NCBI RefSeq assembly: GCF_019972135.1
Contig: NZ_BPFI01000001.1
Coordinates: 417,106 to 481,105, forward strand
Length of the DNA stretch: 64,000 bases
DNA from: Sulfurovum sp. TSL1
Lineage (GTDB): Bacteria; Campylobacterota; Campylobacteria; Campylobacterales; Sulfurovaceae
Direction of reading: 5' to 3'
Shown: piece by piece, positions 1 to 64,000 of the stretch
Position numbering within the stretch: the stretch's first letter is position 1
Layout: each line of letters starts with the position of its first letter
Notes under the pieces: generated by a model
What the model saw: the letters and a program-made list of their open reading frames with translations, nothing else
Database searches by the model: none
What the model was told of the DNA's origin: nothing
Translations under genes and position numbers: made by a program

Positions 1-103
1 TATAATATTCAGAAATTAAAAAATTAAAAATATTTTAGATGATTTTTTAGCCTATTTTTAGGTTAGCTCGCTAAAGTGCACATTATATCCTAAAGGAAAA
101 AAT

Positions 104-1024
104 ATGGATCAACAGACAAACAATGAGTATGGTATCAAGGTTGCGATGTTTATAAACGAACCCAAATATTTAGGTACTATCTCTGAAGAAGAAGCCAAAG
201 CCCTAGGTGCCACACTTTTTAGCTATACCTATGGAGATGAATCTCTAGGGTACAAACTTACAATATATTGGGCTGTAAACACACATGAAGACACCATTGT
301 TCGTGCACGTTATACGTATGAAGGAATAGCGTCCGGTATTGCAGTCAATCATATACTGGCGCTCATTTGTACGAATAAAAGCATACCACAGATCAATGAC
401 ATCTCTTACAAAGCTTTGGAACGCTTGCTGCGTGACAACCCTACGATAGAAGCACTCCCTGCTTCTGAACGCTATACGATCACTTTCGCGATTGATGCTG
501 CAAAATTGGCGGTAAAAGAGTATATTCATACACCGCTGAGCCATGAAGAAAAAACTGTTCCCTGTAAAGACAGCCCAATGAGCATTGCCTCTATCAAAGA
601 GTCTATTGAATTACATAACATCGATACACTCGAAGGCCTTGTAGAGTATACAAAAGCAGGATCTTCGGACGCTGCTTGCAAAGAGAACCTTTTAAGCTAC
701 ATTGAGGCACACCAAAAATTATTGGAAGAACAAAAAGAAGCAGAGAATGCGTTGGCGGATGTACCGTTTAGAGAACTAAGTACAGGATATAAAATTATGG
801 CAGTGGAGACTGCCATAGACAACACTGTAAGACAGTTTCTTATTATGGATGGTGGCGATATCGATGTGCTTAATGTCAAAGAGAACGGTGAGATATTTGA
901 GGTTTACATCAGTTATCTTGGTGCATGCAGTGACTGTTCCAGTTCAGGTACAGGTACACTCCAGGCCATACAAAATGCGCTAAGGGATAAACTCGATCCA
1001 AATATCTATGTTATTGCTATTTAA
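104..1024 (+). CDS. Degenerate NifU-like Fe-S scaffold protein
   Basis: 306 aa with the three-part layout of NifU. Residues 1-130 resemble an IscU domain, the middle (about 150-205) the small BFD-like [2Fe-2S] domain, and the last 75 residues are a clear NifU C-terminal domain with GACSDC, the usual GACxxC cluster-binding motif. NifU supplies Fe-S clusters to client enzymes in the cytoplasm. The IscU-like part lacks its expected cysteines (for example GIASGIAVNH where GCxSAxAS is usual), and the middle domain keeps only two isolated cysteines, so probably only the C-terminal site binds a cluster. AAAGGA precedes the ATG. I read it as a paralogue specialised as a Nfu-type carrier rather than the main scaffold; the NifU architecture is fairly sure, the role is inference. 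Confidence 0.8.
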   Translation: MDQQTNNEYGIKVAMFINEPKYLGTISEEEAKALGATLFSYTYGDESLGYKLTIYWAVNTHEDTIVRARYTYEGIASGIAVNHILALICTNKSIPQINDISYKALERLLRDNPTIEALPASERYTITFAIDAAKLAVKEYIHTPLSHEEKTVPCKDSPMSIASIKESIELHNIDTLEGLVEYTKAGSSDAACKENLLSYIEAHQKLLEEQKEAENALADVPFRELSTGYKIMAVETAIDNTVRQFLIMDGGDIDVLNVKENGEIFEVYISYLGACSDCSSSGTGTLQAIQNALRDKLDPNIYVIAI

Positions 1025-1050
1025 TGATAAAAGTAAGATCCAGGTCTTTT

Positions 1051-1086
1051 AAAAGCCATACGTTATTGTATGGCTTTATTTATTTT
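1051..1086 (+). terminator. Rho-independent terminator after the NifU-like gene
   Basis: A perfect 10-bp inverted repeat (AAAGCCATAC / GTATGGCTTT) with a 6-nt loop is followed by a T-rich tail. It lies 27 nt after the stop codon of the NifU-like gene and between convergent genes, so it may also serve the minus-strand gene that ends at 1103. Confidence 0.75.
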
Positions 1087-1102
1087 GACACTCTTTGTTA
1101 GA

Positions 1103-1357
1103 TTACTCTTCAGGACATTGATTGCATTCATCAAAAATTTCATCCATACCTTCGATAGATTTTATCTCGCTAATACATTTTTCCATTGATTTTATAAAGC
1201 TTTCTGTCACTTTACCCTCTGATTCACAATAGATCGTGAGCATACGACAGTATCTTTTGATCAACGGTAAGGGTACAATCGAACTGTCACCCATCTTCTC
1301 TTCTATTTTTTCTAAAAACTTCTTTTCACACGTGTCTGCTATCTCTTGCATGTTCAT
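1103..1357 (-). CDS. Small cysteine-containing hypothetical protein
   Basis: 84 aa, not recognised. Highly charged and probably helical, without signal peptide or membrane segment. It has five cysteines: one near residue 10, two around residues 37-44, one near 61 and a C-terminal CNQC pair. The spacing suggests possible metal binding, but no named motif fits. A good ribosome site (AAGGG, 6 nt before ATG) supports the start. It stands alone, convergent with the NifU-like gene, with no obvious operon partner. Confidence 0.6.
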   Translation of the reverse strand: MNMQEIADTCEKKFLEKIEEKMGDSSIVPLPLIKRYCRMLTIYCESEGKVTESFIKSMEKCISEIKSIEGMDEIFDECNQCPEE

Positions 1358-1584
1358 TTTTAACCCTTAATCTTTTGTAAACGTAGTGTAGCAGAAGATA
1401 GATAAAGGTGTGAAAATAAAAATCTTTTATCCCCCTATCAAATCTATACTAAAAGATTAGAACGAAACATATGAAGCAGATGTGTGAGAATTTTATATTT
1501 AATAATATCAGTTTTATATTATCTTTTTTACGTTACTATAGATAGACCAAATCATAGGTTATCTAAGAAATGAGAGGTAAAAGT

Positions 1585-2085
1585 ATGAAGTTTTGCACTA
1601 GTTGTGGTCATAAGGTTTCCCCGTCTGACCGTTTTTGCAGTAATTGTGGCATGGAATTAAGTCATGTGACCGACAATGCCGGTTTTATAAAATCGGATCT
1701 GAAAGTTCAAAATATTATTTCTGATACAAAAAAATCTGCAAAAAAAGTAAGAAAACTGCTATTACCGACATTATCAGTATTCATCGTCGGTGGAGTTGCA
1801 TTGGTAGCATACAAGATCATAAAAGATCAGGAGCAGGAAAAAGTGTACGCCGTTCGTGATCAGGCATTACAGGAACAGGAAGCTAAACAAAGGTTAATAA
1901 AACTGGAAGAATGCGTACTTGAAAATTTTGCCAATGCGCATGGTAACAGTAAGAAGGTTTGGAGTTATCTAAAGGTCATGTGTTCGTTAAAAAATGCAGA
2001 AGTGGGCAAGTATCAAAACGAATGGGGGAAAAATTTGGAATTACTCAAAAACAAGAGAGCAAAGGAAGCTATGATCGTCCATTAA
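1585..2085 (+). CDS. Zinc-ribbon, single-TM membrane protein
   Basis: 166 aa. The N-terminus is a zinc ribbon with two CxxC knuckles (CTSCG and CSNCG, 15 residues apart). A hydrophobic segment at about residues 60-78 follows, then a Lys/Glu-rich soluble tail of roughly 85 residues. The cytoplasmic ribbon with one membrane anchor is common in small bacterial proteins of unknown role. An in-frame ATG at 1570 exists, but the ribosome site GAGAGG lies just after it and 6-7 nt before the ATG at 1585, so the later start is preferred. The next gene begins close behind; both may be one transcript. Confidence 0.7.
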   Translation: MKFCTSCGHKVSPSDRFCSNCGMELSHVTDNAGFIKSDLKVQNIISDTKKSAKKVRKLLLPTLSVFIVGGVALVAYKIIKDQEQEKVYAVRDQALQEQEAKQRLIKLEECVLENFANAHGNSKKVWSYLKVMCSLKNAEVGKYQNEWGKNLELLKNKRAKEAMIVH

Positions 2086-2129
2086 AATAGATATTGACAT
2101 ATTTATTTAACTATGATAATATCCAATCA

Positions 2130-2414
2130 ATGAAATCACATAAAGTATATTTTTTAGCGATCATCATTGTTATGTTGAATGTAATGTTCTTTGCTGGTTC
2201 ATCATCTTCACTTATTGAGAATACATCGGAAACCAAAATAGAAGTTTCTCTTGAAGAGCAGGGATCGGAAGAGAAGTTAGATGAGAAGTTACTTGTCAAT
2301 ATGTCAACATTTTCGCTCAAGGATCCAACATTTTATACACTTTATGATTTTACTACACCTATTGTAGATCAACTTTATCTCAACAATATCTTTAAACCCC
2401 CTATATTCTCTTAA
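2130..2414 (+). CDS. Hypothetical small exported or anchored protein
   Basis: 94 aa from ATG 2130, or 106 aa from a TTG at 2094. A hydrophobic stretch (residues 6-22 of the shorter form) looks like a signal peptide or anchor. It is followed by an acidic, Ser/Glu-rich segment and an aromatic tail. No family is recognised and neither start has a convincing ribosome site, so coding status is only moderately supported. It lies directly after the zinc-ribbon gene on the same strand. Confidence 0.4.
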   Translation: MKSHKVYFLAIIIVMLNVMFFAGSSSSLIENTSETKIEVSLEEQGSEEKLDEKLLVNMSTFSLKDPTFYTLYDFTTPIVDQLYLNNIFKPPIFS

Positions 2415-2530
2415 AGCACGATCACACTGCCTGCATTTGTTGGTATGTACTCGTGTGATTGTTCGTATATCAATATTTAACCAATACAAAAAAATGAAAA
2501 ACATATATACATATTTAGGAGAATACACTC

Positions 2531-2941
2531 ATGAAAAAATTATTAACACTTACAACTATAGCGAGTTTTTTACTAGTTTCTAACGGATCTGCATCGTCTC
2601 AAATGACAACAAAAGAAGAACAAATGTCCAGTACCATCCAAAATGCTGCTGCTGAGGATGGGTGGACACAATATACACCGACTATGCACAATGCTGCACA
2701 ATCACTTTATTTCAAAAAAAGTATCAAAAATAAAGACTACTACACATACAGATATCAGAACAGACATCAGAATAAACGTATGACTGTGTATGCAAAAGTA
2801 GATTACACAGCAGATACTGTTAAGGTAGAATTCGTAGATAAAATAGCTATGAACCCGGGAAGACTCGGTATTGACAATAAAGTAGATAGAAGCTTGGATG
2901 AACTCAAAGAAGCAATTTCTATGAAGCTGGCTGCAGATTAA
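2531..2941 (+). CDS. Hypothetical secreted protein
   Basis: 136 aa. The N-terminus (MKKLLTLTTIASFLLVSNGS) is a classical cleavable signal peptide, probably cut after ASA-like residues near 21-23. The mature part of about 110 residues is basic, rich in Tyr, Lys and Asn, and has no cysteine or named motif. AGGAG lies 9 nt before the ATG. Probably periplasmic; function not recognised. Confidence 0.65.
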   Translation: MKKLLTLTTIASFLLVSNGSASSQMTTKEEQMSSTIQNAAAEDGWTQYTPTMHNAAQSLYFKKSIKNKDYYTYRYQNRHQNKRMTVYAKVDYTADTVKVEFVDKIAMNPGRLGIDNKVDRSLDELKEAISMKLAAD

Positions 2942-2960
2942 GAGCCGCAGCTTTATTTTC

Positions 2961-2983
2961 ATTCCCATCAGAATGATGGGAAT
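2961..2983 (+). terminator. Hairpin after the secreted protein gene
   Basis: A perfect 10-bp stem (ATTCCCATCA / TGATGGGAAT) with a 3-nt loop starts 20 nt after the stop codon. There is no T-run, so it may stabilise the 3' end rather than act as a strong intrinsic terminator. Confidence 0.5.
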
Positions 2984-3029
2984 CATTCTAGAGATGAGAA
3001 AAAGTTCTAGAACATACCGATAAGACTTA

Positions 3030-3049
3030 AGGGTCTTATTTAAGACCCT
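3030..3049 (-). terminator. Hairpin overlapping the stop codon of the small lipoprotein gene
   Basis: An 8-bp perfect inverted repeat (AGGGTCTT / AAGACCCT) with a 4-nt loop. The TAA stop of the minus-strand lipoprotein lies inside it. No long T-tract follows, so strength is uncertain. Confidence 0.45.
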
Positions 3050-3290
3050 CTGCAACAGTGATGGTCACCTGATTGGAGATAAATGTGATCATTATTCTTG
3101 CATTATCATTTTTCCATTCACAATTGCTTATTCCAAGTGTTTCTGAACATCCCTCAGGTTTACCCAGAAGTTCTACAGTTTCCTCATAGGTCATTCCGCT
3201 CTTGATTTTATCGTAATTCTCTTTAGTCACTTTGCTGCATCCACTTAACAATAAGATGAATATTGTGATGATCAAATACCGTTTTTTCAA
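3036..3290 (-). CDS. Small SmpA/BamE- or DUF3862-like lipoprotein
   Basis: 84 aa. It starts with a lipoprotein signal peptide ending in the lipobox LLSGC (Cys about 18). It then has YDKIKSGMTYEETVELLGKP, the typical opening of the small SmpA/BamE-fold modules: IxxGMT followed by a helix and LGxP. Cys 48 and Cys 57 could form a disulphide. The start is TTG, with AAAGGAAAGAG just upstream. Expected to be a lipid-anchored periplasmic protein; a specific role cannot be given. Confidence 0.75.
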   Translation of the reverse strand: MKKRYLIITIFILLLSGCSKVTKENYDKIKSGMTYEETVELLGKPEGCSETLGISNCEWKNDNARIMITFISNQVTITVAEGLK

Positions 3291-3463
3291 CTCTTTCCTT
3301 TTTATAGACTAGACTTATAAATGTATCATTTATATTTTTTGCATAGGGATTATAACAAAAGTTAAGAAAGATCACTCATAAATAGATAGGACATTCAAAA
3401 AAGATTTTATGGATCGGTTGTAATTGTATGTGGTGTTTTAAAGTAAGTTAGAAGTTATGAAGC

Positions 3464-3500
3464 GTAAGCTAAAGCCCTCAACAAGGGCTTTAAGGCTTAC
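3464..3500 (-). terminator. Terminator-like hairpin after the superoxide reductase gene
   Basis: An inner perfect 8-bp stem (AAAGCCCT / AGGGCTTT, 5-nt loop) is extended by an outer GTAAGC / GCTTAC pairing with a small bulge. It lies 16 nt past the stop of the minus-strand superoxide reductase gene. There is only a short U stretch after the stem. Confidence 0.55.
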
Positions 3501-3515
3501 AGAGTAGGGCAATAA

Positions 3516-3902
3516 TTATGCTTCTACAGTTACTTCTTTTTCCGTACCTTCCCAGATACCGTGCTTAGTACAGTAACCATGTGCATTAAGCTTAAGCTTT
3601 TTACCAGTTGGGATGATAGTAAAAGTTGTTGTGTTATGTGCTTTAGTGTTACCAAGAGTTCCCGGTACATACGTTGCTTTTGCAAGTTGAGTATCACCAT
3701 CAAAAAGTGTTACAGATTCGATATAGTGATCAAAGTCATCCGGGTGAGTATACTCGTTACCCATTTTTACAGTTACTTCAAACGGCTCACCGGCTTTTGC
3801 AGTATCTGCACAGTGAATGAATGGAGAGTGTCTGTCGATAAGGTCTTTTTTCGCTTCTCTATCGATCTCTGAAATGTCTTGGTATTTGTTGATTTTTGGC
3901 AT
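3516..3902 (-). CDS. Superoxide reductase (neelaredoxin/SORL class)
   Basis: 128 aa. Superoxide reductases reduce superoxide to peroxide at a mononuclear Fe(His)4Cys centre in the cytoplasm. The ligands are visible: His25 in DRHSPFI, His53 and His59 in HPDDFDHY, and Cys111 and His114 in YCTKHGIWE. The usual Glu of the EKH motif is Asp23 here. There is no N-terminal desulforedoxin domain, so this is the one-iron class. It is a single gene with an A-rich ribosome site (AAAAAGGAAAAAT before ATG) and its own promoter-like -10. The assignment is strong; it fits a microaerobic organism needing oxygen-radical defence without producing O2. Confidence 0.9.
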   Translation of the reverse strand: MPKINKYQDISEIDREAKKDLIDRHSPFIHCADTAKAGEPFEVTVKMGNEYTHPDDFDHYIESVTLFDGDTQLAKATYVPGTLGNTKAHNTTTFTIIPTGKKLKLNAHGYCTKHGIWEGTEKEVTVEA

Positions 3903-3932
3903 ATTTTTCCTTTTTTATTTTTTTGTGGGATT

Positions 3933-3938
3933 ATTATA
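3933..3938 (-). promoter_or_regulatory. -10 box (TATAAT) for the superoxide reductase gene
   Basis: On the minus strand a TATAAT sits about 30 nt upstream of the superoxide reductase ATG, in a very AT-rich stretch. No good -35 element is seen 16-18 nt further upstream, as is usual for Campylobacterota promoters. Confidence 0.45.
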
Positions 3939-4116
3939 GCACAAAAAAAATTAATTAGGATAAAATTTGTCTTATTTATTTCATTTTTATGTTCTTGTGC
4001 AAAACAGTACAGTCGAAAAACTCAAAAAGAGTCATTTGGTTCACTGTCATAAATCAATAGTGACGATAAAAAGAGTGTAATAGAATGTATATAAGAGGAG
4101 AAGAATCGTATAGATC

Positions 4117-4149
4117 AGACCATTCAGAACGTAACTCTTTGAATGGTCT
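4117..4149. repeat. Inverted repeat downstream of sdhE
   Basis: Perfect 10-bp arms (AGACCATTCA / TGAATGGTCT) separated by 13 nt, 16 nt past the sdhE stop. No T-tract follows on the minus strand. It could be a weak terminator or an mRNA 3'-end stabiliser for the sdh operon. Confidence 0.45.
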
Positions 4150-4165
4150 AAGAAGTAGTCATATA

Positions 4166-5056
4166 TTATGCTGTATAAAGATGTTTCGCTTTTTGAACGT
4201 GGAAGTTAAGTCCGATCTCTTTTTCTGTACATCCAAGCGCAAGCGCAACCATTTGCGGCATATGTAGTACCGGAAGTTCTACATCACGGCCCATCACTTT
4301 ACTTATACTGTCCTGGTAGGTATCCATTTTCAAGTGACACAGAGGACATGGTGTGACCATGAGGTCTGCATTGTTATCCATGGCATCCAGCAGGGCATTA
4401 CCGGCAAGCACTTCAGACGTATGGTTCGCTTGTAGTTCTACGTGGAAACCACAACATTTGTTCTTACTCTCATAATCTACCGGGTTACCTTCAAGTGCAT
4501 CGATAAGACTGTCAAGAGATGTAGGTTTGTACGGGTTTTCATGACCATTCGCATCTTCATGCAATTCAGAAGGACGGATGTTATGACAACCGTAGAACGG
4601 TGCAATATTCAGATGACTGAGTGGTACTTGTACCTTATTTTTAACATTCTCCAAACCATACTCGTCGATAAGTGTGTAGAGGAAGTGTTTGATCTCAGAT
4701 GTACCTTTGTACTCAAGCCCGACTTCCGCAAGTTTTTCGTTGACTCTCGCTTTAAGCTCCGGATCGGTATCAAGGGCATGTTTTGTCATCGCAGAGTTCA
4801 GCTGGCATGTATTACAGATCGTGATCATCGTAAGGCCCAGTTTTTCTGCATAACAGATGTTTCTCGCATTGAGTACGTGTGCCAAAAACTCATCGAAGTC
4901 CTGCAGGTGGCTTGCACCACAACAACTCGCTTCTTCCAATATAGTGATCTTGATACCCAACTTATCAGCTACTGCAAGTGTAGATGAAAGTAACTCAGGT
5001 GTAGACTGCTTCGCAGTACATCCTGTAAATAATGCATAGTGTAATTGTTCGCTCAT
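4166..5056 (-). CDS. sdhE: SdhE/MfrE-type succinate dehydrogenase (fumarate reductase) subunit, HdrB-like
   Basis: 296 aa with two CCG domains, as in heterodisulfide reductase HdrB. The first has Cys13, CCGASH and CNTC; the second has GCHNIRP, CCGFH and CPLCH. In non-classical succinate dehydrogenases and methylmenaquinol:fumarate reductases this subunit carries the cysteine-rich clusters and takes the place of the haem membrane anchor. No membrane span is visible, so membrane contact would be through amphipathic parts. It is the last gene of a minus-strand operon, 9 nt after sdhB. MfrE is the equivalent name in Wolinella and Campylobacter. Confidence 0.88.
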   Translation of the reverse strand: MSEQLHYALFTGCTAKQSTPELLSSTLAVADKLGIKITILEEASCCGASHLQDFDEFLAHVLNARNICYAEKLGLTMITICNTCQLNSAMTKHALDTDPELKARVNEKLAEVGLEYKGTSEIKHFLYTLIDEYGLENVKNKVQVPLSHLNIAPFYGCHNIRPSELHEDANGHENPYKPTSLDSLIDALEGNPVDYESKNKCCGFHVELQANHTSEVLAGNALLDAMDNNADLMVTPCPLCHLKMDTYQDSISKVMGRDVELPVLHMPQMVALALGCTEKEIGLNFHVQKAKHLYTA

Positions 5057-5065
5057 CTTTTCTCC

Positions 5066-6055
5066 TTACAGTTTATTTGTTTGTGAAATTTCAATCAGTT
5101 TTTGAACTTCATCCAAGTTTTTGATCTTTGGAATACTGTCAATGAACGGTACCCCTGAATGCCAGTGAATTTTACCGCTTTTCATCATTTTCATCGCAGT
5201 ACCTATGTGTTTATATGCACCGAGTAAGCCTTCAGAGTAGGTAACGATATCTGCTTCATCAAGATAACCGTACTTTTTCATACCTCTAAGGAAACCTTCT
5301 GCGTGTTTTGTTGCCACGTTTCGCTCAGCAATACCCTGTTCAAACTGCATGTTATGAAGTTTTGTGATCTTCTCTATAGGATTGATCTCTTTTGGACACG
5401 CTTCTGCACATTCAAAACACTTCACACAATCCCAAACACCTTGACCTGCCTGTGCAGTCAACTCCAGACGTTCTGCACCAGCACTGTCTCTCGTGTCTAC
5501 AGTAAACCTATATGCCGCAGCAAAAGCAGCAGGTCCGAAGAACTCCGGGTTCACTTCAAGAGCAGGACATGAGTAGTGACACGCACCACACTGGATACAA
5601 AGATCAGAATCCAGGAAGTTATTGAACTCACTGATAGATTGCTTTGTCTCATGTGTTGGATGAGGATCAACGTCTGCAACGACATAAGGCTTGATCGCTG
5701 CATGTTTTTCCCAGAAGTCTGATTTGTCAATGATCATATCTTTGATAGCACGTTTTTTAGAACTTGGCTCAAGCGTGATGTCATTATCAAAAAGGTCTAA
5801 GAGTTCGATAGCATTTTGTTTACAGGCAAGAACCGCTTTTCCGTTGACTTTGATTGCACAGGCACCACAGATACCGTGACGACAAGAACGTCTATAAGAG
5901 AAACTTCCGTCATGCTCCCATTTGATTCTGTTCATAAGGTCAAGGATCAAATCATCTTTTCCTACTTCCATTTCATACTGCTTTGTATATGGAAGATAGT
6001 CTGTTTCAGCATTAAATCTGAATGCTTTTATTGTTACTTTTCTAGTTTCACTCAT
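5066..6055 (-). CDS. sdhB: Succinate dehydrogenase/fumarate reductase iron-sulfur subunit (SdhB/MfrB)
   Basis: 329 aa. The N-terminal ferredoxin domain has the [2Fe-2S] motif CRHGICGAC and a distal Cys in LACKQ. The C-terminal domain has CIQCGACHYSC and CVKCFECAEACP for the [4Fe-4S] and [3Fe-4S]-type centres. It carries electrons between the flavoprotein and the HdrB-like subunit. The frame is open further upstream, but AGGAGG lies 5 nt before the second ATG of an ATGATG pair, which fixes the start at 6055. The ribosome site overlaps the sdhA stop region (10 nt gap), so translation is probably coupled. Confidence 0.93.
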   Translation of the reverse strand: MSETRKVTIKAFRFNAETDYLPYTKQYEMEVGKDDLILDLMNRIKWEHDGSFSYRRSCRHGICGACAIKVNGKAVLACKQNAIELLDLFDNDITLEPSSKKRAIKDMIIDKSDFWEKHAAIKPYVVADVDPHPTHETKQSISEFNNFLDSDLCIQCGACHYSCPALEVNPEFFGPAAFAAAYRFTVDTRDSAGAERLELTAQAGQGVWDCVKCFECAEACPKEINPIEKITKLHNMQFEQGIAERNVATKHAEGFLRGMKKYGYLDEADIVTYSEGLLGAYKHIGTAMKMMKSGKIHWHSGVPFIDSIPKIKNLDEVQKLIEISQTNKL

Positions 6056-6065
6056 CATGACCTCC

Positions 6066-7793
6066 TTAATATGTTCTTTCTTTAGGCTCAAACTTACCAA
6101 GCACTACATCACCCCATTCTTGGGTAATGTTAAAATCTTTATCCATATATGCATAGGTATGCTTCAAGAACTTCTCATCATCTCTTTTAGGGAAGTCTTC
6201 ACGATAGTGACCACCGCGGCTCTCTTCTCTGTTAAGCGCTCCGACAACAATGAACTTAGAGAACTCTAACATATGTCCAAGCTCTAAAGCTTCCTGAAGA
6301 TCTGTATTGAAAGTGTCTGATTTGTCATCTATACGGATGTTGTTAAATCTTTCCAAAAGATCATCGATAAGCGCCATTTGTCTTTCTAAAGATTCTTTAC
6401 TTCTGAATACACCTGCATCAGCGGTCATCCCGTTTTGAAGCTCGATTCTGAGTCCAGGAACCGTTTCAATACCGTTTGACGTTTTGATCTTATGCATCTC
6501 TTCGATCATTCTGTCAGCATCTGAAGCAGTAGCTTTACGCAATTCTATACCTTCATCAAGTGCCTTGATCATGTTTTCACCGGCATGACGACCAAAGAGC
6601 AGGGCTTCAAGTACTGAGTTTGCACCCAAACGGTTCGCTCCATGTACCGATACACATGAACACTCACCAGCTGCGTAGAAACCTTCTACCAATTCTCTTG
6701 GATTTTTACGAACCTGACAGTCGATATTTACGGGGATACCACCCATAGAGTAGTGCGCTGTTGCCGAAATATGAATAGGCTCTTTAAGCATGTCCTGTCC
6801 TTGGAACGCGATAGCAAGTTCACGTAGTTCCGGAAGGCGTGTTAAGATGATCTCAGGATCAAGGTGGGTAAGATCAATGTTCACTGACTGGCCATCCTTA
6901 CCTACACCTCTACCTTGGCGTACCTCTTCCATAATAGCTCTGGATACAACGTCACGTGAAGCAAGTTCCATGGCATTTGGTGCATACTTGCTCATAAATC
7001 TTTCACCTTCAGAATTGTAAAGACGGCCACCTTCACCACGTGCCGCTTCTGAGATAAGTACACCTGAACCACCAAGTCCACTTGGATGGAACTGAACAAA
7101 CTCCATATCTTCAAGAGGAAGACCATGACGTGCTACAATTGAAAGAGAATCACCCGTGTTCGCATGTGCATTTGAGTTAAATCTATAGGCTCTGGCATGT
7201 CCGCCTGTAGCGAACATCGTTACTTTTGCATTGAATATAGCCGGTTGTGAATTACGGATATTATAGGCAGCAACACCAGATACTTTTCCATCTTCATAGA
7301 GAAGATCAGCAGCATACCACTCATCAAATATCTCTACACCAGCACGGAATGCCTGCTCATAAATAGTCTGAAGCAGTGTAAGTCCTGTTCTGTCTTTTGC
7401 ATAACATGCTCTAGGCTGGGACTGTCCACCAAAAGGTCTGATAGCAATATCACCTTCTTCATTTCTTGAGAATACAGCTCCCATTCGCTCTGCCCATCTG
7501 ATAGTCTCAGGAGCTTTTGAACACATAAGTTCAACACAGTCCTGGTCTGCAAGATAGTCAGAACCTTTTACCGTATCGAACTCATGAAGTTCCGTAGAAT
7601 CATCCTTACCAAGAGCGGCGTTAATTCCACCTTGTGCTGCGCCTGAGTGAGATCTTAATGGGTGAAGTTTTGTAATAACCGCTGTCTTTTTCCCTGCTTC
7701 TGTCAACTCTTTAGCTGCTGCCAGTCCAGCTAGTCCAGAACCAACGATGACTGCGTCATATTCGTAGATTTTAATATCTGAGTTTTTGCTCAT
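6066..7793 (-). CDS. sdhA: Succinate dehydrogenase/fumarate reductase flavoprotein subunit (SdhA/MfrA), no Tat signal
   Basis: 575 aa. [10 protein letters not shown] is the FAD-binding glycine motif; [13 protein letters not shown] includes the histidine that usually carries covalent FAD; HYSMGG and the GANRLGANS stretch belong to the dicarboxylate site. It interconverts succinate and fumarate. The start at 7793 is chosen because [13 protein letters not shown] leads straight into the Rossmann fold with AAGGA about 10 nt before. The frame runs open to 7925, but that extension is Arg/Lys-rich and does not resemble a domain. MfrA of Wolinella is exported by a twin-arginine signal; neither possible start here has one, so this enzyme should face the cytoplasm. 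Confidence 0.95.
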
Positions 7794-7935
7794 AGTATCT
7801 ATATCCTTTTGTTTACAATTTGGCCTATTATATCTTTTTAGCATTAATTTTCGTAATAAATTGGAGTATAAGCGAGGAAAAGTAGGGAGGTGTACAGTTT
7901 CGTAGCGTGGCAATTCAGCCAACACTACTTGTGGA

Positions 7936-9003
7936 TCATGCTGCGATAGAATTTACTTGCAAAACAAAATCATTTGCAGAGATAAGTTCTAGACCTTTTA
8001 TCTTTCTACCTACTATTTTTTCTATGGCAGCATAGTGTTTCCTGAACATGTCAAGTATGTCAAGATCTTCAACTATAAGCACTTCAGCACCACGGTCATA
8101 CGCATCTAAAAGTATGACACCTGCTTTTTGTAAGGCAAGGTCTCTGTTCTCTTCCAATATCCCAAGTCCGGCAAGTTTTCCAGATCTTGAGAAGTGCACA
8201 CCTTTCATACCTTTTTCAGCGATCAGTTTGTGCATGGTATCATGGGAAGCAGGGCCATGATAATGTGCGACCTGTTTTTCTTCCAGATTTTCAATCGTCT
8301 CAACAGCTCTTTCGGGTACAGCAGCTTCAATCTCTTTCTCCTCTTTTTTGGAAAAGCGTGCTATCAGTCTTGCACAGAGAGAAGGACCTTCTTCCGGTTT
8401 AGCCATCGCTTTGAGTTCATTGATCGCAGCAGTATGGTCCTGGGCATTAAAGAGGTTGTTTTCATATTCACAGTCAAACAATCCCGAGTTCACAGAAGTG
8501 ATCGCCTCAAGTATCGCTTCTTTATGTTCTGACCCTTCTGTGATCATTTTATGTGCCAGAACGAGTACTGCATCACCGATGTACTCACGGTTAAAGTTTT
8601 CTGTCTCTGATGCATAGTGAAGTGCATACAATGTTTTGTAGTATGTTAGATCTGATTCTGAAGCATAAGGAGCCAAAAGTTCAAAACTTTCCATAAAGTC
8701 ACTGTCATTGATCTTCAGTCCATCATTGGAACGATAGCTGTTTGCCGGATCGATCTGTAAAGAGGTTCCAAGTCTTTCCACCAACGCTGAAACAGGTTGC
8801 TTCGCCTCTACAACAAGACCGTTGATCTTCATGATAAGTTTTTGTTTCGGAAAACTGAAGTTTTCGTTCTCTTCTTGTATCTTTACAAGCAGGTCTTTCG
8901 CTGTCGCATCCTCATTCACCCGGATCGTGAAGTTTTTGTAGTAAGGCAGATAGTCTGTTTTCGCATTAAAAAAGAATGCTCTTATTTCAAGTGTATATGA
9001 CAT
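7936..9003 (-). CDS. Clusterless SdhB-SdhE-like fusion protein (function unknown)
   Basis: 355 aa. The first 200 residues align by eye with the neighbouring SdhB: both open with an AFxFNAxTDYLPY motif, keep the [11 protein letters not shown] equivalent of KVNGKAVLACKQ, the [14 protein letters not shown] segment, and GLFDC for GVWDC. The whole [2Fe-2S] cysteine loop is deleted and the 4Fe-4S cysteines are replaced. The last 110 residues align with the C-terminal half of Sdh[19 protein letters not shown] against AGNALLDAMDNNADLMVT, and [11 protein letters not shown] against VMGRDVELPVL, again without cluster cysteines. A charged linker (about 210-235) joins the parts. It lies 142 nt upstream of sdhA. 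Probably an assembly or regulatory factor for the Sdh complex; this is inference. It may belong to an unnamed Campylobacterota DUF family. Confidence 0.8.
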
Positions 9004-9145
9004 AGGTATTTCCTTAATAAAGATTATTTAGTATAACTTATACAACTATGAATGAGACTATTTGACTCTTACTAAAGCGAAAACACTTGAACTATGTTAC
9101 AATTCTACCAATTCTAAAGATCTAAGCGCTCAAAGGACAGAAACT

Positions 9146-9973
9146 ATGCCCAAACAGGATAAAGAACAATACCTTATAAACAACCTAGCTTCGAAGTATG
9201 TAGGTGATGATGCCGCTGTTGTAGGAGATACGCTTTACAGCATGGATGCTTTCTTTGAAGATACACATTTCAAACGTGAATGGATGAGCATAGCACAGAT
9301 AGGACGTAAAGCGATGCTTATCAACATTTCTGATGCCATTGCCATGAATGCTCAGCCGAAATTTGCTCTTATTACCGTCTCTCTGCCTCACAGTGTTACT
9401 GAAGATGAGATAGATGAACTCATGAATAGTATGGACAAGACAGCAAAAGAGTACGGTTGTGAGATCATCGGAGGAGACACGATAGGAGGAGACAAGCTTC
9501 ATCTCTCTATTACGATCATTTCGAAAAGTGATACCCCTCTCTTACGTACAGGATTAAAAGAGGGGGATCTGTTAGCCTATACAGGAACACTGGGAGAGAG
9601 TAAACGAGACTTTGATGCTCTTTCCAGGGGTGAAAAAATAGCTGATGATTCCCGCTTTTTTGAGCCTACTTTAAGGTCCGAATTTGTAACCAAAGCAAGA
9701 CCTTTTTTACGGACAGGTATGGACATCTCAGATGGACTCTTTTGCGATACGAACAAGATGTTAGATATTAATAAATATGGATTTCATGAATTTGAAAAGA
9801 TCGACGATGAGATGGGGCTTAGCGGAGAAGAATATGAAATGTTGGTAAGTTTTGCACCGGAGCATTACAGTGATGTCATGCGGATCGCCGAAGAGACCAA
9901 TACCCCTTTAACCGTCTTTGCCAAAGTGGCTAAGAACAGTGATAGGTATAAGTGTAAAAGTCACCACTTTTAG
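9146..9973 (+). CDS. thiL: Thiamine-monophosphate kinase
   Basis: 275 aa. ThiL phosphorylates thiamine monophosphate to the active cofactor thiamine diphosphate. The family signatures are present: VGDDAAVV near the N-terminus, the INISDAIAMNAQPKFALI segment, GGDTIGGD in the middle and GMDISDGLFCD near residue 190. The open frame extends upstream to a TTG at 9062, but AAAGGA lies 8-9 nt before ATG 9146 and MPKQDKEQYLI starts the conserved part. Slightly short at the C-terminus, as in other Campylobacterota. Divergent from the SdhB-like gene. Confidence 0.92.
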   Translation: MPKQDKEQYLINNLASKYVGDDAAVVGDTLYSMDAFFEDTHFKREWMSIAQIGRKAMLINISDAIAMNAQPKFALITVSLPHSVTEDEIDELMNSMDKTAKEYGCEIIGGDTIGGDKLHLSITIISKSDTPLLRTGLKEGDLLAYTGTLGESKRDFDALSRGEKIADDSRFFEPTLRSEFVTKARPFLRTGMDISDGLFCDTNKMLDINKYGFHEFEKIDDEMGLSGEEYEMLVSFAPEHYSDVMRIAEETNTPLTVFAKVAKNSDRYKCKSHHF

Positions 9974-9986
9974 TCAGTCAAAAAGC

Positions 9987-10598
9987 TCATTGGCTTTGCC
10001 ATTGAGCCTTTATCTGTCGTCTAAATGCTTCATGCACTTCATCCAGAAGCATCTTTGCTTCCTCCCCAAATACAAAGACACCTTTAAACTCTTTTTCTAC
10101 CGATTTGATATAGGTGTGAAGTGCTTCCTTTTCCAACGCTGTTTTTGGAGGGGTAAAAAGGTATTTCATCCCACTCTCTTTGTCATAACTTTTTCTTGCT
10201 GTTTCTATATAGACCTTGCTTGATATTAATACGACCGTATGATCCGGGAGCATTTCATACTGCTGTATCCTTGCTCCGTAAGGGCTGTCATACGCTTTTC
10301 CTTTCCTGTCCCAAAAACTGTAAAGTGTGATAGTTGTACCGTTGATCTCATAAGCGCCTTCTTGTATGCTTTTATCTGCACAGGTACCTGTTTTGTCTTT
10401 TAAGATCAAACTCAATACAAAGGTGAGGTCATTGTTGCGTTCTTCTTTATAAAACTTCATCACTTCACCTTTAGAGTCATAGATCTCATAGGATTCCGTG
10501 ACTATGGAAAAGTCCTGATTTCCCAGTGTGACATGTTCAAGCTCTGCAGTAGCGAAAAGCATATTGACGGTTAATACTATGAGAGAAAAGAGTTTCAT
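9987..10598 (-). CDS. Hypothetical exported protein
   Basis: 203 aa. A signal peptide (MKLFSLIVLTVNMLFATA, cleavage near residue 18) is followed by a beta-rich mature part with many Tyr, Lys and Asp residues. One Cys pair cannot be made: a single Cys near residue 72. No family is recognised. The ATG overlaps the stop of the FAD oxidoreductase by 4 nt (ATGA), so it is the third gene of a coupled operon: phosphatase, oxidoreductase, exported protein. Confidence 0.7.
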   Translation of the reverse strand: MKLFSLIVLTVNMLFATAELEHVTLGNQDFSIVTESYEIYDSKGEVMKFYKEERNNDLTFVLSLILKDKTGTCADKSIQEGAYEINGTTITLYSFWDRKGKAYDSPYGARIQQYEMLPDHTVVLISSKVYIETARKSYDKESGMKYLFTPPKTALEKEALHTYIKSVEKEFKGVFVFGEEAKMLLDEVHEAFRRQIKAQWQSQ

Positions 10599-12052
10599 GG
10601 GACCTGCTTTGAAATATTTCTGTTGGCTAAAGCGCTCGGGTAGTGACGTTTTACTGCGATGGATTCTGCTCTTTTTCTTAATGAAGTCTCATCCAGCTCT
10701 GTAGCATGTGTAAAGTCACGTTTACCCAGTATATCGGCCTTTAGGTACCCTAATTCAATGAATTGTTTCGCAATGGCATCTATCATATCCAACACTGAAG
10801 AGACTTTGACGATCTCGCATCTGGCATAACGCTCTCTGGGGAAAGAGACTTCCGCCACACGCAAGGTCGGGTCATCACCAGGGATCTGCTGTGCACCAAA
10901 AAGCGGTTTGCTTCCTACCGTTGCCGTATGAAATGAGGGAATATACTGAGAGAGATGTTCAATCGCAGCTTTTGTACGTTCTTCTGTCTCCTCTTGCGTC
11001 CAGGATTTTTCTATCTTGTCTATAAAATCCTGCCCCAATCTGGGTTGGCAGCTTACAAGAGAACTTGAGACCAGCCCATCTTCATAGAGTGTGATCTCTT
11101 TGGTCATGCCATGCAGTTGAAAATAGCCTCCGGGGTAGGGAGTGAATTGTCCCATACCTCGAGGTGTACCACGCTCTCCATGAAAAACAATTTCGGGGAA
11201 CTGTGTACCTTCAGACCCATCCCAGTGACTCACATAGGCTGCTTTGAATTCTACCATCGACTTACAGGGTGCACCTAAAAGATCATCGATCTTGCCTGTT
11301 TTAAAGCCCGCAGCATTGATGAGATAATCAAAAGAATCTGTATGGCTGACATCTTCTTTGACATAACTTATATCCCAGCCTTCAGTTTGAACATTTTGCT
11401 GTACATTATAGACGATACTTTTTGTATGGAGTGTGACGCAGTCCAGTGCTTCAAGGGTCATTGCTACACCGGCTGAAAGCCTGAAAAGGTTGAGTCCGTA
11501 CTCCTGGACGAGAACAAGAGGGAACTGTACTTTATCCAGATCGATGTTTTTGGCTACAGGTATCATCCATTCGTCAGATGTTTTTGGTCTTTGGACCAAT
11601 GCTTTTTCTCTTAGTCTTTCTATCTCTTCTTTGTTGTAGACCTGATAATAGTTTTCCGGTTTTCCCAGCACTTCATTCTTGGGGTCTTTGGCGATATGTG
11701 CTTTATACTCCTCTGTCAGTAACTTAAGACGTGGAAGCAGTGCCTCAGGCGTGGAACTGTCGGTAGTGGGTAAGACTATCACTGTAGGTCTGTAGTCTAC
11801 GACAAAAGGGTAGAAGCGTAAAAAGTCTATGGATTGTTTCAGTAAAGCGATACACTGTGCATCAGATATTTCACGATAAAGATTGCCCCCGGCATGCAAA
11901 TGACACCATGGCGGCCCACTCACTAAGCTTTCATCCTTTTCAAACAGTGTCACATGTAGTCCAAGCTGACCAAAGTAGAGCGCTGCACTTGAACCCGCAG
12001 CACCTCCACCAATAATAGCAATTTTGGCTTTACTCTTTTCTATCATACTCAT
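10595..12052 (-). CDS. FAD-dependent oxidoreductase (DAO-like)
   Basis: 485 aa. The N-terminus IAIIGGGAAGSSAALYFGQL is a dinucleotide-binding fold with GxGxxG-like glycines, and the acidic residue E38 ends the second strand. The second half has YLINAAGFKTG, a typical glycine turn of D-amino-acid-oxidase-like flavoproteins. RGTPRGMGQFTPYPGGYFQL near residue 300 could line the substrate pocket. The substrate is not identifiable. No signal peptide, so cytoplasmic. It overlaps its neighbours on both sides by 4 nt. Confidence 0.8.
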   Translation of the reverse strand: MSMIEKSKAKIAIIGGGAAGSSAALYFGQLGLHVTLFEKDESLVSGPPWCHLHAGGNLYREISDAQCIALLKQSIDFLRFYPFVVDYRPTVIVLPTTDSSTPEALLPRLKLLTEEYKAHIAKDPKNEVLGKPENYYQVYNKEEIERLREKALVQRPKTSDEWMIPVAKNIDLDKVQFPLVLVQEYGLNLFRLSAGVAMTLEALDCVTLHTKSIVYNVQQNVQTEGWDISYVKEDVSHTDSFDYLINAAGFKTGKIDDLLGAPCKSMVEFKAAYVSHWDGSEGTQFPEIVFHGERGTPRGMGQFTPYPGGYFQLHGMTKEITLYEDGLVSSSLVSCQPRLGQDFIDKIEKSWTQEETEERTKAAIEHLSQYIPSFHTATVGSKPLFGAQQIPGDDPTLRVAEVSFPRERYARCEIVKVSSVLDMIDAIAKQFIELGYLKADILGKRDFTHATELDETSLRKRAESIAVKRHYPSALANRNISKQVP

Positions 12053-12723
12053 AGCAGTGCGCTTAACTCCGAAAAATCATCTATGATATATGTTGGGTCA
12101 TATATCCCGATCTCTTCTCCATAATTATACCCATACGTGACACCGACACTCTGCATGCCACACGTTTTTGCAGCCAGGAGATCATTTTTGGAATCACCGA
12201 CCATCACACACTGATCTACAGTTACATCCATATGCTCGCATGCATGCAGTAAGGGGAGGGGGTCCGGTTTCTTCTTCTCCAGACTGTCTCCTCCCAACCA
12301 AAAGTCAAACACGCCATCAAGTCCCAGCGCTTCCAGGATAGGGCCGACAAAATTAAAAGGTTTATTGGTCACGATCACCAAACGGTACTTTTTCTCTTTT
12401 AAGGTATGTAGTGTAGTAGCTACATTGGGGTAGGTAGCCGTATCGATACAAAGATTCTGTCCATAGAACATTAAAAAGATATCTAAAGCCTTTTCAAACA
12501 GTGCCGGATCGAGATTTTCATCTATCTCTGTCTGCCCTGATAAGGCACGTTTGACCAATATTTGTGCCCCGTTGCCCACCCAGTAGCGAATCGTATCTTC
12601 ACTGAATGTCTCACGCTCTAATGCTTTTAACATATGATTGACTGCTGATGCCAAGTCCGGTACACTGTCGATCAGTGTGCCATCCAGATCAAATAAAATG
12701 ACCTTTTTTTGAGTGAATTTCAA
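12049..12723 (-). CDS. gph: HAD phosphatase, phosphoglycolate phosphatase-like
   Basis: 224 aa HAD-superfamily hydrolase. Motif I is LFDLDGTLIDS (nucleophile Asp 11-12), motif II VTNKPF, motif III with the Lys in KKKPDP, and motif IV VGDSKNDLLAA. The helical cap between motifs I and II and the overall length match phosphoglycolate phosphatase (Gph), which removes the oxygenase by-product 2-phosphoglycolate or the product of DNA repair. HAD substrate calls are uncertain. First gene of an overlapping minus-strand trio. Confidence 0.82.
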   Translation of the reverse strand: MKFTQKKVILFDLDGTLIDSVPDLASAVNHMLKALERETFSEDTIRYWVGNGAQILVKRALSGQTEIDENLDPALFEKALDIFLMFYGQNLCIDTATYPNVATTLHTLKEKKYRLVIVTNKPFNFVGPILEALGLDGVFDFWLGGDSLEKKKPDPLPLLHACEHMDVTVDQCVMVGDSKNDLLAAKTCGMQSVGVTYGYNYGEEIGIYDPTYIIDDFSELSALL

Positions 12724-12844
12724 ATTTAAAACCTTCTTCTGACTTTTTATATATAACTTATTTATATTATTCCGGTTGATTATACATTTTTTAGCTAAAA
12801 ATGCTTAATCTACAGAAAAGTTGCAACTTTCATACCATGCAGTG

Positions 12845-13321
12845 TTACAGATTTGGGTCAATGGGCCTGTTTGCATAGATGGAGAGAAATTTTTGATATT
12901 CTTCATAGTATTCTCGGTATTCCTCTTTAAGCACTTCATTCATTTCAAAAGTGATCTCATCGGTATACGCTTCAAATGTACCTGTCGGATTTTCTTTCTT
13001 CCAATGATCATATTCAACTTTTTCAAATAAGCCAAAAGCGGCAACTCCCATGACCGGCATGGCAGACAGGGTTCTCTGGATCTTTGCTTTAGCCCTTTCT
13101 CTGGCTTTTACTTTTGCCAATTTTTTCTGATACTTACGCTTTATCCTGGTTATTTCTTTCTCATGGGACTTCTTGAGCCTGGATACTTCTTTTTTGTGCT
13201 TAAGTTTTTCGGATACCACAGCGGTAAGTGCTGCGTTTTTCAAGCTCTCTTGCCAAAGAGAATATCCTTTCACTCCTCCTAAGACTAAAGCAATGATGAT
13301 GATCATAGATACATTTTTCAT
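12845..13321 (-). CDS. Membrane-anchored coiled-coil hypothetical protein
   Basis: 158 aa. A hydrophobic N-terminal segment (about residues 4-20) acts as anchor or uncleaved signal. It is followed by a strongly basic, heptad-like helix at residues 35-75 (many Lys/Arg/Glu), a short hydrophobic patch around 88-100 (VMGVAAFGLF), and an acidic tail rich in Glu and Tyr. No named family is recognised. Stand-alone gene between gph and truD. Confidence 0.6.
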   Translation of the reverse strand: MKNVSMIIIIALVLGGVKGYSLWQESLKNAALTAVVSEKLKHKKEVSRLKKSHEKEITRIKRKYQKKLAKVKARERAKAKIQRTLSAMPVMGVAAFGLFEKVEYDHWKKENPTGTFEAYTDEITFEMNEVLKEEYREYYEEYQKFLSIYANRPIDPNL

Positions 13322-13538
13322 ACATTAAGCCTATTATTTAAGATGGACGTTCAAATCCTTTTTTCTGATGCTACTATAGTCTCTATGGAATATTATATAG
13401 CAGTTAACTTAGAAGCTTCTCAGGTAAAAAGCGTAGTAGCAGGATGAAGCAAATATATCTCACAATTCCTCTGAACTAGAGATAGGTAATTAATCACTTT
13501 TCAGCTAAAATATCACTCACTAAAACAGAAAGAAGCCC

Positions 13539-14615
13539 ATGAAACTGATCTACCCACTGAACGTCAAAAATGAATTTGTTTTTAACTCTTCTCCTAGAGA
13601 TTTTACCGTAGAAGAGATACCTCTGTATGAATTTACGGGGGAGGGTGAGCACCTGGTACTCAAAGTACGAAAAAAAGAGTTAACGACATGGGAGATGCTC
13701 GATATCATCTCCAACCATGTAGGTATACGCCGCCGTGATATGGGCTATGCTGGGTTAAAAGACAAACATGCTATGACGATACAATATATCTCTCTGCCAG
13801 CGAAATTTGAAGAGAAATTGGCAACATTTACCCATGAGAAGATAAAAATACTTGACAGTACAAAACACAACAATAAGATACGAGTAGGGCATCTAAAAGG
13901 AAACCGTTTTAAAATTCGTTTGAAAAAAGTGCTTGGTGTCCAAAAAGACAAATTGGACTCTGTCATTCACTGGATAAAAGCCAATGGTGTTCCAAACTAT
14001 TTTGGTAACCAGCGTTTCGGCACGGATGGGAACAACTGGGAAGATGGGAAAAAACTCATAGAGGGAACACTCAAAATACGTGATAGAAAAACGAAAGAGT
14101 TCTTGATGGGTGCTTACCAAAGCTACCTTTTTAACCAGTGGCTCTCCAAGCGTATGGAACTCAATCACTTGCTTGAAAAATTCACTGAAGCTGAGACCGA
14201 ACAGGTGATGAACTTGCCTGAAGGCTCACTCAGGGGAACAAAGTCCCAGCCGAACTTCTTTAAACTGGTAGAGGGTGATGTGATGATGCATTACCCTTAC
14301 GGGCGTTTATTTACGGTAGAGAACCTGGAAGAAGAGGCGATACGCTTTCAGGCTAAGGATATCGCACCTGCAGGACTGCTTCCTGGGAAAAAAACAAACA
14401 GGGCCCAAGGTGTTGCCGGTTTGATAGAAGCACCTTTTGCAGAAGATATGAATTTAAATGGTGCCAGACGCTATGCATGGATACAGGTAACCGAGATCAA
14501 TAAAAACTATGTAGAAGAAAAAGCCCATTATGAACTGAGCTTTGCATTGCCTAAAGGCTGTTACGCTACAAATGTTTTGGACGTTCTAAGAGGCGGAGAA
14601 GACACCGGAGCTTAG
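13539..14615 (+). CDS. truD: tRNA pseudouridine(13) synthase TruD
   Basis: 358 aa. TruD makes pseudouridine at position 13 of tRNA-Glu and others. The diagnostic motif GYAGLKDKHAMT (about residues 68-79) contains the catalytic Asp, and NYFGNQRFG near 150 is the second signature. FxVEEIPLYEF at the N-terminus also fits. Length is normal. Start ATG follows AGAAAGAAGCCC. No clear operon partner; the next gene begins 76 nt later. Confidence 0.96.
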   Translation: MKLIYPLNVKNEFVFNSSPRDFTVEEIPLYEFTGEGEHLVLKVRKKELTTWEMLDIISNHVGIRRRDMGYAGLKDKHAMTIQYISLPAKFEEKLATFTHEKIKILDSTKHNNKIRVGHLKGNRFKIRLKKVLGVQKDKLDSVIHWIKANGVPNYFGNQRFGTDGNNWEDGKKLIEGTLKIRDRKTKEFLMGAYQSYLFNQWLSKRMELNHLLEKFTEAETEQVMNLPEGSLRGTKSQPNFFKLVEGDVMMHYPYGRLFTVENLEEEAIRFQAKDIAPAGLLPGKKTNRAQGVAGLIEAPFAEDMNLNGARRYAWIQVTEINKNYVEEKAHYELSFALPKGCYATNVLDVLRGGEDTGA

Positions 14616-14691
14616 ATAAAAAATCATTTCACACGTATTGCACACTTCTGGTTTATGATTTAATTCAATAACCACTACAAAGGAATGTAGC

Positions 14692-15057
14692 ATGATAAGA
14701 AGTAATCTTAAACTTATAGGTGCAGCAAGCATACTTACTTCAGCATTGATCTTTAATGCGTGTAATCCACAGGAAAGAGCATTTGCTACTGGAGTAGGGG
14801 TTGGTGTTGTGGCCGCCTCAGTCTACAGTCATCCTCACTATTATGGTCATCCATACTATTATTACGATGGCAGATATTACTATGGTGGATATTATCGTAA
14901 CGGATTTTATTATTATAAAGGACAGAGGTTTAGAAACGGCCACTACTACCATAGGGGATATAGATACCATCATGGACACAGTTATCGTGCACGTGTAGGT
15001 AAATATGGTTATTATCAAAATAGAAAACAATATAACAATCGCCACAGATATAGATAG
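14692..15057 (+). CDS. Tyr/His/Gly-rich surface lipoprotein-like hypothetical protein
   Basis: 121 aa. Residues 1-24 form a signal peptide ending in FNAC, a plausible but weak lipobox. A short Gly/Val segment (about 31-45) follows, and then some 75 residues made almost only of Tyr, His, Gly, Arg and Asn (repeats of the form YYY-D/N-G-R/F-YYY). This low-complexity composition could bind metals through His or stick to surfaces, which is inference. AAAGGA precedes the ATG. No family is recognised with confidence. Confidence 0.6.
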   Translation: MIRSNLKLIGAASILTSALIFNACNPQERAFATGVGVGVVAASVYSHPHYYGHPYYYYDGRYYYGGYYRNGFYYYKGQRFRNGHYYHRGYRYHHGHSYRARVGKYGYYQNRKQYNNRHRYR

Positions 15058-15270
15058 TCACTGAAATTGTAAATTGAAGGAAATTTTATCTTAGATACAG
15101 CAACGTTGGGTTTGTTTCGTTGGTAGTCGAGACAATGATGTTTTTCTAAAAGGAGGAAGAATAAAAAAAACTGCCATACCTAAGATATGTGCGAATTTTA
15201 TCTAAATAAGATAAATTTAGTCTTAATTTAAAACTTATAAATAAAATTTGTTCAAATTATTTTAATTAAC

Positions 15271-15612
15271 CTAACACACAAGCCAGTTTTCTATTTTGAA
15301 GATCTCCTCTGTAGCAGGCATTCCTTTCCACCCATTCGATTCCAGGTACATCATTTTATTTCCAAAATATCCAACAATGTATTTTTCTTTATAGATAGGA
15401 AATGTCCCTGAATGCAACATGGCAAAGATATCTTCATGGCTTTTGGCTGTTTCGTAATAGCTGAAGTCAAAACTATGCAGGGCTATCAGAGCTGTTTGCA
15501 GCATCTCATTGTTATGCATAGCACTGCTTAATACATAGTAAGAGGGGTAAGGAACAGCAGGGTTGTCCAGTAGGTCACAGATATATAATCTTTCTTTTTT
15601 CTTGTTATACAT
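15271..15612 (-). CDS. Hypothetical cytoplasmic protein
   Basis: 113 aa without signal peptide or membrane segment. It mixes acidic and aromatic residues, with TFPIYKEKYIVGYFGNKMM as the most ordered-looking part. Not recognised. The ribosome site before the ATG is weak. The 213 nt to its right-hand neighbour (15058-15270) are very AT-rich and hold nothing I can name. Coding is likely from length and normal codon use. Confidence 0.5.
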   Translation of the reverse strand: MYNKKKERLYICDLLDNPAVPYPSYYVLSSAMHNNEMLQTALIALHSFDFSYYETAKSHEDIFAMLHSGTFPIYKEKYIVGYFGNKMMYLESNGWKGMPATEEIFKIENWLVC

Positions 15613-15764
15613 GGCGGTATTGTATGGTAAAGGGTCATAGAAAAGCTAAAAATATGTCAAATTGCCATATTTTTAGCATCAACACTGTGAGGCATCTCAC
15701 TGCTACATAGAGAGTACACAAATTTTAACTATAGTTATAACAAATAAAAAAATAGGTTGTTATA

Positions 15765-16376
15765 ATGAAAGTATTGATCGTTTACTACTCAATGTACGGA
15801 CATATCTACAGGCTGGCAGAAGAAGCTGCTGAGGGAGTCCGATCTGTTGCAAATGCAGAAGCTATCCTGCGCCGGGCTCCAGAGACGTTATCCGAGGAGA
15901 TATTAGAAAAAATGGGTGCAACTGAAGCCCAGAAACAGCAGTCACATATACCTGTATGCACTGTAAAGGAGCTGAGTGAAGCTGATGCGATCATTTTCGG
16001 TACACCTACCCGATTTGGAAATATGTGTGGACAGATGCGACAATTTCTTGATGCTACCGGAGAGCTATGGTCTAAGGGATCGTTGGTAGGGAAAGTAGGA
16101 AGTGTGATTACGAGTTCAAGTACCCAGCACGGGGGACAGGAATCAACGATATTGACCTTCCATGTTACTCTCCTGCATCAGGGTATGATCATTGCAGGTT
16201 TGCCTTATACGTTCGAAGGACAGAGGATGATGGAAGAAATAAGTGGCTGCTCTCCCTATGGTGCATCAACGATCGCTGGAGAAGATGGCAGTCGATTCCC
16301 AAGTAAAAATGAGCTTGACGGAGCACGATACCAGGGTGCCTATGTCGCAGAGATCGCAAAGAAACTCACAACGTGA
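15765..16376 (+). CDS. wrbA: NAD(P)H:quinone oxidoreductase, WrbA type
   Basis: 203 aa flavodoxin-fold protein. WrbA is a tetrameric FMN enzyme that reduces quinones by two electrons and protects against oxidative stress. Visible signatures are the FMN phosphate loop [14 protein letters not shown] at the N-terminus, [17 protein letters not shown] around residue 80-95, and [10 protein letters not shown] around 115-125. Length is typical (about 200 aa). Single gene. Confidence 0.93.
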
Positions 16377-16594
16377 TGAAAAATACTCTAAGAATCTGCT
16401 TCAGAGGTACGGCTTGAGAAACATCCCAATTCAGATGTGGAGAGAAATTCCAGTCCTCTATCATGCCACTATTCAATCAGATACTGTATAAAAAAGAGAT
16501 AAAGTCAGTCGTGGCGTAGATAAAGAGGCTTTGGTACGCGGCCTAGTTTGGTAGAGCATCACTTTTATATCTTCATAGAGCGTATCCGAATGCA

Positions 16595-18466
16595 TTACCA
16601 ACTGCCGCCGCCTCCACCTCCGCCGCCGCCTCCCGAGAAACCACCTCCACCTGAAAAACCGCTGCCGCCATTGGAACTTTTGGAAGGTGATGTGGATGCT
16701 GCGCTAACAGAAGAAGAGAATCGACCCAGACCTGAAATATCTCCATGATACCAATACGGTGGGTTCACATGCAGTATATCATAGAAGGAGAGCCAATGGT
16801 CCGCTTCATCAAAAAGAACGGCATACGGCAACATCGTTTCCAGATAAAGCGGATCCATTTCCAAACGTCTTTTGATCTCATCTTCTTTTACACGTTTGAT
16901 GAACTCTTTTAATCCCAGTAGATGCTTCGATGTATAGGCACCTTTTCGTGTAAACTTTCCTATCTTTCTATAGGTTAAAACCAAAGCTGCCACCAGTACG
17001 ATCAAAACGCCTAAAGGACCCAGAATCAATTCATTGAGATGTATCCCCTCTTTGTGTATGGCAATAAAAGGCATCATTCCTGCTACTGCGAAGATAAGGC
17101 CTGTGATTTTAGAGAACCAGTTTCTATTCAATGTCATAACATTGAGACCTACACCGCCAAAGACCAGTGGAAAGATAAGAAGAAAAATCACCTCTTCTCC
17201 AAACTTCACATAGAGGTTGTAGAACACCAATCCCACCACAGGTAATAAAAGTAAAATACTCTTAAACAAAAAGTTTCTGCGTACTCTTTGTGGATTCTCG
17301 ACCATATACCCATCTGCCACCGACCAAGTATAAAGGTTGTCATTGATATATTTGAACCCTTTCTGCAGAGCCGATGCTTTTTCTTCGGAACCAGAGGAGA
17401 GCACAAAACTGTTTTTCCCTTTAAAAAGTACCTGTTCAAGCAGATACTTCTGGTCCATTCTTAAATCTGATGTCTCACTCTCTTTACGTATCAAAAGAGG
17501 GTCAAGTTTCTTCTCTCTTTGGTCTATCTCCAGATGCCCCAAATGTGCCAGTTCAAGTACAGCTGCTGCAAAGTCTTTATTGTCAGCGAACTTGTCCAGA
17601 ACAAGTCCTGATTCCAACAGACTCAGCCCTTTGGGAGGATCATATTGCACTGCTATGGACCGTTTGTCGACAAATCCTCTATTCTTCGTGTAGGTATGAT
17701 AAAAATAGAACAAAAAACCGACCAATGCAGCCCAATGAAAATGGGCCAAAAACCACTCCGTAAAAGTGGCTTTGACATTCTCCAGTCCATTTTGATCTAA
17801 AATATCGGCCGGATATGCCAGCTCGACCGTTGCTCCTTCATAGGGATAAAGTTTTGCTGCTTTGACTTGCAGATGTCTTGGATCTACCCACATACTTGTA
17901 GCAGAAGAAGCCTTTGAGCCATAATGGCCTGTATACGTTGAGAGTGCAATATCATGTTGACTGAGGGAAGAGGGTAGGAAAAAATTTGCTTCAATATTGG
18001 TAATAGGGACCTGCCATCCTGTACCGATGACATTCCAACGTATCGCATCCTCGTCTTCATTCTGGGCAGCAGGAAGCACCCCTTTTTTCACACGGTAAGC
18101 GATCCTATAGTGGTGTTCCTCCGTGATATACCTGTTTGGTGAACCTATTTTCAGACGTAAGACATCTCCTGCCTGTGTAGAAGCAAGTGTGGACTGCTGC
18201 CACTCTACGATTCCCCCGTCAAGCTGTACCGAAAAGTTATAGAGCCCCAGATCTTTTATAAGATCGTTTCTTTTGACGGTGTAGGGAATATCTCGAAAGA
18301 TCCCGTGCTTATTTCTACCTTCAAAGTCATACGTAATATACTCTACGATAGAGAGTTCACCACTCTGTTCTACCGTAATATCTATCTTATAGTTTGTAAT
18401 CTTTTCAGCGTAAGCAGAGGCATTCAACCCCCAAAAGAGGAGGATGAGGATCAGTAGTTTTTTCAT
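16595..18466 (-). CDS. DUF2207 membrane protein with Gly-rich tail
   Basis: 623 aa. A cleavable signal peptide (residues 1-19) leads into a periplasmic beta domain starting ITNYKIDITVEQSGEL..VEYITYDF, typical of DUF2207. One membrane segment lies near residue 240, and three or four more at about 400-490. A cytoplasmic region follows, and the end is a low-complexity run of FSGGGG repeats finishing GGSW. The family often neighbours LemA, as here: lemA ends 4 nt upstream of this gene. The molecular function of the pair is unknown. Confidence 0.88.
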   Translation of the reverse strand: MKKLLILILLFWGLNASAYAEKITNYKIDITVEQSGELSIVEYITYDFEGRNKHGIFRDIPYTVKRNDLIKDLGLYNFSVQLDGGIVEWQQSTLASTQAGDVLRLKIGSPNRYITEEHHYRIAYRVKKGVLPAAQNEDEDAIRWNVIGTGWQVPITNIEANFFLPSSLSQHDIALSTYTGHYGSKASSATSMWVDPRHLQVKAAKLYPYEGATVELAYPADILDQNGLENVKATFTEWFLAHFHWAALVGFLFYFYHTYTKNRGFVDKRSIAVQYDPPKGLSLLESGLVLDKFADNKDFAAAVLELAHLGHLEIDQREKKLDPLLIRKESETSDLRMDQKYLLEQVLFKGKNSFVLSSGSEEKASALQKGFKYINDNLYTWSVADGYMVENPQRVRRNFLFKSILLLLPVVGLVFYNLYVKFGEEVIFLLIFPLVFGGVGLNVMTLNRNWFSKITGLIFAVAGMMPFIAIHKEGIHLNELILGPLGVLIVLVAALVLTYRKIGKFTRKGAYTSKHLLGLKEFIKRVKEDEIKRRLEMDPLYLETMLPYAVLFDEADHWLSFYDILHVNPPYWYHGDISGLGRFSSSVSAASTSPSKSSNGGSGFSGGGGFSGGGGGGGGGGSW

Positions 18467-18470
18467 AAGG

Positions 18471-19034
18471 CTAAAAGTCTATTTTAGGCATCTTTTTCGC
18501 AGCTTCGGCTTCACTCTGATCCAGTTCAAAATACTCACGCGCGGTAAAGTTAAACTTTTTCGCTACATACAGATCAGGAAAAGAATCAAGTCTATAGTTA
18601 TAATCTCTTACGATGGCATTATAGTAACGTCTTGCATTTTGGAGCGCATCTTCTATACTTGACAATTCATTTTGAAGGTTCATAAATGTGGTATTCGCCT
18701 TGAGATCAGGATAGGCTTCTGCCAGAGCAAAGAGTTTACCCAGAGCCCCGGAGATCATATTGGCTGCGGCAGCCTTTTCTTCTATACTTCCTGCATCCAA
18801 ACCCTGTTGGCGTGCCTGTATCACTTTTTCAAGCGTCTCTGCTTCATAATCCTTATACCCTTTGACCGTATCGACCAGTGCCGGGATAAGATCGTAGCGA
18901 CGCTTCAACTGAACATCGATATCGGACCATGAAGCATCTATACCCGTACGCAAAGATATGAACCTGTTATAGATGACCACAAGATAAGCAGCTACAGCTA
19001 CAATGATGAGTAAAACAATATTTCCAAAACTCAT
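18471..19034 (-). CDS. lemA: LemA family protein
   Basis: 187 aa. An N-terminal membrane helix (residues 5-25) is followed by the conserved SLRTGIDASWSDIDVQLKRR and YDLIPALVDTVKGY segments and by RRYYNAIVRDYN near residue 145, all LemA hallmarks. The rest forms a helical bundle. It is the first gene of a two-gene unit with the DUF2207 protein. Role unknown; the start has AAGGAAGAGAA just before the ATG. Confidence 0.93.
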   Translation of the reverse strand: MSFGNIVLLIIVAVAAYLVVIYNRFISLRTGIDASWSDIDVQLKRRYDLIPALVDTVKGYKDYEAETLEKVIQARQQGLDAGSIEEKAAAANMISGALGKLFALAEAYPDLKANTTFMNLQNELSSIEDALQNARRYYNAIVRDYNYRLDSFPDLYVAKKFNFTAREYFELDQSEAEAAKKMPKIDF

Positions 19035-19091
19035 TTCTCTTCCTTTACATGTTGTATGTTGTATGGCTTTATTATAACCAAAGATACTATT

Positions 19092-19439
19092 TTACTCTTC
19101 TAAATGTTCTTGCTCTTCCTTGAGGATATAGATAAAAGTATCTACGTCGAGTTCATCATATCTCTCAACACTCACAGCAGTACGGATAAACTCATCTCCT
19201 TCAAATTCATCGAGATATTCCCAATGCTCATCCAGATTCCGTGAGTAGAACAGGTAACCATGAACCGTATCGCCATGCGGGTCGAGTTTGATACCCGGAT
19301 ACCCCATAGAAGCCGACCAACCCGCGCCTATAAGGTTTCCTCGAACCGTTGCAGGGACAAACTTACCTGTGATATTTTCCAGTACATGACCATTGGGACA
19401 ATTTGGCATCAGCGTACCGTATACAAACAGTGTTTCCAT
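19092..19439 (-). CDS. Gamma-glutamylcyclotransferase-like (GGCT/AIG2) protein
   Basis: 115 aa. The N-terminus LFVYGTLM is the GGCT-fold signature (YGTL substrate loop). The catalytic acid is the Glu in LDEFEGDEF near residue 80. These small proteins release 5-oxoproline from gamma-glutamyl amines or peptides, but bacterial members of the YtfP type have no proven substrate. AAAGGTCAAAG precedes the ATG. Adjacent to lemA but with its own 57-nt gap. Confidence 0.85.
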   Translation of the reverse strand: METLFVYGTLMPNCPNGHVLENITGKFVPATVRGNLIGAGWSASMGYPGIKLDPHGDTVHGYLFYSRNLDEHWEYLDEFEGDEFIRTAVSVERYDELDVDTFIYILKEEQEHLEE

Positions 19440-19553
19440 CTTTGACCTTTGATTTAGTAAAAGAATTCTAGCATAGGTTTTATTTGGTACACTCTTTTCT
19501 CTGACTCATAAAGTAAAATTGACTACAATACAGCAAACAATAAAAGGAAACTT

Positions 19554-20447
19554 ATGGCTTATGATCTTCAGAACAAACTTGTAATTGCCATCTCTTCTCG
19601 TGCACTCTTTAGTCTTGAAGAAGAAAATAGCATCTTTGACAAAGAGGGATTAGAAGCATATTATAACTATCAGCTGTCTCATTTGGATGAACCATTATCC
19701 AAAGGTTCTGCATTTAAATTTATACAGAACCTGCTTGCGATCAATAAAAAATTTGACAACAAACTCATTGAAGTGATCATCCTTTCTCGCAATAATGCTG
19801 CGACAGGCTTACGAATAGGACGATCCATAGAACACTACAAACTGGATATAGAACGAACAGGCTGGACCGCAGGTACACCTGTAAGCAGGTATCTTGAAGC
19901 GTTTAAAGTAGACCTGTTTCTTTCTGTGCACTCCCCGGATGTTGAGGAAGCAGTAAACTCGGGAGTAGCTGCTGCGACCATACTCCCACACACCCCTATC
20001 ACCTCTGAAGAGAGTGATATGGTAAAAATTGCCTTCGATGGAGATGCTGTCTTATTTGGAGACGAAAGTGAAAGAGTCTATCAAGAAAAAGGCTTGGAAG
20101 CATTCATCGAACACGAACGTCAAAATGCCAAAAACCCGTTAAGCCAAGGACCGTTTTTCAAGTTTCTTAAAACAATATCAGAGATACAGGACAAGTTCCC
20201 TATGGAAGGTTCACCGATCCGTACAGCACTGGTGACGGCAAGAAATTTCTCCACACATGAAAGAGTGTTAGGTACCTTAGAGGGATGGGGTGTACGTGTA
20301 GATGAAGCTTTTTTCCAAGGCGGTGTACAAAAATACGAAGTCGTTAAAGCGTTCGGTGCTGATATATTTTTTGATGACCAGGATACGCATCTAGAACATA
20401 CATCCAAAGAGACCCCTTCTGCCAAAGTCCCATACAGACGTTTATAG
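19554..20447 (+). CDS. 5'-nucleotidase, cN-I (NT5C1) family
   Basis: 297 aa. The sequence fits the bacterial branch of cytosolic 5'-nucleotidase I: VIAISSRALF at the start, an ILSRNNAATGLRI segment near 80, KIAFDGDAVLFGDESE near 160 (HAD-like acidic motif), ALVTARNF near 225 and DIFFDDQDTH near 270. The family dephosphorylates nucleoside 5'-monophosphates. No signal peptide, so cytoplasmic. AAAGGAAACTT lies before the ATG. Single gene, convergent with tgt. Confidence 0.85.
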   Translation: MAYDLQNKLVIAISSRALFSLEEENSIFDKEGLEAYYNYQLSHLDEPLSKGSAFKFIQNLLAINKKFDNKLIEVIILSRNNAATGLRIGRSIEHYKLDIERTGWTAGTPVSRYLEAFKVDLFLSVHSPDVEEAVNSGVAAATILPHTPITSEESDMVKIAFDGDAVLFGDESERVYQEKGLEAFIEHERQNAKNPLSQGPFFKFLKTISEIQDKFPMEGSPIRTALVTARNFSTHERVLGTLEGWGVRVDEAFFQGGVQKYEVVKAFGADIFFDDQDTHLEHTSKETPSAKVPYRRL

Positions 20448-20493
20448 TATTTAATATTATACTACTTTTCCTTGGTATCAGATGCGTTAAATA

Positions 20494-21720
<1,227 letters not shown>

Positions 21721-21763
21721 TTACATACCTTTGACTTATGGGTAAATGGTATAAAGGATCCTC

Positions 21764-23188
21764 ATCAAAAATATACTTATTTTAGCCAGTGGCAGTATTG
21801 CCAGACATTTTATCGAATGGGTCAGTAAAAACAGGGTTGCGGACAACGAATATTATGTCACATGCTATAAAGAGCATACCATACCTGAGAAAATAGGCCA
21901 GAACATTACGATCATTGATGCCGACCCTACAAGTTTTTCAAAATTGAATCGTATTATGCATCAGACCAAATTCTCAAATATTTTTGTGGTCATGGAAGAT
22001 CTGGAAGATGCCAGATATGTACTAAAAAATATAGCCATGATCAAGTCTAAGGTACGTATCACGCTTGTCAACCAATGGGATGACCATAAGATAGGGAAGG
22101 ACCATGAGAACATTACCATCGTACATAGTGATAAACTCATAGCGGCCCATCTTTATGATCAACTGCCCAATGTGCCTTTGGTCGCACAGAATGTCGGACT
22201 GGGCCAGGGAGAGATCATGGAAGTCCATGTACCTTTTGGAAGTTCTTACGCCTATAGACATGTAGGGTCGATCCTTCAGCAAAAATGGAAGATCGCTGCA
22301 CTCTATAGAGATGAAAAACTGATACTTCCGGAAAGTACCACGATGATACGTCCCAACGATACCTTGCTTATCCTGGGAAAACCTATCGTACTGAACGGTG
22401 TATACAAGACCATCAATAAAAGAATAGGTCTTTTCCCTGAACCCTTTGGTAAGAACATCTATCTCATCCTTGATCTAAGACATGATAACAAAGAGGCATT
22501 ACTCTGCCTTAAACAAAGTATTTACCTTATAGAAAAACTGGAAGACAAATCACTTTTCGTGCGTATTTTATACCCCAATGATTTTGATTTGATCGAAGAA
22601 CTCAAGACCTTGGAGTCAGAATGTGTGACGATCTCCATCTCTTATGAAAATGAAAATGCCAAATTACTGATAGAAAATGATATACATGAGTTTGACATCG
22701 GGCTTGTGATGAACAGTATCCCTACATTTGAAGCAGATGACCTTAAAGAGACACTCTATGATCTAAAAAAACTGGTCTTCCTTTTTGGGGATAAACTGCT
22801 GTATAACATCAAGAACTCTATCGTATTGATGAGTGAAAATGAAAAAATGGAATCCATTTCTTCGACAGCTTTTGACATATCAGAGACACTCGGACTGGGG
22901 TTAACACTGGGTGACTTTAACCCCGAAGGCGATTTTGAGAGTAAAAAGATGATCATAAACCATTATGAGACACTGGCACATATCTTTAACATGGAGTTGA
23001 ACATCGAACAAAAGGTGGCTAATCCTATACGTGAACTTTCAAATATGGAAGATATACTCCAGATCGCACCTTTTGAAAAAAGTCTCAATACAGATAGCCT
23101 TAGAAAATTCATTTCCAACAGAATACAGGACTTTCTTCTTACTACCAACAAGCATCCCAAACTGCTTGTTCCTTTTGCAAGCACATAA
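21764..23188 (+). CDS. TrkA-N/RCK-like NAD-binding protein (COG3400 type) with apparent ATC start
   Basis: 474 aa if read from ATC 21764. Residues 1-110 form a TrkA-N/RCK fold (KNILILASGSIARHFIEW, then IFVVMEDLEDARYVL), followed by an RCK-C domain (about 140-225: GQGEIMEVHVPFGS, RPNDTLLILGKP) and a 250-residue tail I cannot name. The first ATG/GTG/TTG in frame is TTG 21944, which would cut off half of the nucleotide-binding fold. AAAGGA lies 5 nt before ATC 21764, exactly where other family members start with Met-Lys-Lys/Asn. So either translation starts at ATC or an ATG was changed. Likely a cytoplasmic K+ or ligand-sensing protein. Confidence 0.75.
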   Translation: MKNILILASGSIARHFIEWVSKNRVADNEYYVTCYKEHTIPEKIGQNITIIDADPTSFSKLNRIMHQTKFSNIFVVMEDLEDARYVLKNIAMIKSKVRITLVNQWDDHKIGKDHENITIVHSDKLIAAHLYDQLPNVPLVAQNVGLGQGEIMEVHVPFGSSYAYRHVGSILQQKWKIAALYRDEKLILPESTTMIRPNDTLLILGKPIVLNGVYKTINKRIGLFPEPFGKNIYLILDLRHDNKEALLCLKQSIYLIEKLEDKSLFVRILYPNDFDLIEELKTLESECVTISISYENENAKLLIENDIHEFDIGLVMNSIPTFEADDLKETLYDLKKLVFLFGDKLLYNIKNSIVLMSENEKMESISSTAFDISETLGLGLTLGDFNPEGDFESKKMIINHYETLAHIFNMELNIEQKVANPIRELSNMEDILQIAPFEKSLNTDSLRKFISNRIQDFLLTTNKHPKLLVPFAST

Positions 23189-23279
23189 AGGTTCCAGGGG
23201 ACATAAAAGCCTTTAAAACGATACTTAATCACAAATAAGATAAAATAGAGCCAATAATAACGCGCAAGGTTTTACTAAC

Positions 23280-24332
23280 ATGATCGTCCCTATCGAATTA
23301 GCTCATACTCAAAACATCACTTATGATATTACTATTGATGCATTACCCCAACTTACTTTTGACACCAATGTTGTTGTAGTGACGAATCCGACAGTTGCAG
23401 GATACCATCTTGAAACACTTCTTTCCCACATTCATGCCACAAAACTCAATGTTGTTACGATCCCTGACGGGGAAGGGTACAAGACCCTGGAAACCGTTGA
23501 AAATATACTGAATGAATGTTTTGAACACAAACTCGATAGAAAATCTCTGCTGATCGCCTTTGGTGGGGGTGTGATAGGTGACATGACAGGATTTACGGCA
23601 AGCATTTATCAAAGAGGGATAGACTTCATACAGATACCTACCACACTCCTGAGCCAGGTGGATGCCAGTGTAGGGGGCAAAACAGGGGTCAATAACAAAT
23701 ATGGGAAAAACCTCATTGGTGCTTTTTATCAACCCAAAGCTGTCTACATAGACCCTGCATTTTTAAAAACATTACCCCCCAGAGAGTTCTCTGCAGGTAT
23801 CGCAGAGATCGTCAAAATGGCGGTCATGTTTGACAAGTCTTATTTTGAGTTCTTGCAAATATCTGACTTCAGTGACACTGAAACACTCAAAGAAGTGATC
23901 AAGAAGAGTGTGGAGCTAAAAGCATGGGTGGTCAATCAAGATGAAAAAGAGGCAGGTATACGAGCGGTGCTTAACTACGGACATACGTTCGGGCATGTCG
24001 TTGAAAATGAAACCAACTACACCACCTACCTCCATGGCGAAGCAGTCGCTATAGGTATGGTCATGGCCAATGCTTTGGCAGTGGAACTCGGCCTGTTTAC
24101 ACAAGAAGAGGCGGAAGCAGTTAAAACACTTCTAGAAAAGGCTTCTTTGCCTACTGACTATGCGATCAAAGATGTAGATGACTTTTATGAGCATTTCTTT
24201 TTAGACAAAAAAAGTGCCAAGGGGAGTATCAAATTCATCTTACCTCAAGGTATAGGCAACTATAAAATGGTATCCGATATTGATGAAAGTGTTGTCAAAA
24301 AAGTACTTCGCAGCTTTGGAGAAGAAAAATGA
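23280..24332 (+). CDS. aroB: 3-dehydroquinate synthase
   Basis: 350 aa. AroB makes 3-dehydroquinate from DAHP in the shikimate pathway. The NAD site GGGVIGDMTGF (near 98), the QIPTTLLSQVDASVGGKTG stretch, and the metal ligands Glu in AGIAEIVK, His in NYGHTFGH and His in LHGEAVAIG are all present. Length is normal. Its stop overlaps the ATG of the next gene by 4 nt. Confidence 0.96.
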   Translation: MIVPIELAHTQNITYDITIDALPQLTFDTNVVVVTNPTVAGYHLETLLSHIHATKLNVVTIPDGEGYKTLETVENILNECFEHKLDRKSLLIAFGGGVIGDMTGFTASIYQRGIDFIQIPTTLLSQVDASVGGKTGVNNKYGKNLIGAFYQPKAVYIDPAFLKTLPPREFSAGIAEIVKMAVMFDKSYFEFLQISDFSDTETLKEVIKKSVELKAWVVNQDEKEAGIRAVLNYGHTFGHVVENETNYTTYLHGEAVAIGMVMANALAVELGLFTQEEAEAVKTLLEKASLPTDYAIKDVDDFYEHFFLDKKSAKGSIKFILPQGIGNYKMVSDIDESVVKKVLRSFGEEK

Positions 24333-25999
24333 GTTTTAAGAATATTTTTATAGCCTTCTCTTTTTTATCTTTGGTCCCTGCATTTGCTGAGCCTGCTTTA
24401 GAGCAGAACACTACTTCAGAAATAGTCACAGAGGCTAATAAAACAGAAAAAGCCCCTTTGGATATGCAGCGTATAAATCAGCTTCTTGTCCAAAAAGAAA
24501 CGCTGGAAAAAGAATTGAGCGACAACAACATCTGGTCAAAGATCTATAGTAACTACCATACCTACAAAGAACTTGAAAAACAACAGATAGCACTGGATGA
24601 AGCGATTCTCCGCTTAGAAAAAATAAAACAAAAAACACAAGCAGAAAAAGAAGCGTACCAAACTGCACAGGACACTAAAATAACACTTCTCGGAAAACTT
24701 CAGCTTCTCAGAGAGTATGAAAAAGACCCCTTTAAAAAGTTCCTTACCCCGCCTGAGCTCACTGCAGTACCTAAAGTAGACAGTCCTTTTGCACTGATCT
24801 CTGCAGTCTCCTATAGAGAAAAGCTCCAATCAGACATGGAAGAGTATAACAACCGATATGAATCTCTCTATCGTATCGTCGAAAAACTCAAAGAGAAACA
24901 GCTTGTGCTTAAAAAAATTTTAAAGTTGGACCCGCTGAACATAGACTACATTACTGAACAGCAAGACACGATAGATCAAATTAAAACATTTATTCCTATC
25001 CTTGAAATATTTAAAACCACCAAGAATGTCTACAGTAAAAAAATCGATGAGATCGAACTCAAGCTCAAAAATGATATTCAAAGAGAGATACAAAGAACGA
25101 TGATGATCGGGGGGATCATCCTTTTCTTTATCTTCCTTTTGTTCTTCATTAAACATTTCGTTAAAAAATACATGTCAGAAGATGAGCGCTTTTATGCCAT
25201 CAACAAAGCGCTCAATATCTCTTTTGTGAGTATTCTGATCTTAACCTTGCTCCTTGCCTATATAGAGAACGTAAGTTATCTGGTCACGATACTTGGTTTT
25301 GCCTCAGCGGGTATTGCCATTGCGATGAAAGACTGGTTCATGTCTCTTATGGGGTGGGCGACCATCGTGCTCGGAGGGGCTATCCATGTAGGTGACAGGG
25401 TTCGGTTTGTACGTGAAGGTGTGGAGTATGTAGGGGATATCGTAGATATCTCCATGCTCCGTATGACCATGCATGAAGATGTCAACCTCACATCTTACAT
25501 GACCAACCGGAGAGCTGGGCGTATGATCTTCATTCCAAACAACTTCATATTTACTGATATGATCGCGAACTATTCTCACGCCGGACTCAAAACTGTATGG
25601 GATGGGATAGACTTTGTCATTACCTTTGATTCTGATGCCAATAAGGCCACCCAAATTGCCAAAGAGATCACCAAGAAGTACTCAAAAGGGTATACAGAGA
25701 TCACAAGAAAACAGCTCAACAAACTTAGAAGCAAGTATGGTATGAGAAACACCAATGTTGAACCGCGGATCTTTGTGCATATCGAACCGTATGGTTTAAA
25801 GATATCCGCGTGGTATCTCACTAACTCCTATGCGACCATGACACTGAGAAGTACCATTTCCGTGGAGATCATCGCGCGTATTCAGGAAGAAGAGAAGATA
25901 CAGCTGGCATTTCCTACACAATCTATATATGTGGATAAAAATGTACCTAAACCTGAAATAGGATTAGATACGATCAATCCTCCTCAAGGACTTCAATGA
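24329..25999 (+). CDS. MscS-family mechanosensitive channel
   Basis: 556 aa. A signal peptide (1-20) is followed by a long periplasmic coiled-coil region (about 45-240, many Lys/Glu/Gln/Leu). Membrane helices lie at about 250-270 and 285-345; the last is the pore-lining TM3 (FASAGIAIAMKDWFMSLMGW). The MscS beta domain follows (GDRVRFVREGVEYVGDIVDI, FIPNNFIFTDMIANYS). Such channels release solutes on osmotic downshock. ATGA overlaps with aroB upstream and mtaB downstream indicate one operon. Confidence 0.92.
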   Translation: MSFKNIFIAFSFLSLVPAFAEPALEQNTTSEIVTEANKTEKAPLDMQRINQLLVQKETLEKELSDNNIWSKIYSNYHTYKELEKQQIALDEAILRLEKIKQKTQAEKEAYQTAQDTKITLLGKLQLLREYEKDPFKKFLTPPELTAVPKVDSPFALISAVSYREKLQSDMEEYNNRYESLYRIVEKLKEKQLVLKKILKLDPLNIDYITEQQDTIDQIKTFIPILEIFKTTKNVYSKKIDEIELKLKNDIQREIQRTMMIGGIILFFIFLLFFIKHFVKKYMSEDERFYAINKALNISFVSILILTLLLAYIENVSYLVTILGFASAGIAIAMKDWFMSLMGWATIVLGGAIHVGDRVRFVREGVEYVGDIVDISMLRMTMHEDVNLTSYMTNRRAGRMIFIPNNFIFTDMIANYSHAGLKTVWDGIDFVITFDSDANKATQIAKEITKKYSKGYTEITRKQLNKLRSKYGMRNTNVEPRIFVHIEPYGLKISAWYLTNSYATMTLRSTISVEIIARIQEEEKIQLAFPTQSIYVDKNVPKPEIGLDTINPPQGLQ

Positions 26000-27246
26000 T
26001 GCAAAAAGTTTATTTTAAAACCTTTGGATGTCGTACCAACCAGTTTGATACACAGGTCATGATGTCAAAACTGAAAGATTACGAACTGACAGATGATGAA
26101 CTGAGCTCTGACATCATCGTTGTCAATTCCTGTACCGTGACCAATGGCGCAGACTCCTCTGTACGTAACTATATCTCATCCATGCAGCGAAAAAATCCCG
26201 ATGCAAAAGTCATACTGGCAGGTTGCGGATCACACTCAAAAGGTGAATCCTTATTTGAAGACAAAAAAGTATTTGGTGTCATCGGCCACTCTGAGAAAGA
26301 GAACATCAACGCTGTACTGAAAAATGAAAAACCGTTCTACCAGATCGGTGATCTGGAGCATATAGATTCGACCATCGTTGAAGAGTTTGTGGGTAAGAGC
26401 CGGGCCTTTATCAAGATACAGGAGGGGTGTGACTTTAGGTGTTCTTACTGTATCATTCCTGCGGTACGAGGTGATGCACGTTCTCATAAAGAAGAGACGA
26501 TCTTAGAACAGATCAACAAACTTGCCGCCAATGGATTTGGAGAGTTCATCCTTACCGGAACCAATGTAGGAAGTTACGGTCAGGATCATAATACATCCAT
26601 GGCCAAACTGCTTAAAAAGATGAGTATGATCCGTGGTGTACGGCGTATACGTATAGGAAGTATGGAGCCTATACAGATCGATGATGAATTTTTAGAACTG
26701 CTCAACGAGCCCTGGATGGCAAAACATATGCACATTGCTCTGCAGCACACCAGCGATAAAATGCTCAAACTGATGAACAGAAGAAATGAATTCAAGAGCG
26801 ACCTGGCACTTTTCAGAAAAATTGCGGACCAGGGTTATGCTTTAGGAACGGATTTTATTGTGGGACATCCAGGTGAAGATGAGAAAGAGTGGGCAGAGGC
26901 GATCTCCAGGGTCAAAGAACTACCTTTGACCCATGTACACGCTTTCTCCTACTCCAAGCGGGATAACACGCCTTCGGCGACCATGAAACCAGAAGTAAAA
27001 GGTAACATCGCCAAAGAGCGTCATCGTGAGCTCACAGATATCATCAAAGCAAAGAACTTTGCTTTCAGACGTGCACATACACAGAACCTTGAAGTACTGC
27101 TAGAGAGCGGTAAAGACGGTGTCTATCAAGGATTCGACCAATATTTTAACAAAGTATCAGTAACAAGTGATGAAGACCTCAGTGCAAACTGGGTACTGCT
27201 AAATAACGTGGAGGTAAGCAATGAAGGCAATAAAGCCAAAGTTTGA
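25996..27246 (+). CDS. mtaB: tRNA t6A37 methylthiotransferase MtaB
   Basis: 416 aa radical-SAM methylthiotransferase. The N-terminal cluster cysteines are in FGCRTNQ, NSCTVT and AGCGSH. The radical-SAM motif is CDFRCSYC near residue 148. The C-terminal TRAM-like region holds the remaining 80 residues. The opening YFKTFGCRTNQFD separates MtaB from MiaB (GCQMN) and RimO. It converts t6A37 to ms2t6A37 in tRNA-Lys. It overlaps the next gene by 26 nt. Confidence 0.9.
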   Translation: MMQKVYFKTFGCRTNQFDTQVMMSKLKDYELTDDELSSDIIVVNSCTVTNGADSSVRNYISSMQRKNPDAKVILAGCGSHSKGESLFEDKKVFGVIGHSEKENINAVLKNEKPFYQIGDLEHIDSTIVEEFVGKSRAFIKIQEGCDFRCSYCIIPAVRGDARSHKEETILEQINKLAANGFGEFILTGTNVGSYGQDHNTSMAKLLKKMSMIRGVRRIRIGSMEPIQIDDEFLELLNEPWMAKHMHIALQHTSDKMLKLMNRRNEFKSDLALFRKIADQGYALGTDFIVGHPGEDEKEWAEAISRVKELPLTHVHAFSYSKRDNTPSATMKPEVKGNIAKERHRELTDIIKAKNFAFRRAHTQNLEVLLESGKDGVYQGFDQYFNKVSVTSDEDLSANWVLLNNVEVSNEGNKAKV

Positions 27247-28897
27247 TCCATCAGCACTCAATCCCTCAAATATCAAGATCATTGTGGGATTACTTGCAGT
27301 ATTGGTACTTTTACTTTCATTTGCCATTCTTAGAGACACAGACACACTTATTACCCATGATCAGGCCAATGCCCTCTATACTGAAAACAAGATTCAAAAA
27401 GTCATTATAGATGGTGATTTCATACGTCTAAAAACAGATACAGACAACTATAAGATCTACAAAGATGCCGTCAATAAAACAGCTTTTTTTACCAAATATC
27501 CTGTTGAAGTACGTCAAGACAACAGTGAACTTTATGATCTTCTTTCATTTCTTATCATTATCGCGGCATTTGGGTTTTTATATAGATTGATGCAACAGAA
27601 CAGACTGCAACAGCTCAGACAACTAAGGGCCGCCTCTAAGTCCGATGATGCACCGGTCAATGAGCCTGTACAGGCACTGACCTCAAATGTCACTTTTGCG
27701 GATGTAGCTGGGATCAAAGATGTGAAAGAGGAGCTTGAAGAGATCATTGATTTTCTCAAAGCACCACAAAAATATCGTGACCTGGATATCCGTTTACCCA
27801 AAGGGGTACTGCTGGTAGGTCCTCCCGGCGTAGGGAAAACGCTTATCTCCAAGGCAGTTGCAGGTGAAGCCAATGTACCGTTCTTTTACCAAAGTGGTGC
27901 CTCTTTTGTCCATATCTATGTCGGAATGGGGGCAAAAAGAGTTTCTCAGCTTTTTAAAAAAGCGAAACAGATGGCACCGAGTATTGTGTTTATTGACGAG
28001 ATCGATGCTGTAGGGAAAAGTCGCGGTGAGTTTAGAAATGATGAGAGAGAAGCGACGCTCAATCAGCTTCTCACGGAGATGGATGGATTTGAAGAGAGTT
28101 CCGGTGTCATCGTCATCGGTGCTACCAATAAAATAGAGATGCTTGATGAGGCGCTTCTCAGAGCAGGGCGTTTTGACAGACGTATCCATATTTCACTGCC
28201 TGACCTGGAAGACAGGGCCAAAACACTTGAACTCTATCTTGCACACAAACCAAACAAAGTGGATATCGATCTTGTAGCACGTATGACCGTCGGTTTCAAC
28301 TCTGCTGCATTGGATACACTGACCAACGAAGCCGCTATTTTTGCTATGAGAGCAGGACGCAGTGTCGTTGAAACCTCTGATTTTGAAGCTGTCAAAGAGA
28401 AAGTCTTACTGGGAAAACGGAAGATACTCTCTTTCACAGAAGAAGAGAGAGAAATTCAAGCCGTTTATCAAGCCGCAAAAGCGCTTATCGCCACGTGGCT
28501 GGATGTTGAATATGAAAAAATAGGTATCGTGAACACAAGGCTCCTCAACCAGGAGCATGAGATACTCTCCAAAAGCCAACTTCTTTCACGTATCAAAGTC
28601 TATCTTGCAGGAAGCATTGCCACAAAGCTGCACTATAATGAACAATACACCAATGCAAGCGCAGACATTGCCCAGGCAAAAGAGATCGTAAGAAAAGTGG
28701 TCTACGAATATGTGATGAGTGACAACTTCATCGTAACCACACAGCAGGAAGAGGAACTGCTGCGTGAATCTGTTTCAGAGATCACAAAACTTTTGAACAC
28801 ACTGGATAAAGCACTCAGAGAGGTGACTGCTTTCCTCTTGGCACACGAAAATATCACACCTGAAGAGTGTCGGGTGATCTTACGTAAGATCTTTTAG
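27221..28897 (+). CDS. FtsH-like AAA+ membrane protein without protease motif
   Basis: 558 aa. Two membrane helices (about 20-38 and 108-122) flank a small periplasmic domain as in FtsH. The AAA module is intact: Walker A GPPGVGKT, Walker B VFIDEIDA, second region of homology RAGRFDRR. After the sequence SFTEEEREI, where FtsH has the zinc motif HEAGH, this protein reads YQAAK (about 416-420), and the peptidase domain is short and diverged. It should hydrolyse ATP but not cleave peptides, so a membrane unfoldase or extraction role is inferred. GGAGGT precedes ATG 27221, inside the mtaB 3' end. Confidence 0.88.
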   Translation: MKAIKPKFDPSALNPSNIKIIVGLLAVLVLLLSFAILRDTDTLITHDQANALYTENKIQKVIIDGDFIRLKTDTDNYKIYKDAVNKTAFFTKYPVEVRQDNSELYDLLSFLIIIAAFGFLYRLMQQNRLQQLRQLRAASKSDDAPVNEPVQALTSNVTFADVAGIKDVKEELEEIIDFLKAPQKYRDLDIRLPKGVLLVGPPGVGKTLISKAVAGEANVPFFYQSGASFVHIYVGMGAKRVSQLFKKAKQMAPSIVFIDEIDAVGKSRGEFRNDEREATLNQLLTEMDGFEESSGVIVIGATNKIEMLDEALLRAGRFDRRIHISLPDLEDRAKTLELYLAHKPNKVDIDLVARMTVGFNSAALDTLTNEAAIFAMRAGRSVVETSDFEAVKEKVLLGKRKILSFTEEEREIQAVYQAAKALIATWLDVEYEKIGIVNTRLLNQEHEILSKSQLLSRIKVYLAGSIATKLHYNEQYTNASADIAQAKEIVRKVVYEYVMSDNFIVTTQQEEELLRESVSEITKLLNTLDKALREVTAFLLAHENITPEECRVILRKIF

Positions 28898-28913
28898 TCA
28901 GGAGAACCTTCAC

Positions 28914-29426
28914 ATGAAATATTTTAACGGGTTTTCACTTCAAAAGGAAAAGGAACTTTTCCTTCCATATCTGACACAGAGTGCATACTGTGTTGCCGGT
29001 TTTTCCTATGGGGCACAACAGGCATTTGAGTATGTATATCACGCTACAGAGCGAATAGACAGGCTTATACTTCTCTCTCCGGCTTTTTTTCAAACAGAAA
29101 AACCAAGTTTTATCCGTACACAGTTGCGTTACTTTGAAGCAGGGCAGGAGGCCTATGTCAAGCAGTTCCTCTCCAATGCTGCTTACCCCTCAAATCTTGA
29201 TCTTTCGAATTATGTGAACGTGGGAACCAAAGAAGAGCTTGAAGCACTTTTGACCTACACTTGGGATAGTAAAAAGATACAAGAAGTGCTGGACAGGGGT
29301 ACAACCATAGAAGTATTTCTTGGAGAATATGACAAGATCATAGATGTACAAAATGCATTTAATTTTTTCGCACCTTTGACTACGACTTATTTCATGAAGC
29401 GTGTGGGACATGTTTTGCAAAATTAA
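28914..29426 (+). CDS. bioV: BioV-type pimeloyl-ACP methyl ester esterase
   Basis: 170 aa alpha/beta-hydrolase of the small Helicobacter BioV type. The nucleophile Ser is in GFSYGAQ (residue about 31), an acidic residue in GEYDKIID near 142, and the His in RVGHVL at the C-terminus. BioV frees pimeloyl-ACP from its methyl ester in biotin synthesis. The start MKYFNGFSL and the compact length fit the family. It follows the FtsH-like gene by 16 nt, with AGGAGAACCTTCAC before the ATG. A diverged copy of its last 39 codons lies at 31269-31388. Confidence 0.82.
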   Translation: MKYFNGFSLQKEKELFLPYLTQSAYCVAGFSYGAQQAFEYVYHATERIDRLILLSPAFFQTEKPSFIRTQLRYFEAGQEAYVKQFLSNAAYPSNLDLSNYVNVGTKEELEALLTYTWDSKKIQEVLDRGTTIEVFLGEYDKIIDVQNAFNFFAPLTTTYFMKRVGHVLQN

Positions 29427-29442
29427 ATGCTACTATCCTAAG

Positions 29443-29461
29443 CAGTGATCATTTTTCACTG
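29443..29461 (+). terminator. Weak hairpin after bioV
   Basis: A 6-bp stem (CAGTGA / TCACTG) with a 7-nt T-rich loop starts 17 nt after the bioV stop. It lacks a T-tail and may be only a weak transcript end for the aroB-bioV operon. Confidence 0.3.
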
Positions 29462-29526
29462 GTTACACCTATCCTCAAATATAATGTATTTCAGTATACA
29501 ATAAATATATAATAATTCAATAACAG

Positions 29527-29555
29527 TCGAATATAGGCTTTGATTCCGTTATAAT
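29527..29555 (+). promoter_or_regulatory. Promoter for the secreted barrel-like protein gene
   Basis: A consensus -10 (TATAAT, 29550-29555) has only a poor -35 (TCGAAT, 3 of 6 matches) 17 nt upstream. Predicted transcription would start near 29562, so the RNA would begin almost at the hairpin at 29567. Confidence 0.5.
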
Positions 29556-29566
29556 TTTGATATGCA

Positions 29567-29587
29567 TTCCACCTCGAAAAGGTGGAA
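29567..29587 (+). promoter_or_regulatory. 5'-UTR hairpin just before the ribosome site
   Basis: Perfect 8-bp stem (TTCCACCT / AGGTGGAA) with loop CGAAA, ending directly before the ribosome site GAGGAAAG and ATG 29600. The left arm resembles an anti-Shine-Dalgarno sequence. It could protect the mRNA 5' end or tune translation. Confidence 0.5.
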
Positions 29588-29599
29588 CGAGGAAAGAAA

Positions 29600-31183
29600 A
29601 TGAAAAAATTCTATCGTTGCCTAATTGTAGTTTTTTGGTTAATCAATTCAGGATACGCTTCAACCGTCAGTTCCGTTAATGTAGTCTCGATCACTGATGA
29701 GAATATCAGAAATGATGTATTGATCTTTGCTCGTTCGATTGCCCAATCGCATTTTTCAGGCGTACAAGTTTCTTTCCCAAAAGCGATCGCGATTGATGGC
29801 AACTGGACCGTATCTGTAACACCCTATTTGCATGGAATGGCTATTGGCACAGGCACTGGAAAAAGTCACATGCTTCACCAGGCGGTTGTAAATGCCGTTC
29901 AAGACCTCATATCAGCTCCTGGCCATACGCATCCAAGTGAAAAGGATTTAAGGGATTCAAGATTTATGATTTCTTTTTCCCGATCTGAGTCCCAGGCTTA
30001 CGCTCTGATTGAATACAAAGGTAAAGCCGAAGAACTTATAAATGACGTAGTAGTCATTCGCAATTTGGGTAAGGATTTGATCTACAGCAAAATCAAGGAT
30101 GCGAAAGAGTACCTTCTACGCGCAATGGATAAAAATACCCATGGGTTTCATAAGCTGTATACCGCCACCAGTGGCACTTTCGATAAGAGAGTGATCACCA
30201 CCTATTCTTCATCCAGTCTATATAGCCTTTTAAAACTCAATGATCAAGAGAGAGATAAAAGAATTGTCAAACAGATTCCTTTTATTGCCGACTTTATCTT
30301 GTCCATGCAAGTTCATAAAGGTCCTAACAAGGGAGCATTTCACTACTCCCTTGCACTGGAAACCGGCGAAAAAGACAATAGATTTGTAGTCGGAACAGTA
30401 TCGAAAACCATATTTACCTTATTGGAACTCTATACGAGGACAGAAGATAAAAGATATTTGGATTCCGCTGTATTGGCATCTGATTGGCTACTTACCATGA
30501 GAAATCCTAATGGTAGCGTAATCAGTCAGGTTAAAATAAAAAATGGACAGCCGGTTTTTGACAGAAGATATTCAACTCTTTATACAGGCGAGGTACTATC
30601 CGCCTTTTCAAGGATGTATGCGGCTACATCGGATAAACGCTATTATAATGCTGCTAAAATACTGGCTGACAATTTTCTAAAAAAAGCAGAGAAAGACTCA
30701 TACTTTTTAAAGGATGATTATCGGTTACCAACAGATGCTGTGCCTACGAGCTGGACAGTGATGAGCCTTCTTGATTTTTACAAGATCAGTGGAAATAAAA
30801 TGTATCAAAAAGTCTCACTGAAATGTCTTGATGAGATTATGAAAAGGCAGAATAATAATCCGAATGATCTACAAAATTATGGCAGGGTTGCCGCGCAAAA
30901 AACAAGCGGTAACGGATGGATCAATGAAGTCACTTCAGAAGTATATCTGTCGTGCAGTCAAGAGAACGGGAAGGAGTGTATAAAATACAAAGAGCCTATG
31001 TTGAGAATGATGCGATGGCTGATACAAAATACCTATTCCGAAGCAAATACCTATTTTTTGGAAGAACCTGCAAAAGCCATTGGCGGTCTTATCAGAGATT
31101 ATACGAGAGAAGAAGTAAGAACCGATGCCGTTTGCCATGGCGTCAATGGATATATAAACCTGTTAAGTAGTGGCATTATGTAA
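29600..31183 (+). CDS. Secreted protein with (alpha/alpha)-barrel-like C-terminal domain
   Basis: 527 aa from ATG 29600 (GAGGAAAG 5 nt upstream), preferred over the in-frame 29582. A signal peptide ends near GYAS (residue 21). Residues 30-130 form an alpha/beta domain with GTGTGKSHMLHQAVVNAVQDL, which only looks like a P-loop. From about 150 on there are repeated helical hairpins (TLYTGEVLSAFSRMY, SDKRYYNAAKILADNFL, PTSWTVMSLLDFY) typical of six-hairpin glycosidase or C5-epimerase folds. Enzyme activity cannot be assigned. It lies between bioV and a duplicated bioV 3' end and has its own promoter, so it may be an acquired cargo gene. Confidence 0.7.
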   Translation: MKKFYRCLIVVFWLINSGYASTVSSVNVVSITDENIRNDVLIFARSIAQSHFSGVQVSFPKAIAIDGNWTVSVTPYLHGMAIGTGTGKSHMLHQAVVNAVQDLISAPGHTHPSEKDLRDSRFMISFSRSESQAYALIEYKGKAEELINDVVVIRNLGKDLIYSKIKDAKEYLLRAMDKNTHGFHKLYTATSGTFDKRVITTYSSSSLYSLLKLNDQERDKRIVKQIPFIADFILSMQVHKGPNKGAFHYSLALETGEKDNRFVVGTVSKTIFTLLELYTRTEDKRYLDSAVLASDWLLTMRNPNGSVISQVKIKNGQPVFDRRYSTLYTGEVLSAFSRMYAATSDKRYYNAAKILADNFLKKAEKDSYFLKDDYRLPTDAVPTSWTVMSLLDFYKISGNKMYQKVSLKCLDEIMKRQNNNPNDLQNYGRVAAQKTSGNGWINEVTSEVYLSCSQENGKECIKYKEPMLRMMRWLIQNTYSEANTYFLEEPAKAIGGLIRDYTREEVRTDAVCHGVNGYINLLSSGIM

Positions 31184-31214
31184 TTTCTATTAGAGTCGGA
31201 ATCATACTTCATTG

Positions 31215-31388
31215 ATGAAAGAAAAGGGTCAGCTAATTAATCTTGCTGATGGTAATGTTATTTCGATCATAGAAGTGTTTCTTGGAGAAAAAGATAAGAT
31301 CATGAGTGCACAACAAGCATTTAATTACTTCGGGTCTGTGACTACGACTTACTTTATGAAGCGTGTAGGACGTGCATTGAAAAGTTAA
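31215..31388 (+). pseudogene. Duplicated, diverged 3' end of bioV
   Basis: The last 39 codons (31269-31388) match the last 39 codons of bioV without gaps: by hand count 96 of 120 nt and 26 of 39 residues are identical, including IEVFLGE-DKI and TTTYFMKRVG. The catalytic His of bioV (RVGH) is Arg here. The frame opens at ATG 31215 (57 codons) but has no ribosome site, no nucleophile serine and no N-terminal half, so it is a remnant. It follows the secreted-protein gene by 31 nt. Confidence 0.8.
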
Positions 31389-31433
31389 ACTTAATACATA
31401 ATAGTGGAGTTTAGTGTTTCTTCATAAACACAT

Positions 31434-32417
31434 TTATCTCATCTTTTTTAAACTTTCATGTGTCGCTCTTTTGCCTATTTCTATCATCTCATAGGCTTTG
31501 TCAAACTCATAGGATTCACAAGCATCCCTAGGGATCTCTATAATCAGATCGGGTTGATGTTCCCTGAGGATATTTTCTACTATAAGACTTTGGGTAGCAT
31601 CTAAACTTTTATTGAGTATATAAAAAATATCTATTGGCAGCTCTTCTTTAGACGTTCCGGTACCTATCGCCTGCTTGGCTTTTTCCACTAGTTCTATAGT
31701 CTTTTTATACAATGTATTGTCTGCTATCTCCTCTTTTACAGGACGCTCAATTTTATAGGTATTTTGTATGTTCGTATTTAGATTCACTGCTATTGTAAGA
31801 TCTGTCTTATCCGATGAGACTGAGTCTATGGGTAAAGGATCCAATACACCACCGTCTACAAGGATCATATCCTCTTTTACTACTGGTGTAAACACGGTGG
31901 GTATAGCGATAGAAGCTCTAATAGCATCGATAAGTTTTCCCTTTTTGAACCATATTTTTTTATAATTTTTGATATCTGATGCTACGGCCATATACGCTAT
32001 AGGTAAATCTTCAATTTTAGTATCACCGATCATCCCTTCTATTCTCTTATATACAGTGTCGATATTCACTATACCCCCATGTGAAAGTGAAAGATCAAGC
32101 AGCTTGAGGGTATCAATAAAATCCAGAGAGAGTACCCACTCTTTATAGACATCCAGTTTGCCTGCTGCATAAAGTCCTCCGATCAATGCGCCCATAGAAG
32201 ATCCCGAAATAGACTTGATCTCATATCCCTGTTCTTCAAGGATTTCAATGACACCGATGTGCGCATATCCTCTGGCCCCACCGCTGCCAAGGACGAGGGA
32301 GACAGTTTTTTTATTTTTGTGCATATCACTATCCTTTTTTATGTTTTGACTATCCGCAAAGAGTAAAAACGGTATGAATATCACCAACGCTATGGGTAAA
32401 GAAAACCACTTTATCAT
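31434..32417 (-). CDS. Patatin-like phospholipase (RssA-like)
   Basis: 327 aa. The oxyanion loop GSGGARGYAHIGV, nucleophile GSSMG (Ser about 74) and catalytic Asp in DGGVLDPLPID (about 193) make the Ser-Asp dyad of patatins. The N-terminal 22 residues are hydrophobic and could be a signal peptide or anchor; a start at the later Met in MHKNKK (about 32) would give a cytoplasmic form. The family cleaves lipid acyl esters; the substrate is unknown. It follows the AI-2E transporter gene by 26 nt. Confidence 0.87.
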   Translation of the reverse strand: MIKWFSLPIALVIFIPFLLFADSQNIKKDSDMHKNKKTVSLVLGSGGARGYAHIGVIEILEEQGYEIKSISGSSMGALIGGLYAAGKLDVYKEWVLSLDFIDTLKLLDLSLSHGGIVNIDTVYKRIEGMIGDTKIEDLPIAYMAVASDIKNYKKIWFKKGKLIDAIRASIAIPTVFTPVVKEDMILVDGGVLDPLPIDSVSSDKTDLTIAVNLNTNIQNTYKIERPVKEEIADNTLYKKTIELVEKAKQAIGTGTSKEELPIDIFYILNKSLDATQSLIVENILREHQPDLIIEIPRDACESYEFDKAYEMIEIGKRATHESLKKMR

Positions 32418-32443
32418 GATGATACAGCCTTATAAATCATCTT

Positions 32444-33511
32444 TTATGCCTCAGGTAACAAATATTGAAACGTCTTTTTATATATGTTTAAAATCGTATC
32501 CAAAAGAGCAGCGATCACCGGACCGATAATAATACCCAAAGGACCAAAGGAGACAATGCCTCCAAAGATGGAAATGAGTATGACCAGATCGGGCAACTTT
32601 GCATCATTTCCAACGATCCATGGACGCACGATATTATCAACCATTCCTACTACCAATACTCCCCAAACCATTAGACCTATACCCCAACCCGTACTGCCTA
32701 TGAAGAGTAAATAGAGAGCTGCAGGCAACCAGATCAGCGAGGCTCCCAATCCTGGAATAGCAGCAAGGAGGAAAACAACACTTCCCCAAAATGCCGAACC
32801 TTCGATCCCGGACATCCATAAACCCAGCCCGACCAAAATCCCTTCGAAGAACCCTACAACGATGATACCTTTCAGAGATGCCCTGGTTACCATCAACCCG
32901 CGTCCCATCACTTCAGTCCTGTCCTCCTCTGAAAGAGGCAGTAAAGAGGCAACTGTACGCAGGAGTTTCGGTCCATGTATCAGGAAATGGAACATGGCAT
33001 AGAACATAATGAACAGACCGATAAAAAATCCCACTGTACCTTTCGTTGCACTGGATAAACTTGAAACCAGCCAACTTCCCATTGCACTGATCGCCTCAGA
33101 GCCTTTCTTCATAATGCTCTCATGAAAAGGTTCAAGTTTTTCTTTAAAAGGCAGCCATTCTGGCAGTTGTTCACCCAAAGAGAGATTATTGTCCAAGACC
33201 TTTTTGACTATAGGACGCGCCTTTTTAGTGATCTCTATGGCTTCACCTGTTACCATCCCTGTAAAACCGGCAAGCGGTAAACCGAAAGCAAAAACAGTGA
33301 TGATCAGTGTAGTACTTGCTGCAAGAGCAGATCTTTTTTTGAAATAGTCAAAGAGTTTACGGTAAAAAGGATAGAGCAGTCCTGCAAAGATCGCAGCCAG
33401 TAACAGGGCGATCAAAAATTCATGTATCATCCCGATAAAACCTATCAGAGCGATAAAGAGCAGCAGCAGAACAAAGCCTTGCTGAAATTTATTGGGTAAC
33501 TCTTTTTTCAT
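32444..33511 (-). CDS. AI-2E family transporter
   Basis: 355 aa integral membrane protein. Paired N-terminal helices (about 12-60), a helix at 65-90, a soluble loop, and five further helices from about 150 to 345 fit the eight-helix AI-2E/UPF0118 family. The PGLGASLIWLPAALYLL and RPWIVGNDAKLPDLVI segments are typical. Members export autoinducer-2 or act as Na+/H+ antiporters; which applies here is unknown. Confidence 0.88.
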   Translation of the reverse strand: MKKELPNKFQQGFVLLLLFIALIGFIGMIHEFLIALLLAAIFAGLLYPFYRKLFDYFKKRSALAASTTLIITVFAFGLPLAGFTGMVTGEAIEITKKARPIVKKVLDNNLSLGEQLPEWLPFKEKLEPFHESIMKKGSEAISAMGSWLVSSLSSATKGTVGFFIGLFIMFYAMFHFLIHGPKLLRTVASLLPLSEEDRTEVMGRGLMVTRASLKGIIVVGFFEGILVGLGLWMSGIEGSAFWGSVVFLLAAIPGLGASLIWLPAALYLLFIGSTGWGIGLMVWGVLVVGMVDNIVRPWIVGNDAKLPDLVILISIFGGIVSFGPLGIIIGPVIAALLDTILNIYKKTFQYLLPEA

Positions 33512-33546
33512 CCTTTGTCTCCTATGGCAAACTATTAATCAAGACT

Positions 33547-33771
33547 CTATTTTTCAACCCACTTGCCGTCTTTTTTTTCATAGCTGTGCTTTACTGCAGC
33601 CCAGGCAACCTTGTGTGCCGTTTCTTCACGGCTGGCATCACCATACCTCTCTTGGGGGTCTGCATATTCATCCCATGCACTGTTAAAGGCTTCTTTATAG
33701 ATCTCCTGTGCATGTTTTGGGAGGTTCTCTTTGACTGAGTCAGGCAGTGCATCCAGTGTGTCATAAGGCAT
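33547..33771 (-). CDS. chaB: ChaB family protein
   Basis: 74 aa. The pattern LPDSVKENLPKHAQEIYKEA followed by a second helix with AHKVAWAAVKHSYEK is the ChaB fold, a small putative cation-transport regulator. AGGAG lies 5 nt before ATG 33771, so the GTG one codon upstream is not needed. It is next to the CPA1 cation/proton antiporter gene, which fits the proposed role of ChaB near ChaA-like antiporters. Confidence 0.9.
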   Translation of the reverse strand: MPYDTLDALPDSVKENLPKHAQEIYKEAFNSAWDEYADPQERYGDASREETAHKVAWAAVKHSYEKKDGKWVEK

Positions 33772-33852
33772 CACTTCTCCTTTAAATAAAGTTTGAAGCC
33801 GGTGTATGACTCGAAACTATGAGCCGTGTAGTTCTTCGGTGAATAAAATACT

Positions 33853-35649
33853 TCATTCTCTCTCCTTATCCTCATAGATCAAGCTTGTTATTTTCCACCC
33901 ATTTTTAGGCTTCAGTTCATGGTCTGTGGTAAAAAAATACAAATTTCCATCTTTATCTAATAAGTATAGCGGAATAACTTTACTGTTATGCGCTTGTATA
34001 TAGGTTTCCAGATTGAACTCCTCTGACAAGGTCGTTGTCTTAATTTCCCCCTGACCATGCAGCAAGGAGGAAAGTTTTGAAAATGTTACATCCTCGGTGA
34101 AAAGTTGACGCCCAACGATCCTGGAGTGCGATGCTTTGCTCTTTTCAAGTTTCTTCCCCTCAGTATTCTGAAGATAATAGATATTTTCGGAACCAAACTC
34201 TGATTTGAACCGCGTAGATGCCAGAGCATTCAATGTAGCATGAGGGCTGATAGCCAATAGCTTTCCTATACCGGACAGTTCCATATTTCTGTCTGCATGA
34301 TCAGAGACGACCCGTCCGTAATAGGTATCAAATCCCTCCATTCTGGCAGTACTGATGTTTTCCCAGTCCGTATCAGCCAACTTTACAGCAAAACCCTGTT
34401 GTTTAAGTGACTTTCCTATTTCACGAGAGACACGATTTGCACCAAGGATCAGCATACCGGTGGGCTCAGCTTCTCGAAGACCGAGCCATTGGGCAAATGA
34501 TCTGGCGCTCAATCCCTGCAGTAGGATCGTGCCCATAATGACCATGAAGGTAAGAGGTACCAGAAGCCGGGCCTCCGTGTACCCAAATTCCTCAAGACGT
34601 ATAGCAAAAAGGGCCGAAACAGCAGCAGCGATGATACCACGCGGGGCGATCCAGCTCAAGAAGATCCTGGCACGCAGTGTGAGGTCTGAAAAGAGTGTCG
34701 ATAGCATCACAGAGAGTGGACGTACTACAAAGAGTATGATCCCCAACAGTCCCAGAGCAGGCCAGCCTATATCAAAGAGAGCGAAAAGATCCAGACGAGC
34801 TGAGAGGATGATAAAAAGCACAGAGAGAAACAACAGGCTCAAACTTTCTTTAAAAAAGAGTATATCGTCAGTACTTACATTTTTCATATTTGCCAGCACC
34901 ATACCCATGAGTGTCACTGCCAATAATCCTGACTCATGCGCGATGGCATTGGAGAGTGTAAATATCACCAATACCAGTGTCAAAGTAAACACATGGTGCA
35001 GAAAGTTCGGGAGAAGATAATGACGTAATAAAAATGCCAGCAGAAAAGCACCCGATGCACCACTGATGATACCTGTGGCAATAATGGAAGCGAGGGAAAG
35101 AGGGATCATTGCTCCGGAGTGCTGAAGGGTAATGGTCTTGTAGACAAGGACGATCAGTATAGCACCGGCAACATCCAATATCACTCCTTCCCAGTGGAGG
35201 ATATTAGCAATATCTGCATGAGGACGTACTGTTTTCAGCAGTGGTTTAATGACCGTTGGGCCTGTTACCGTCATCAGTGCACCAAAGAGTATGGAGAGTT
35301 CCCAGGAGAGTCCTATGAGTAGATGTGTGGATACAGCTACCAAGATCCATGTCAAAACCAAACCAAGCGTGAGCAGCATATAAAGTGGTCTGGTCAAACC
35401 TTTGATCTCATGAAACCGCAGTGTCAATCCTCCTTCAAACAGGATAATAGCGACACCCATAGAGACAAAAGGGAAAAGAAGCTCTCCCATCAGTGCATCC
35501 GGATCGAACAGTCCAAGCACCGGTCCGACCACTATACCAAACAGAAGCAGGAAAATGATCGATGGAAGTTTAATAAACCATGAGAGCCACTGACTCAAGA
35601 TACCAAAAAAGCTGACAAGTGCGAATGTGAGCAGTATATATTCTGTCAT
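33853..35649 (-). CDS. CPA1-type cation/proton antiporter with TrkA-N domain
   Basis: 598 aa. About 12 membrane helices (residues 5-395) with FEGGLTLRF and the ion-site region WEGVILDVAGAILIVLVYKT in the middle, followed by a cytoplasmic TrkA-N domain from about 410 (MLILGANRVSREIGKSL) and a short TrkA-C-like tail. It probably exchanges K+ or Na+ for H+ in pH or osmotic balance. The frame is open to 35700, but Met 35649 begins the first helix. Only 2 nt separate it from the permease stub upstream. Confidence 0.9.
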   Translation of the reverse strand: MTEYILLTFALVSFFGILSQWLSWFIKLPSIIFLLLFGIVVGPVLGLFDPDALMGELLFPFVSMGVAIILFEGGLTLRFHEIKGLTRPLYMLLTLGLVLTWILVAVSTHLLIGLSWELSILFGALMTVTGPTVIKPLLKTVRPHADIANILHWEGVILDVAGAILIVLVYKTITLQHSGAMIPLSLASIIATGIISGASGAFLLAFLLRHYLLPNFLHHVFTLTLVLVIFTLSNAIAHESGLLAVTLMGMVLANMKNVSTDDILFFKESLSLLFLSVLFIILSARLDLFALFDIGWPALGLLGIILFVVRPLSVMLSTLFSDLTLRARIFLSWIAPRGIIAAAVSALFAIRLEEFGYTEARLLVPLTFMVIMGTILLQGLSARSFAQWLGLREAEPTGMLILGANRVSREIGKSLKQQGFAVKLADTDWENISTARMEGFDTYYGRVVSDHADRNMELSGIGKLLAISPHATLNALASTRFKSEFGSENIYYLQNTEGKKLEKSKASHSRIVGRQLFTEDVTFSKLSSLLHGQGEIKTTTLSEEFNLETYIQAHNSKVIPLYLLDKDGNLYFFTTDHELKPKNGWKITSLIYEDKERE

Positions 35650-35651
35650 CG

Positions 35652-35933
35652 TTAAAAGACCAATCCCTGTAATATTTGAAACCCCAAAGCAAGTACACAT
35701 CCGATACTTCCCAACAAAGGCAGCCAGTGAGGAAGGCGTATAGCATCGGCATCCAGATCAGGATTACTTTGTTTGATCTTCCATAATGAAAAATGTATCA
35801 AAGTAAATACAAAAAGCATGATGCCACTGGTCACCTTGGCAAAAGTGATCAATGGAAACAGGAGTGGAAGAAGCAACATAATAGCTGTAATTACAATGGT
35901 TGCCCGCAATGGCAGTATTGAAAAATCAGACAT
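35652..35933 (-). pseudogene. C-terminal stub of an APC-type amino-acid permease
   Basis: 93 aa, three hydrophobic segments. PLRATIVITAIMLLL, FAKVTSGIMLFVFTLIHFSL, KIKQSNPDL and RLPHWLPLLGSIGCVLALGF match the last three helices of APC-superfamily permeases. Such proteins have about 450 residues; the upstream neighbour ends 15 nt before this ATG, so the first 350 residues are absent. I read it as a remnant, though the frame is intact and could still be translated in an operon with the antiporter. Confidence 0.65.
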
Positions 35934-35948
35934 ATCGCTCTCTTTTTT

Positions 35949-37217
35949 TCATAATAAAAGCTCCTGAATGCTCAGCACGAGAATAATCGTTGCCAAAGGA
36001 ATACCAAAGGCAATGGACAAATGATTCCCCAATACTTTGTTACCTATTGTATATGCGATAGCAAGTTTCGTCAAAGAGTTAGAGAATGTTGCTATAACGA
36101 TTCCAATAAGTGCAGTATACAACATGAGGTTTCCATCTGTATAAAGTGTACTAAGTGAAAGAGTGATCGCATCAACGTCACTTATTCCAGATAGCAGGGA
36201 AGAAAGATAGACCCCTAGCGTTCCAGTCCAATTCTTAAGCAATGTCGTAGCACCAAATACGATACCAAACAGTAAACCAAATTTCAAAGCCTCTTTCAGA
36301 TCCAGAGGATTTTGATACATAAAATCTATATCGATTGGGCTTTGGTCTGAATGTTTGTACAAATAGTAAACATACATATACCCGGTAATCGTGGCCAAAA
36401 GATAAGCTGGAAGAAGTTTTATGGCAATACCTATATCTATGAATGCCGATACGATAATGATTCTGACATACATTGTTGTGCAGGCAAGTGCAATAGCTGA
36501 AGCTAAATGACGGGTTGCCTTATTTTGCGTATCAACCTTTTTTGAAAAAGTGATGGTTGTAGCGGTTGAAGATAAGAATCCTCCAAAAAAACCAGCTACC
36601 ATAACACCTTTGGAAACACCTATGAGACGGGCTGCTATATAACCAGCGAAAGAAAGACCGGATATCAGAACAACCATCATCCAGATAAAATATGGATTTA
36701 TGATCTGATAGGGATCAATTGTATGGTTAGGTAAAATAGGGAGGATAATAAAAGTAATCAACAAAAATAGTACCATAGAATGTAGGTCTTTATTTTTGGT
36801 TTTATCTGTAAGCTGCAATATATTACTACGTATATCCAATATAAAAATAACTACAACTGCGGTAAATGTAGCAACTAAATATAGCCCGTCATAAACGAGC
36901 ATACCGATCAAAAATGCCACTATAGCTGCAAACGCTGTCGTACTACCAGTTTTTTCCTTATTCAGTGCACGAATGATAAAACTACTTATAAGCAGTGCAC
37001 CGAATATGAAAGTGATCACTATAGTGATCAAAATAAAGTTTGCCTTGAAATATGCGGCTAAAAACCCAAGCAAAGAGATGATAGCAAAGCTTCTTGCTCC
37101 GGTAAACGCAGTATTCTCTTCTCTAAGAGCAAAACTTACTTCTCTTTGCAGACCAATTGAGAAGCCTAGTAGTACGCTAAGTAGTATGGATTTTGCTATG
37201 TTGAGATCTAGTTCCAT
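35949..37217 (-). CDS. MgtC/SapB-DUF4010 family membrane protein
   Basis: 422 aa, about 12 membrane helices. The N-terminal 130 residues are MgtC/SapB-like (LLGFSIGLQREVS, FIFGALLISSFIIRAL). The rest is the DUF4010 domain with GFFGGFLSSTATTITFSKK and LSSLLSGISDVDAITLSLS. These proteins may act in Mg2+ or general ion homeostasis, but transport is not proven. The gene runs towards the permease stub and the antiporter, together an ion-transport cluster. Confidence 0.88.
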   Translation of the reverse strand: MELDLNIAKSILLSVLLGFSIGLQREVSFALREENTAFTGARSFAIISLLGFLAAYFKANFILITIVITFIFGALLISSFIIRALNKEKTGSTTAFAAIVAFLIGMLVYDGLYLVATFTAVVVIFILDIRSNILQLTDKTKNKDLHSMVLFLLITFIILPILPNHTIDPYQIINPYFIWMMVVLISGLSFAGYIAARLIGVSKGVMVAGFFGGFLSSTATTITFSKKVDTQNKATRHLASAIALACTTMYVRIIIVSAFIDIGIAIKLLPAYLLATITGYMYVYYLYKHSDQSPIDIDFMYQNPLDLKEALKFGLLFGIVFGATTLLKNWTGTLGVYLSSLLSGISDVDAITLSLSTLYTDGNLMLYTALIGIVIATFSNSLTKLAIAYTIGNKVLGNHLSIAFGIPLATIILVLSIQELLL

Positions 37218-37316
37218 ATTTGCTTTTGACCTTTCTGAGACTTAATTCATCTACACTCTAATGCCCTACACTCCATGATCAAACTATAACCATTATAGCA
37301 TATTGGCTATTTCAGA

Positions 37317-37718
37317 TCATTCTTTGTTGAAGCTGTCTACCACAATGGCCCCCATTGATGCAGGCATGGCAATCAATATGAGTCTTTTTAAAGCGATGAT
37401 AGGTTCGTCTATAATAGGTAACTTATTTAAAGATAGTAATACTAAAGCCACTACCAGAGCGGAGATGAAATAGGCAATGAAAATACGTAATATGAATATA
37501 TCGTAGCGTTTGGATACCTGTTTTTGAAAGACACTGTAGTAGGCATAAATGCCTAAAAAGGTCAGAGAGAGCACAAAAACCAGTAAGAGATTGTAAAATG
37601 GTAAAGTGATACTCATTTTCCATGCCTCTTCGGTAAAAGAGATCGGAACGGCAAGGGCAAATGCACCAATGGCTATTTGAATGATATCTTCATTGTTGAT
37701 ACGAAGTTTCATTTTCAC
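37317..37718 (-). CDS. DUF2391-type integral membrane protein
   Basis: 133 aa with four hydrophobic segments. IGAFALAVPISFTEEAW near the N-terminus and PASMGAIVVDSF at the end fit DUF2391 (TIGR02587-like) proteins. Function unknown. It lies 99 nt upstream of the MgtC-like gene on the same strand, so it may share a transcript. Confidence 0.7.
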   Translation of the reverse strand: MKMKLRINNEDIIQIAIGAFALAVPISFTEEAWKMSITLPFYNLLLVFVLSLTFLGIYAYYSVFQKQVSKRYDIFILRIFIAYFISALVVALVLLSLNKLPIIDEPIIALKRLILIAMPASMGAIVVDSFNKE

Positions 37719-37937
37719 CTACTTTTCTTTACTAAAAGATCAATCCATTATATCATAATTTCAGCTTCCTATTGAACCTGTACCCAAAGAAGAGAACACT
37801 TATAAATTACTTGACTTCATCTTTTTTCAGCACAGCAGAATAGTGGATTTATAGATACTTTTCGTTAAAATAGTCTTATATTCCCGACCACTGTATGAAC
37901 TATTTAACATACAGAAACGATACAAAGGAGTGCTTTC

Positions 37938-38366
37938 ATGCCTTTTACACCCGAGACACCTTACCTTACGACTGATGGCATCATAGAGTTGTATGAAGGA
38001 GATACATTCAAGGGTATCATACTTATCGAGCGTAAAAATGCGCCAAAAGGTCTGGCGCTGCCCGGTGGTTTTGTCGATGTGGGTGAACGTGTCGAAGAGG
38101 CTTTAGTCCGTGAGATGCAAGAGGAGACGAACCTGGAGGTAGAGATAAGCACACTGCTTGGTGTCTATTCTGACCCGAAGCGTGATCCCAGGTTTCATAC
38201 GGCAAGTGTGGTCTTTGTAGCAAAAGCCCAAGGGCAACCCCAAGGCGGAGATGATGCAAAAACAGCAAAAGTTTACGCATTGGAAGAGATACCGATGGAT
38301 CAACTGGTCTTTGACCATGGTACTATCCTGAAAGATTATCTGCTACAGCTCCATACAAACAAGTAA
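37938..38366 (+). CDS. Nudix hydrolase
   Basis: 142 aa. The Nudix box [20 protein letters not shown] (about residues 41-60) has the full Gx5Ex7REUxEExGU pattern needed for metal-dependent cleavage of nucleoside-diphosphate-linked compounds. LPGG precedes it. Substrate unknown; cleaning of damaged nucleotides is plausible because the following gene is a DNA-repair glycosylase, 9 nt away. AAAGGAG precedes the ATG. Confidence 0.92.
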
Positions 38367-38375
38367 GGGTATTTT

Positions 38376-39053
38376 TTGCAAAGTAGTTACGATCTTCTCT
38401 TCGCCCTTAAAAAAATGGGCTATCTCAAAACAACCAGAGATCCTCTCTGGTGGCCGAAAAGCGGTACCTTCGAAGTCATCATAGGTGCGATCTTGACCCA
38501 GCAGACCAAATGGGAGAAAGTAGAGAGATCACTGGAAAACTTGAAAGAGGCTGGTCTGATATCACTGGAAATGCTCGGCAGAGCGGAAATAAGCCAGATC
38601 ACTGCATCTATCAAACCCAGCGGTTTTTACAATACCAAAGCCAAAAGGCTTCAACTGCTTTGTCAAAATATTTTCAGTGATTTCCATACTTTTGAAAGGT
38701 TTCAAAATGAAGTCACAAGGGAGTGGCTGCTTGAGCAAAAAGGGATAGGGATGGAGAGTGCGGACTCTATCCTTTGTTATGGATGCGGTAGAGAGGTCTT
38801 TGTCGTCGACAGCTATACAGCCAGACTCCTTGATGCATACGGTTATCACTTCGAGAGCTATATGCAGATACAGGAGTGGATGCAAGAGGGGATCGAAGCA
38901 AACTTTGATAAAATTACCCAAATGTATGGCAGCGAACTGACACTGCATATGCTTTATGCACGTTTTCACGGGATGATCGTGGAGTTTGCCAAAGAGCATA
39001 TACGAGGCAGGAATGTCAATACGGATATACTCGAAAAATATATAGAAGGATAA
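38376..39053 (+). CDS. 3-methyladenine DNA glycosylase, MagIII-like (HhH-GPD)
   Basis: 225 aa. EndoIII-fold protein: GAILTQQTKWEKVERSLENL, the hairpin LEQKGIGMESADSILCY and the catalytic Asp in EVFVVDSYTARLL. RPSGFYNxKAKRL-type and YARFHGxIVEF motifs match Helicobacter pylori MagIII closely. No C-terminal Fe-S cysteines, as in MagIII. It removes alkylated purines. Start codon is TTG 38376. It forms an operon with the Nudix gene and the SDR gene (4-nt gap). Confidence 0.85.
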   Translation: MQSSYDLLFALKKMGYLKTTRDPLWWPKSGTFEVIIGAILTQQTKWEKVERSLENLKEAGLISLEMLGRAEISQITASIKPSGFYNTKAKRLQLLCQNIFSDFHTFERFQNEVTREWLLEQKGIGMESADSILCYGCGREVFVVDSYTARLLDAYGYHFESYMQIQEWMQEGIEANFDKITQMYGSELTLHMLYARFHGMIVEFAKEHIRGRNVNTDILEKYIEG

Positions 39054-39057
39054 CACA

Positions 39058-39876
39058 GTGGCCAACATTGTCATTACAGGATGCAGTACAGGCATCGGAC
39101 TTGAAACTGCAAAGTATCTCAAAGACAAATTTATCAAGGTCTTTCCTACGGCAAGAGACCCAAAAGATGTAGAGATGTTAAAAGGGCTGGGGTTTGAACA
39201 TGCCATGCAGCTGGATGTAAGAGACCCTGAAGAGATCACAGCAGTGATCAACAAAGTGCTCGAAATTGATGGCAAGATAGATGTCTGGTTCAACAATGCC
39301 GGCTATGGACAGCCCGGTGCGGTAGAAGACATTACAATCCCCGTACTCCGAGAACAGTTTGAAACCAATGTGTTCGGACTGCATGAATGTACAAGACAGA
39401 TCATACCCGTGATGAGAGAGCAGGGGCATGGGAAGATCATTCAGCACAGTTCGGTACTCGGTATCATCTCACTATTTGGACGTGGTGCCTATAATGCAAG
39501 CAAATACGCTATAGAAGGGCTTACAGATACCCTTAGACTGGAGCTTCAGGATACAAAGATCTATCCTGTACTTCTCAATACCGGGCCTATTGTAAGCCAT
39601 TTTAGACAGACAGCTGTAGAGAAACTTGAAGCAAATGTCGATATAGAACATTCCGTATTCAAAGAGAAATACCTTCGCAGCCTCAAAGAGAGAACACACA
39701 AGAAAGTACCGTTCAAAGAGGGGGCTGACGCTGTTGCAGCTGTGGTCCATAAGATCATTTTGGCTGATCGGCCAAAACCGCGTTATTATATTACCAAAGC
39801 TACGTACTTATTGGGGTACTTCAAACGGATCTTAAGTACCACATACTTAGATAAACTCTTGAAGAGGATCGATTAG
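39058..39876 (+). CDS. Short-chain dehydrogenase/reductase
   Basis: 272 aa. GCSTGIGLE is the NAD(P) glycine motif, NNAG follows near residue 82, and the active site is Ser (about 140) with YNASK (Tyr about 154, Lys about 158). The C-terminal end is basic and hydrophobic. SDR substrates cannot be read from sequence. Start codon GTG, third gene of the Nudix-magIII-SDR unit. Confidence 0.92.
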   Translation: MANIVITGCSTGIGLETAKYLKDKFIKVFPTARDPKDVEMLKGLGFEHAMQLDVRDPEEITAVINKVLEIDGKIDVWFNNAGYGQPGAVEDITIPVLREQFETNVFGLHECTRQIIPVMREQGHGKIIQHSSVLGIISLFGRGAYNASKYAIEGLTDTLRLELQDTKIYPVLLNTGPIVSHFRQTAVEKLEANVDIEHSVFKEKYLRSLKERTHKKVPFKEGADAVAAVVHKIILADRPKPRYYITKATYLLGYFKRILSTTYLDKLLKRID

Positions 39877-39949
39877 TGCCAAGCGCAACACCAAAACTGT
39901 ATTAAAAGAGTTTTGCTATAATCTGCGTAATAAAACAATAGGATAGTAT

Positions 39950-40483
39950 ATGGATAAGATAAAAATAGGTGTTGTCACCACAAGCGACAGAGCTTCAAAA
40001 GGTATCTATGAGGATATCTCAGGTGTAGCCATCATGGATACAATGAAAGAGTACCTGCTCAATGAATGCGAGTATGAATACCGATGTATACCTGATGAAC
40101 AGAGTCTGATAGAAACCACACTGATAACACTTTCACGTGATGAAAAGTGTGACCTTATCGTTACCACTGGCGGTACAGGCCCGGCACCCAGAGATGTAAC
40201 CACTGAAGCCACTGAAAATGTGTGCCAGAAACTGCTTCCTGGTTTTGGAGAACAGATGAGAGCAGTGAGTCTGCAGTATGTCCCAACAGCCATACTTTCA
40301 CGTCAGACAGCAGGGATCTGCAATGGTTCACTCATCATCAACCTACCGGGAAAACCAAAGTCCATTCGTGAATGTTTGGATGCTGTTTTTCCTGCCGTTC
40401 CATACTGTATAGATCTTATCGGTGGCGCATACATGGAAGCAAATGAAGATGTGATAAAGATCTTCAGACCTAAAGCAAAATAG
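39950..40483 (+). CDS. mogA: Molybdopterin adenylyltransferase
   Basis: 177 aa. MogA adenylates molybdopterin before molybdenum insertion. GVVTTSDRASKGIYEDISG opens the protein and TTGGTGPAPRDVTTEAT (about 72-88) is the MPT-binding signature; NLPGKPKSIRECL near 135 also fits. Normal length. The downstream small gene starts 17 nt after its stop. Confidence 0.95.
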   Translation: MDKIKIGVVTTSDRASKGIYEDISGVAIMDTMKEYLLNECEYEYRCIPDEQSLIETTLITLSRDEKCDLIVTTGGTGPAPRDVTTEATENVCQKLLPGFGEQMRAVSLQYVPTAILSRQTAGICNGSLIINLPGKPKSIRECLDAVFPAVPYCIDLIGGAYMEANEDVIKIFRPKAK

Positions 40484-40499
40484 GGACATACTAAATAAT

Positions 40500-40709
40500 A
40501 TGAATGTAGATTTTATAGAAAATAAGATCAATGAGATCATCCAAGAGCTTGAAAAAGAGGTCATGGATGTACTCATGGATGAAAGCCTTGACAAGAAGCA
40601 GACAAACCTCCATATGAAACCTCTGACATCCACCAAAAAGATACTCAATAATGCTTTAGAGAGTATCAAAATGGTGGATAAACTGGGAAAAGAAGAGTTA
40701 GATAAATAA
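40500..40709 (+). CDS. Small helical hypothetical protein
   Basis: 69 aa, acidic/basic and helical, with IENKINEIIQELEKEVMDVL and a Lys-rich second half. No cysteines, no signal peptide. Not recognised. Its position directly after mogA and 2 nt before the next small gene suggests co-transcription. Confidence 0.6.
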   Translation: MNVDFIENKINEIIQELEKEVMDVLMDESLDKKQTNLHMKPLTSTKKILNNALESIKMVDKLGKEELDK

Positions 40710-40711
40710 AA

Positions 40712-40861
40712 ATGACCAATAGTCTCATCCTCATCCTCTTTGTCTTCACTGTTATCCTCTTTTTCTGGGGTGTATTCAAAACAGTCAGAACCCAAAAAAA
40801 GATCTTTTTGTTAGCGCTTCTACCCTTTGTGTCTCTGATTGCAGGGATGTTTTTTATTTAA
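40712..40861 (+). CDS. Two-helix membrane microprotein
   Basis: 49 aa. Two hydrophobic helices (about 4-23 and 31-48) joined by the basic loop KTVRTQKK, so both ends probably face the periplasm. It begins 2 nt after the preceding stop, which suggests translational coupling. Function unknown; too short for usual gene finders. Confidence 0.55.
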   Translation: MTNSLILILFVFTVILFFWGVFKTVRTQKKIFLLALLPFVSLIAGMFFI

Positions 40862-40866
40862 CGTAC

Positions 40867-40911
40867 CAAAATTATTGTTACATCCTTACAATAATTTTGA
40901 ACAATAATTTT
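40867..40911. repeat. Inverted repeat plus third half-site upstream of the carbonic anhydrase gene
   Basis: Perfect 12-bp arms CAAAATTATTGT (40867-40878) and ACAATAATTTTG (40888-40899), 9-nt spacer. A third direct copy ACAATAATTTT starts at 40901, 13 bp after the second. It lies 102-146 nt upstream of the carbonic anhydrase ATG and after the microprotein stop. It may be an operator; without a T-tail it is a poor terminator. Confidence 0.55.
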
Positions 40912-41012
40912 CATATAAGCGTAAATAATTATATTTATTCGTTTTTTAACTCTTTTATGCGCCTTTTTTATCCAATTCATTTTATAATCCAAGAAAATTC
41001 AAAAAAGGATTA

Positions 41013-41762
41013 TTGATGAAAAAATTCACATCTGCTCTGCTAGCCTCTACGATAATGTTATTGGCCAATGATACGGTAGCACAAACAGAGAATTTACACT
41101 GGGGCTATACAGGTCACAATACACCTGATAAATGGGGATCTCTTTCTGAAAAATATAGAGAATGTGGAGTAGGATTGAACCAATCACCTATCAATATTAC
41201 ACATTCACTTCATGCCAATCTTCCACCACTGGCTCCATCCTATCAAAGTGATTCTAAAGATGTTATTGATAATGGGCATACCATACAGATCAATATGGCT
41301 CATGGAAGTACAATTAAGGTCGATGACATTGTGTTTGAACTGAAACAGTTTCACTTTCATACACCAAGTGAAAACCATATCAACGGGAAAGCGTATCCGC
41401 TTGAAGGACATTTTGTGAATATAGACAAAGATGGGAATATCGCAGTACTGGGTGTGATGTTCACAGAAGGTGAAGAGAATAAGGCTTTAGCAAAATTTTG
41501 GGATAAACTGCCAACCAACGAGGGAGAGGTACATACATTGGAACATTCCAAGATAGCCAATGAATTATTGCCAAAAGATAAACATTATTATCGCTTCAAT
41601 GGTTCACTCACAACACCTCCATGTACAGAAGGTGTAAGATGGTTCGTCTTCAAAGAAACACTCAGTATTTCTAAAGAACAGGTAGCAAAATTCCATAAGA
41701 TCATGCATGGTGATAACAATAGACCTATCCAGCCTTTAGATGCGAGAGTCGTTGTTGACTAG
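41013..41762 (+). CDS. Periplasmic alpha-carbonic anhydrase
   Basis: 249 aa. A signal peptide (1-23) leads to HWGYTGHNTPDKWG, QSPINI, and the zinc histidines in QFHFHTPSEN (two) and EGHFV (third). TTPPCTEGVRWFV near 210 is also diagnostic. It interconverts CO2 and bicarbonate in the periplasm. It stands beside two exported rhodaneses and a SulP transporter; supply of bicarbonate or CO2 to an autotroph is a reasonable inference. Confidence 0.96.
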   Translation: MMKKFTSALLASTIMLLANDTVAQTENLHWGYTGHNTPDKWGSLSEKYRECGVGLNQSPINITHSLHANLPPLAPSYQSDSKDVIDNGHTIQINMAHGSTIKVDDIVFELKQFHFHTPSENHINGKAYPLEGHFVNIDKDGNIAVLGVMFTEGEENKALAKFWDKLPTNEGEVHTLEHSKIANELLPKDKHYYRFNGSLTTPPCTEGVRWFVFKETLSISKEQVAKFHKIMHGDNNRPIQPLDARVVVD

Positions 41763-41764
41763 AT

Positions 41765-42451
41765 CTATTTTCTAGTAGACACCATACCCGCAGCCAACCA
41801 TGCCTGCATCCCTCCACGGTACCACTTGATCTTTTCAGTTGGATACCCGATCTCAAGAAGCGCGATGATCATAGCGACGGATTGGCTGCACCATGGACCG
41901 TTACAAAATACTGCAACGGTTTTTGCTTTTGTAAAATCCAATGAGTCATCTTCATTGATCTTTACACCCAATGTTCGTATATCATGTTCAAATTCAAATT
42001 CATAACTTTGACGTTCTTTGAGATGATAAAAAGGCATATTCACTGCACCGGGGATGGTACGATACTCATACCAGTCCTGTTTACGGCCATCAACCAGTAT
42101 CATAGAGTCATTTTCCTGCATCTCTTTTATGAAAGCTAGAACTTCAAGTTCTCCATAGGTATCGATATCCTCATGCAACTGCATGGGAAGAAGTTTGCCT
42201 TTGGTACTCACATAGGTGGATTTACATGCTTCAGGTACTTTTGCATTGGCATAGTTTCCGGTCCACAGCATCTCATTATTGAGAGGTACTTCTTTACAGA
42301 CTTCCGGGATCTCACGTTTTACAACAACCTGTTTTATCTTACCGTCTGTATCTACCGTTTTTACAGCTACTCCTTCATATTCAAAGCCATGCTCTCCGGC
42401 TATTATAAAAACAGTTAGAAATAATGAGAACATTGTCATTTTATAAAACAT
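41765..42451 (-). CDS. Exported rhodanese-like sulfurtransferase (copy 1)
   Basis: 228 aa. A signal peptide of about 19 residues precedes the domain. The rhodanese fold begins near residue 80; RTIPGAVNMPF is the typical motif before the active site, and the catalytic loop is FCNGPWCSQS (first Cys as the nucleophile). IKWYRGGMQAWLAAG closes the domain. AAGGATGT precedes ATG 42451; the frame is open 10 codons further. It probably transfers sulfur in the periplasm. Close paralogue of the next gene. Confidence 0.88.
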   Translation of the reverse strand: MFYKMTMFSLFLTVFIIAGEHGFEYEGVAVKTVDTDGKIKQVVVKREIPEVCKEVPLNNEMLWTGNYANAKVPEACKSTYVSTKGKLLPMQLHEDIDTYGELEVLAFIKEMQENDSMILVDGRKQDWYEYRTIPGAVNMPFYHLKERQSYEFEFEHDIRTLGVKINEDDSLDFTKAKTVAVFCNGPWCSQSVAMIIALLEIGYPTEKIKWYRGGMQAWLAAGMVSTRK

Positions 42452-42533
42452 GATACATCCTTTTTTGAATGACCATAACATAGTGTATGTAGAAAGTGCG
42501 TGTAATGAAGTGTAAGCGTATACTGTTATAAAA

Positions 42534-43226
42534 TCATTTTCTTGTAGAGGTCAAACCTGCTGCCAACCATTCCTGCATTCCTCCACGGTACCAGTTTATT
42601 TTCTCTGCAGGATATCCAAGATCAAGCAAAGCCAGGATCGCGGTTACAGATAGACTGCACCAGGGTCCATTACAAAACAGAGTGATTGTTTTGGCGTGGG
42701 TAAAATCCAAACTATCATCTTCTTCATTCACCAAAACACCCAGATCCTTCATATGCTGTTCAAATTCAAATACATAGTTTGTAGGATCTTTAAAGTGGTT
42801 AAAAGGCATATTGACTGCTCCGGGGATGGTCCGATAATGATAGAACTCTTCTTTACATACATCTATAAGCAGCATAGAATCATCCGTTTGCATCTGTTTG
42901 ATAAAAGCCAAAACTTCCAGTTCACCATAGGTATGGATATCTGTATCCAGATACATGGGGTATATATGACCACCCATAGTATGTACGAAAGTAGACTTGC
43001 ATGCTTCAGGTACATTGGGATGGGCGTAGTTTCCTGTCCATAGCATCGTATTGGTCACAGGTATGCTTTCACACTCTTTTGGAATATTCCATTTTACCAT
43101 AGTATAAACACTCTTACCTTTTGCATCGATGCTTTTGACCGCTATGCCTTCATACTCCAGACCAATCTCTTCTGCCAAGAGCAGAGAGCTGATCACCAAT
43201 ACAAATGTGCAGTATTTAAAAAACAT
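42534..43226 (-). CDS. Exported rhodanese-like sulfurtransferase (copy 2)
   Basis: 230 aa, same architecture as its neighbour: signal peptide (1-17), conserved N-terminal part (LEYEGIAVKSID, NTMLWTGNYAHPNVPEACK), RTIPGAVNMPF and the active-site loop FCNGPWCSLS. The order (tandem, same strand) and similarity throughout show a gene duplication. Upstream DNA also shares a short stretch, GGAAAGCGTGTGTAACGA-like, with the region before copy 1. Confidence 0.88.
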   Translation of the reverse strand: MFFKYCTFVLVISSLLLAEEIGLEYEGIAVKSIDAKGKSVYTMVKWNIPKECESIPVTNTMLWTGNYAHPNVPEACKSTFVHTMGGHIYPMYLDTDIHTYGELEVLAFIKQMQTDDSMLLIDVCKEEFYHYRTIPGAVNMPFNHFKDPTNYVFEFEQHMKDLGVLVNEEDDSLDFTHAKTITLFCNGPWCSLSVTAILALLDLGYPAEKINWYRGGMQEWLAAGLTSTRK

Positions 43227-43367
43227 CCTTTTCCTTTAATACACACTAGAGTATTAGGAATATAGTAGTATAGAGAGTATGGAAAGCGTGTGTAACGAGA
43301 GAAGAGAGACATCAGCATTTTAAATGACTTGGAAAATGCTGGCGTATAGGGCGTATAGTAAGATTAT

Positions 43368-44951
43368 TTATACGTTGGCTGCGACTTTATATGTCGGATC
43401 ATCCTCTTCATAGGTACAGAAAGGTCCAGCTGTTTTGAGCAAACTCTTACAGTCTTTGGAAAGGTGTCTAAGTGTGAGTTTTTTTCCGGCTTGTTTATAT
43501 TTATCCGTAATGCTGTCTATCGCTTCCGCACCGGAACTGTCCATGACTCTGGCATCCTTAAAGTCTATCACAACGACGTCCGGGTCATTCTCTACATCAA
43601 ATTGTTCGTTGAATGAGGTCACCGAAGCAAAGAAGAGCGGTCCTTCAAGTGTGTAGATCTTTCTTCCTTCCTCATCGGTAGAAGTACGTGCAAAGATCTT
43701 TGCATGCTCCCAGGCAAATACCAGTGCAGAGATGATGATACCTGCGATCACAGCCACGGCAAGGTCTTCCAGTACCGTGATAATGGTCACCACAACCAGT
43801 ACAAAGGCATCTGTACGGGGCATGTGCTTGATACGCTTCAATGAAGAGAATTCAAAGGTACCGATACTCACCATGAACATGATACCCACGAGTACCGCTA
43901 TAGGAATGACCGCGATGATATGAGAAAAACTCACCACAAGAGTGATAAGCAGCACCGCTGCGGTAAAAGAGGAGAGACGGCCCAGTCCGCCGGAGGTAAA
44001 GTTGATGACCGACTGGCCTATCATTGCACATCCTGCCATACCCCCAAAGAGTCCCGAAGTAGAGTTCCCGATACCTAACGCGATACACTCTTTGTTCCCT
44101 GAACCGCGCTCTCCTCCCATCTCATCCAGTACTGAGAGGGTCAGTAGTGACTCTATCAGCCCGACCAGTGCAACGATAAGTGCGGTTGGCAGGATCACGG
44201 CCATGGATGTCCACGTAAAGAGTTCAGACAAAGGCATCACGAACGAAGGCATAGAAACATTTGAAAGGTCTGCAAGGTCACCGACCACTTTCGTATCGAT
44301 GTGCATAAAATATGTGATCAGTGTCAGCACTACGATCGCTACAAGTCCTGCAGGAACGGCTTTACTGAACTTTGGTAAAAAATGCATCGTTACCATTGTA
44401 ATAGCTACAATGAGATACATGATATAGTTTTCAGTTAAACTCGCAGAGATGATCTCCATCCAGCCACTGTATTGGTCCATATTTTTAGGTGCAAGGAAAG
44501 GAAGCTGTGCCATGGCTATGACAATAGCCAAACCATTCACAAAACCAAAGAGGGCAGGCTGTGGTACAAGACGAATGAACTTACCCATCTTCAGCACGCC
44601 GATCGTTATCTGTATGAGTCCCGCTATAATGGAGGTCAGAAGGATATAGTGCAGTACCATTATGCTCAACGCTTCAGTATCGAGATCCGGATACATGGAT
44701 TTGACAGAAAGACCAAGCCCTACAAATACCACTGCCACTGAACCTGTAGCACCGGAGATCATTCCGGGTTTACCTCCAAGAAGTGCAGTAATAAGACCGA
44801 TGATAAAGGCCCCGTAAAGCCCGACCACCGGGGAAACACCGGCAATAAATGAAAATGCTATCGCTTCGGGTACAAGAGCAACAGCGACCAATGCACCGGA
44901 GAGAATGTCATTTTTAATGTTTTGTTTCGAATAGTTTTGAATGTTGAACAC
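43368..44951 (-). CDS. SulP-family anion transporter with STAS domain
   Basis: 527 aa. Ten to fourteen membrane helices (residues 15-420): VALVPEAIAFSFIAGVSPVVGLYGAF, TGSVAVVF and SLLTLSVLDEMGGERGSGNKE are SulP signatures. A STAS domain follows (about 430-520, VVIDFKDARVMDSSGAEAID). Family members move sulfate or bicarbonate (BicA). The neighbouring carbonic anhydrase favours bicarbonate, but sulfate is possible next to rhodaneses. Single gene. Confidence 0.93.
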   Translation of the reverse strand: MFNIQNYSKQNIKNDILSGALVAVALVPEAIAFSFIAGVSPVVGLYGAFIIGLITALLGGKPGMISGATGSVAVVFVGLGLSVKSMYPDLDTEALSIMVLHYILLTSIIAGLIQITIGVLKMGKFIRLVPQPALFGFVNGLAIVIAMAQLPFLAPKNMDQYSGWMEIISASLTENYIMYLIVAITMVTMHFLPKFSKAVPAGLVAIVVLTLITYFMHIDTKVVGDLADLSNVSMPSFVMPLSELFTWTSMAVILPTALIVALVGLIESLLTLSVLDEMGGERGSGNKECIALGIGNSTSGLFGGMAGCAMIGQSVINFTSGGLGRLSSFTAAVLLITLVVSFSHIIAVIPIAVLVGIMFMVSIGTFEFSSLKRIKHMPRTDAFVLVVVTIITVLEDLAVAVIAGIIISALVFAWEHAKIFARTSTDEEGRKIYTLEGPLFFASVTSFNEQFDVENDPDVVVIDFKDARVMDSSGAEAIDSITDKYKQAGKKLTLRHLSKDCKSLLKTAGPFCTYEEDDPTYKVAANV

Positions 44952-45038
44952 ATCAATTCCTTGCTTTATTTATGGTCGGAATTCTACCATAATAGTTTTA
45001 CAGACGACTTCTTTCACGACAACGATAAATAGGATGTG

Positions 45039-46274
45039 TTAATGATGCAATTGTCCTGCCAAATATCCGCTGGCAAATGACCATTGAAGGTTATATCCGC
45101 CGCAGGGACCGTCAAGGTTCATGATCTCCCCGCAGAAATAGAGTCCTTTTATTTTCCTGCTTTGCATGGTGTAGGGGTCTATCTCTTTGAGATGAATGCC
45201 TCCGCGTGTGATCATAGCCATTTTAAAACCGTCGTGCCCAATGATAGTAAGCGGTGTCCATGCCAGAAGTTTAATGAGCTTGTCTCTTGCAGTTCCTGCC
45301 TGTTTGTTCAAAGCCAGTGAAGGGTCAACCTCTGCAAGTTTACAGAGTTCCAAACCTACAGACTCAGGAAGCAGGGTTTGAAGCAGTTGCAGCGTGTTAC
45401 GGTGGGGATCTTTGGCCAGTTCTAGTTTGAAATGGTCACGGATCTGCTCTTCGTTCATCCCTTTGGTAAAGTTGGCAAGTATCGGCACTTCGTCAAATTT
45501 ACCCAACAGCGGGGTGATCTCCCTGGAAAAATCCAGGACCACAGGACCGCGTATGCCGTCTTTGGTAAAGATAAGATCTCCTTTGGCAGAGAGTTTTTTA
45601 TATTTTTTCATATCAACACGCATAGCGACTTTTGCTATGGTATCTGCCCTGCAGTTTTTCACCCAGCTCTCTTTGGTCTTGAGCGGCATCATGGCAGGGT
45701 AGAGGTCGGTCACCTTATGTCCTACAGACTCAGCCATAGGATAGCCGTCACCCTCAGCACCCAATACGGGGTAACCCATCCCGCCAGTGGCGATCACAAC
45801 GTTGTCACCTCTAAATGTATCTGTGGCCGTCTTGACTCCCGTCACTTTCTTGCCATCATGCTCCAATGTCTCAGCTTTTTGTGAGCACAACACTTTGACA
45901 CCAAGGTGCTGCATCTCCTGTTCCATCGCATGAATGATGGTTGAAGAACTATGCGTGACAGGGAAGACCCTGTAGCCATCGGGAGCATGGCTCTCCACAC
46001 CGAGCTCTTTGAAAAATGCCATCAGTGCTTTATGATCCAAAGTCTCAAGAGCAGGTGTCATAAAACGTCCGTCACGGCCAAATCGTGCCATAAACTCTTC
46101 ATTGGAAAGTGTGTTGGTCAGGTTACAGCGTCCTCCGCCTGTCGCTTTGAGTTTTGCGCCTATCTTGGAGAGTTTTTCGAGAAGAAGTACAGATTTGCCT
46201 GCACGTGCAGCAGTAATGGCAGCCATCATACCCGCTGCCCCGGAACCCACTACGATAAGATCATACTTTGACAC
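45039..46274 (-). CDS. HI0933-family FAD/NAD(P)-dependent oxidoreductase
   Basis: 411 aa. GSGAAGMMAAITAARAGKSV binds FAD, and GAKLKATGGGRCNLTN is the family signature after it. VIATGGMGYPVLGAEGDG near 160 and the ending FCGEIMNLDGPCGGYNLQWS near 380 also match HI0933/YhiN. Substrate unknown. The start is GTG at 46274 with AAGGAATCTTA upstream. Confidence 0.93.
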   Translation of the reverse strand: MSKYDLIVVGSGAAGMMAAITAARAGKSVLLLEKLSKIGAKLKATGGGRCNLTNTLSNEEFMARFGRDGRFMTPALETLDHKALMAFFKELGVESHAPDGYRVFPVTHSSSTIIHAMEQEMQHLGVKVLCSQKAETLEHDGKKVTGVKTATDTFRGDNVVIATGGMGYPVLGAEGDGYPMAESVGHKVTDLYPAMMPLKTKESWVKNCRADTIAKVAMRVDMKKYKKLSAKGDLIFTKDGIRGPVVLDFSREITPLLGKFDEVPILANFTKGMNEEQIRDHFKLELAKDPHRNTLQLLQTLLPESVGLELCKLAEVDPSLALNKQAGTARDKLIKLLAWTPLTIIGHDGFKMAMITRGGIHLKEIDPYTMQSRKIKGLYFCGEIMNLDGPCGGYNLQWSFASGYLAGQLHH

Positions 46275-46400
46275 TAAGATTCCTTATAAAAATAATCAAC
46301 ATCATAACAAAAAATTGCATAAACCCCTCATCCATTTCACATAGAATACACATAGAAAAGAGTAGAATAATGACACATTCAACTACAAAGGAACAAATAT

Positions 46401-47051
46401 ATGAAAAATGTAATAATGATAGGACTGTTGGCTTCAGCAGCGTGGGCTGCAGATTTTTCTCAAATGAGTACAGAAGAGATGATGAACATGCGTGGAAGTG
46501 TACCTGTGGATGACCGTCCTGATTTTCGAGAAGAGATGCAAAAACGTATGCAAAGCATGACTCCCGAAGAACGACAAAAATATATGCAGACAACAGGCAT
46601 GGGAATGGGTATGGGCAAAAGCGGAAAGGGTAACTATTGTGCCCGTATGCAGCCCACGTTTGAAGAATATGATCTCAACAATGACGGTAAGATTACCCAA
46701 AGTGAATTGGAAGAGGCACGGGCAAAACGTATGAGCCAGAAAGCCGAAGAGGGTAAAATGTTGAGAAATGCAGGAAAGGCTCCGGCATTTGCCGATATGG
46801 ATAAAAACAACGATGGTGCATTGAACAAAGAGGAATTTCAACTACATCAGAAAGAATGGAAGAAGCAAAAATGTGTAGGGAATGGTCCAGCTGCAGGTAT
46901 GGGACAAGGTCAGGGGATGATGAGAAATGCATCCAGTTTTGCAGAGATCGATACCAATAATGATGGTGTCATAAGCCAAGAGGAATTCAGTGTACACCAA
47001 ACGCAGAGAATGCAAAATAAAGGAAATTGTCCGTCAGGGAATTGTCCCTAG
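46401..47051 (+). CDS. Secreted EF-hand protein (three hands)
   Basis: 216 aa with signal peptide ending in AWA (residue 16). Three EF-hand loops are visible: DLNNDGKITQSE, DKNNDGALNKEE and DTNNDGVISQEE, each with the six liganding positions intact. Met-rich and Gly-rich linkers separate them (MGMGMGKSGKG). It probably binds Ca2+ in the periplasm; a signalling or buffering role is unknown. Cys pairs in GNYCARM and at the C-terminal CPSGNCP are outside the hands. Confidence 0.88.
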   Translation: MKNVIMIGLLASAAWAADFSQMSTEEMMNMRGSVPVDDRPDFREEMQKRMQSMTPEERQKYMQTTGMGMGMGKSGKGNYCARMQPTFEEYDLNNDGKITQSELEEARAKRMSQKAEEGKMLRNAGKAPAFADMDKNNDGALNKEEFQLHQKEWKKQKCVGNGPAAGMGQGQGMMRNASSFAEIDTNNDGVISQEEFSVHQTQRMQNKGNCPSGNCP

Positions 47052-47087
47052 GTTCTAAACACCGATACCTCTATGAAGTCATACAGC

Positions 47088-47116
47088 CGGTATTCCTGCA
47101 CTATAGTAGAATACCG
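47088..47116 (+). terminator. Hairpin after the first EF-hand gene
   Basis: Perfect 8-bp stem (CGGTATTC / GAATACCG) around a 13-nt loop that itself contains the palindrome ACTATAGT. It lies 37 nt past the stop codon; no T-run follows. Confidence 0.4.
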
Positions 47117-47277
47117 CACAAAAAGTATGACATATAACCAATTAGCACATTGAATTTTTCATTACTCTCCTTTAGCACTTTAGCTTCTGAAATACACATA
47201 CTTTACACACTTAATTGATAGAGTAGAGTAATTTTCTGATACAGAGAAAATAAATCCAATTTCATAGGAAAAAAACC

Positions 47278-47571
47278 ATGAAAAAGCTAATAATCATAGC
47301 ACTGTTCGCTTCGGGTGCATGGGCTATAGATCAACCTACGTTTTCCGAATTTGATCTTAACAATGATGGCAAGATCACCCAAAGTGAATTGGATCAAGCT
47401 CGTACTATTCGTATGGAGCAGAGGGCCGTTGAAGGCCGAAAGCTAAAAAATGCAGGAGAAGCTCATTCATTTGAAGAGATAGATGCCGATAACGATGGAT
47501 TTATCAGTGAAAAAGAGTTTCTTTTACATAAAACGATACATCATACTCAAGCCTGTATCACCTTTGGCTAA
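47278..47571 (+). CDS. Secreted EF-hand protein (two hands)
   Basis: 97 aa: signal peptide ending in AWA (residue 16), then two intact EF loops, DLNNDGKITQSE and DADNDGFISEKE. The stretch between and around the hands is clearly related to the middle of the larger neighbour (ITQSELxxAR, RMxQ, EGxxLxNAG), so it is a shortened tandem duplicate without the third hand and Met-rich parts. Confidence 0.85.
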   Translation: MKKLIIIALFASGAWAIDQPTFSEFDLNNDGKITQSELDQARTIRMEQRAVEGRKLKNAGEAHSFEEIDADNDGFISEKEFLLHKTIHHTQACITFG

Positions 47572-47638
47572 ATAGACGCTAAGGATAATGAACAGTCTAG
47601 AGTAGATAACGACAAGATATATACATAAACCTTGTCCA

Positions 47639-47665
47639 ACCCATTCCACTTTTGTGGAAATGGGT
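47639..47665 (+). terminator. Strong hairpin after the second EF-hand gene
   Basis: An 11-bp stem with one bulged base (ACCCATTCCAC / GTGGAAATGGGT) and a TTTT loop, 67 nt after the stop. Stable but without a T-tail. Confidence 0.4.
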
Positions 47666-47771
47666 CATAAACTACAAACCCACCTTTTAAACATCTATGA
47701 TAAAATACTTCACAATAAAAAGATCACGGTATAATACTAAATAATATCATATAGAAACAGGGAGTCCTTTT

Positions 47772-48710
47772 TTGACATTTACTATCCAATCCATGCAGGA
47801 GATCATCACAACACTTAGTATGAAGGCAAAAGTGTGTGAAGCAGGCAAAATCTTCTGTTTTGAAATAGTTGATCCTGATCTTGGAGAAGGCTATGCAGGT
47901 GAAGTATTGGAGATAAAAGGAGAAAGCTATATTTACCGGGGCTACAAAGCATGGACAGACCTGGCAGAACTTTTAATGTGCAAAATGATGACTCCACAAA
48001 AAAGTACCTATCCTCGGATTAGACTTACTTTTAAAAAGCTGGAGAGACAAAGCTCTTTTCATACAGCAGGACCCTCAAGTTCGAAAGAAGAAAAATACGG
48101 TGTGGACTCCCATTTTTCGCAAATTCACAAAATGGAAGAACCTGCATTTCTTTACTATTACACACAAGCCCTGCAAAATGCCAAGTTAAACCAAAGAAGA
48201 TCGATCTTGAACCTCGGCATCAATACAGGAGATGAGTTCAGTGTCATCAAAAACAGTTTAGACATACACACCTATGAAAAAATGAAGCTAGTAGGAGTGG
48301 ACCACTCAAAATCTGCCATCAACTATGCTGAAAGCTGTTTTCCCGAAGAGAATGTGACACTGTATGCACATGACATCAATGATCTAGAGCGTTTAGACCT
48401 GGGACGGTTCGATCTACTTGTAAGCATAGGCACACTGCAAAGTCCAAGTATCAACTTCAAGCCTTTTTTTATGTCATTGGTGCAAAACCATCTTGAAAAA
48501 GATGCTGCTGTCATCTTGGGTTTTCCGAACAGTCGATGGATAGGGGGAGAGATGATCTATGGGGCCAAAGCACCCAATTATGCCATGAGTGAAATGTCAC
48601 TGCTCTTTAATGATGTCATTTTTTGTAAAAAATATTTGCAGCAGAAGAAGTTCAGGGTCACACTTACAGGAAAGCAGTACATTTTTTTAACTGCCACAAA
48701 GATAATTTGA
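47772..48710 (+). CDS. Class I SAM-dependent methyltransferase
   Basis: 312 aa. The glycine-rich SAM motif is LNLGINTGDEF (about 142-152), an acidic residue ends strand 2 in KLVGVDHSKSAI, and LLVSIGTLQS follows strand 4. The N-terminal 120 residues form an extra domain I cannot name (VDPDLGEGYAGEVLEIKG). The TTG start is chosen because GGGAG lies 7 nt before; the next Met is 7 codons later. Substrate unknown. Confidence 0.78.
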   Translation: MTFTIQSMQEIITTLSMKAKVCEAGKIFCFEIVDPDLGEGYAGEVLEIKGESYIYRGYKAWTDLAELLMCKMMTPQKSTYPRIRLTFKKLERQSSFHTAGPSSSKEEKYGVDSHFSQIHKMEEPAFLYYYTQALQNAKLNQRRSILNLGINTGDEFSVIKNSLDIHTYEKMKLVGVDHSKSAINYAESCFPEENVTLYAHDINDLERLDLGRFDLLVSIGTLQSPSINFKPFFMSLVQNHLEKDAAVILGFPNSRWIGGEMIYGAKAPNYAMSEMSLLFNDVIFCKKYLQQKKFRVTLTGKQYIFLTATKII

Positions 48711-48748
48711 GTAGAATTTAAAAATATCCCAAAACAAAAGGTATCTCT

Positions 48749-49321
48749 ATGAAATTACAACTATTTATGGCATCTTTGCTCTGTACGGCTGGTATTCATG
48801 CGTCACAGTCCCATGGTACGAAAACGCTCAGTGAATCACAAGAGGGAATCAAATATATCAAAATGCTTGGCGGTACACTGAAAAGTCAATTGAAAGCACA
48901 ACTCCAAGCAGATCCAAGTGGTTTGGGTGCTATTGGTTTCTGTACTGCGCAAGCACAGCCTATTACAGACGAGGTCAATGCACAGCTTCCGGACTATGCC
49001 AATGTAAGAAGAACTTCTCTTAGAACAAGAAACAGTATGAACAAGCCTGATGAAAAAGATATTGAGGTGATGAAAGAGATCGAGGATTCGATCAAGCATA
49101 AAAGAGCTGCAGCCATGATGATAAGAAAAGTGAACACCAAAGAGGCCACACGTTACTACAAACCATTGGTAATAGAAGCAGCATGTCTAAAGTGTCACGG
49201 TGAGAACATCTCTCCTGAGATACAAGCAGTGATCCAGGAATCATATCCTGATGAGAATGCCAGTCATTACACTTTAGGTGCATTTAGAGGAGTCATTGTC
49301 TCTGAGATCAAAAAACGTTAA
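48749..49321 (+). CDS. DUF3365 (Tll0287-like) c-type haem protein
   Basis: 190 aa. A signal peptide (1-19) is followed by a helical sensor-like domain: IGFCTAQAQPITDEVNAQ, VRRTSLRTRNSMNKPDE and RYYKPLVIEAACLKCHGE, where CLKCH (about 151-155) is a single CxxCH haem site. DUF3365 proteins are periplasmic haem sensors or small cytochromes. No fused output domain here. Confidence 0.9.
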   Translation: MKLQLFMASLLCTAGIHASQSHGTKTLSESQEGIKYIKMLGGTLKSQLKAQLQADPSGLGAIGFCTAQAQPITDEVNAQLPDYANVRRTSLRTRNSMNKPDEKDIEVMKEIEDSIKHKRAAAMMIRKVNTKEATRYYKPLVIEAACLKCHGENISPEIQAVIQESYPDENASHYTLGAFRGVIVSEIKKR

Positions 49322-49879
49322 ATGATCTCTGACTGAGGATTTTTTCTCTCCCCGGGTTTTCTTCTTGATGTGACATAAAGGTTACATCAAAATGTTATAT
49401 TTTTGATGAAGAGCCGGGGAAGGGCAAACAATGAAAAAAGCACTATTAAGCATAATGAATATCAGGCATTGGAAAAAACAGGAAAGATCGTTTGTATATC
49501 TATGATGTTAATGGGTATCTTCAATTTTCTTTTGTGAGTTTTATGATATATGACCACTAATTGATAAGAGTATTACTTGATGTAGCAAATTAATCTGCAT
49601 TATCTTTTTTCAGCCATAGTGATCAGCTGTCTCTCCTGTAATCAGAAAGAAAGTAAGATCATTCATTCTTTCAAATAACGCATATCCCACTTCGCCTTAT
49701 ATAACAAAAAAGGCTTCTGTATTTTCTTCTAGATCATATATTGTTTCACACCAGACATCCAAAAATATGATAGAATAAATAGGTATATAATTAAATTGTT
49801 CATGACTGTTTCTATCGAATAAGGCGAACGCCGAAAAAGTTGTGTAATTGGAAAATTAAATGTGAATGAAGGGGAAAAA
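49322..49879. other. Gene-free stretch of about 560 nt
   Basis: AT-rich. Near the left end (49386 region) an imperfect TGATGTGAC / GTTACATCA hairpin lies beside CCCCGG and CCGGGG blocks, which may end the haem-protein transcript. An open frame of 24 codons starts at ATG 49431 with an AAGGG-like site, but it is too short to support. Nothing else is recognised. Confidence 0.4.
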
Positions 49880-51394
49880 ATGAAAAAGATCATTTCAGCA
49901 CTGTTTATTTTCATCCTGGCAAGCTCAGCGTGGACAGAAGAAGCTGTCCGAAACCAGCAGACGGCAGTTCCCAAGACCACACTCAATGCAGCATCGAACT
50001 ATCTTGATTCTGTGTTGATGAATACGCTTAGGTCTCTTGAACTGATTGCCTCTACTCCGGAGGCCAAAAACGGTGACTGGAAAGGGATCAAGCACTACCT
50101 GAAACAGCTGAAAGAGGTTACGCCAGGGGTCTATTTCTATGTTATGCCCGATGGAAACTACTACTCCGTGACACTCGATTACACCAATCTAAATCTTAGC
50201 AACCGGGATTATTTCAAGTCGCTCTTTGCCGGAAATCCAGTGATGGGTTTTCCTATCTACAGCAGATCCTCCGGGAAGAAGTCAGCTCTGATGGCTGCAC
50301 CCATCATAACAACGGATGGCAAAGCGACCGGTGCACTCGGTGCCTCGGTCTTCCTGGATGAGCTGCATGATAAACTCAACCGCGAATTTTCCCTGCCAGA
50401 TGCGTACACGTGGTTTGTACTGAACTCCGAGGGGATGATGATGCTTGACAACGACAGTGATTTCATTTTCATGAATGCTCTCAAACAGGGGAGTGAATCA
50501 CTGCATGATGCCGTTTCAGAAGCCCTAAAAATGCAAAGCGGTCCCGTACAGTATCAGCTCGACAGCCTCCGTCATGGATATTACCAGAAACTGCCAAATA
50601 TGGATTGGTGGATGTTCCTTGCTAAGATTGAGGGATCAAAGGCGGCGCCCCCGCCACAGCTGAAACTTTCGCTTGATCGCTTTGTACCCGATCTGCAAAG
50701 CCGCTTGAACACTATTGACGCATCACTGGCAGCATTGATCGAAAAAAGCAGGGTGGATGTCAAAAAAGAGAGTGAGATCAGGAGACTTCTCAATACACTC
50801 CTTGATGAGACCGCCGATATTGTAGAAGCCTCTTTTGTCGATGCGAAGGGGGTCATGCGTTACGTAGAACCACGCGAATACAAGAACTTCGAGAATACGG
50901 ATATTAACTCCCAGGAGCATGTAAAGGCCATGCTGCAACAACCTGCACCTATGCTCAGCAGGGGATTTACGGCAGTCGAACATTTTACGGCAGTGGTCAT
51001 ATCCCGTCCGCTTTATGACAGTACAAAAACATTCTCAGGTTCCATCAACCTGCTGATCCGACCCGAACTTCTGGTCGACTCCCTGCTTAAAAACATGACC
51101 ATTCCCGATGACTATGAACTCTGGATCATGCAGCCTGACGGCATGATCATCTACGACCAGGATAAAGGAGAGATCGGCAGGATGCTCTTCAGCGATCCTA
51201 TCTATAGTGGCTACGGAAATCTGCTAAAACTGAGCAAGAAGATCGTCTCTGCTCCCACCGGTGAAGGAAGCTACATCTATCTTTCACCCGAGTCCAACGA
51301 AAAGGCCATAAAAAACGCTATCTGGCAGAGTGTCAGACTCCATAACCGAGAATGGCGGGTCGTTCTGGCCTATCGTCCTTATGAAGAGAAATAG
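49880..51394 (+). CDS. Orphan periplasmic double-Cache protein
   Basis: 504 aa from ATG 49880 (GGGG 5 nt upstream; the frame is open six codons more). A cleavable signal peptide (1-20) is followed by two Cache-type sensor domains: about 25-250 (YSVTLDYTNLNLSNRDYFKS, GALGASVFLDELHD) and about 260-500 (VDAKGVMRYVEPREYKN, YELWIMQPDGMIIYD). There is no second membrane span and no output domain, so it is a free periplasmic ligand-binding protein. Base composition is visibly richer in G and C than its neighbours, which suggests transfer. Confidence 0.8.
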   Translation: MKKIISALFIFILASSAWTEEAVRNQQTAVPKTTLNAASNYLDSVLMNTLRSLELIASTPEAKNGDWKGIKHYLKQLKEVTPGVYFYVMPDGNYYSVTLDYTNLNLSNRDYFKSLFAGNPVMGFPIYSRSSGKKSALMAAPIITTDGKATGALGASVFLDELHDKLNREFSLPDAYTWFVLNSEGMMMLDNDSDFIFMNALKQGSESLHDAVSEALKMQSGPVQYQLDSLRHGYYQKLPNMDWWMFLAKIEGSKAAPPPQLKLSLDRFVPDLQSRLNTIDASLAALIEKSRVDVKKESEIRRLLNTLLDETADIVEASFVDAKGVMRYVEPREYKNFENTDINSQEHVKAMLQQPAPMLSRGFTAVEHFTAVVISRPLYDSTKTFSGSINLLIRPELLVDSLLKNMTIPDDYELWIMQPDGMIIYDQDKGEIGRMLFSDPIYSGYGNLLKLSKKIVSAPTGEGSYIYLSPESNEKAIKNAIWQSVRLHNREWRVVLAYRPYEEK

Positions 51395-51560
51395 CCACTA
51401 CAAGAGTTCCGATGGTATGGGTAGTATGCCCATGACTCAAGAATTCGGGCTCTCTTCCAATAAGTTTAGCTGTTTATCATGGATCTTTGAAAGCATCATC
51501 AGTGCCGCAACAGGAGTAAAGATGCATAAACAAAGATATTTCATTTGATATTCTCTAATA

Positions 51561-52172
51561 TTATTTTTTCGCTGTCATTAAAAAAACGGTAAATTCTGCA
51601 TGTGGTTTAGCTATTTTGTTGGCTAAACTGAAGGTCACATCTTTGAATCCTGCTTCCTGGGCATACTCGGCAAGTAAATGTCGATCAAAACCATAATGGA
51701 AGACACCTTCATTGTCACTGTGGAAAGTACCATCTTCACTGTCCAGATCAGCAATTGCAATAAATCCATGCTCATCAAGCATGCTATAGAACTTTGCAAA
51801 GAGGGCAGGAATATCTTCTAAATGGTGGATCGTCATAGATGAAATGATGCCATCGAACTTTCGTTCAAGTGTATCAGTACTCAGATCTTTCTCTATCACT
51901 TCAGTATTACATGAAAATTGACCACACTTATTTTGAAATTCCCGTAGCATAGAAGGTGAGTTGTCTACCGCTACTATTTTCTCTACATACGGTGCAACAA
52001 AGTAGCTTAAAAGCCCTGTACCTGCACCGAAATCCATAAGTTCCATGGATTTATCCAACTTTATATTATTTACTATTAATTCCGCTATACCTTGTGCATT
52101 CTGTACACGTTTACTGTTCATGTCCCATGTTTTTGATTTATCTGCAAAATGATCAACTTTTGTTTCCATCAT
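51561..52172 (-). CDS. Class I SAM-dependent methyltransferase
   Basis: 203 aa. MELMDFGAGTGLLSYF is the SAM motif I, EKIVAVDNSPSML holds the acidic residue of motif II, and DGIISSMTIHHLED is the usual post-II segment. The opening DHFADKSKTWDMNSKR resembles small UbiE-like methyltransferases. Substrate unknown. It follows the TetR gene by 26 nt on the same strand and is therefore probably under its control. Confidence 0.9.
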   Translation of the reverse strand: MMETKVDHFADKSKTWDMNSKRVQNAQGIAELIVNNIKLDKSMELMDFGAGTGLLSYFVAPYVEKIVAVDNSPSMLREFQNKCGQFSCNTEVIEKDLSTDTLERKFDGIISSMTIHHLEDIPALFAKFYSMLDEHGFIAIADLDSEDGTFHSDNEGVFHYGFDRHLLAEYAQEAGFKDVTFSLANKIAKPHAEFTVFLMTAKK

Positions 52173-52198
52173 AATCCTTAATATTATTTAGTATGTCC

Positions 52199-52852
52199 CT
52201 AAAACAGTGTCTCTTGTTTTTCCAGTTTTATATTATCCCAGAAGAAATCTACATGTTTTTCAAACATAGAAACGACTGCAGAGGTCGATTTTTTATCTAA
52301 TTTTAGCAAAGAAACCTGCATTTGATAGAAAAATAGGGGAGAAAAGAACTCATTTGCCAGTAAAAGTGGGTCTGAGGACTTGATCATCTCATCCTGCATC
52401 ATCATAAAGAAGAGGCTTGAGAGCTTTTTAACGTTCTCCTGGTAGAAATACTCATTATAGATCTCTCTGATCCGTTCATTTCTGTAGATCTCCTGCATCA
52501 ATAGCTTTAAAAGCGCCTCATTTTGCCCATCAAAGCCTATAAGCTTAAAAGTAGTGGCAATAGACATTAAGAGAGACTTTCCTTGTCTATAAAGCTCTGA
52601 GGCCTCTTTATCGCTAAATATAGTGACTATTGCAGAAGAGGTAAGTTCACTTACCAATGTTTCAAGGATCTCATCCTTGTTCTTAAAGTGGTTATAAAGC
52701 GCGCTTTGTTTCATATCCATAGCCCCAGCGATATCTCTAACCGTTGTTGCCTTATATCCTTTAGTTGAAAAGAGTTTCAGGGATATTTTGAGTATTTTAT
52801 CTTTGGTTTTACTTCCTTTAGTAGGGGAAGAACTAACGCTCTGCTCGTTCAT
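52199..52852 (-). CDS. TetR/AcrR-family transcriptional regulator
   Basis: 217 aa. The N-terminal helix-turn-helix is LFSTKGYKATTVRDIAGAMDMKQSALYNHFKNKDEIL (about 29-64), shown here in pieces: KATTVRDIAG, then QSALYNHFKNK. The C-terminal helical domain binds the effector and dimerises. Such dimers bind palindromes, and four identical-type palindromes lie directly upstream. AAAGGAG stands 5 nt before the ATG. It probably represses its own operon with the methyltransferase. Confidence 0.95.
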   Translation of the reverse strand: MNEQSVSSSPTKGSKTKDKILKISLKLFSTKGYKATTVRDIAGAMDMKQSALYNHFKNKDEILETLVSELTSSAIVTIFSDKEASELYRQGKSLLMSIATTFKLIGFDGQNEALLKLLMQEIYRNERIREIYNEYFYQENVKKLSSLFFMMMQDEMIKSSDPLLLANEFFSPLFFYQMQVSLLKLDKKSTSAVVSMFEKHVDFFWDNIKLEKQETLF

Positions 52853-52870
52853 TGTGGCTCCTTTAGTGAC

Positions 52871-52899
52871 ATTATAGTGAACAAGTGTTCATTTGTCAA
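52871..52899 (-). promoter_or_regulatory. Perfect sigma-70 consensus promoter of the TetR operon
   Basis: On the minus strand TTGACA (52899-52894) is followed by a 17-nt spacer and TATAAT (52876-52871). Both boxes match the consensus in all six positions. Transcription would begin about 52864, leaving a leader of only 12-15 nt that starts with or just before the ribosome site AAAGGAG. The first operator fills the spacer. Confidence 0.85.
52878..52891. promoter_or_regulatory. Operator site 1 (TGAACA-AG-TGTTCA)
   Basis: 14-bp palindrome with perfect hexamer arms, lying wholly inside the promoter spacer. A bound TetR dimer here would directly block RNA polymerase. First of four copies. Confidence 0.85.
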
Positions 52900-52919
52900 G
52901 TGGGGAATTTTAAATCAAA

Positions 52920-52933
52920 AGAACATTTGTTCA
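52920..52933. promoter_or_regulatory. Operator site 2 (AGAACA-TT-TGTTCA)
   Basis: Palindrome with perfect GAACA / TGTTC arms and one outer mismatch. It starts exactly 42 bp from site 1 and is upstream of the -35 box. Confidence 0.8.
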
Positions 52934-52961
52934 TTTATATTTTCTATGATAGATTTAAATA

Positions 52962-52975
52962 TGAACATCTGTTCT
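52962..52975. promoter_or_regulatory. Operator site 3 (TGAACA-TC-TGTTCT)
   Basis: Palindrome with perfect GAACA / TGTTC arms and one outer mismatch. It starts exactly 42 bp from site 2. Confidence 0.8.
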
Positions 52976-53003
52976 TTTATTTATCATAACTATATTTCAC
53001 CAA

Positions 53004-53017
53004 TGAACAAGTGTTCA
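53004..53017. promoter_or_regulatory. Operator site 4 (TGAACA-AG-TGTTCA)
   Basis: Same 14 bases as site 1, with the symmetry extending to AATGAACA / TGTTCATT. It starts exactly 42 bp from site 3 and closes the array. Confidence 0.85.
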
Positions 53018-53621
53018 TTAAAAACCCATCATCTGCCCTGTATACCGTACTTTTCGAGATGTCAAATAAATAACAGTTGTCTTTTGGAAATTAAATGGAA
53101 AGATGCTTCTGTCTAATACTAATAAATATTAGAATCACATGTAAATTTGTCTATATCATCTGGTGCAAGATAACTTTTCATGTGTGGGTGTAACTATATG
53201 ATAGTTGTATTTTTACTGAAGAGGGTTTTCGTATTTTAACTATTTTGTTTTGGATTATTTTTTCATTGGTTAAAAAAATGAGGTTTAGTTAAATTGTCAT
53301 CAGATCAGAAATTATATTTTATCTTTTTGTTAAAAAAATCCGATCAGACATATTTAACATATAGGTAAAATTTTTATACACATCAAAATCTATGTTTGAT
53401 CATTTTTTTAATTTTTCATACAACGCAATGTAAAAGTTCTGACATGAGATATTATATATATAGAGATCAAATAAGTGTTTTTTACAAAAAACTTTTTTTC
53501 AAAAACCATTTAACCCTTACACTGATCCAGGAAAGAGAAGAGAGTTTCTTTTTTGATAGAATTTATATTATGTTAACCAAAGTGTTATTATTGATCTTTT
53601 TTATATATTATTTGTGTATCT
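53018..53621. other. Gene-free, very AT-rich stretch of about 600 nt
   Basis: Between the operator array and the next gene. It contains long A and T runs and no ribosome-site-supported frame. One plus-strand frame at 53396-53701 is Tyr/Phe/Ile-rich, runs into the opposite gene and looks spurious. No clear promoter, RNA gene or fifth operator was found. Confidence 0.5.
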
Positions 53622-54062
53622 CTACACAAATAACTGTTTATTGTTTTGGACGATCTTATGAAGTTGTTTTAACATCTTACCATCCAAGGATCTTTGTTTG
53701 ATCTTTGAAACCATACCTACAAGATGATCATAGGAATGAAAATCCAAATTTTCTTTATGCAGAGCCTTTGTACTCAAATACTCCAAAACTTCTCTTCTAC
53801 TGACAATATTTGCTCCTTCAAGATCTTCTATGAGTCCTTTCAGGTAATCGTCATCTTCTTCACTAACCAATTTTGCAGAAATTTCATCTGCGGCATCTTG
53901 CTCTAGTCCCCTGCTGTATAATAAAGAAGCAATACTCGATGAGACAGAATCATTGATATTTTGATGATATGAAACGGTAGTGAACACAGCATTTGCCATC
54001 ACTGGATTCAGGGCCAAACCTGAAATGATAAGTGTCAGAGTGAGAAAGTTTTGTTTGTGCAT
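53622..54062 (-). CDS. Hypothetical secreted protein
   Basis: 146 aa. Signal peptide ending near VMANA (residue 25), then an acidic helical protein with LVSEEDDDYLKGLIEDLEG and a basic end. No cysteines, no named family. It is divergent from the diguanylate cyclase gene, with 118 nt between the two starts. Confidence 0.65.
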   Translation of the reverse strand: MHKQNFLTLTLIISGLALNPVMANAVFTTVSYHQNINDSVSSSIASLLYSRGLEQDAADEISAKLVSEEDDDYLKGLIEDLEGANIVSRREVLEYLSTKALHKENLDFHSYDHLVGMVSKIKQRSLDGKMLKQLHKIVQNNKQLFV

Positions 54063-54180
54063 TAAGAATCCTTTTACAAATCATAGTCTAATAAGGTTAA
54101 TGAATCTTTTTTTGATACATACTACAGTAGATAATTCTTATGGAAATATGCTATTATTTGATAAGGGAAGAAACGAATAT

Positions 54181-55320
54181 ATGAATATAAACAATTTTTT
54201 ACATAGTGGTTTTAAGTTTACCGGTGATGAAAACCTTCAGCAGTTTAAATTTAAAATGCTGAATTCTATTTTGATCATTGTCGTTTTTTTTTCTCTTCTT
54301 TTTGCTTTGCTGAGTGACTTAGGTATGAATGACATAGGTCCTATTCATACCAAAGTGAATTATGTGTATAGTTTTCTGACACTGATGCTTATTTATTTTC
54401 TCCGACTTTCCAAACAAAATGATACAGCTGCATCACACGCTCTACTTATGATCTCATTGATCACATTTACATCAGCACTTATTTTTGTACCACAGGATGA
54501 GTTTAGGATCATATGGTTCTACCTGTTGATTTTTGTTGCGTATATAATCAATGGAAAAATAAGCGGTCTGCTCTATACATTGGCATCAATAACGATTATA
54601 CTGATCGCCAATTTCACTATCGATCTGCATCTATCGAATGTGGCTATTCATTCAGCTATTTTGGGGCTGATCATAGGTAGCTTTTTATCTGATGTGTATA
54701 CCAGTAAAATCAACAATTATGAAAGCAGTTTAAAACAGCAAAACAGCAGTTTAAGTATATTGGCTTCTACAGATTATCTGACAGGCGTTATGAATAGACG
54801 TATGTTCAATCAGATCTCCGAACACTATTTTGATACAGCACAGCAGGGTCATTTGAGTTTGACACTTTTGTTACTCGACCTGGATCACTTTAAAAAGATC
54901 AATGATACATACGGTCATCAAACCGGAGATCAACTATTGATATCTTTTGTTCAAACTGTCAAAAACCTTTTAAGAAAAAGTGACATATTCTCCCGTATAG
55001 GCGGTGAAGAATTTGCAATACTTCTTTCTCAAATAGATAAACAAGATGCTTATCTTTTGGCTGAAAAAATTCGTAAAGCAGTTGAAAATATCACGGTTCA
55101 CTATGAAGGTCATAATGTGTATGTGAGAACCTCTATCGGTATCGCCCAGAACAGTGCAACAGACAGTTCATTTGATGATATTTTTTCTCGTTCTGACATG
55201 GCACTCTATAAAGCCAAAAAAGAGGGACGAAACCGTACATGTTGTGCAGCATTTTCAGAGCATGATATCAATTGTCCACAACCATTAGAACAGGCTGAAA
55301 GGTTGGATTTTTCTATCTAA
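54181..55320 (+). CDS. Membrane-bound diguanylate cyclase (GGDEF)
   Basis: 379 aa from ATG 54181 (AAGGGA about 10 nt before); the frame is open to 53980 but that part overlaps the opposite gene. Six membrane helices (about 25-190) are followed by a short coiled segment and a GGDEF domain (about 205-360): DLDHFKKINDTYGHQTGD, the active GGEEF loop, and an I-site RxxD (RKSD) five residues before it, so product inhibition is expected. It makes cyclic di-GMP in response to an unknown membrane signal. Confidence 0.92.
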   Translation: MNINNFLHSGFKFTGDENLQQFKFKMLNSILIIVVFFSLLFALLSDLGMNDIGPIHTKVNYVYSFLTLMLIYFLRLSKQNDTAASHALLMISLITFTSALIFVPQDEFRIIWFYLLIFVAYIINGKISGLLYTLASITIILIANFTIDLHLSNVAIHSAILGLIIGSFLSDVYTSKINNYESSLKQQNSSLSILASTDYLTGVMNRRMFNQISEHYFDTAQQGHLSLTLLLLDLDHFKKINDTYGHQTGDQLLISFVQTVKNLLRKSDIFSRIGGEEFAILLSQIDKQDAYLLAEKIRKAVENITVHYEGHNVYVRTSIGIAQNSATDSSFDDIFSRSDMALYKAKKEGRNRTCCAAFSEHDINCPQPLEQAERLDFSI

Positions 55321-55425
55321 AAAGTTTCAACGTCTGCTACATATTAGTCCTGTATATAGAGGGTTTTTTTTAAATTATAATGAATTAGGCTATGATATGA
55401 TATTTGATATTTAAAGGAAGCCAAT

Positions 55426-56451
55426 ATGCAATATAGATACATAGGAAAAACCGGACTTCGTGTCTCACCTATCTGTATGGGGACCATGACCTTTGGGACA
55501 CAGTGTGACAAAAAAGAAGCGTTTGCCATCATGGATAAAGCCTATGATCATGGGGTGAACTTCTATGACACCGCTGAACTCTACCCTGTTCCACCCGATG
55601 CAAAACTTGCGGGTATTACGGAAGAGTGGGTAGGTGAATGGATGAAAACAAAAGAACGTGATTCTATCATCCTGGCTACCAAAGTAGCCGGTGCTGCAAG
55701 TGGCTGGTTCGTTCCTCCTATCCGTCATGGCATGACGGCCATGGACAGATTTCATATAGAACGTGCGATAGAAGGAAGTCTGAAACGACTCAAAACAGAT
55801 TACATTGACCTTTACCAGATGCATTGGCCAGATACTGTTGTTCCTATCGAGGAGTCACTAGAAGCATTTGACAGACTGGTAAAAGCGGGAAAGGTCCGTT
55901 ATATAGGAACCTCCAATGACACAGCTTATGGTACAAGCAAAGCCCTGATGACCTCGCAGTACAAAAGCTACGCACGCTTTGAGTCCATACAGAACAACTT
56001 TTCGCTGTTAAACCGAAGATTTTTGGATGAGCTATCCACCCTTGCTCAAAAGGAACAGGTGTCACTGCTACCCTACTCACCGCTAGCAGGAGGGGTGCTT
56101 TCAGGAAAATACAACCAGGGACTAAGACCAGAAGATGCCAAAGGAAGATTTGCAACCTACCTGAAGTCCCCTAACCAAAGACAACGCATCATGGCTCAGC
56201 GTTTTATGAATGACAAAACACTGGCATCCACGCAAAAATACTTAAAAATAGCAGCAGATGCAGGACTGCACCCGGTCACACTTGCGACAGCCTGGTCCAA
56301 ACAGTTCGATTTCGTGGCTTCCACCATCATAGGGGCAACCCATGCCGATCAGCTTGATGCTTCGCTTGCAGCGATAAATCTCACGCTCAGTGATGAAGTG
56401 TTAAATGCCTGCGACAAAGTACATGAAGAGATACTCTACCCTATGGGGTAA
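55426..56451 (+). CDS. Aldo/keto reductase
   Basis: 341 aa TIM-barrel oxidoreductase. The catalytic Asp-Tyr pair is in NFYDTAELY, the Lys in ILATKVAG, and the His in YQMHWPD; NADPH-binding residues follow near SPLAGGVLSGKY and TIIGATHADQL. It resembles the Tas/YghZ group, which reduces small aldehydes. Single gene, ribosome site AAAGGAAG. Confidence 0.93.
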   Translation: MQYRYIGKTGLRVSPICMGTMTFGTQCDKKEAFAIMDKAYDHGVNFYDTAELYPVPPDAKLAGITEEWVGEWMKTKERDSIILATKVAGAASGWFVPPIRHGMTAMDRFHIERAIEGSLKRLKTDYIDLYQMHWPDTVVPIEESLEAFDRLVKAGKVRYIGTSNDTAYGTSKALMTSQYKSYARFESIQNNFSLLNRRFLDELSTLAQKEQVSLLPYSPLAGGVLSGKYNQGLRPEDAKGRFATYLKSPNQRQRIMAQRFMNDKTLASTQKYLKIAADAGLHPVTLATAWSKQFDFVASTIIGATHADQLDASLAAINLTLSDEVLNACDKVHEEILYPMG

Positions 56452-56475
56452 AATATCTCTATAGAGCCTCTCCTT

Positions 56476-56901
56476 TTATTTAGTTGCTTTACCCTCTTTG
56501 ATAATAAACGTATCCTGCATTAATTCTAAAGATCCGGCATGGTTTTTTGCTCTATATCGGCAAACTGTCGTCCACCCTCTTTCATCTGAACGGATCGGAC
56601 CACACCTTTCTTCTTGCAGGGAATCGGGATATTGAAGTGTTTTATTCCAGTATTCATAGACTTCAGAGGGAACACCCGTACTGTACCTCCCGTACGGTTT
56701 TGGACCGAATTTTGTTTCTAACTCATTTAATTTTGCAGCTTCAGAGGCAAGTTGTATAGCTCTTTGATGGTTTTGTTCTGATATCTGTGTATCTATAGGT
56801 GAGCTGGATGTGTCAGTATGTTTTTTCATCCATAAAGGTTCTGTGATCCATAACGCCAACAAAAGCAGTGCAAAGAGTATATACTTCATTATTTTCATCA
56901 T
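56476..56901 (-). CDS. Hypothetical membrane-anchored protein
   Basis: 141 aa. A hydrophobic N-terminus (residues 5-20) serves as signal or anchor. The periplasmic part has a helical stretch (NHQRAIQLASEAAKLNELE) and two cysteines (ERCGPI and VCRYR, 17-18 residues apart) that may form a disulphide. Not recognised. It is convergent with the aldo/keto reductase gene. Confidence 0.6.
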   Translation of the reverse strand: MMKIMKYILFALLLLALWITEPLWMKKHTDTSSSPIDTQISEQNHQRAIQLASEAAKLNELETKFGPKPYGRYSTGVPSEVYEYWNKTLQYPDSLQEERCGPIRSDERGWTTVCRYRAKNHAGSLELMQDTFIIKEGKATK

Positions 56902-57034
56902 CTTGTCCTTATGTTTTCAAAAAATAGTGTATTTTACCATCTATATTCTGATTTATCTTTTTTTCATATTTCTCTATAATATAAGCAAATAAGCAGTAGT
57001 ATAATATAAATAGATGAAAAAGTGGAGGGAAACT

Positions 57035-58177
57035 ATGCCTTTAACACAAAATATAAAAGAGAGATTGGATTCTTGGCTGCATATGCTGATCGAGGCGAAT
57101 GGTGCTGACCTCCATATTAAATCGGGTAGCCAGATACATGCGCGTGTAAAAAGTGACATTGTGCTTTTATCTAACGAAAAACTAGATACAAAGAGCATTG
57201 AAGAACTTGTGAAAATGTTGACAGGTGATGCGTATGACGAGTTCCTGAAAACAAAAGAATTTGATGGTGCCTATGGACTTGATGAAAATTACCGTTTCCG
57301 TATCAATATTTTTATGCATCTCACTGGTTTTGCACTGGCCTTCCGTCTTATACCTTCCTATATCAAAACCATAGAAGAGCTGAACCTCCCTGCTGCCTTA
57401 CATAAACTCACTCATCTTAGACGTGGTCTTGTTCTGGTCACAGGAACAACCGGAAGCGGAAAGTCCACAACCCTTTCTAGTGTTATAGAAGAGATCAATA
57501 AAATATATCCACGTCACATCATCACTGTTGAAGATCCTATAGAGTATGTACATAATGATATACAATCTATCGTAGAGCAACGAGAACTGGGATTGCATAC
57601 GACCAGTTTTTCTCGTGCATTACGTGCAGCAATGCGTGAGGACCCTGATATTATTGTGGTTGGTGAAATGCGTGATATCGCAACAGCTGAAAGTATTTTA
57701 CAAGCTGTCAATACTGGGCATCTTGTCTTTTCAACTGTCCATACGTTGGATGCTAGAGAAACTGTTGACCGCATCATCGCTATTTTCCCAAATGAGGAAC
57801 AGAACCGTGTACGTGAAACCCTTGCAGCAACCTTGGAGGCTGTGATTTCTCAACGTCTCATAAGAAGTACATCCGGAGAGATGATACCTGCTGTAGAAAT
57901 GATGTTTAAAAGTCCTCAAATCCAGGAACTGATTCGAAAGAAACGTGATCATGAAATCCCGGATGCACTTGAAAAAGAGCATACCAGCTATGGTTCCATT
58001 AGCTTTAATCATGCACTTTTTGATCTTGCATTGGCAGAGAAGATCACAGAAGAACAGGCATACCAGTATGCAAGCAGTCCTGCTGACCTTAAATTGATGT
58101 TCACCGTCAGTACCGAGTATGAAGAAAAATTCCACCCGGAGTCCAAAGGTGATGCGCCTTTACTGAAAGAGGAATGA
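57035..58177 (+). CDS. PilT/PilU-type retraction ATPase
   Basis: 380 aa from ATG 57035 (GGAGGG 5 nt before, better than the in-frame 57014). N-terminal PAS-like domain with GADLHIKSGS; Walker A GTTGSGKSTT (about 130-139); Asp box and Walker B in REDPDIIVVGEMRD; His box near VFSTVHTLDA. PilT hexamers retract type IV pili. No pilin or other pilus gene is near, and the C-terminal part is a little longer than PilT, closer to PilU. Confidence 0.92.
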   Translation: MPLTQNIKERLDSWLHMLIEANGADLHIKSGSQIHARVKSDIVLLSNEKLDTKSIEELVKMLTGDAYDEFLKTKEFDGAYGLDENYRFRINIFMHLTGFALAFRLIPSYIKTIEELNLPAALHKLTHLRRGLVLVTGTTGSGKSTTLSSVIEEINKIYPRHIITVEDPIEYVHNDIQSIVEQRELGLHTTSFSRALRAAMREDPDIIVVGEMRDIATAESILQAVNTGHLVFSTVHTLDARETVDRIIAIFPNEEQNRVRETLAATLEAVISQRLIRSTSGEMIPAVEMMFKSPQIQELIRKKRDHEIPDALEKEHTSYGSISFNHALFDLALAEKITEEQAYQYASSPADLKLMFTVSTEYEEKFHPESKGDAPLLKEE

Positions 58178-58185
58178 TCATGAAA

Positions 58186-58216
58186 AAGAAATGGAGTTTT
58201 GACTCCACTTCTTTTT
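58186..58216 (+). terminator. Rho-independent terminator after the PilT-like gene
   Basis: Stem AAGAA-TGGAGT / ACTCCA-TTCTT with one A-C mismatch, loop TTTG, followed by TTTTT. It begins 9 nt after the stop codon. Confidence 0.75.
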
Positions 58217-58440
58217 GCTTTATCCTCACATTTCTGACACTTTCTTTTTTATTATCAGTAAACAAACTCATACATAATTCGTACATAAAGTTATAATATA
58301 ATAATAGTAGTACCAAATTTTTTCTAAACCAAAGATGTAAGAAGCATAGGTATTGAATCATAATTAGTTTACTATCTAAAGTTACTCTTTTAAAAAGATC
58401 TTTTGAGTTTTAAGAAAAATCTTGAATAAAGGAGTGGCCA

Positions 58441-60138
58441 ATGTACACAAGAAAAATAGTTTATTTTCTTATAGTTTTCAGTAGCCTAGTGCTTATAGGG
58501 TGTGGTGGTGGATCCAGTGACACTAGTACGGATACACCCACAGATATCAATACTTTTCCCGATGTAGTCTTACATGATCCTACCTTTGAATCACTTCATT
58601 TCAGTGGCTCACAAAACTGTGCACAGTGTCATGATGGTATTGAAGATGCTAATGGTACAGATGTATCTATCGTCAAAGCATGGCAAGGTACGATGATGGC
58701 CAATGCCGCGACAGATCCGTTCTGGAAAGCAAAAGTAGCTACTGAAGTCAAAGAACATCCTGAGTTTAAAGAAACTATCGAAGGTAAGTGCAGCCGATGC
58801 CACACCCCTATGGCAAATGTAGAAGCGGCATACAATGGTGATACCGTTCTACTTTCAGGTGATGGGTTTCTCAACCATGAAAACCTGTATTACGATGCTG
58901 CTATGCAAGGGGTCAGCTGTACACTCTGTCATCAAATAGAAAATACACCTGAACTGGGTACGACTGAAGGCTTTACCGGTGGCTTTGTTATAGATACGAA
59001 TAACACCGGTACAGACCGTACAATCTATGGCCCATATACGAATCCAAGAACGCAACCAATGATAAATAGTGTTCAATTTACACCAGCGTATAGTCCACAT
59101 ATGAACGAATCCAAACTCTGTGCCAGCTGTCATAGCCTTGAGACTCCCGTCATCGCTACAGATGGAACTCTCACCGATTTTACTTTTCCAGAGCAAGCTG
59201 CGTACACCGAATGGGAGTACAGTGACTTCAATGGAACACAAAGCTGCCAAGACTGTCACATGCCAAAAGCAGAAGGTAGTGTGATTATCTCTACTAAACC
59301 AACTAATAATTTGCCAAGTCCTAGATCGCCATTCTTTCAACATAAATTCCTCGGTGCCAACACCTATATGCTTGAGATCCTCAAGAACAACCGTAAAAAA
59401 TTAGGGGTTTTGGCAGATGAAGCAAGGTTTAATGAGAGTATAACGGATACCAGAGAGTTTCTTAAAGCCGCAGCTGATGTCAATATTACACAAGTGAGTA
59501 TTGAGAATGGTCTGCTCAACTTTGATGTGAATCTTACTAACCATAGTGGTCACAAGTTCCCGACAGGTTTTCCTTCACGCCGTGCCTGGCTTCATGTGAC
59601 AGTAAAAAATACAGCCAACCAGATTGTTTTTGACTCAGGTGCTCTTAACAGTGAAGGCCAGATCATCGGTGTGGATGACACGCTGGCAGCCAATGAGTAT
59701 GAACCACACCATGATAAGATCGATAATGATAAAGATGTACAGATTTATGAAACGATCTTGTCCGATACAGACAATAAAATGACCTACATACTTTTGCATG
59801 CACTGCATTACCTTAAAGACAACCGAATCTTGCCAAGGGGACTTGATAAAGATGATGTAAATCTACCTGAGACTATCAATGCGCATGGCAACGCGGAAAA
59901 TGACAATGACTTTATTGGGGGAAGCGATACCGTAGAGTACGAGATAAAAGATCTACCGGCAGGTGATTATACTATCACTGCCACATTACACTACCAATCA
60001 CTCTCTTTTGGTTTCGCTCAAGATCTGTACAAAAATACCGAGTTACCTGAAGTTGCCCTGATGAAAGCGCTTGATGAGAGTACGACAAATCGCTATGAGA
60101 CTATCTCAACAGACATCGCATCTGTTAAGATCCCATAA
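58441..60138 (+). CDS. Pentahaem cytochrome c lipoprotein
   Basis: 565 aa. Lipobox LIGC at about residues 17-20. Five CxxCH haem sites: CAQCH (near 60), CSRCH (near 116), CTLCH (near 160), CASCH (near 227) and CQDCH (near 268). The C-terminal half is beta-rich with NHSGHKFPTGFPSRRAW, as in other multihaem cytochromes of the c554-like kind. It is probably on the periplasmic side of a membrane and carries electrons; the partner is unknown. GGAGTGGCCA precedes the ATG. Confidence 0.92.
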   Translation: MYTRKIVYFLIVFSSLVLIGCGGGSSDTSTDTPTDINTFPDVVLHDPTFESLHFSGSQNCAQCHDGIEDANGTDVSIVKAWQGTMMANAATDPFWKAKVATEVKEHPEFKETIEGKCSRCHTPMANVEAAYNGDTVLLSGDGFLNHENLYYDAAMQGVSCTLCHQIENTPELGTTEGFTGGFVIDTNNTGTDRTIYGPYTNPRTQPMINSVQFTPAYSPHMNESKLCASCHSLETPVIATDGTLTDFTFPEQAAYTEWEYSDFNGTQSCQDCHMPKAEGSVIISTKPTNNLPSPRSPFFQHKFLGANTYMLEILKNNRKKLGVLADEARFNESITDTREFLKAAADVNITQVSIENGLLNFDVNLTNHSGHKFPTGFPSRRAWLHVTVKNTANQIVFDSGALNSEGQIIGVDDTLAANEYEPHHDKIDNDKDVQIYETILSDTDNKMTYILLHALHYLKDNRILPRGLDKDDVNLPETINAHGNAENDNDFIGGSDTVEYEIKDLPAGDYTITATLHYQSLSFGFAQDLYKNTELPEVALMKALDESTTNRYETISTDIASVKIP

Positions 60139-60192
60139 AAAGATCAAGGTACTACGTAGAAATACATAGTGCCTAGATACATAGAGATAATT

Positions 60193-60336
60193 CTACGCAG
60201 TTGCCTTGTGTACTGCCTTTTTAGAAGCATCCCAGGCTTCGCCTGTATCCTGCTTAATACCGTTCCACGTTTTTGAGCATCCGGACATCATCATACCTAA
60301 AGTCATTAAGAGTGCTATGATAGTGATTTTTTTCAT
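60193..60336 (-). CDS. Entericidin-like small lipoprotein
   Basis: 47 aa. MKKITIIALLMTLGMMMSGC is a complete lipoprotein signal with lipobox MSGC. The short mature part SKTWNGIKQDTGEAWDASKK matches the entericidin A/B pattern, small membrane lipoproteins. AAGGATC stands 5 nt before the ATG. It lies 49 nt downstream of the rhlE-DUF6172 pair on the same strand. Confidence 0.8.
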   Translation of the reverse strand: MKKITIIALLMTLGMMMSGCSKTWNGIKQDTGEAWDASKKAVHKATA

Positions 60337-60385
60337 AATCTGATCCTTTTTTTCAAAATTATATCCAACTTTATATTATATAGTA

Positions 60386-60703
60386 TTACTCAGCGGAATC
60401 TTCTCCTGAATCAGCCTCGTTTGTTGGTTTGTCGACCACTTTGGCGAGTATCTCAACATAACATTCTGCTGCACCTGTCGCTTTGAGTGCATCAAGTTCC
60501 TTGATCAGTGCATCAAACTCAACTACTTTTGCTGACTCTGAAGTAGCCCCTATTTTGCAGTCAAAATCCCAATACATTGTTTTTGCATCCGGCAGTTTCT
60601 TTTTCTTTTCACGCTTGACATATTTGCGAATCTCATGTTTTACCGCTTCAAGCACGCGGTCTTCATGTTTTTTCTCATCTGTGAGTTTAAATATTTTTTT
60701 CAT
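60386..60703 (-). CDS. DUF6172-like small basic protein
   Basis: 105 aa. A Lys-rich helix (HEIRKYVKREKKKKLPD) is followed by YWDFDCKIG and a short alpha/beta part ending in acidic residues. I associate the MKKIFKLTDEKKHEDRVLEAV opening with DUF6172, from memory. Function unknown. It begins 3 nt after the rhlE stop, so it belongs to that operon. Confidence 0.7.
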   Translation of the reverse strand: MKKIFKLTDEKKHEDRVLEAVKHEIRKYVKREKKKKLPDAKTMYWDFDCKIGATSESAKVVEFDALIKELDALKATGAAECYVEILAKVVDKPTNEADSGEDSAE

Positions 60704-60706
60704 CTT

Positions 60707-62026
60707 TTATCCTTCTGATTTATTTCTATTACGGTTTCTATTTCTGTTATTGCTTCTAGCGCCATCACGGCTGCCACCGTTGTTCGCATGTGCACTATTG
60801 CCGCGAGGCTTATTGCGTGAATTTCCTCCGCCATTGCCACGGCCTTTTCCTCCGCCTCTACCATTTTGAATAGGCTCCGCCTTGATGTTCGGATCGGGTC
60901 TAAATGCTTCAATATCGACTTTTTTGATCTCTGACTTGATGAATTTTTCTATATTTTTAAGCAATTCATGTTCATCTACACAAACAAGTGAAACCGCCTC
61001 ACCACTCTGCCCTGCACGTCCTGTTCTACCTATACGGTGTACATAGTCTTCGGGTACATTCGGCAGTTCATAGTTCACCACATGCGGAAGCTGGTCTATG
61101 TCTATCCCTCTTGCAGCGATGTCTGTGGCCACGAGAACACGGATCTCATTGGCTTTGAAAGATGCCAAAGCTTTGGTTCTGGCTCCCTGGCTTTTGTTCC
61201 CGTGTATGGCCGATGCAGAAATGCCATACTCTTCAAGCTCTTTGGTCAGCTTGTTTGCCCCATGTTTTGTACGTGTAAAGACTAAGACCTGTCTCCAGTC
61301 TTTTATCTTGATAAGCTGGGAAAGCAGTTCTCTCTTGCGCCTTTTATCTACGAAGTGTACCACTTGGGATATCTGGTCCGCCGTTGTATTTTGACGTGCC
61401 ACTTCTACAAGTACAGGGTTCTTTAAAAGTCCCGATGCCAACGTTTTGATCTCCGGTGAGAATGTGGCTGAAAAAAGCAGTGTTTGTCTCTTTTGCGGCA
61501 TCAGTTTCATCAGTTTTTTGATGTCATGAATGAATCCCATATCCAGCATACGATCCGCTTCATCGAGTATGAGACACTCAAGGGCAGAAAAATCAATACC
61601 TTTTTGACCCGCGATATCAAGCAGTCTTCCCGGTGTGGCGATGACGATATCCACACCTTTACGAATCGTTGCCAGCTGAGGGTTGATACCCACACCACCG
61701 AAAATAACCGCAGATGTGTAAGGCATATGTTTACCATATGTCTTGATGCTCTCAGCCACTTGTGCCGCGAGTTCTCGTGTAGGGGTAAGTACCAAAGCAC
61801 GGATCTGTTTTTTTTGCATTCTTGGTTGTGTTTTGGAAAGCTTTTCAAGTAACGGAAGTGTAAATCCTGCGGTTTTTCCTGTACCGGTTTGTGCTGCGGC
61901 CAAGACATCTTTTCCTTCTATCACGACAGGAATGGCTTTTTGTTGTATGGGAGTGGGCGTATCATAGCCCTGCTCTTTGATCGCTTTTAAAAGAGGTTCA
62001 GATAACCCCAGATTTGTAAATGACAT
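60707..62026 (-). CDS. rhlE: DEAD-box RNA helicase, RhlE type
   Basis: 439 aa. Helicase motifs in order: Q motif ([13 protein letters not shown]), motif [10 protein letters not shown], Ia PTRELAAQ, Ib [42 protein letters not shown]. The end is a Gly/Asn/Arg-rich tail (from about 390) that adds unspecific RNA binding. It unwinds RNA in ribosome assembly or decay. The conserved [11 protein letters not shown] start is ATG 62026, ten codons inside the open frame. Confidence 0.95.
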
Positions 62027-62307
62027 GTATGTATACCTTATGAACGAGCCTACCATCTGATGTGAGAGGTCGGTCCTAGGCTAAGTTAGTTGTTTAATTT
62101 TATTGTAGTGCCCCAAGGGCATTATTCCCTATAGTCAGGGTAAATAGAAGTCGTTGACCGATGTACGCTTAAATTGTTTGACATTATAGCGTAATTTTAT
62201 AGTCATTATATTTTATATGTAAGGATGATCAACATTTGGATATCCATCTCCTCATTATTAGTTTATTTAAATACAATATAATATAATCAGACAATGAGGA
62301 GATGACT

Positions 62308-62682
62308 ATGGCAGATGAAGATTTTATGAGACTTGAAAAAATTGTCTATGACAATGACTTAGAGGCATTTAAGAAAGAATTTGAGAACGGCATGGATATT
62401 GACATTCAAAATATATACGGATGGACCCCGCTTCACATAGCTATCAGACGGGACAGAAGAGATATGGTTGAGTATCTTTGGGGACAAGGAGCCGATATCG
62501 ATAAAGTAGATGGTGTTGGATGGACACCTCTCATGGAAGCTGTGATGGATGACATGCCGGAAATTTGTGCCTATCTTATAGAAAAAGGTGCTGACGTTAC
62601 CATCGCCAATCATAGAGGTGCAACCGCAGCTATGATTGCTCAAAAATTTGGACGTGACTCCATGGCAAAGTATTTTAAGTAG
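62308..62682 (+). CDS. Ankyrin-repeat protein
   Basis: 124 aa with about three ankyrin repeats: YGWTPLHIAIRRDRRDMVEYL, VGWTPLMEAVMDDMPEICAYL and a final HRGATAAMIAQKFGRDSMAKYF, each with the TPLH-like turn. It binds proteins; the partner is unknown. AGGAG lies 6 nt before ATG 62308, so the ATG at 62302 is too close to it. The CDF transporter follows by 9 nt. Confidence 0.88.
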   Translation: MADEDFMRLEKIVYDNDLEAFKKEFENGMDIDIQNIYGWTPLHIAIRRDRRDMVEYLWGQGADIDKVDGVGWTPLMEAVMDDMPEICAYLIEKGADVTIANHRGATAAMIAQKFGRDSMAKYFK

Positions 62683-62691
62683 TCCCCATTC

Positions 62692-63606
62692 ATGTCAGAT
62701 TCACACAGCCATCATCACCATGAAATAAATAACTATAACCGTTCTTTTGCCATAGGCATTACACTCAATGTCATTTTTGTGATCATTGAAGTAAGTTATG
62801 GACTTGTTGCTGACTCTTTGGCACTTATAGCAGATGCCGGGCATAACTTCAGTGATGTTCTGAGCCTTATGCTTGCATGGGGTGCAAGCTATCTGGCAAC
62901 GAAACACCCAACGCACAAAAGAACCTATGGCTTACGTAAAGTCACCATTATGGCTTCTTTGGTTTCGGCTGTATTACTTCTGGTGGCACTGGGCGGTATC
63001 GCGTGGGAATCCGTAGAACGCCTCTCTTCCCCTGAACCTGTGAATGGGATGATCATTATTGTGGTTGCTGCGATCGGTGTGGTCATCAATACCGCAACAG
63101 CACTGCTTTTTGTCAAAGGTCAAAAACATGATCTTAACATCCGGGCAGCATACCTGCATATGGCGGCTGATGCAGCCATCTCTTTGGGTGTTGTAGTCGC
63201 CGGTATCGCCATCATGATCACAGGCTGGCTTTGGCTAGATCCTCTTATCAGTCTTTTTATTGTGTTAGTTATCCTGATCGGAACATGGAGTCTACTCAGA
63301 GATTCTATAGATCTCTCCATCGATGCAGTACCACAGGGGATAGATGTTTACCATATCAAAAACTATCTCACAGGTCTAAAAAATGTAACCGAGATACATG
63401 ACCTGCACATTTGGGCCATTAGTACCACGGAGATAGCCCTGACCGTGCATCTTGTAACGACCCATGAGCTGATCGACAATTGTTTCTTGGAACAGATACA
63501 AGCACATCTTCATCATCACTGTGGCATTAGCCATGCCACTATTCAGATCGAAAATGAAGCGGACGATTACAGCTGTGTATTAAATCGTGATGAATGTAAA
63601 TTTTAA
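62692..63606 (+). CDS. Cation diffusion facilitator (Zn/Co/Cd efflux)
   Basis: 304 aa. His-rich start (HSHHHHE), six membrane helices with the zinc-site pairs in SLALIADAGHNFSD (helix 2) and AYLHMAADAAISLG (helix 5), then a cytoplasmic ferredoxin-like domain with IHDLHIW. It exports Zn2+ or similar ions in exchange for protons. Start ATG 62692 follows the ankyrin gene closely, so the two are likely one operon. Confidence 0.94.
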   Translation: MSDSHSHHHHEINNYNRSFAIGITLNVIFVIIEVSYGLVADSLALIADAGHNFSDVLSLMLAWGASYLATKHPTHKRTYGLRKVTIMASLVSAVLLLVALGGIAWESVERLSSPEPVNGMIIIVVAAIGVVINTATALLFVKGQKHDLNIRAAYLHMAADAAISLGVVVAGIAIMITGWLWLDPLISLFIVLVILIGTWSLLRDSIDLSIDAVPQGIDVYHIKNYLTGLKNVTEIHDLHIWAISTTEIALTVHLVTTHELIDNCFLEQIQAHLHHHCGISHATIQIENEADDYSCVLNRDECKF

Positions 63607-63619
63607 ACCTTGATACTCC

Positions 63620-63672
63620 ATGCAAAGCAGGAGTTCATCACTTTGATGAGCCCCGGAAGCTCACTGCTGCAT
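63620..63672 (+). terminator. Structured 3' region after the transporter gene
   Basis: An outer stem (ATGCA-GCAG with bulge / CTGCTGCAT) closes two inner hairpins, TCATCA-CTT-TGATGA and GAGC-GCTC. It is followed by ATTTTGTAGTTTTA. It could be a three-way-junction terminator or small RNA; its T-tail is broken. Confidence 0.4.
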
Positions 63673-63726
63673 TTTGTAGTTTTATAGATATCACGGTACA
63701 CTTCTATTTCCAAAAGAAAAAAACAT

Positions 63727-63802
63727 GTCCTCATCGCTTAACTGGATAAAGCAGGGCCCTCCTAAGGCCTAGCTCGAGGTTCGAGTCCTCGTGGGGACAC
63801 CA
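63727..63802 (+). tRNA. tRNA-Arg (anticodon CCT)
   Basis: 76 nt including an encoded CCA. Acceptor GTCCTCA / TGGGGAC, D-stem GCTT / AAGC, anticodon stem-loop GGGCC-CTCCTAA-GGCCT, T-stem CGAGG / CCTCG around TTCGAGT. The CCT anticodon reads AGG arginine codons. Confidence 0.95.
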
Positions 63803-63932
63803 CCATCTACCTCTTAACATACTTGATATCACAACTTTATGCACAATGTTATGTAAAAAAATGACAATATGACATTTTTTCAGCAACTCTCTCTATAATA
63901 GACTATGATACACCTACACAACAAAGGAGTCA

Positions 63933-64000
63933 ATGGTGGAAGGTATGATAAAAGTGATGTATACAGTGATGTGCAAGAATGATGTCAATGAAACAGTGAG
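63933..64000 (+). CDS. Start of a gene cut by the window end
   Basis: An open frame from ATG 63933 (AAAGGAG 3-4 nt upstream; ATG 63945 is also possible) runs off the right edge after 22 codons (MVEGMIKVMYTVMCKNDVNE). Too short to identify. Confidence 0.5.
   Translation, partial: MVEGMIKVMYTVMCKNDVNETV

Follow-up and report, generated by a model that had tools for sequence, protein, structure and literature searches.

Introduction

One described protein with an SdhB-like part followed by an HdrB-like part in one chain is TfrB, a subunit of the CoM/CoB fumarate reductase, which carries clusters. A second point of comparison is the H. pylori structure 3kwl, which has an SdhB-like N-terminal and an HdrB-like C-terminal half, both without clusters, and which from its length and domain content is apparently HP0468. 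A literature search turned up no function for HP0468, for DUF5644, or for Cj1459 and Cj1460, the C. jejuni counterparts presumed from gene order. HP0468 is reported to be induced by H2 (PMC6090961).

Here we analyse a gene for a 355-aa protein, called protein X below, in a stretch of 64,000 nucleotides from Sulfurovum sp. TSL1 (the window). X shares with TfrB the one-chain layout but has no cluster motifs and no match to the TfrB model (NCBIfam PRK06259), which matches the window SdhB and SdhE. With SdhB/FrdB it shares the fold over residues 1-205 and the scaffold residues, but all three cluster cysteine sets are missing, as is the SdhB C-terminal extension; with SdhE/HdrB it shares the fold of the C-terminal CCG domain and matching GR(E/D)I and LDAxDxGAD segments, but the CCG cysteines are gone and the first CCG domain is missing. 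Compared with 3kwl, whose 514 aa include both HdrB-like domains, X has the second only. The features of the locus are as follows.

7936 to 9003, minus strand: protein X, a cluster-free SdhB-SdhE fusion of the DUF5644/HdrB-like_C family, 355 aa
8389 to 9003, minus strand: X residues 1-205, the SdhB/FrdB-like half, lacking the cysteine sets of the 2Fe-2S and of two further clusters (hhalign, structure, cysteine columns)
8308 to 8388, minus strand: X residues 206-232, the linker and low-confidence part of the model (pLDDT 51-73 around residues 200-230)
7939 to 8307, minus strand: X residues 233-355, the second CCG domain (HdrB/SdhE C-terminal), cysteines gone (hhalign, structure)
7797 to 7935, minus strand: X-sdhA intergenic gap; a conserved extended -10 here (TATAAT, 7827-7832) resembles a promoter serving sdhABE independently of X
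6066 to 7796, minus strand: sdhA, flavoprotein subunit of a type-E succinate:quinone oxidoreductase
5066 to 6055, minus strand: sdhB, Fe-S subunit (12 of 12 cluster cysteines present)
4166 to 5056, minus strand: sdhE, CCG-domain subunit (SdhE/HdrB-like)
3516 to 3902, minus strand: desulfoferrodoxin/superoxide-reductase-like (SOR-like) gene (PF01880, E 2e-23), repeatedly found beside the X/sdhABE cluster in the neighbour tally
9062 to 9973, plus strand: thiL-like gene, divergent from X and its most conserved neighbour by recurrence across loci; putatively thiL

The X gene is an open frame with an ATG start. It lies upstream of sdhABE as the first-pass annotation had placed it, with sdhA, sdhB and sdhE directly downstream on the same strand, and its best-matching named record is that of Sulfurovum sp. 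AR (87% identity in X). The same genome holds, on another contig (L233, G000:C3, 3516-5842), a second pair of SdhA/FrdA-like (534 aa) and SdhB/FrdB-like (249 aa, 12 cysteines) genes.

Two subunit folds without their clusters

The first-pass annotation had read X as an SdhB-like N-terminal half joined to an SdhE-like C-terminal half, and profile and structure comparisons bear this out. In profile-profile alignment by hhalign (an alignment of 51 relatives for X, type-E SdhB on the SdhB side), residues 3-204 match SdhB 5-240 at E 5.7e-31 and residues 205-354 match SdhE 97-277 at E 6.5e-19. Matches in the PDB include SdhB/FrdB (1nek, 1kf6), HdrB (8rvu, 5odc, 7bkb) and, at 2.2e-38 (profile of 25 fusions), 3kwl, to which X is homologous across both halves (hmmsearch with the family profile, two stretches). 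An AlphaFold2 model of X (pLDDT 92.3, pTM 0.86) places residues 1-205 on FrdB 1qlb_B with the two-domain SdhB fold (Z 17.4, 3.1 Å, 198 residues) and residues 233-355 on HdrB 7bkb_B with the CCG domain fold (Z 12.5, 3.0 Å, 118 residues), the latter also on 5odc_B (Z 12.2); Foldseek ranks 3kwl top for the model (E 2.9e-14), with SdhB/FrdB after it. The structural check set beforehand for the two halves thus found both the SdhB/FrdB fold and the CCG domain, and the profile-profile, PDB profile and structure matches together rule out a chance resemblance to SdhB and SdhE.

The cluster ligands tell a different story from the folds. X keeps one of the 12 invariant cluster cysteines of SdhB (C178, equivalent to SdhB C210), the other 11 being changed or deleted, and its second CCG domain has lost all five cysteines; CCG cysteine motifs are absent, and of the CCG repeats only the second is present. 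The earlier statement that every Fe-S cysteine was deleted or changed therefore stands for 11 of the 12 positions in the SdhB half and fails at C178, whereas its count of two remaining cysteines in 355 aa is exact. Near-invariance of C178 is confined to the Sulfurovum-like members, some of which contain two cysteines in a row (CC). In the alignment the 2Fe-2S loop of X is shortened, and two of the loop's four cysteines fall in the gap. Each of the 51 family members has a cysteine at no more than one SdhB cluster column and no more than one SdhE cluster column, and none has a CxxC; a residual metal site was rejected on this basis. Where the genes are split in Arcobacter-like genomes, a full-length SdhE-like partner is encoded, each of its CCG cysteines being replaced (for example FTGCTAK to FDNIIEK). 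Across 37 invariant non-cluster SdhB positions the mean share kept in X is 0.44, against 0.04 for the cluster cysteines and 0.14 for their flanks; since scaffold positions are kept while cysteines and flanks are not, the SdhB scaffold has been retained and the redox centres lost. The proposal that X cannot transfer electrons accordingly holds for the usual cluster route: with the cluster cysteine sets lost family-wide, X is predicted from its sequence to be unable to carry electrons as SdhB or HdrB does.

A solved family in fused and split forms

X is not unique to the window: it belongs to a Campylobacterota family that is widespread and has a solved structure. Pfam catalogues this family piecewise, as DUF5644 and HdrB-like_C; X of the window is placed correctly but falls under the cut-offs (14.3 against 25 and 18.2 against 33.4 bits, respectively), and split and Helicobacter-type homologues pass them. 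Both HdrB-like domains are present in the fusion of the Helicobacter type, 496 aa long in L104; the Sulfurovum type lacks the first of them, through loss. Separate, neighbouring genes encode the two halves in Arcobacter-like genomes and in part of the Helicobacter-like and Campylobacter ones. The N-terminal half forms a single clade with 100/100 support, apart from SdhB, MfrB and FrdB, and on the tree the form changes between fused and split five times, at least three of these being forced by well-supported branches. In the loci examined the halves co-occur, fused or adjacent, and this repeated joining or adjacency argues that they act together. One locus (L093 2523-4151, genome G265) carries X behind a DUF309 domain (PF03745, E 2.9e-12), and similar DUF309-X fusions are suggested in G219 and G256 by long frame length only.

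Gene neighbourhood and occurrence

The commonest order, in 68 loci from named records, is thiL (minus), X (plus), sdhA, sdhB, sdhE; in the remaining loci X comes after sdhE or at a distance from these genes. Adjacency of X to thiL and/or truD is frequent in other families, with sdhABE present or absent. Recurrent operon partners were set aside as a clue to function, the neighbours being mostly housekeeping (thiL, truD, murA-like) and lineage-specific. A cysteine-containing protein of 75-76 aa, with no significant Pfam match (L091 5417-5647, L092 6951-7178, L125 6362-6589), lies directly downstream of X in seven loci, f18-like together with matching named records.

An extended -10 element, located 25-48 nt upstream of the sdhA start, occurs in 29 of 32 related X-sdhA gaps (mean after shuffling 1.6, maximum 7). 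It is therefore very likely that sdhABE is transcribed from a conserved promoter of its own, separate from X. An exact GTAACA about 90-110 nt before sdhA recurs in 24 of the 32 gaps (shuffled mean 1.6), with the variant GTACAC in the window, and this element may be a regulator site of sdhABE.

A phylum-wide search returned genomes all within Campylobacterales. By profile search of 298 Campylobacterales genomes (counts by hand, approximate), X is present at E < 1e-48 in 106 and at E 1e-28 to 1e-38 in a further 18 Helicobacter-like genomes, which lack a type-E SdhB that could confuse the search. About 64 of the approximately 124 X-bearing genomes are without SdhE, and about 140 genomes have SdhE and no X. 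The genomes with X and no SdhE belong to Helicobacter-, Sulfurospirillum-, Arcobacter- and some Campylobacter-like families, mostly with Frd; FrdA is present in nearly all of them and also in many genomes without X. In families such as f14 and f18, the members that carry X have SdhE but lack FrdA, and no association of X with FrdA was seen within families f1, f14, f16 and f18. One Arcobacter-like genome (G140, 1.5 Mb, 99% complete) has the X pair (L242 676-2180) beside thiL and SOR; neither SdhB nor FrdB was found there, the sole SdhA/FrdA-type match being an L-aspartate-oxidase-like flavoprotein, and in this 110-contig assembly a missed complex II is conceivable. In G039, G060, G061, G091 and others, SdhE matches stop at about residue 170-176 although the frame is longer, and each genome yields more than one of them, possibly reflecting an insertion in the SdhE of these genera.

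These counts, together with G140, exclude a role strictly needing SdhABE and make one strictly needing complex II unlikely. The distribution likewise rejects, as sole explanations, that X is an accessory of SdhABE only or of Frd only. The SdhABE-specific role that the first-pass annotation had envisaged is thus not upheld, the separate sdhABE promoter also speaking against it.

Discussion

We favour, as more likely than not, a neofunctionalised paralogue: X would combine a pseudo-SdhB with a pseudo-SdhE, both derived from complex II subunits and both cluster-free, would act by binding, and would have a present job independent of SdhABE and, in at least one genome, of any complex II. With the redox centres gone and both folds kept, binding is the most likely mode: the two halves would keep an SdhB:SdhE-like mutual contact, and X may serve by binding alone in a structural or regulatory capacity, as a docking platform, chaperone or competitor, with no part in electron transfer. 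X probably arose beside sdhABE, in a thiL/X-sdhABE-superoxide reductase arrangement, through copying of sdhB and sdhE, the same cluster's own pair being the likely source; the tree is unrooted for the order of duplication and loss. At first X may have served complex II. On this inferred history, some lineages later lost sdhABE from an ancestral cluster with the order truD-thiL / X-sdhABE-SOR.

A present role at complex II is the strongest competitor, if a rather unlikely one: X would be a dedicated scaffold, placeholder or inhibitor that occupies the SdhB site on SdhA (or FrdA) and so retains or blocks this flavoprotein until loaded SdhB and SdhE arrive. The retained SdhB fold fits such docking, as does gene order, in that most close Sulfurovum genomes have the arrangement thiL/X-sdhA-sdhB-sdhE and X also adjoins sdhABE in families f6, f8 (G132), f14 and f16. 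SdhE or FrdA occurs in nearly all X genomes, but this co-occurrence says little, given that nearly every Campylobacterales genome has complex II; many genomes with SdhABE or Frd do without X, G140 has X and neither enzyme, and the shortening of the 2Fe-2S loop also counts against this role. Docking of X on the complex II flavoprotein is plausible in SdhABE/Frd hosts, and is not the whole story.

Improbable by comparison is that X partners the SOR-like neighbour or another non-complex-II protein, for example as a docking protein. In many loci the SOR-like gene is located after sdhABE, and where Arcobacter-like loci lack sdhABE, G140 included, it comes directly after the X pair; however, it was found in only 22 of 110 loci (a count lowered by short contigs), X has no redox centre for passing electrons on, and the arrangement is easily explained as what remains of one ancestral cluster after sdhABE loss.

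X is under purifying selection, 4-6 times looser than that on SdhA, SdhB and SdhE. Against Sulfurovum sp. AR its dN/dS is 0.17 (dS 0.35), compared with 0.025-0.046 for the three subunits (dS overall about 0.35-0.67), and across comparisons it ranges over 0.09-0.17, on which grounds a pseudogene is rejected. That X is decaying, functionless debris of a duplicated sdhB-sdhE is hardly credible: the looser constraint in the closest pair and the patchy occurrence within families would suit it, but the low dN/dS, frames open across many genera, invariant residues (F12, D17, Y22, P86, R91, D102, A301), the confident fold of the model and retention in the 1.5-Mb genome G140, where no complex II was found, all stand against it.

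A neofunctionalised, cluster-free pair acting by binding gives the DUF5644/HdrB-like_C (3kwl) family an evolutionary identity, that of a respiratory electron-transfer pair stripped of its centres and kept by selection. A structurally solved, uncharacterised family is thereby recognised as a cluster-free SdhB-SdhE pair, and this family spans Helicobacter, Campylobacter, Arcobacter- and Sulfurospirillum-like genomes and Sulfurovum. Few redox subunits have become purely protein-binding components; here the parents are frequently encoded alongside, which makes the binding question directly testable. Campylobacterota may well have turned an sdhB-sdhE pair into a cluster-free two-part protein that took on a role outside complex II, in many families, and was kept after the parent enzyme was lost, a proposition that we hold about evenly balanced.

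Follow-up and report, generated by a model that had tools for sequence, protein, structure and literature searches.

A helically phased operator array beside dif and a TetR-family gene: a candidate chromosome-terminus element of Campylobacterota

Many Campylobacterota (Sulfurovum, Sulfurimonas and their relatives) may possess a system dedicated to the chromosome terminus: a TetR-family protein that regulates itself, with a centromere-like array of three to five operators phased at two, three or four helical turns. The array keeps its place next to dif, the site at which the chromosome is completed and separated, also across differences in the dif/Xer machinery. We put this general reading at slightly under an even chance. 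For the locus described here, found in a window of 64 kb (the whole stretch of Sulfurovum sp. TSL1 DNA that was analysed), the chances seem to us evenly balanced that a self-regulated protein of the TetR family builds a nucleoprotein array, on one face of the helix, at the replication terminus. We infer the binding and the terminus function from the array, its phasing and its linkage to dif, all three of which are read from the sequence. An earlier reading of the window (the original prediction) missed the dif site at the replication terminus; this location points beyond simple repression to a chromosomal role.

The features of the locus are listed in Table 1. Four sites of the type TGAACA-NN-TGTTCA are found upstream of tetR, in the number and at the positions originally predicted, but sites 2 and 3 are off by one end base; the start-to-start steps are 42, 42 and 42 bp, so that the exact period is confirmed. 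The four sites are the sole matches in the 64 kb at one mismatch or fewer (0.38 expected from dinucleotide shuffles), and the 2.35-Mb genome holds one further WGAACANNTGTTCW site (C1:1539079), which is inside a miaB-like coding sequence; chance palindromes were rejected on these counts. At the same stringency no other intergenic site that would indicate a wider regulon is found in this genome, and its operator array is a single one. Tandem duplication of a 42-bp unit was rejected as well, the spacers being unrelated, as had been claimed: among 22 orthologous arrays in identical register, the site columns carry 1.6–1.7 bits vs 0.56–0.93 bits for the spacers, and the highest spacer value (0.93 bits) is due to the -35 box. 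The offset of the second conserved dyad (-35/-36) is kept in 51 out of 60 Sulfurovum-type loci, and the dyad lies ∼31 bp from operator 4 (centre to centre), about three helical turns.

Table 1. Features of the tetR–dif locus (positions in the window)
Feature	Position	Strand	Description
Class I SAM-dependent methyltransferase	51561..52172	-	Pfam assignment; downstream of tetR
tetR	52199..52852	-	217 aa; TetR_N helix-turn-helix; presumed binder of the array
tetR promoter	52871..52899	-	-35 TTGACA (52899-52894), 17-bp spacer, -10 TATAAT (52876-52871)
Operator 1, promoter-proximal	52878..52891	-	TGAACAAGTGTTCA; on the tetR strand TGAACACTTGTTCA; fills the -35/-10 spacer
Operator 2	52920..52933	-	AGAACATTTGTTCA; 42 bp (4 turns) upstream of operator 1
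Operator 3	52962..52975	-	TGAACATCTGTTCT; 42 bp (4 turns) upstream of operator 2
Operator 4, dif-proximal	53004..53017	-	TGAACAAGTGTTCA; 42 bp upstream of operator 3
Second conserved dyad	53032..53053	-	Sulfurovum consensus AAAGCaCGTAATATAGGGCTTT; dif side of the array
dif	53551..53578	+	TTTTGATAGAA-TTTATA-TTATGTTAACC (XerC arm, centre, XerD arm)

109 distinct orthologous arrays, from Sulfurovum, Sulfurimonas and other Campylobacterota, contribute 314 intervals: 10 of 21–24 bp, 68 of 31–33 bp and 236 of 41–45 bp, with none of 25–30 or 34–40 bp (the intervals share ancestry, and these counts are not independent trials). In about 40 genomes of the same genus the orthologous array is stepped at 42 or 43 bp, and orthologues from farther away have 32/33- or 22-bp steps; different steps are also mixed within one array, e.g. 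22/33/43 (L050), 43/33/43 (L146), 32/22/42 (L157) and 33/21/32 (L168). The steps thus amount to two, three or four helical turns, in agreement with the original prediction that all sites face the same side of the helix. The check that it had suggested, a search of related genomes for the 42-bp phasing, bears it out in part: whole-turn phasing is kept, but 42 bp is only one of three conserved step lengths. Irregular spacing in orthologues, which it had named as an outcome that would speak against it, is absent from the 109 arrays. On a maximum-likelihood tree of the TetR proteins, the number of turns changed at least five, at least 10 and at least five times for the three intervals, i.e. at least 20 whole-turn changes vs no half-turn change; it is therefore the same-face phasing that is conserved, not the number 42. 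Such a record, free of exceptions, is strong comparative evidence that selection holds the sites on one face. For helical phasing the arrays amount to a natural experiment of rare clarity, independent of any terminus reading: as the spacing has changed often and always by whole turns, cooperative same-face assembly of a TetR protein becomes directly testable.

The tetR product matches the Pfam family TetR_N at 51.6 bits (gathering score 24), and TetR_N is matched in 26 out of 26 aligned members. Its AlphaFold2 model (pLDDT 84.8) has an all-helical TetR fold, for which Foldseek gives a probability of 1.00 to many TetR structures; these matches are generic, and the fold search was not decisive. 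Co-variation between the recognition helix and the operator letters was set aside: the T at position 2 follows the clade and has no clear tie to residues of the helix. The tetR orthologues carry the array with few exceptions. The four sites are very probably the operators of the adjacent TetR, as originally proposed, judging from the co-occurrence of gene and sites, the position of one site in the promoter, and the finding that dif loci lacking a nearby tetR in no case contain two or more sites forming an array.

The TTGACA and TATAAT hexamers of the tetR promoter are near-invariant among orthologues, and so, for most orthologues in Sulfurovum, is operator 1 with its position of -39 relative to the ATG. 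Since operator 1 fills the spacer between the two hexamers, the anatomy of the promoter makes autorepression of tetR through this site very likely. Sulfurimonas-type arrays have a TATAAT two bases beyond a site, with one more site downstream, and the promoter there appears to be placed around another site of the array; the array is therefore not simply a row of upstream sites.

Several loci in the collection look different. One tetR gene (L048, G041:C1) is N-terminally truncated and has no array, and it is followed by three tandem methyltransferase copies. In three loci (L169, L170 and L171), which come from another family of the order, pairs of GAACANNTGTTC sites spaced by 20–22 bp accompany a different TetR that is distantly related; no dif was found in these loci. 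Three others (L174, L175 and L176) contain pairs of identical GAACATATGTTC sites, set 33 bp from each other around a TATAAT that resembles a promoter element; none of these three loci has a related TetR.

The dif site of the window is 533 bp from operator 4. It matches the published Sulfurovum dif (PMC2731167) and, without a mismatch, the derived pattern, and its core has a single match in the genome at one mismatch or fewer. The GC skew of the genome is mostly positive to ∼410 kb, near zero at ∼410–490 kb and mostly negative beyond; the position of both dif and the array is 470 kb. Fitted with two segments, the skew breaks at 413.5 kb. For Sulfurovum NBC37-1 (chromosome of 2,562,277 bp), dif is reported at 1186929 and the skew extreme at 1189307 (PMC2731167); in the sequence we take to be this genome (G024:C1), the array spans 1187525–1187662 and is bracketed by the two. 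XerH/difH is the dimer-resolution system of many epsilon-proteobacteria, in contrast to the classical dif of Sulfurovum and Sulfurimonas (PMC2731167).

A strict dif or difH is present in the available flank of 97 out of 136 distinct tetR loci, short contigs included; many of the other 39 have short contigs or a slightly deviant dif. It is upstream of tetR in all 97 and orientated alike for its type in 95, the classical dif turning its XerC arm toward the array, and its distance from the distal operator has a median of 466 bp (range 52–1871 bp). Under one relaxed rule, which fires once in 400 kb of the TSL1 genome, dif was found in 49 of the 51 database loci whose upstream flank extends for 3.9 kb or more. 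As most loci were picked through their tetR gene, this figure is the chance of dif given tetR and not the reverse, and ancestry may explain part of the linkage. Most of the genomes are metagenome bins. The linkage is common to lineages with a classical dif and those with difH/XerH. In the latter, xerH, difH, array and tetR follow each other in this order within ∼0.2 kb, and in four distant relatives (G063, G077, G094 and G098) the only perfect difH is no more than ∼0.2 kb from tetR and adjoins a tyrosine recombinase gene. Genomes with dif but no such TetR also exist (e.g. G043, G040, G149, G195 and G226), so the system was lost or never there in them and is dispensable. The diverged tetR–methyltransferase pair of L054 (G011:C146; 46% identity) has a dif-like site ∼77–116 bp upstream and no array.

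The constant side and orientation relative to dif (the 95 loci out of 97) and the compact xerH–difH–array–tetR order would suit an accessory element of Xer recombination, with the TetR array acting directly on dif synapsis like ArgR/PepA at plasmid cer/psi. The array is ∼50 to 1900 bp from dif, however, and sometimes more than 10 kb, unlike a fixed synaptic complex, and it occurs with two different recombinase systems; we regard this role as improbable. Another thought prompted by the terminus location, and by several near-consensus sites close together, is a replication-fork barrier, in which four tightly bound dimers would slow or stop forks that run past the terminus, the role of Tus/Ter or RTP. 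Known fork traps consist of spread, oriented sites. A polar trap would have oriented sites that are not palindromic and that flank the terminus on either side, whereas the sites here lie on one side of dif only and are palindromic, therefore not obviously polar; a barrier function strikes us as very improbable.

The original prediction took the array for a special repression device of the TetR–methyltransferase operon, and this part of it finds no support. The methyltransferase gene follows tetR in 79 out of 125 loci, in Sulfurovaceae; it is absent from two loci that carry array and tetR (L041 and L042), and its place is taken by a convergent gene (cluster c10) in Sulfurimonas-type loci, by another one (c8) in Nitratifractor-like loci, and by others in the XerH/difH lineages. 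Array and tetR are thus kept in these three groups without the methyltransferase. The array as a METHYLTRANSFERASE device, with regulation of the methyltransferase as its reason, was rejected because most other lineages are without that gene, which is a lineage-specific passenger, the array being independent of it. The gene on the far side of dif comes from many families across the loci, while tetR stays.

In a few genomes tetR and dif share a contig at a distance of 2–67 kb: ∼2 kb in G162 and G215, ∼4 kb in G328, 10–11 kb in G237 and G248, 21 kb in G346, and 67 kb in G301 (C69, locus L249), the farthest seen, where no array is recognisable.

The main competing explanation is a plain autoregulator whose synteny is inherited: the array would give a steep, cooperative autorepression that a ligand might release, and since the common ancestor the gene would simply not have left the long intergenic region next to dif. 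This is possible, and we would place it clearly on the doubtful side. It agrees with the position of operator 1 inside the promoter, with the generic TetR fold, with the array staying with tetR and not with dif when the two are 10–21 kb apart (L243, L245 and L250), and with the tetR copy that has no array at 67 kb. It fits less well with the repeated change of family among the neighbours beyond dif and after tetR while the dif–tetR adjacency stays, with a linkage that spans different Xer systems, with the many lineages in which tetR has no downstream partner to regulate, and with the sites in the TSL1 genome, which indicate no other target. We favour a terminus role because the linkage outlasts changes of both the Xer system and the neighbours, and no other target is obvious. 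Evidence against this role comes from the genomes that have dif but no such TetR, from the few in which tetR is well away from dif and has the array with it, and from the array–dif distance, which in most loci ranges over ∼50–1900 bp.

In the terminus role that we favour, TetR dimers would bind all four sites on one face of the helix, the same-face geometry of the sites being shown by the conserved whole-turn spacing, and binding at operator 1 would shut the tetR promoter, so that the protein's own level is kept low. The array would serve as a cis-element of the replication terminus, beside dif and on its XerC side in almost all loci. The resulting ordered nucleoprotein patch would probably mark, tether or organise the dif region late in the cell cycle, in a mode that may be likened to MatP, RefZ or a plasmid centromere-binding protein acting via specific sites. 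A search of open-licence papers returned nothing relevant on dif-linked TetR proteins or phased TetR arrays, consistent with the original remark that no described case was known. To our knowledge, how the terminus is marked and handed over to the division machinery is largely open outside gammaproteobacteria and Caulobacter. Campylobacterota offer here a concrete single-gene, single-locus candidate for this function with a short, defined cis-element.

Among known systems, the autorepressors TetR, AcrR and CmeR share with the window protein the fold, a palindromic operator and the overlap of the operator with their own promoter. Such repressors typically regulate an effector gene and have one operator or two, in contrast to the three to five helically phased sites beside dif described here. 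In the plasmid centromere systems ParR/parC and TubR/tubC, repeats in regular phase surround the promoter of the operon that encodes the binding protein, and the protein represses this promoter; in this the window locus is like them. They differ in that the proteins are unrelated, the iterons are shorter and the setting is a plasmid, not a chromosomal terminus, and that no motor gene is beside tetR in the window. The role proposed here is like that of MatP/matS in enterobacteria and ZapT in Caulobacter, which are DNA-binding and tied to the terminus; at our loci the predicted binding sites are likewise at dif (in the 49 of 51 loci above). MatP does not belong to the TetR family, and its matS sites are distributed over ter. 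ZapT carries a MerR-type annotation and has low sequence specificity in vitro (PMC7188993).

Two other TetR-family proteins have positional roles. The nucleoid occlusion factor SlmA has a TetR fold, several chromosomal sites and a role in cell division; the window protein scores 25.7 bits against the NCBIfam model of SlmA, below its cut-off of 120. The chromosomal sites of SlmA are dispersed and excluded from ter. RefZ of Bacillus, also of the TetR family, binds palindromic RBM sites at conserved chromosomal positions and has a positional, not a metabolic, duty (PMC6657595). It is the best NCBIfam model for the window protein (residues 17–159), at 56.8 bits vs a cut-off of 180, which makes the window protein an analogue of RefZ and not a member; membership of either family was rejected, as both scores are far below the cut-offs. 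RefZ has five separate sites, two per arm and one near oriC, whereas the TSL1 genome has one compact phased array, by dif and the protein's own gene, and no such layout over both arms and near oriC. By analogy, RefZ and SlmA provide a precedent for TetR-family proteins with positional roles.
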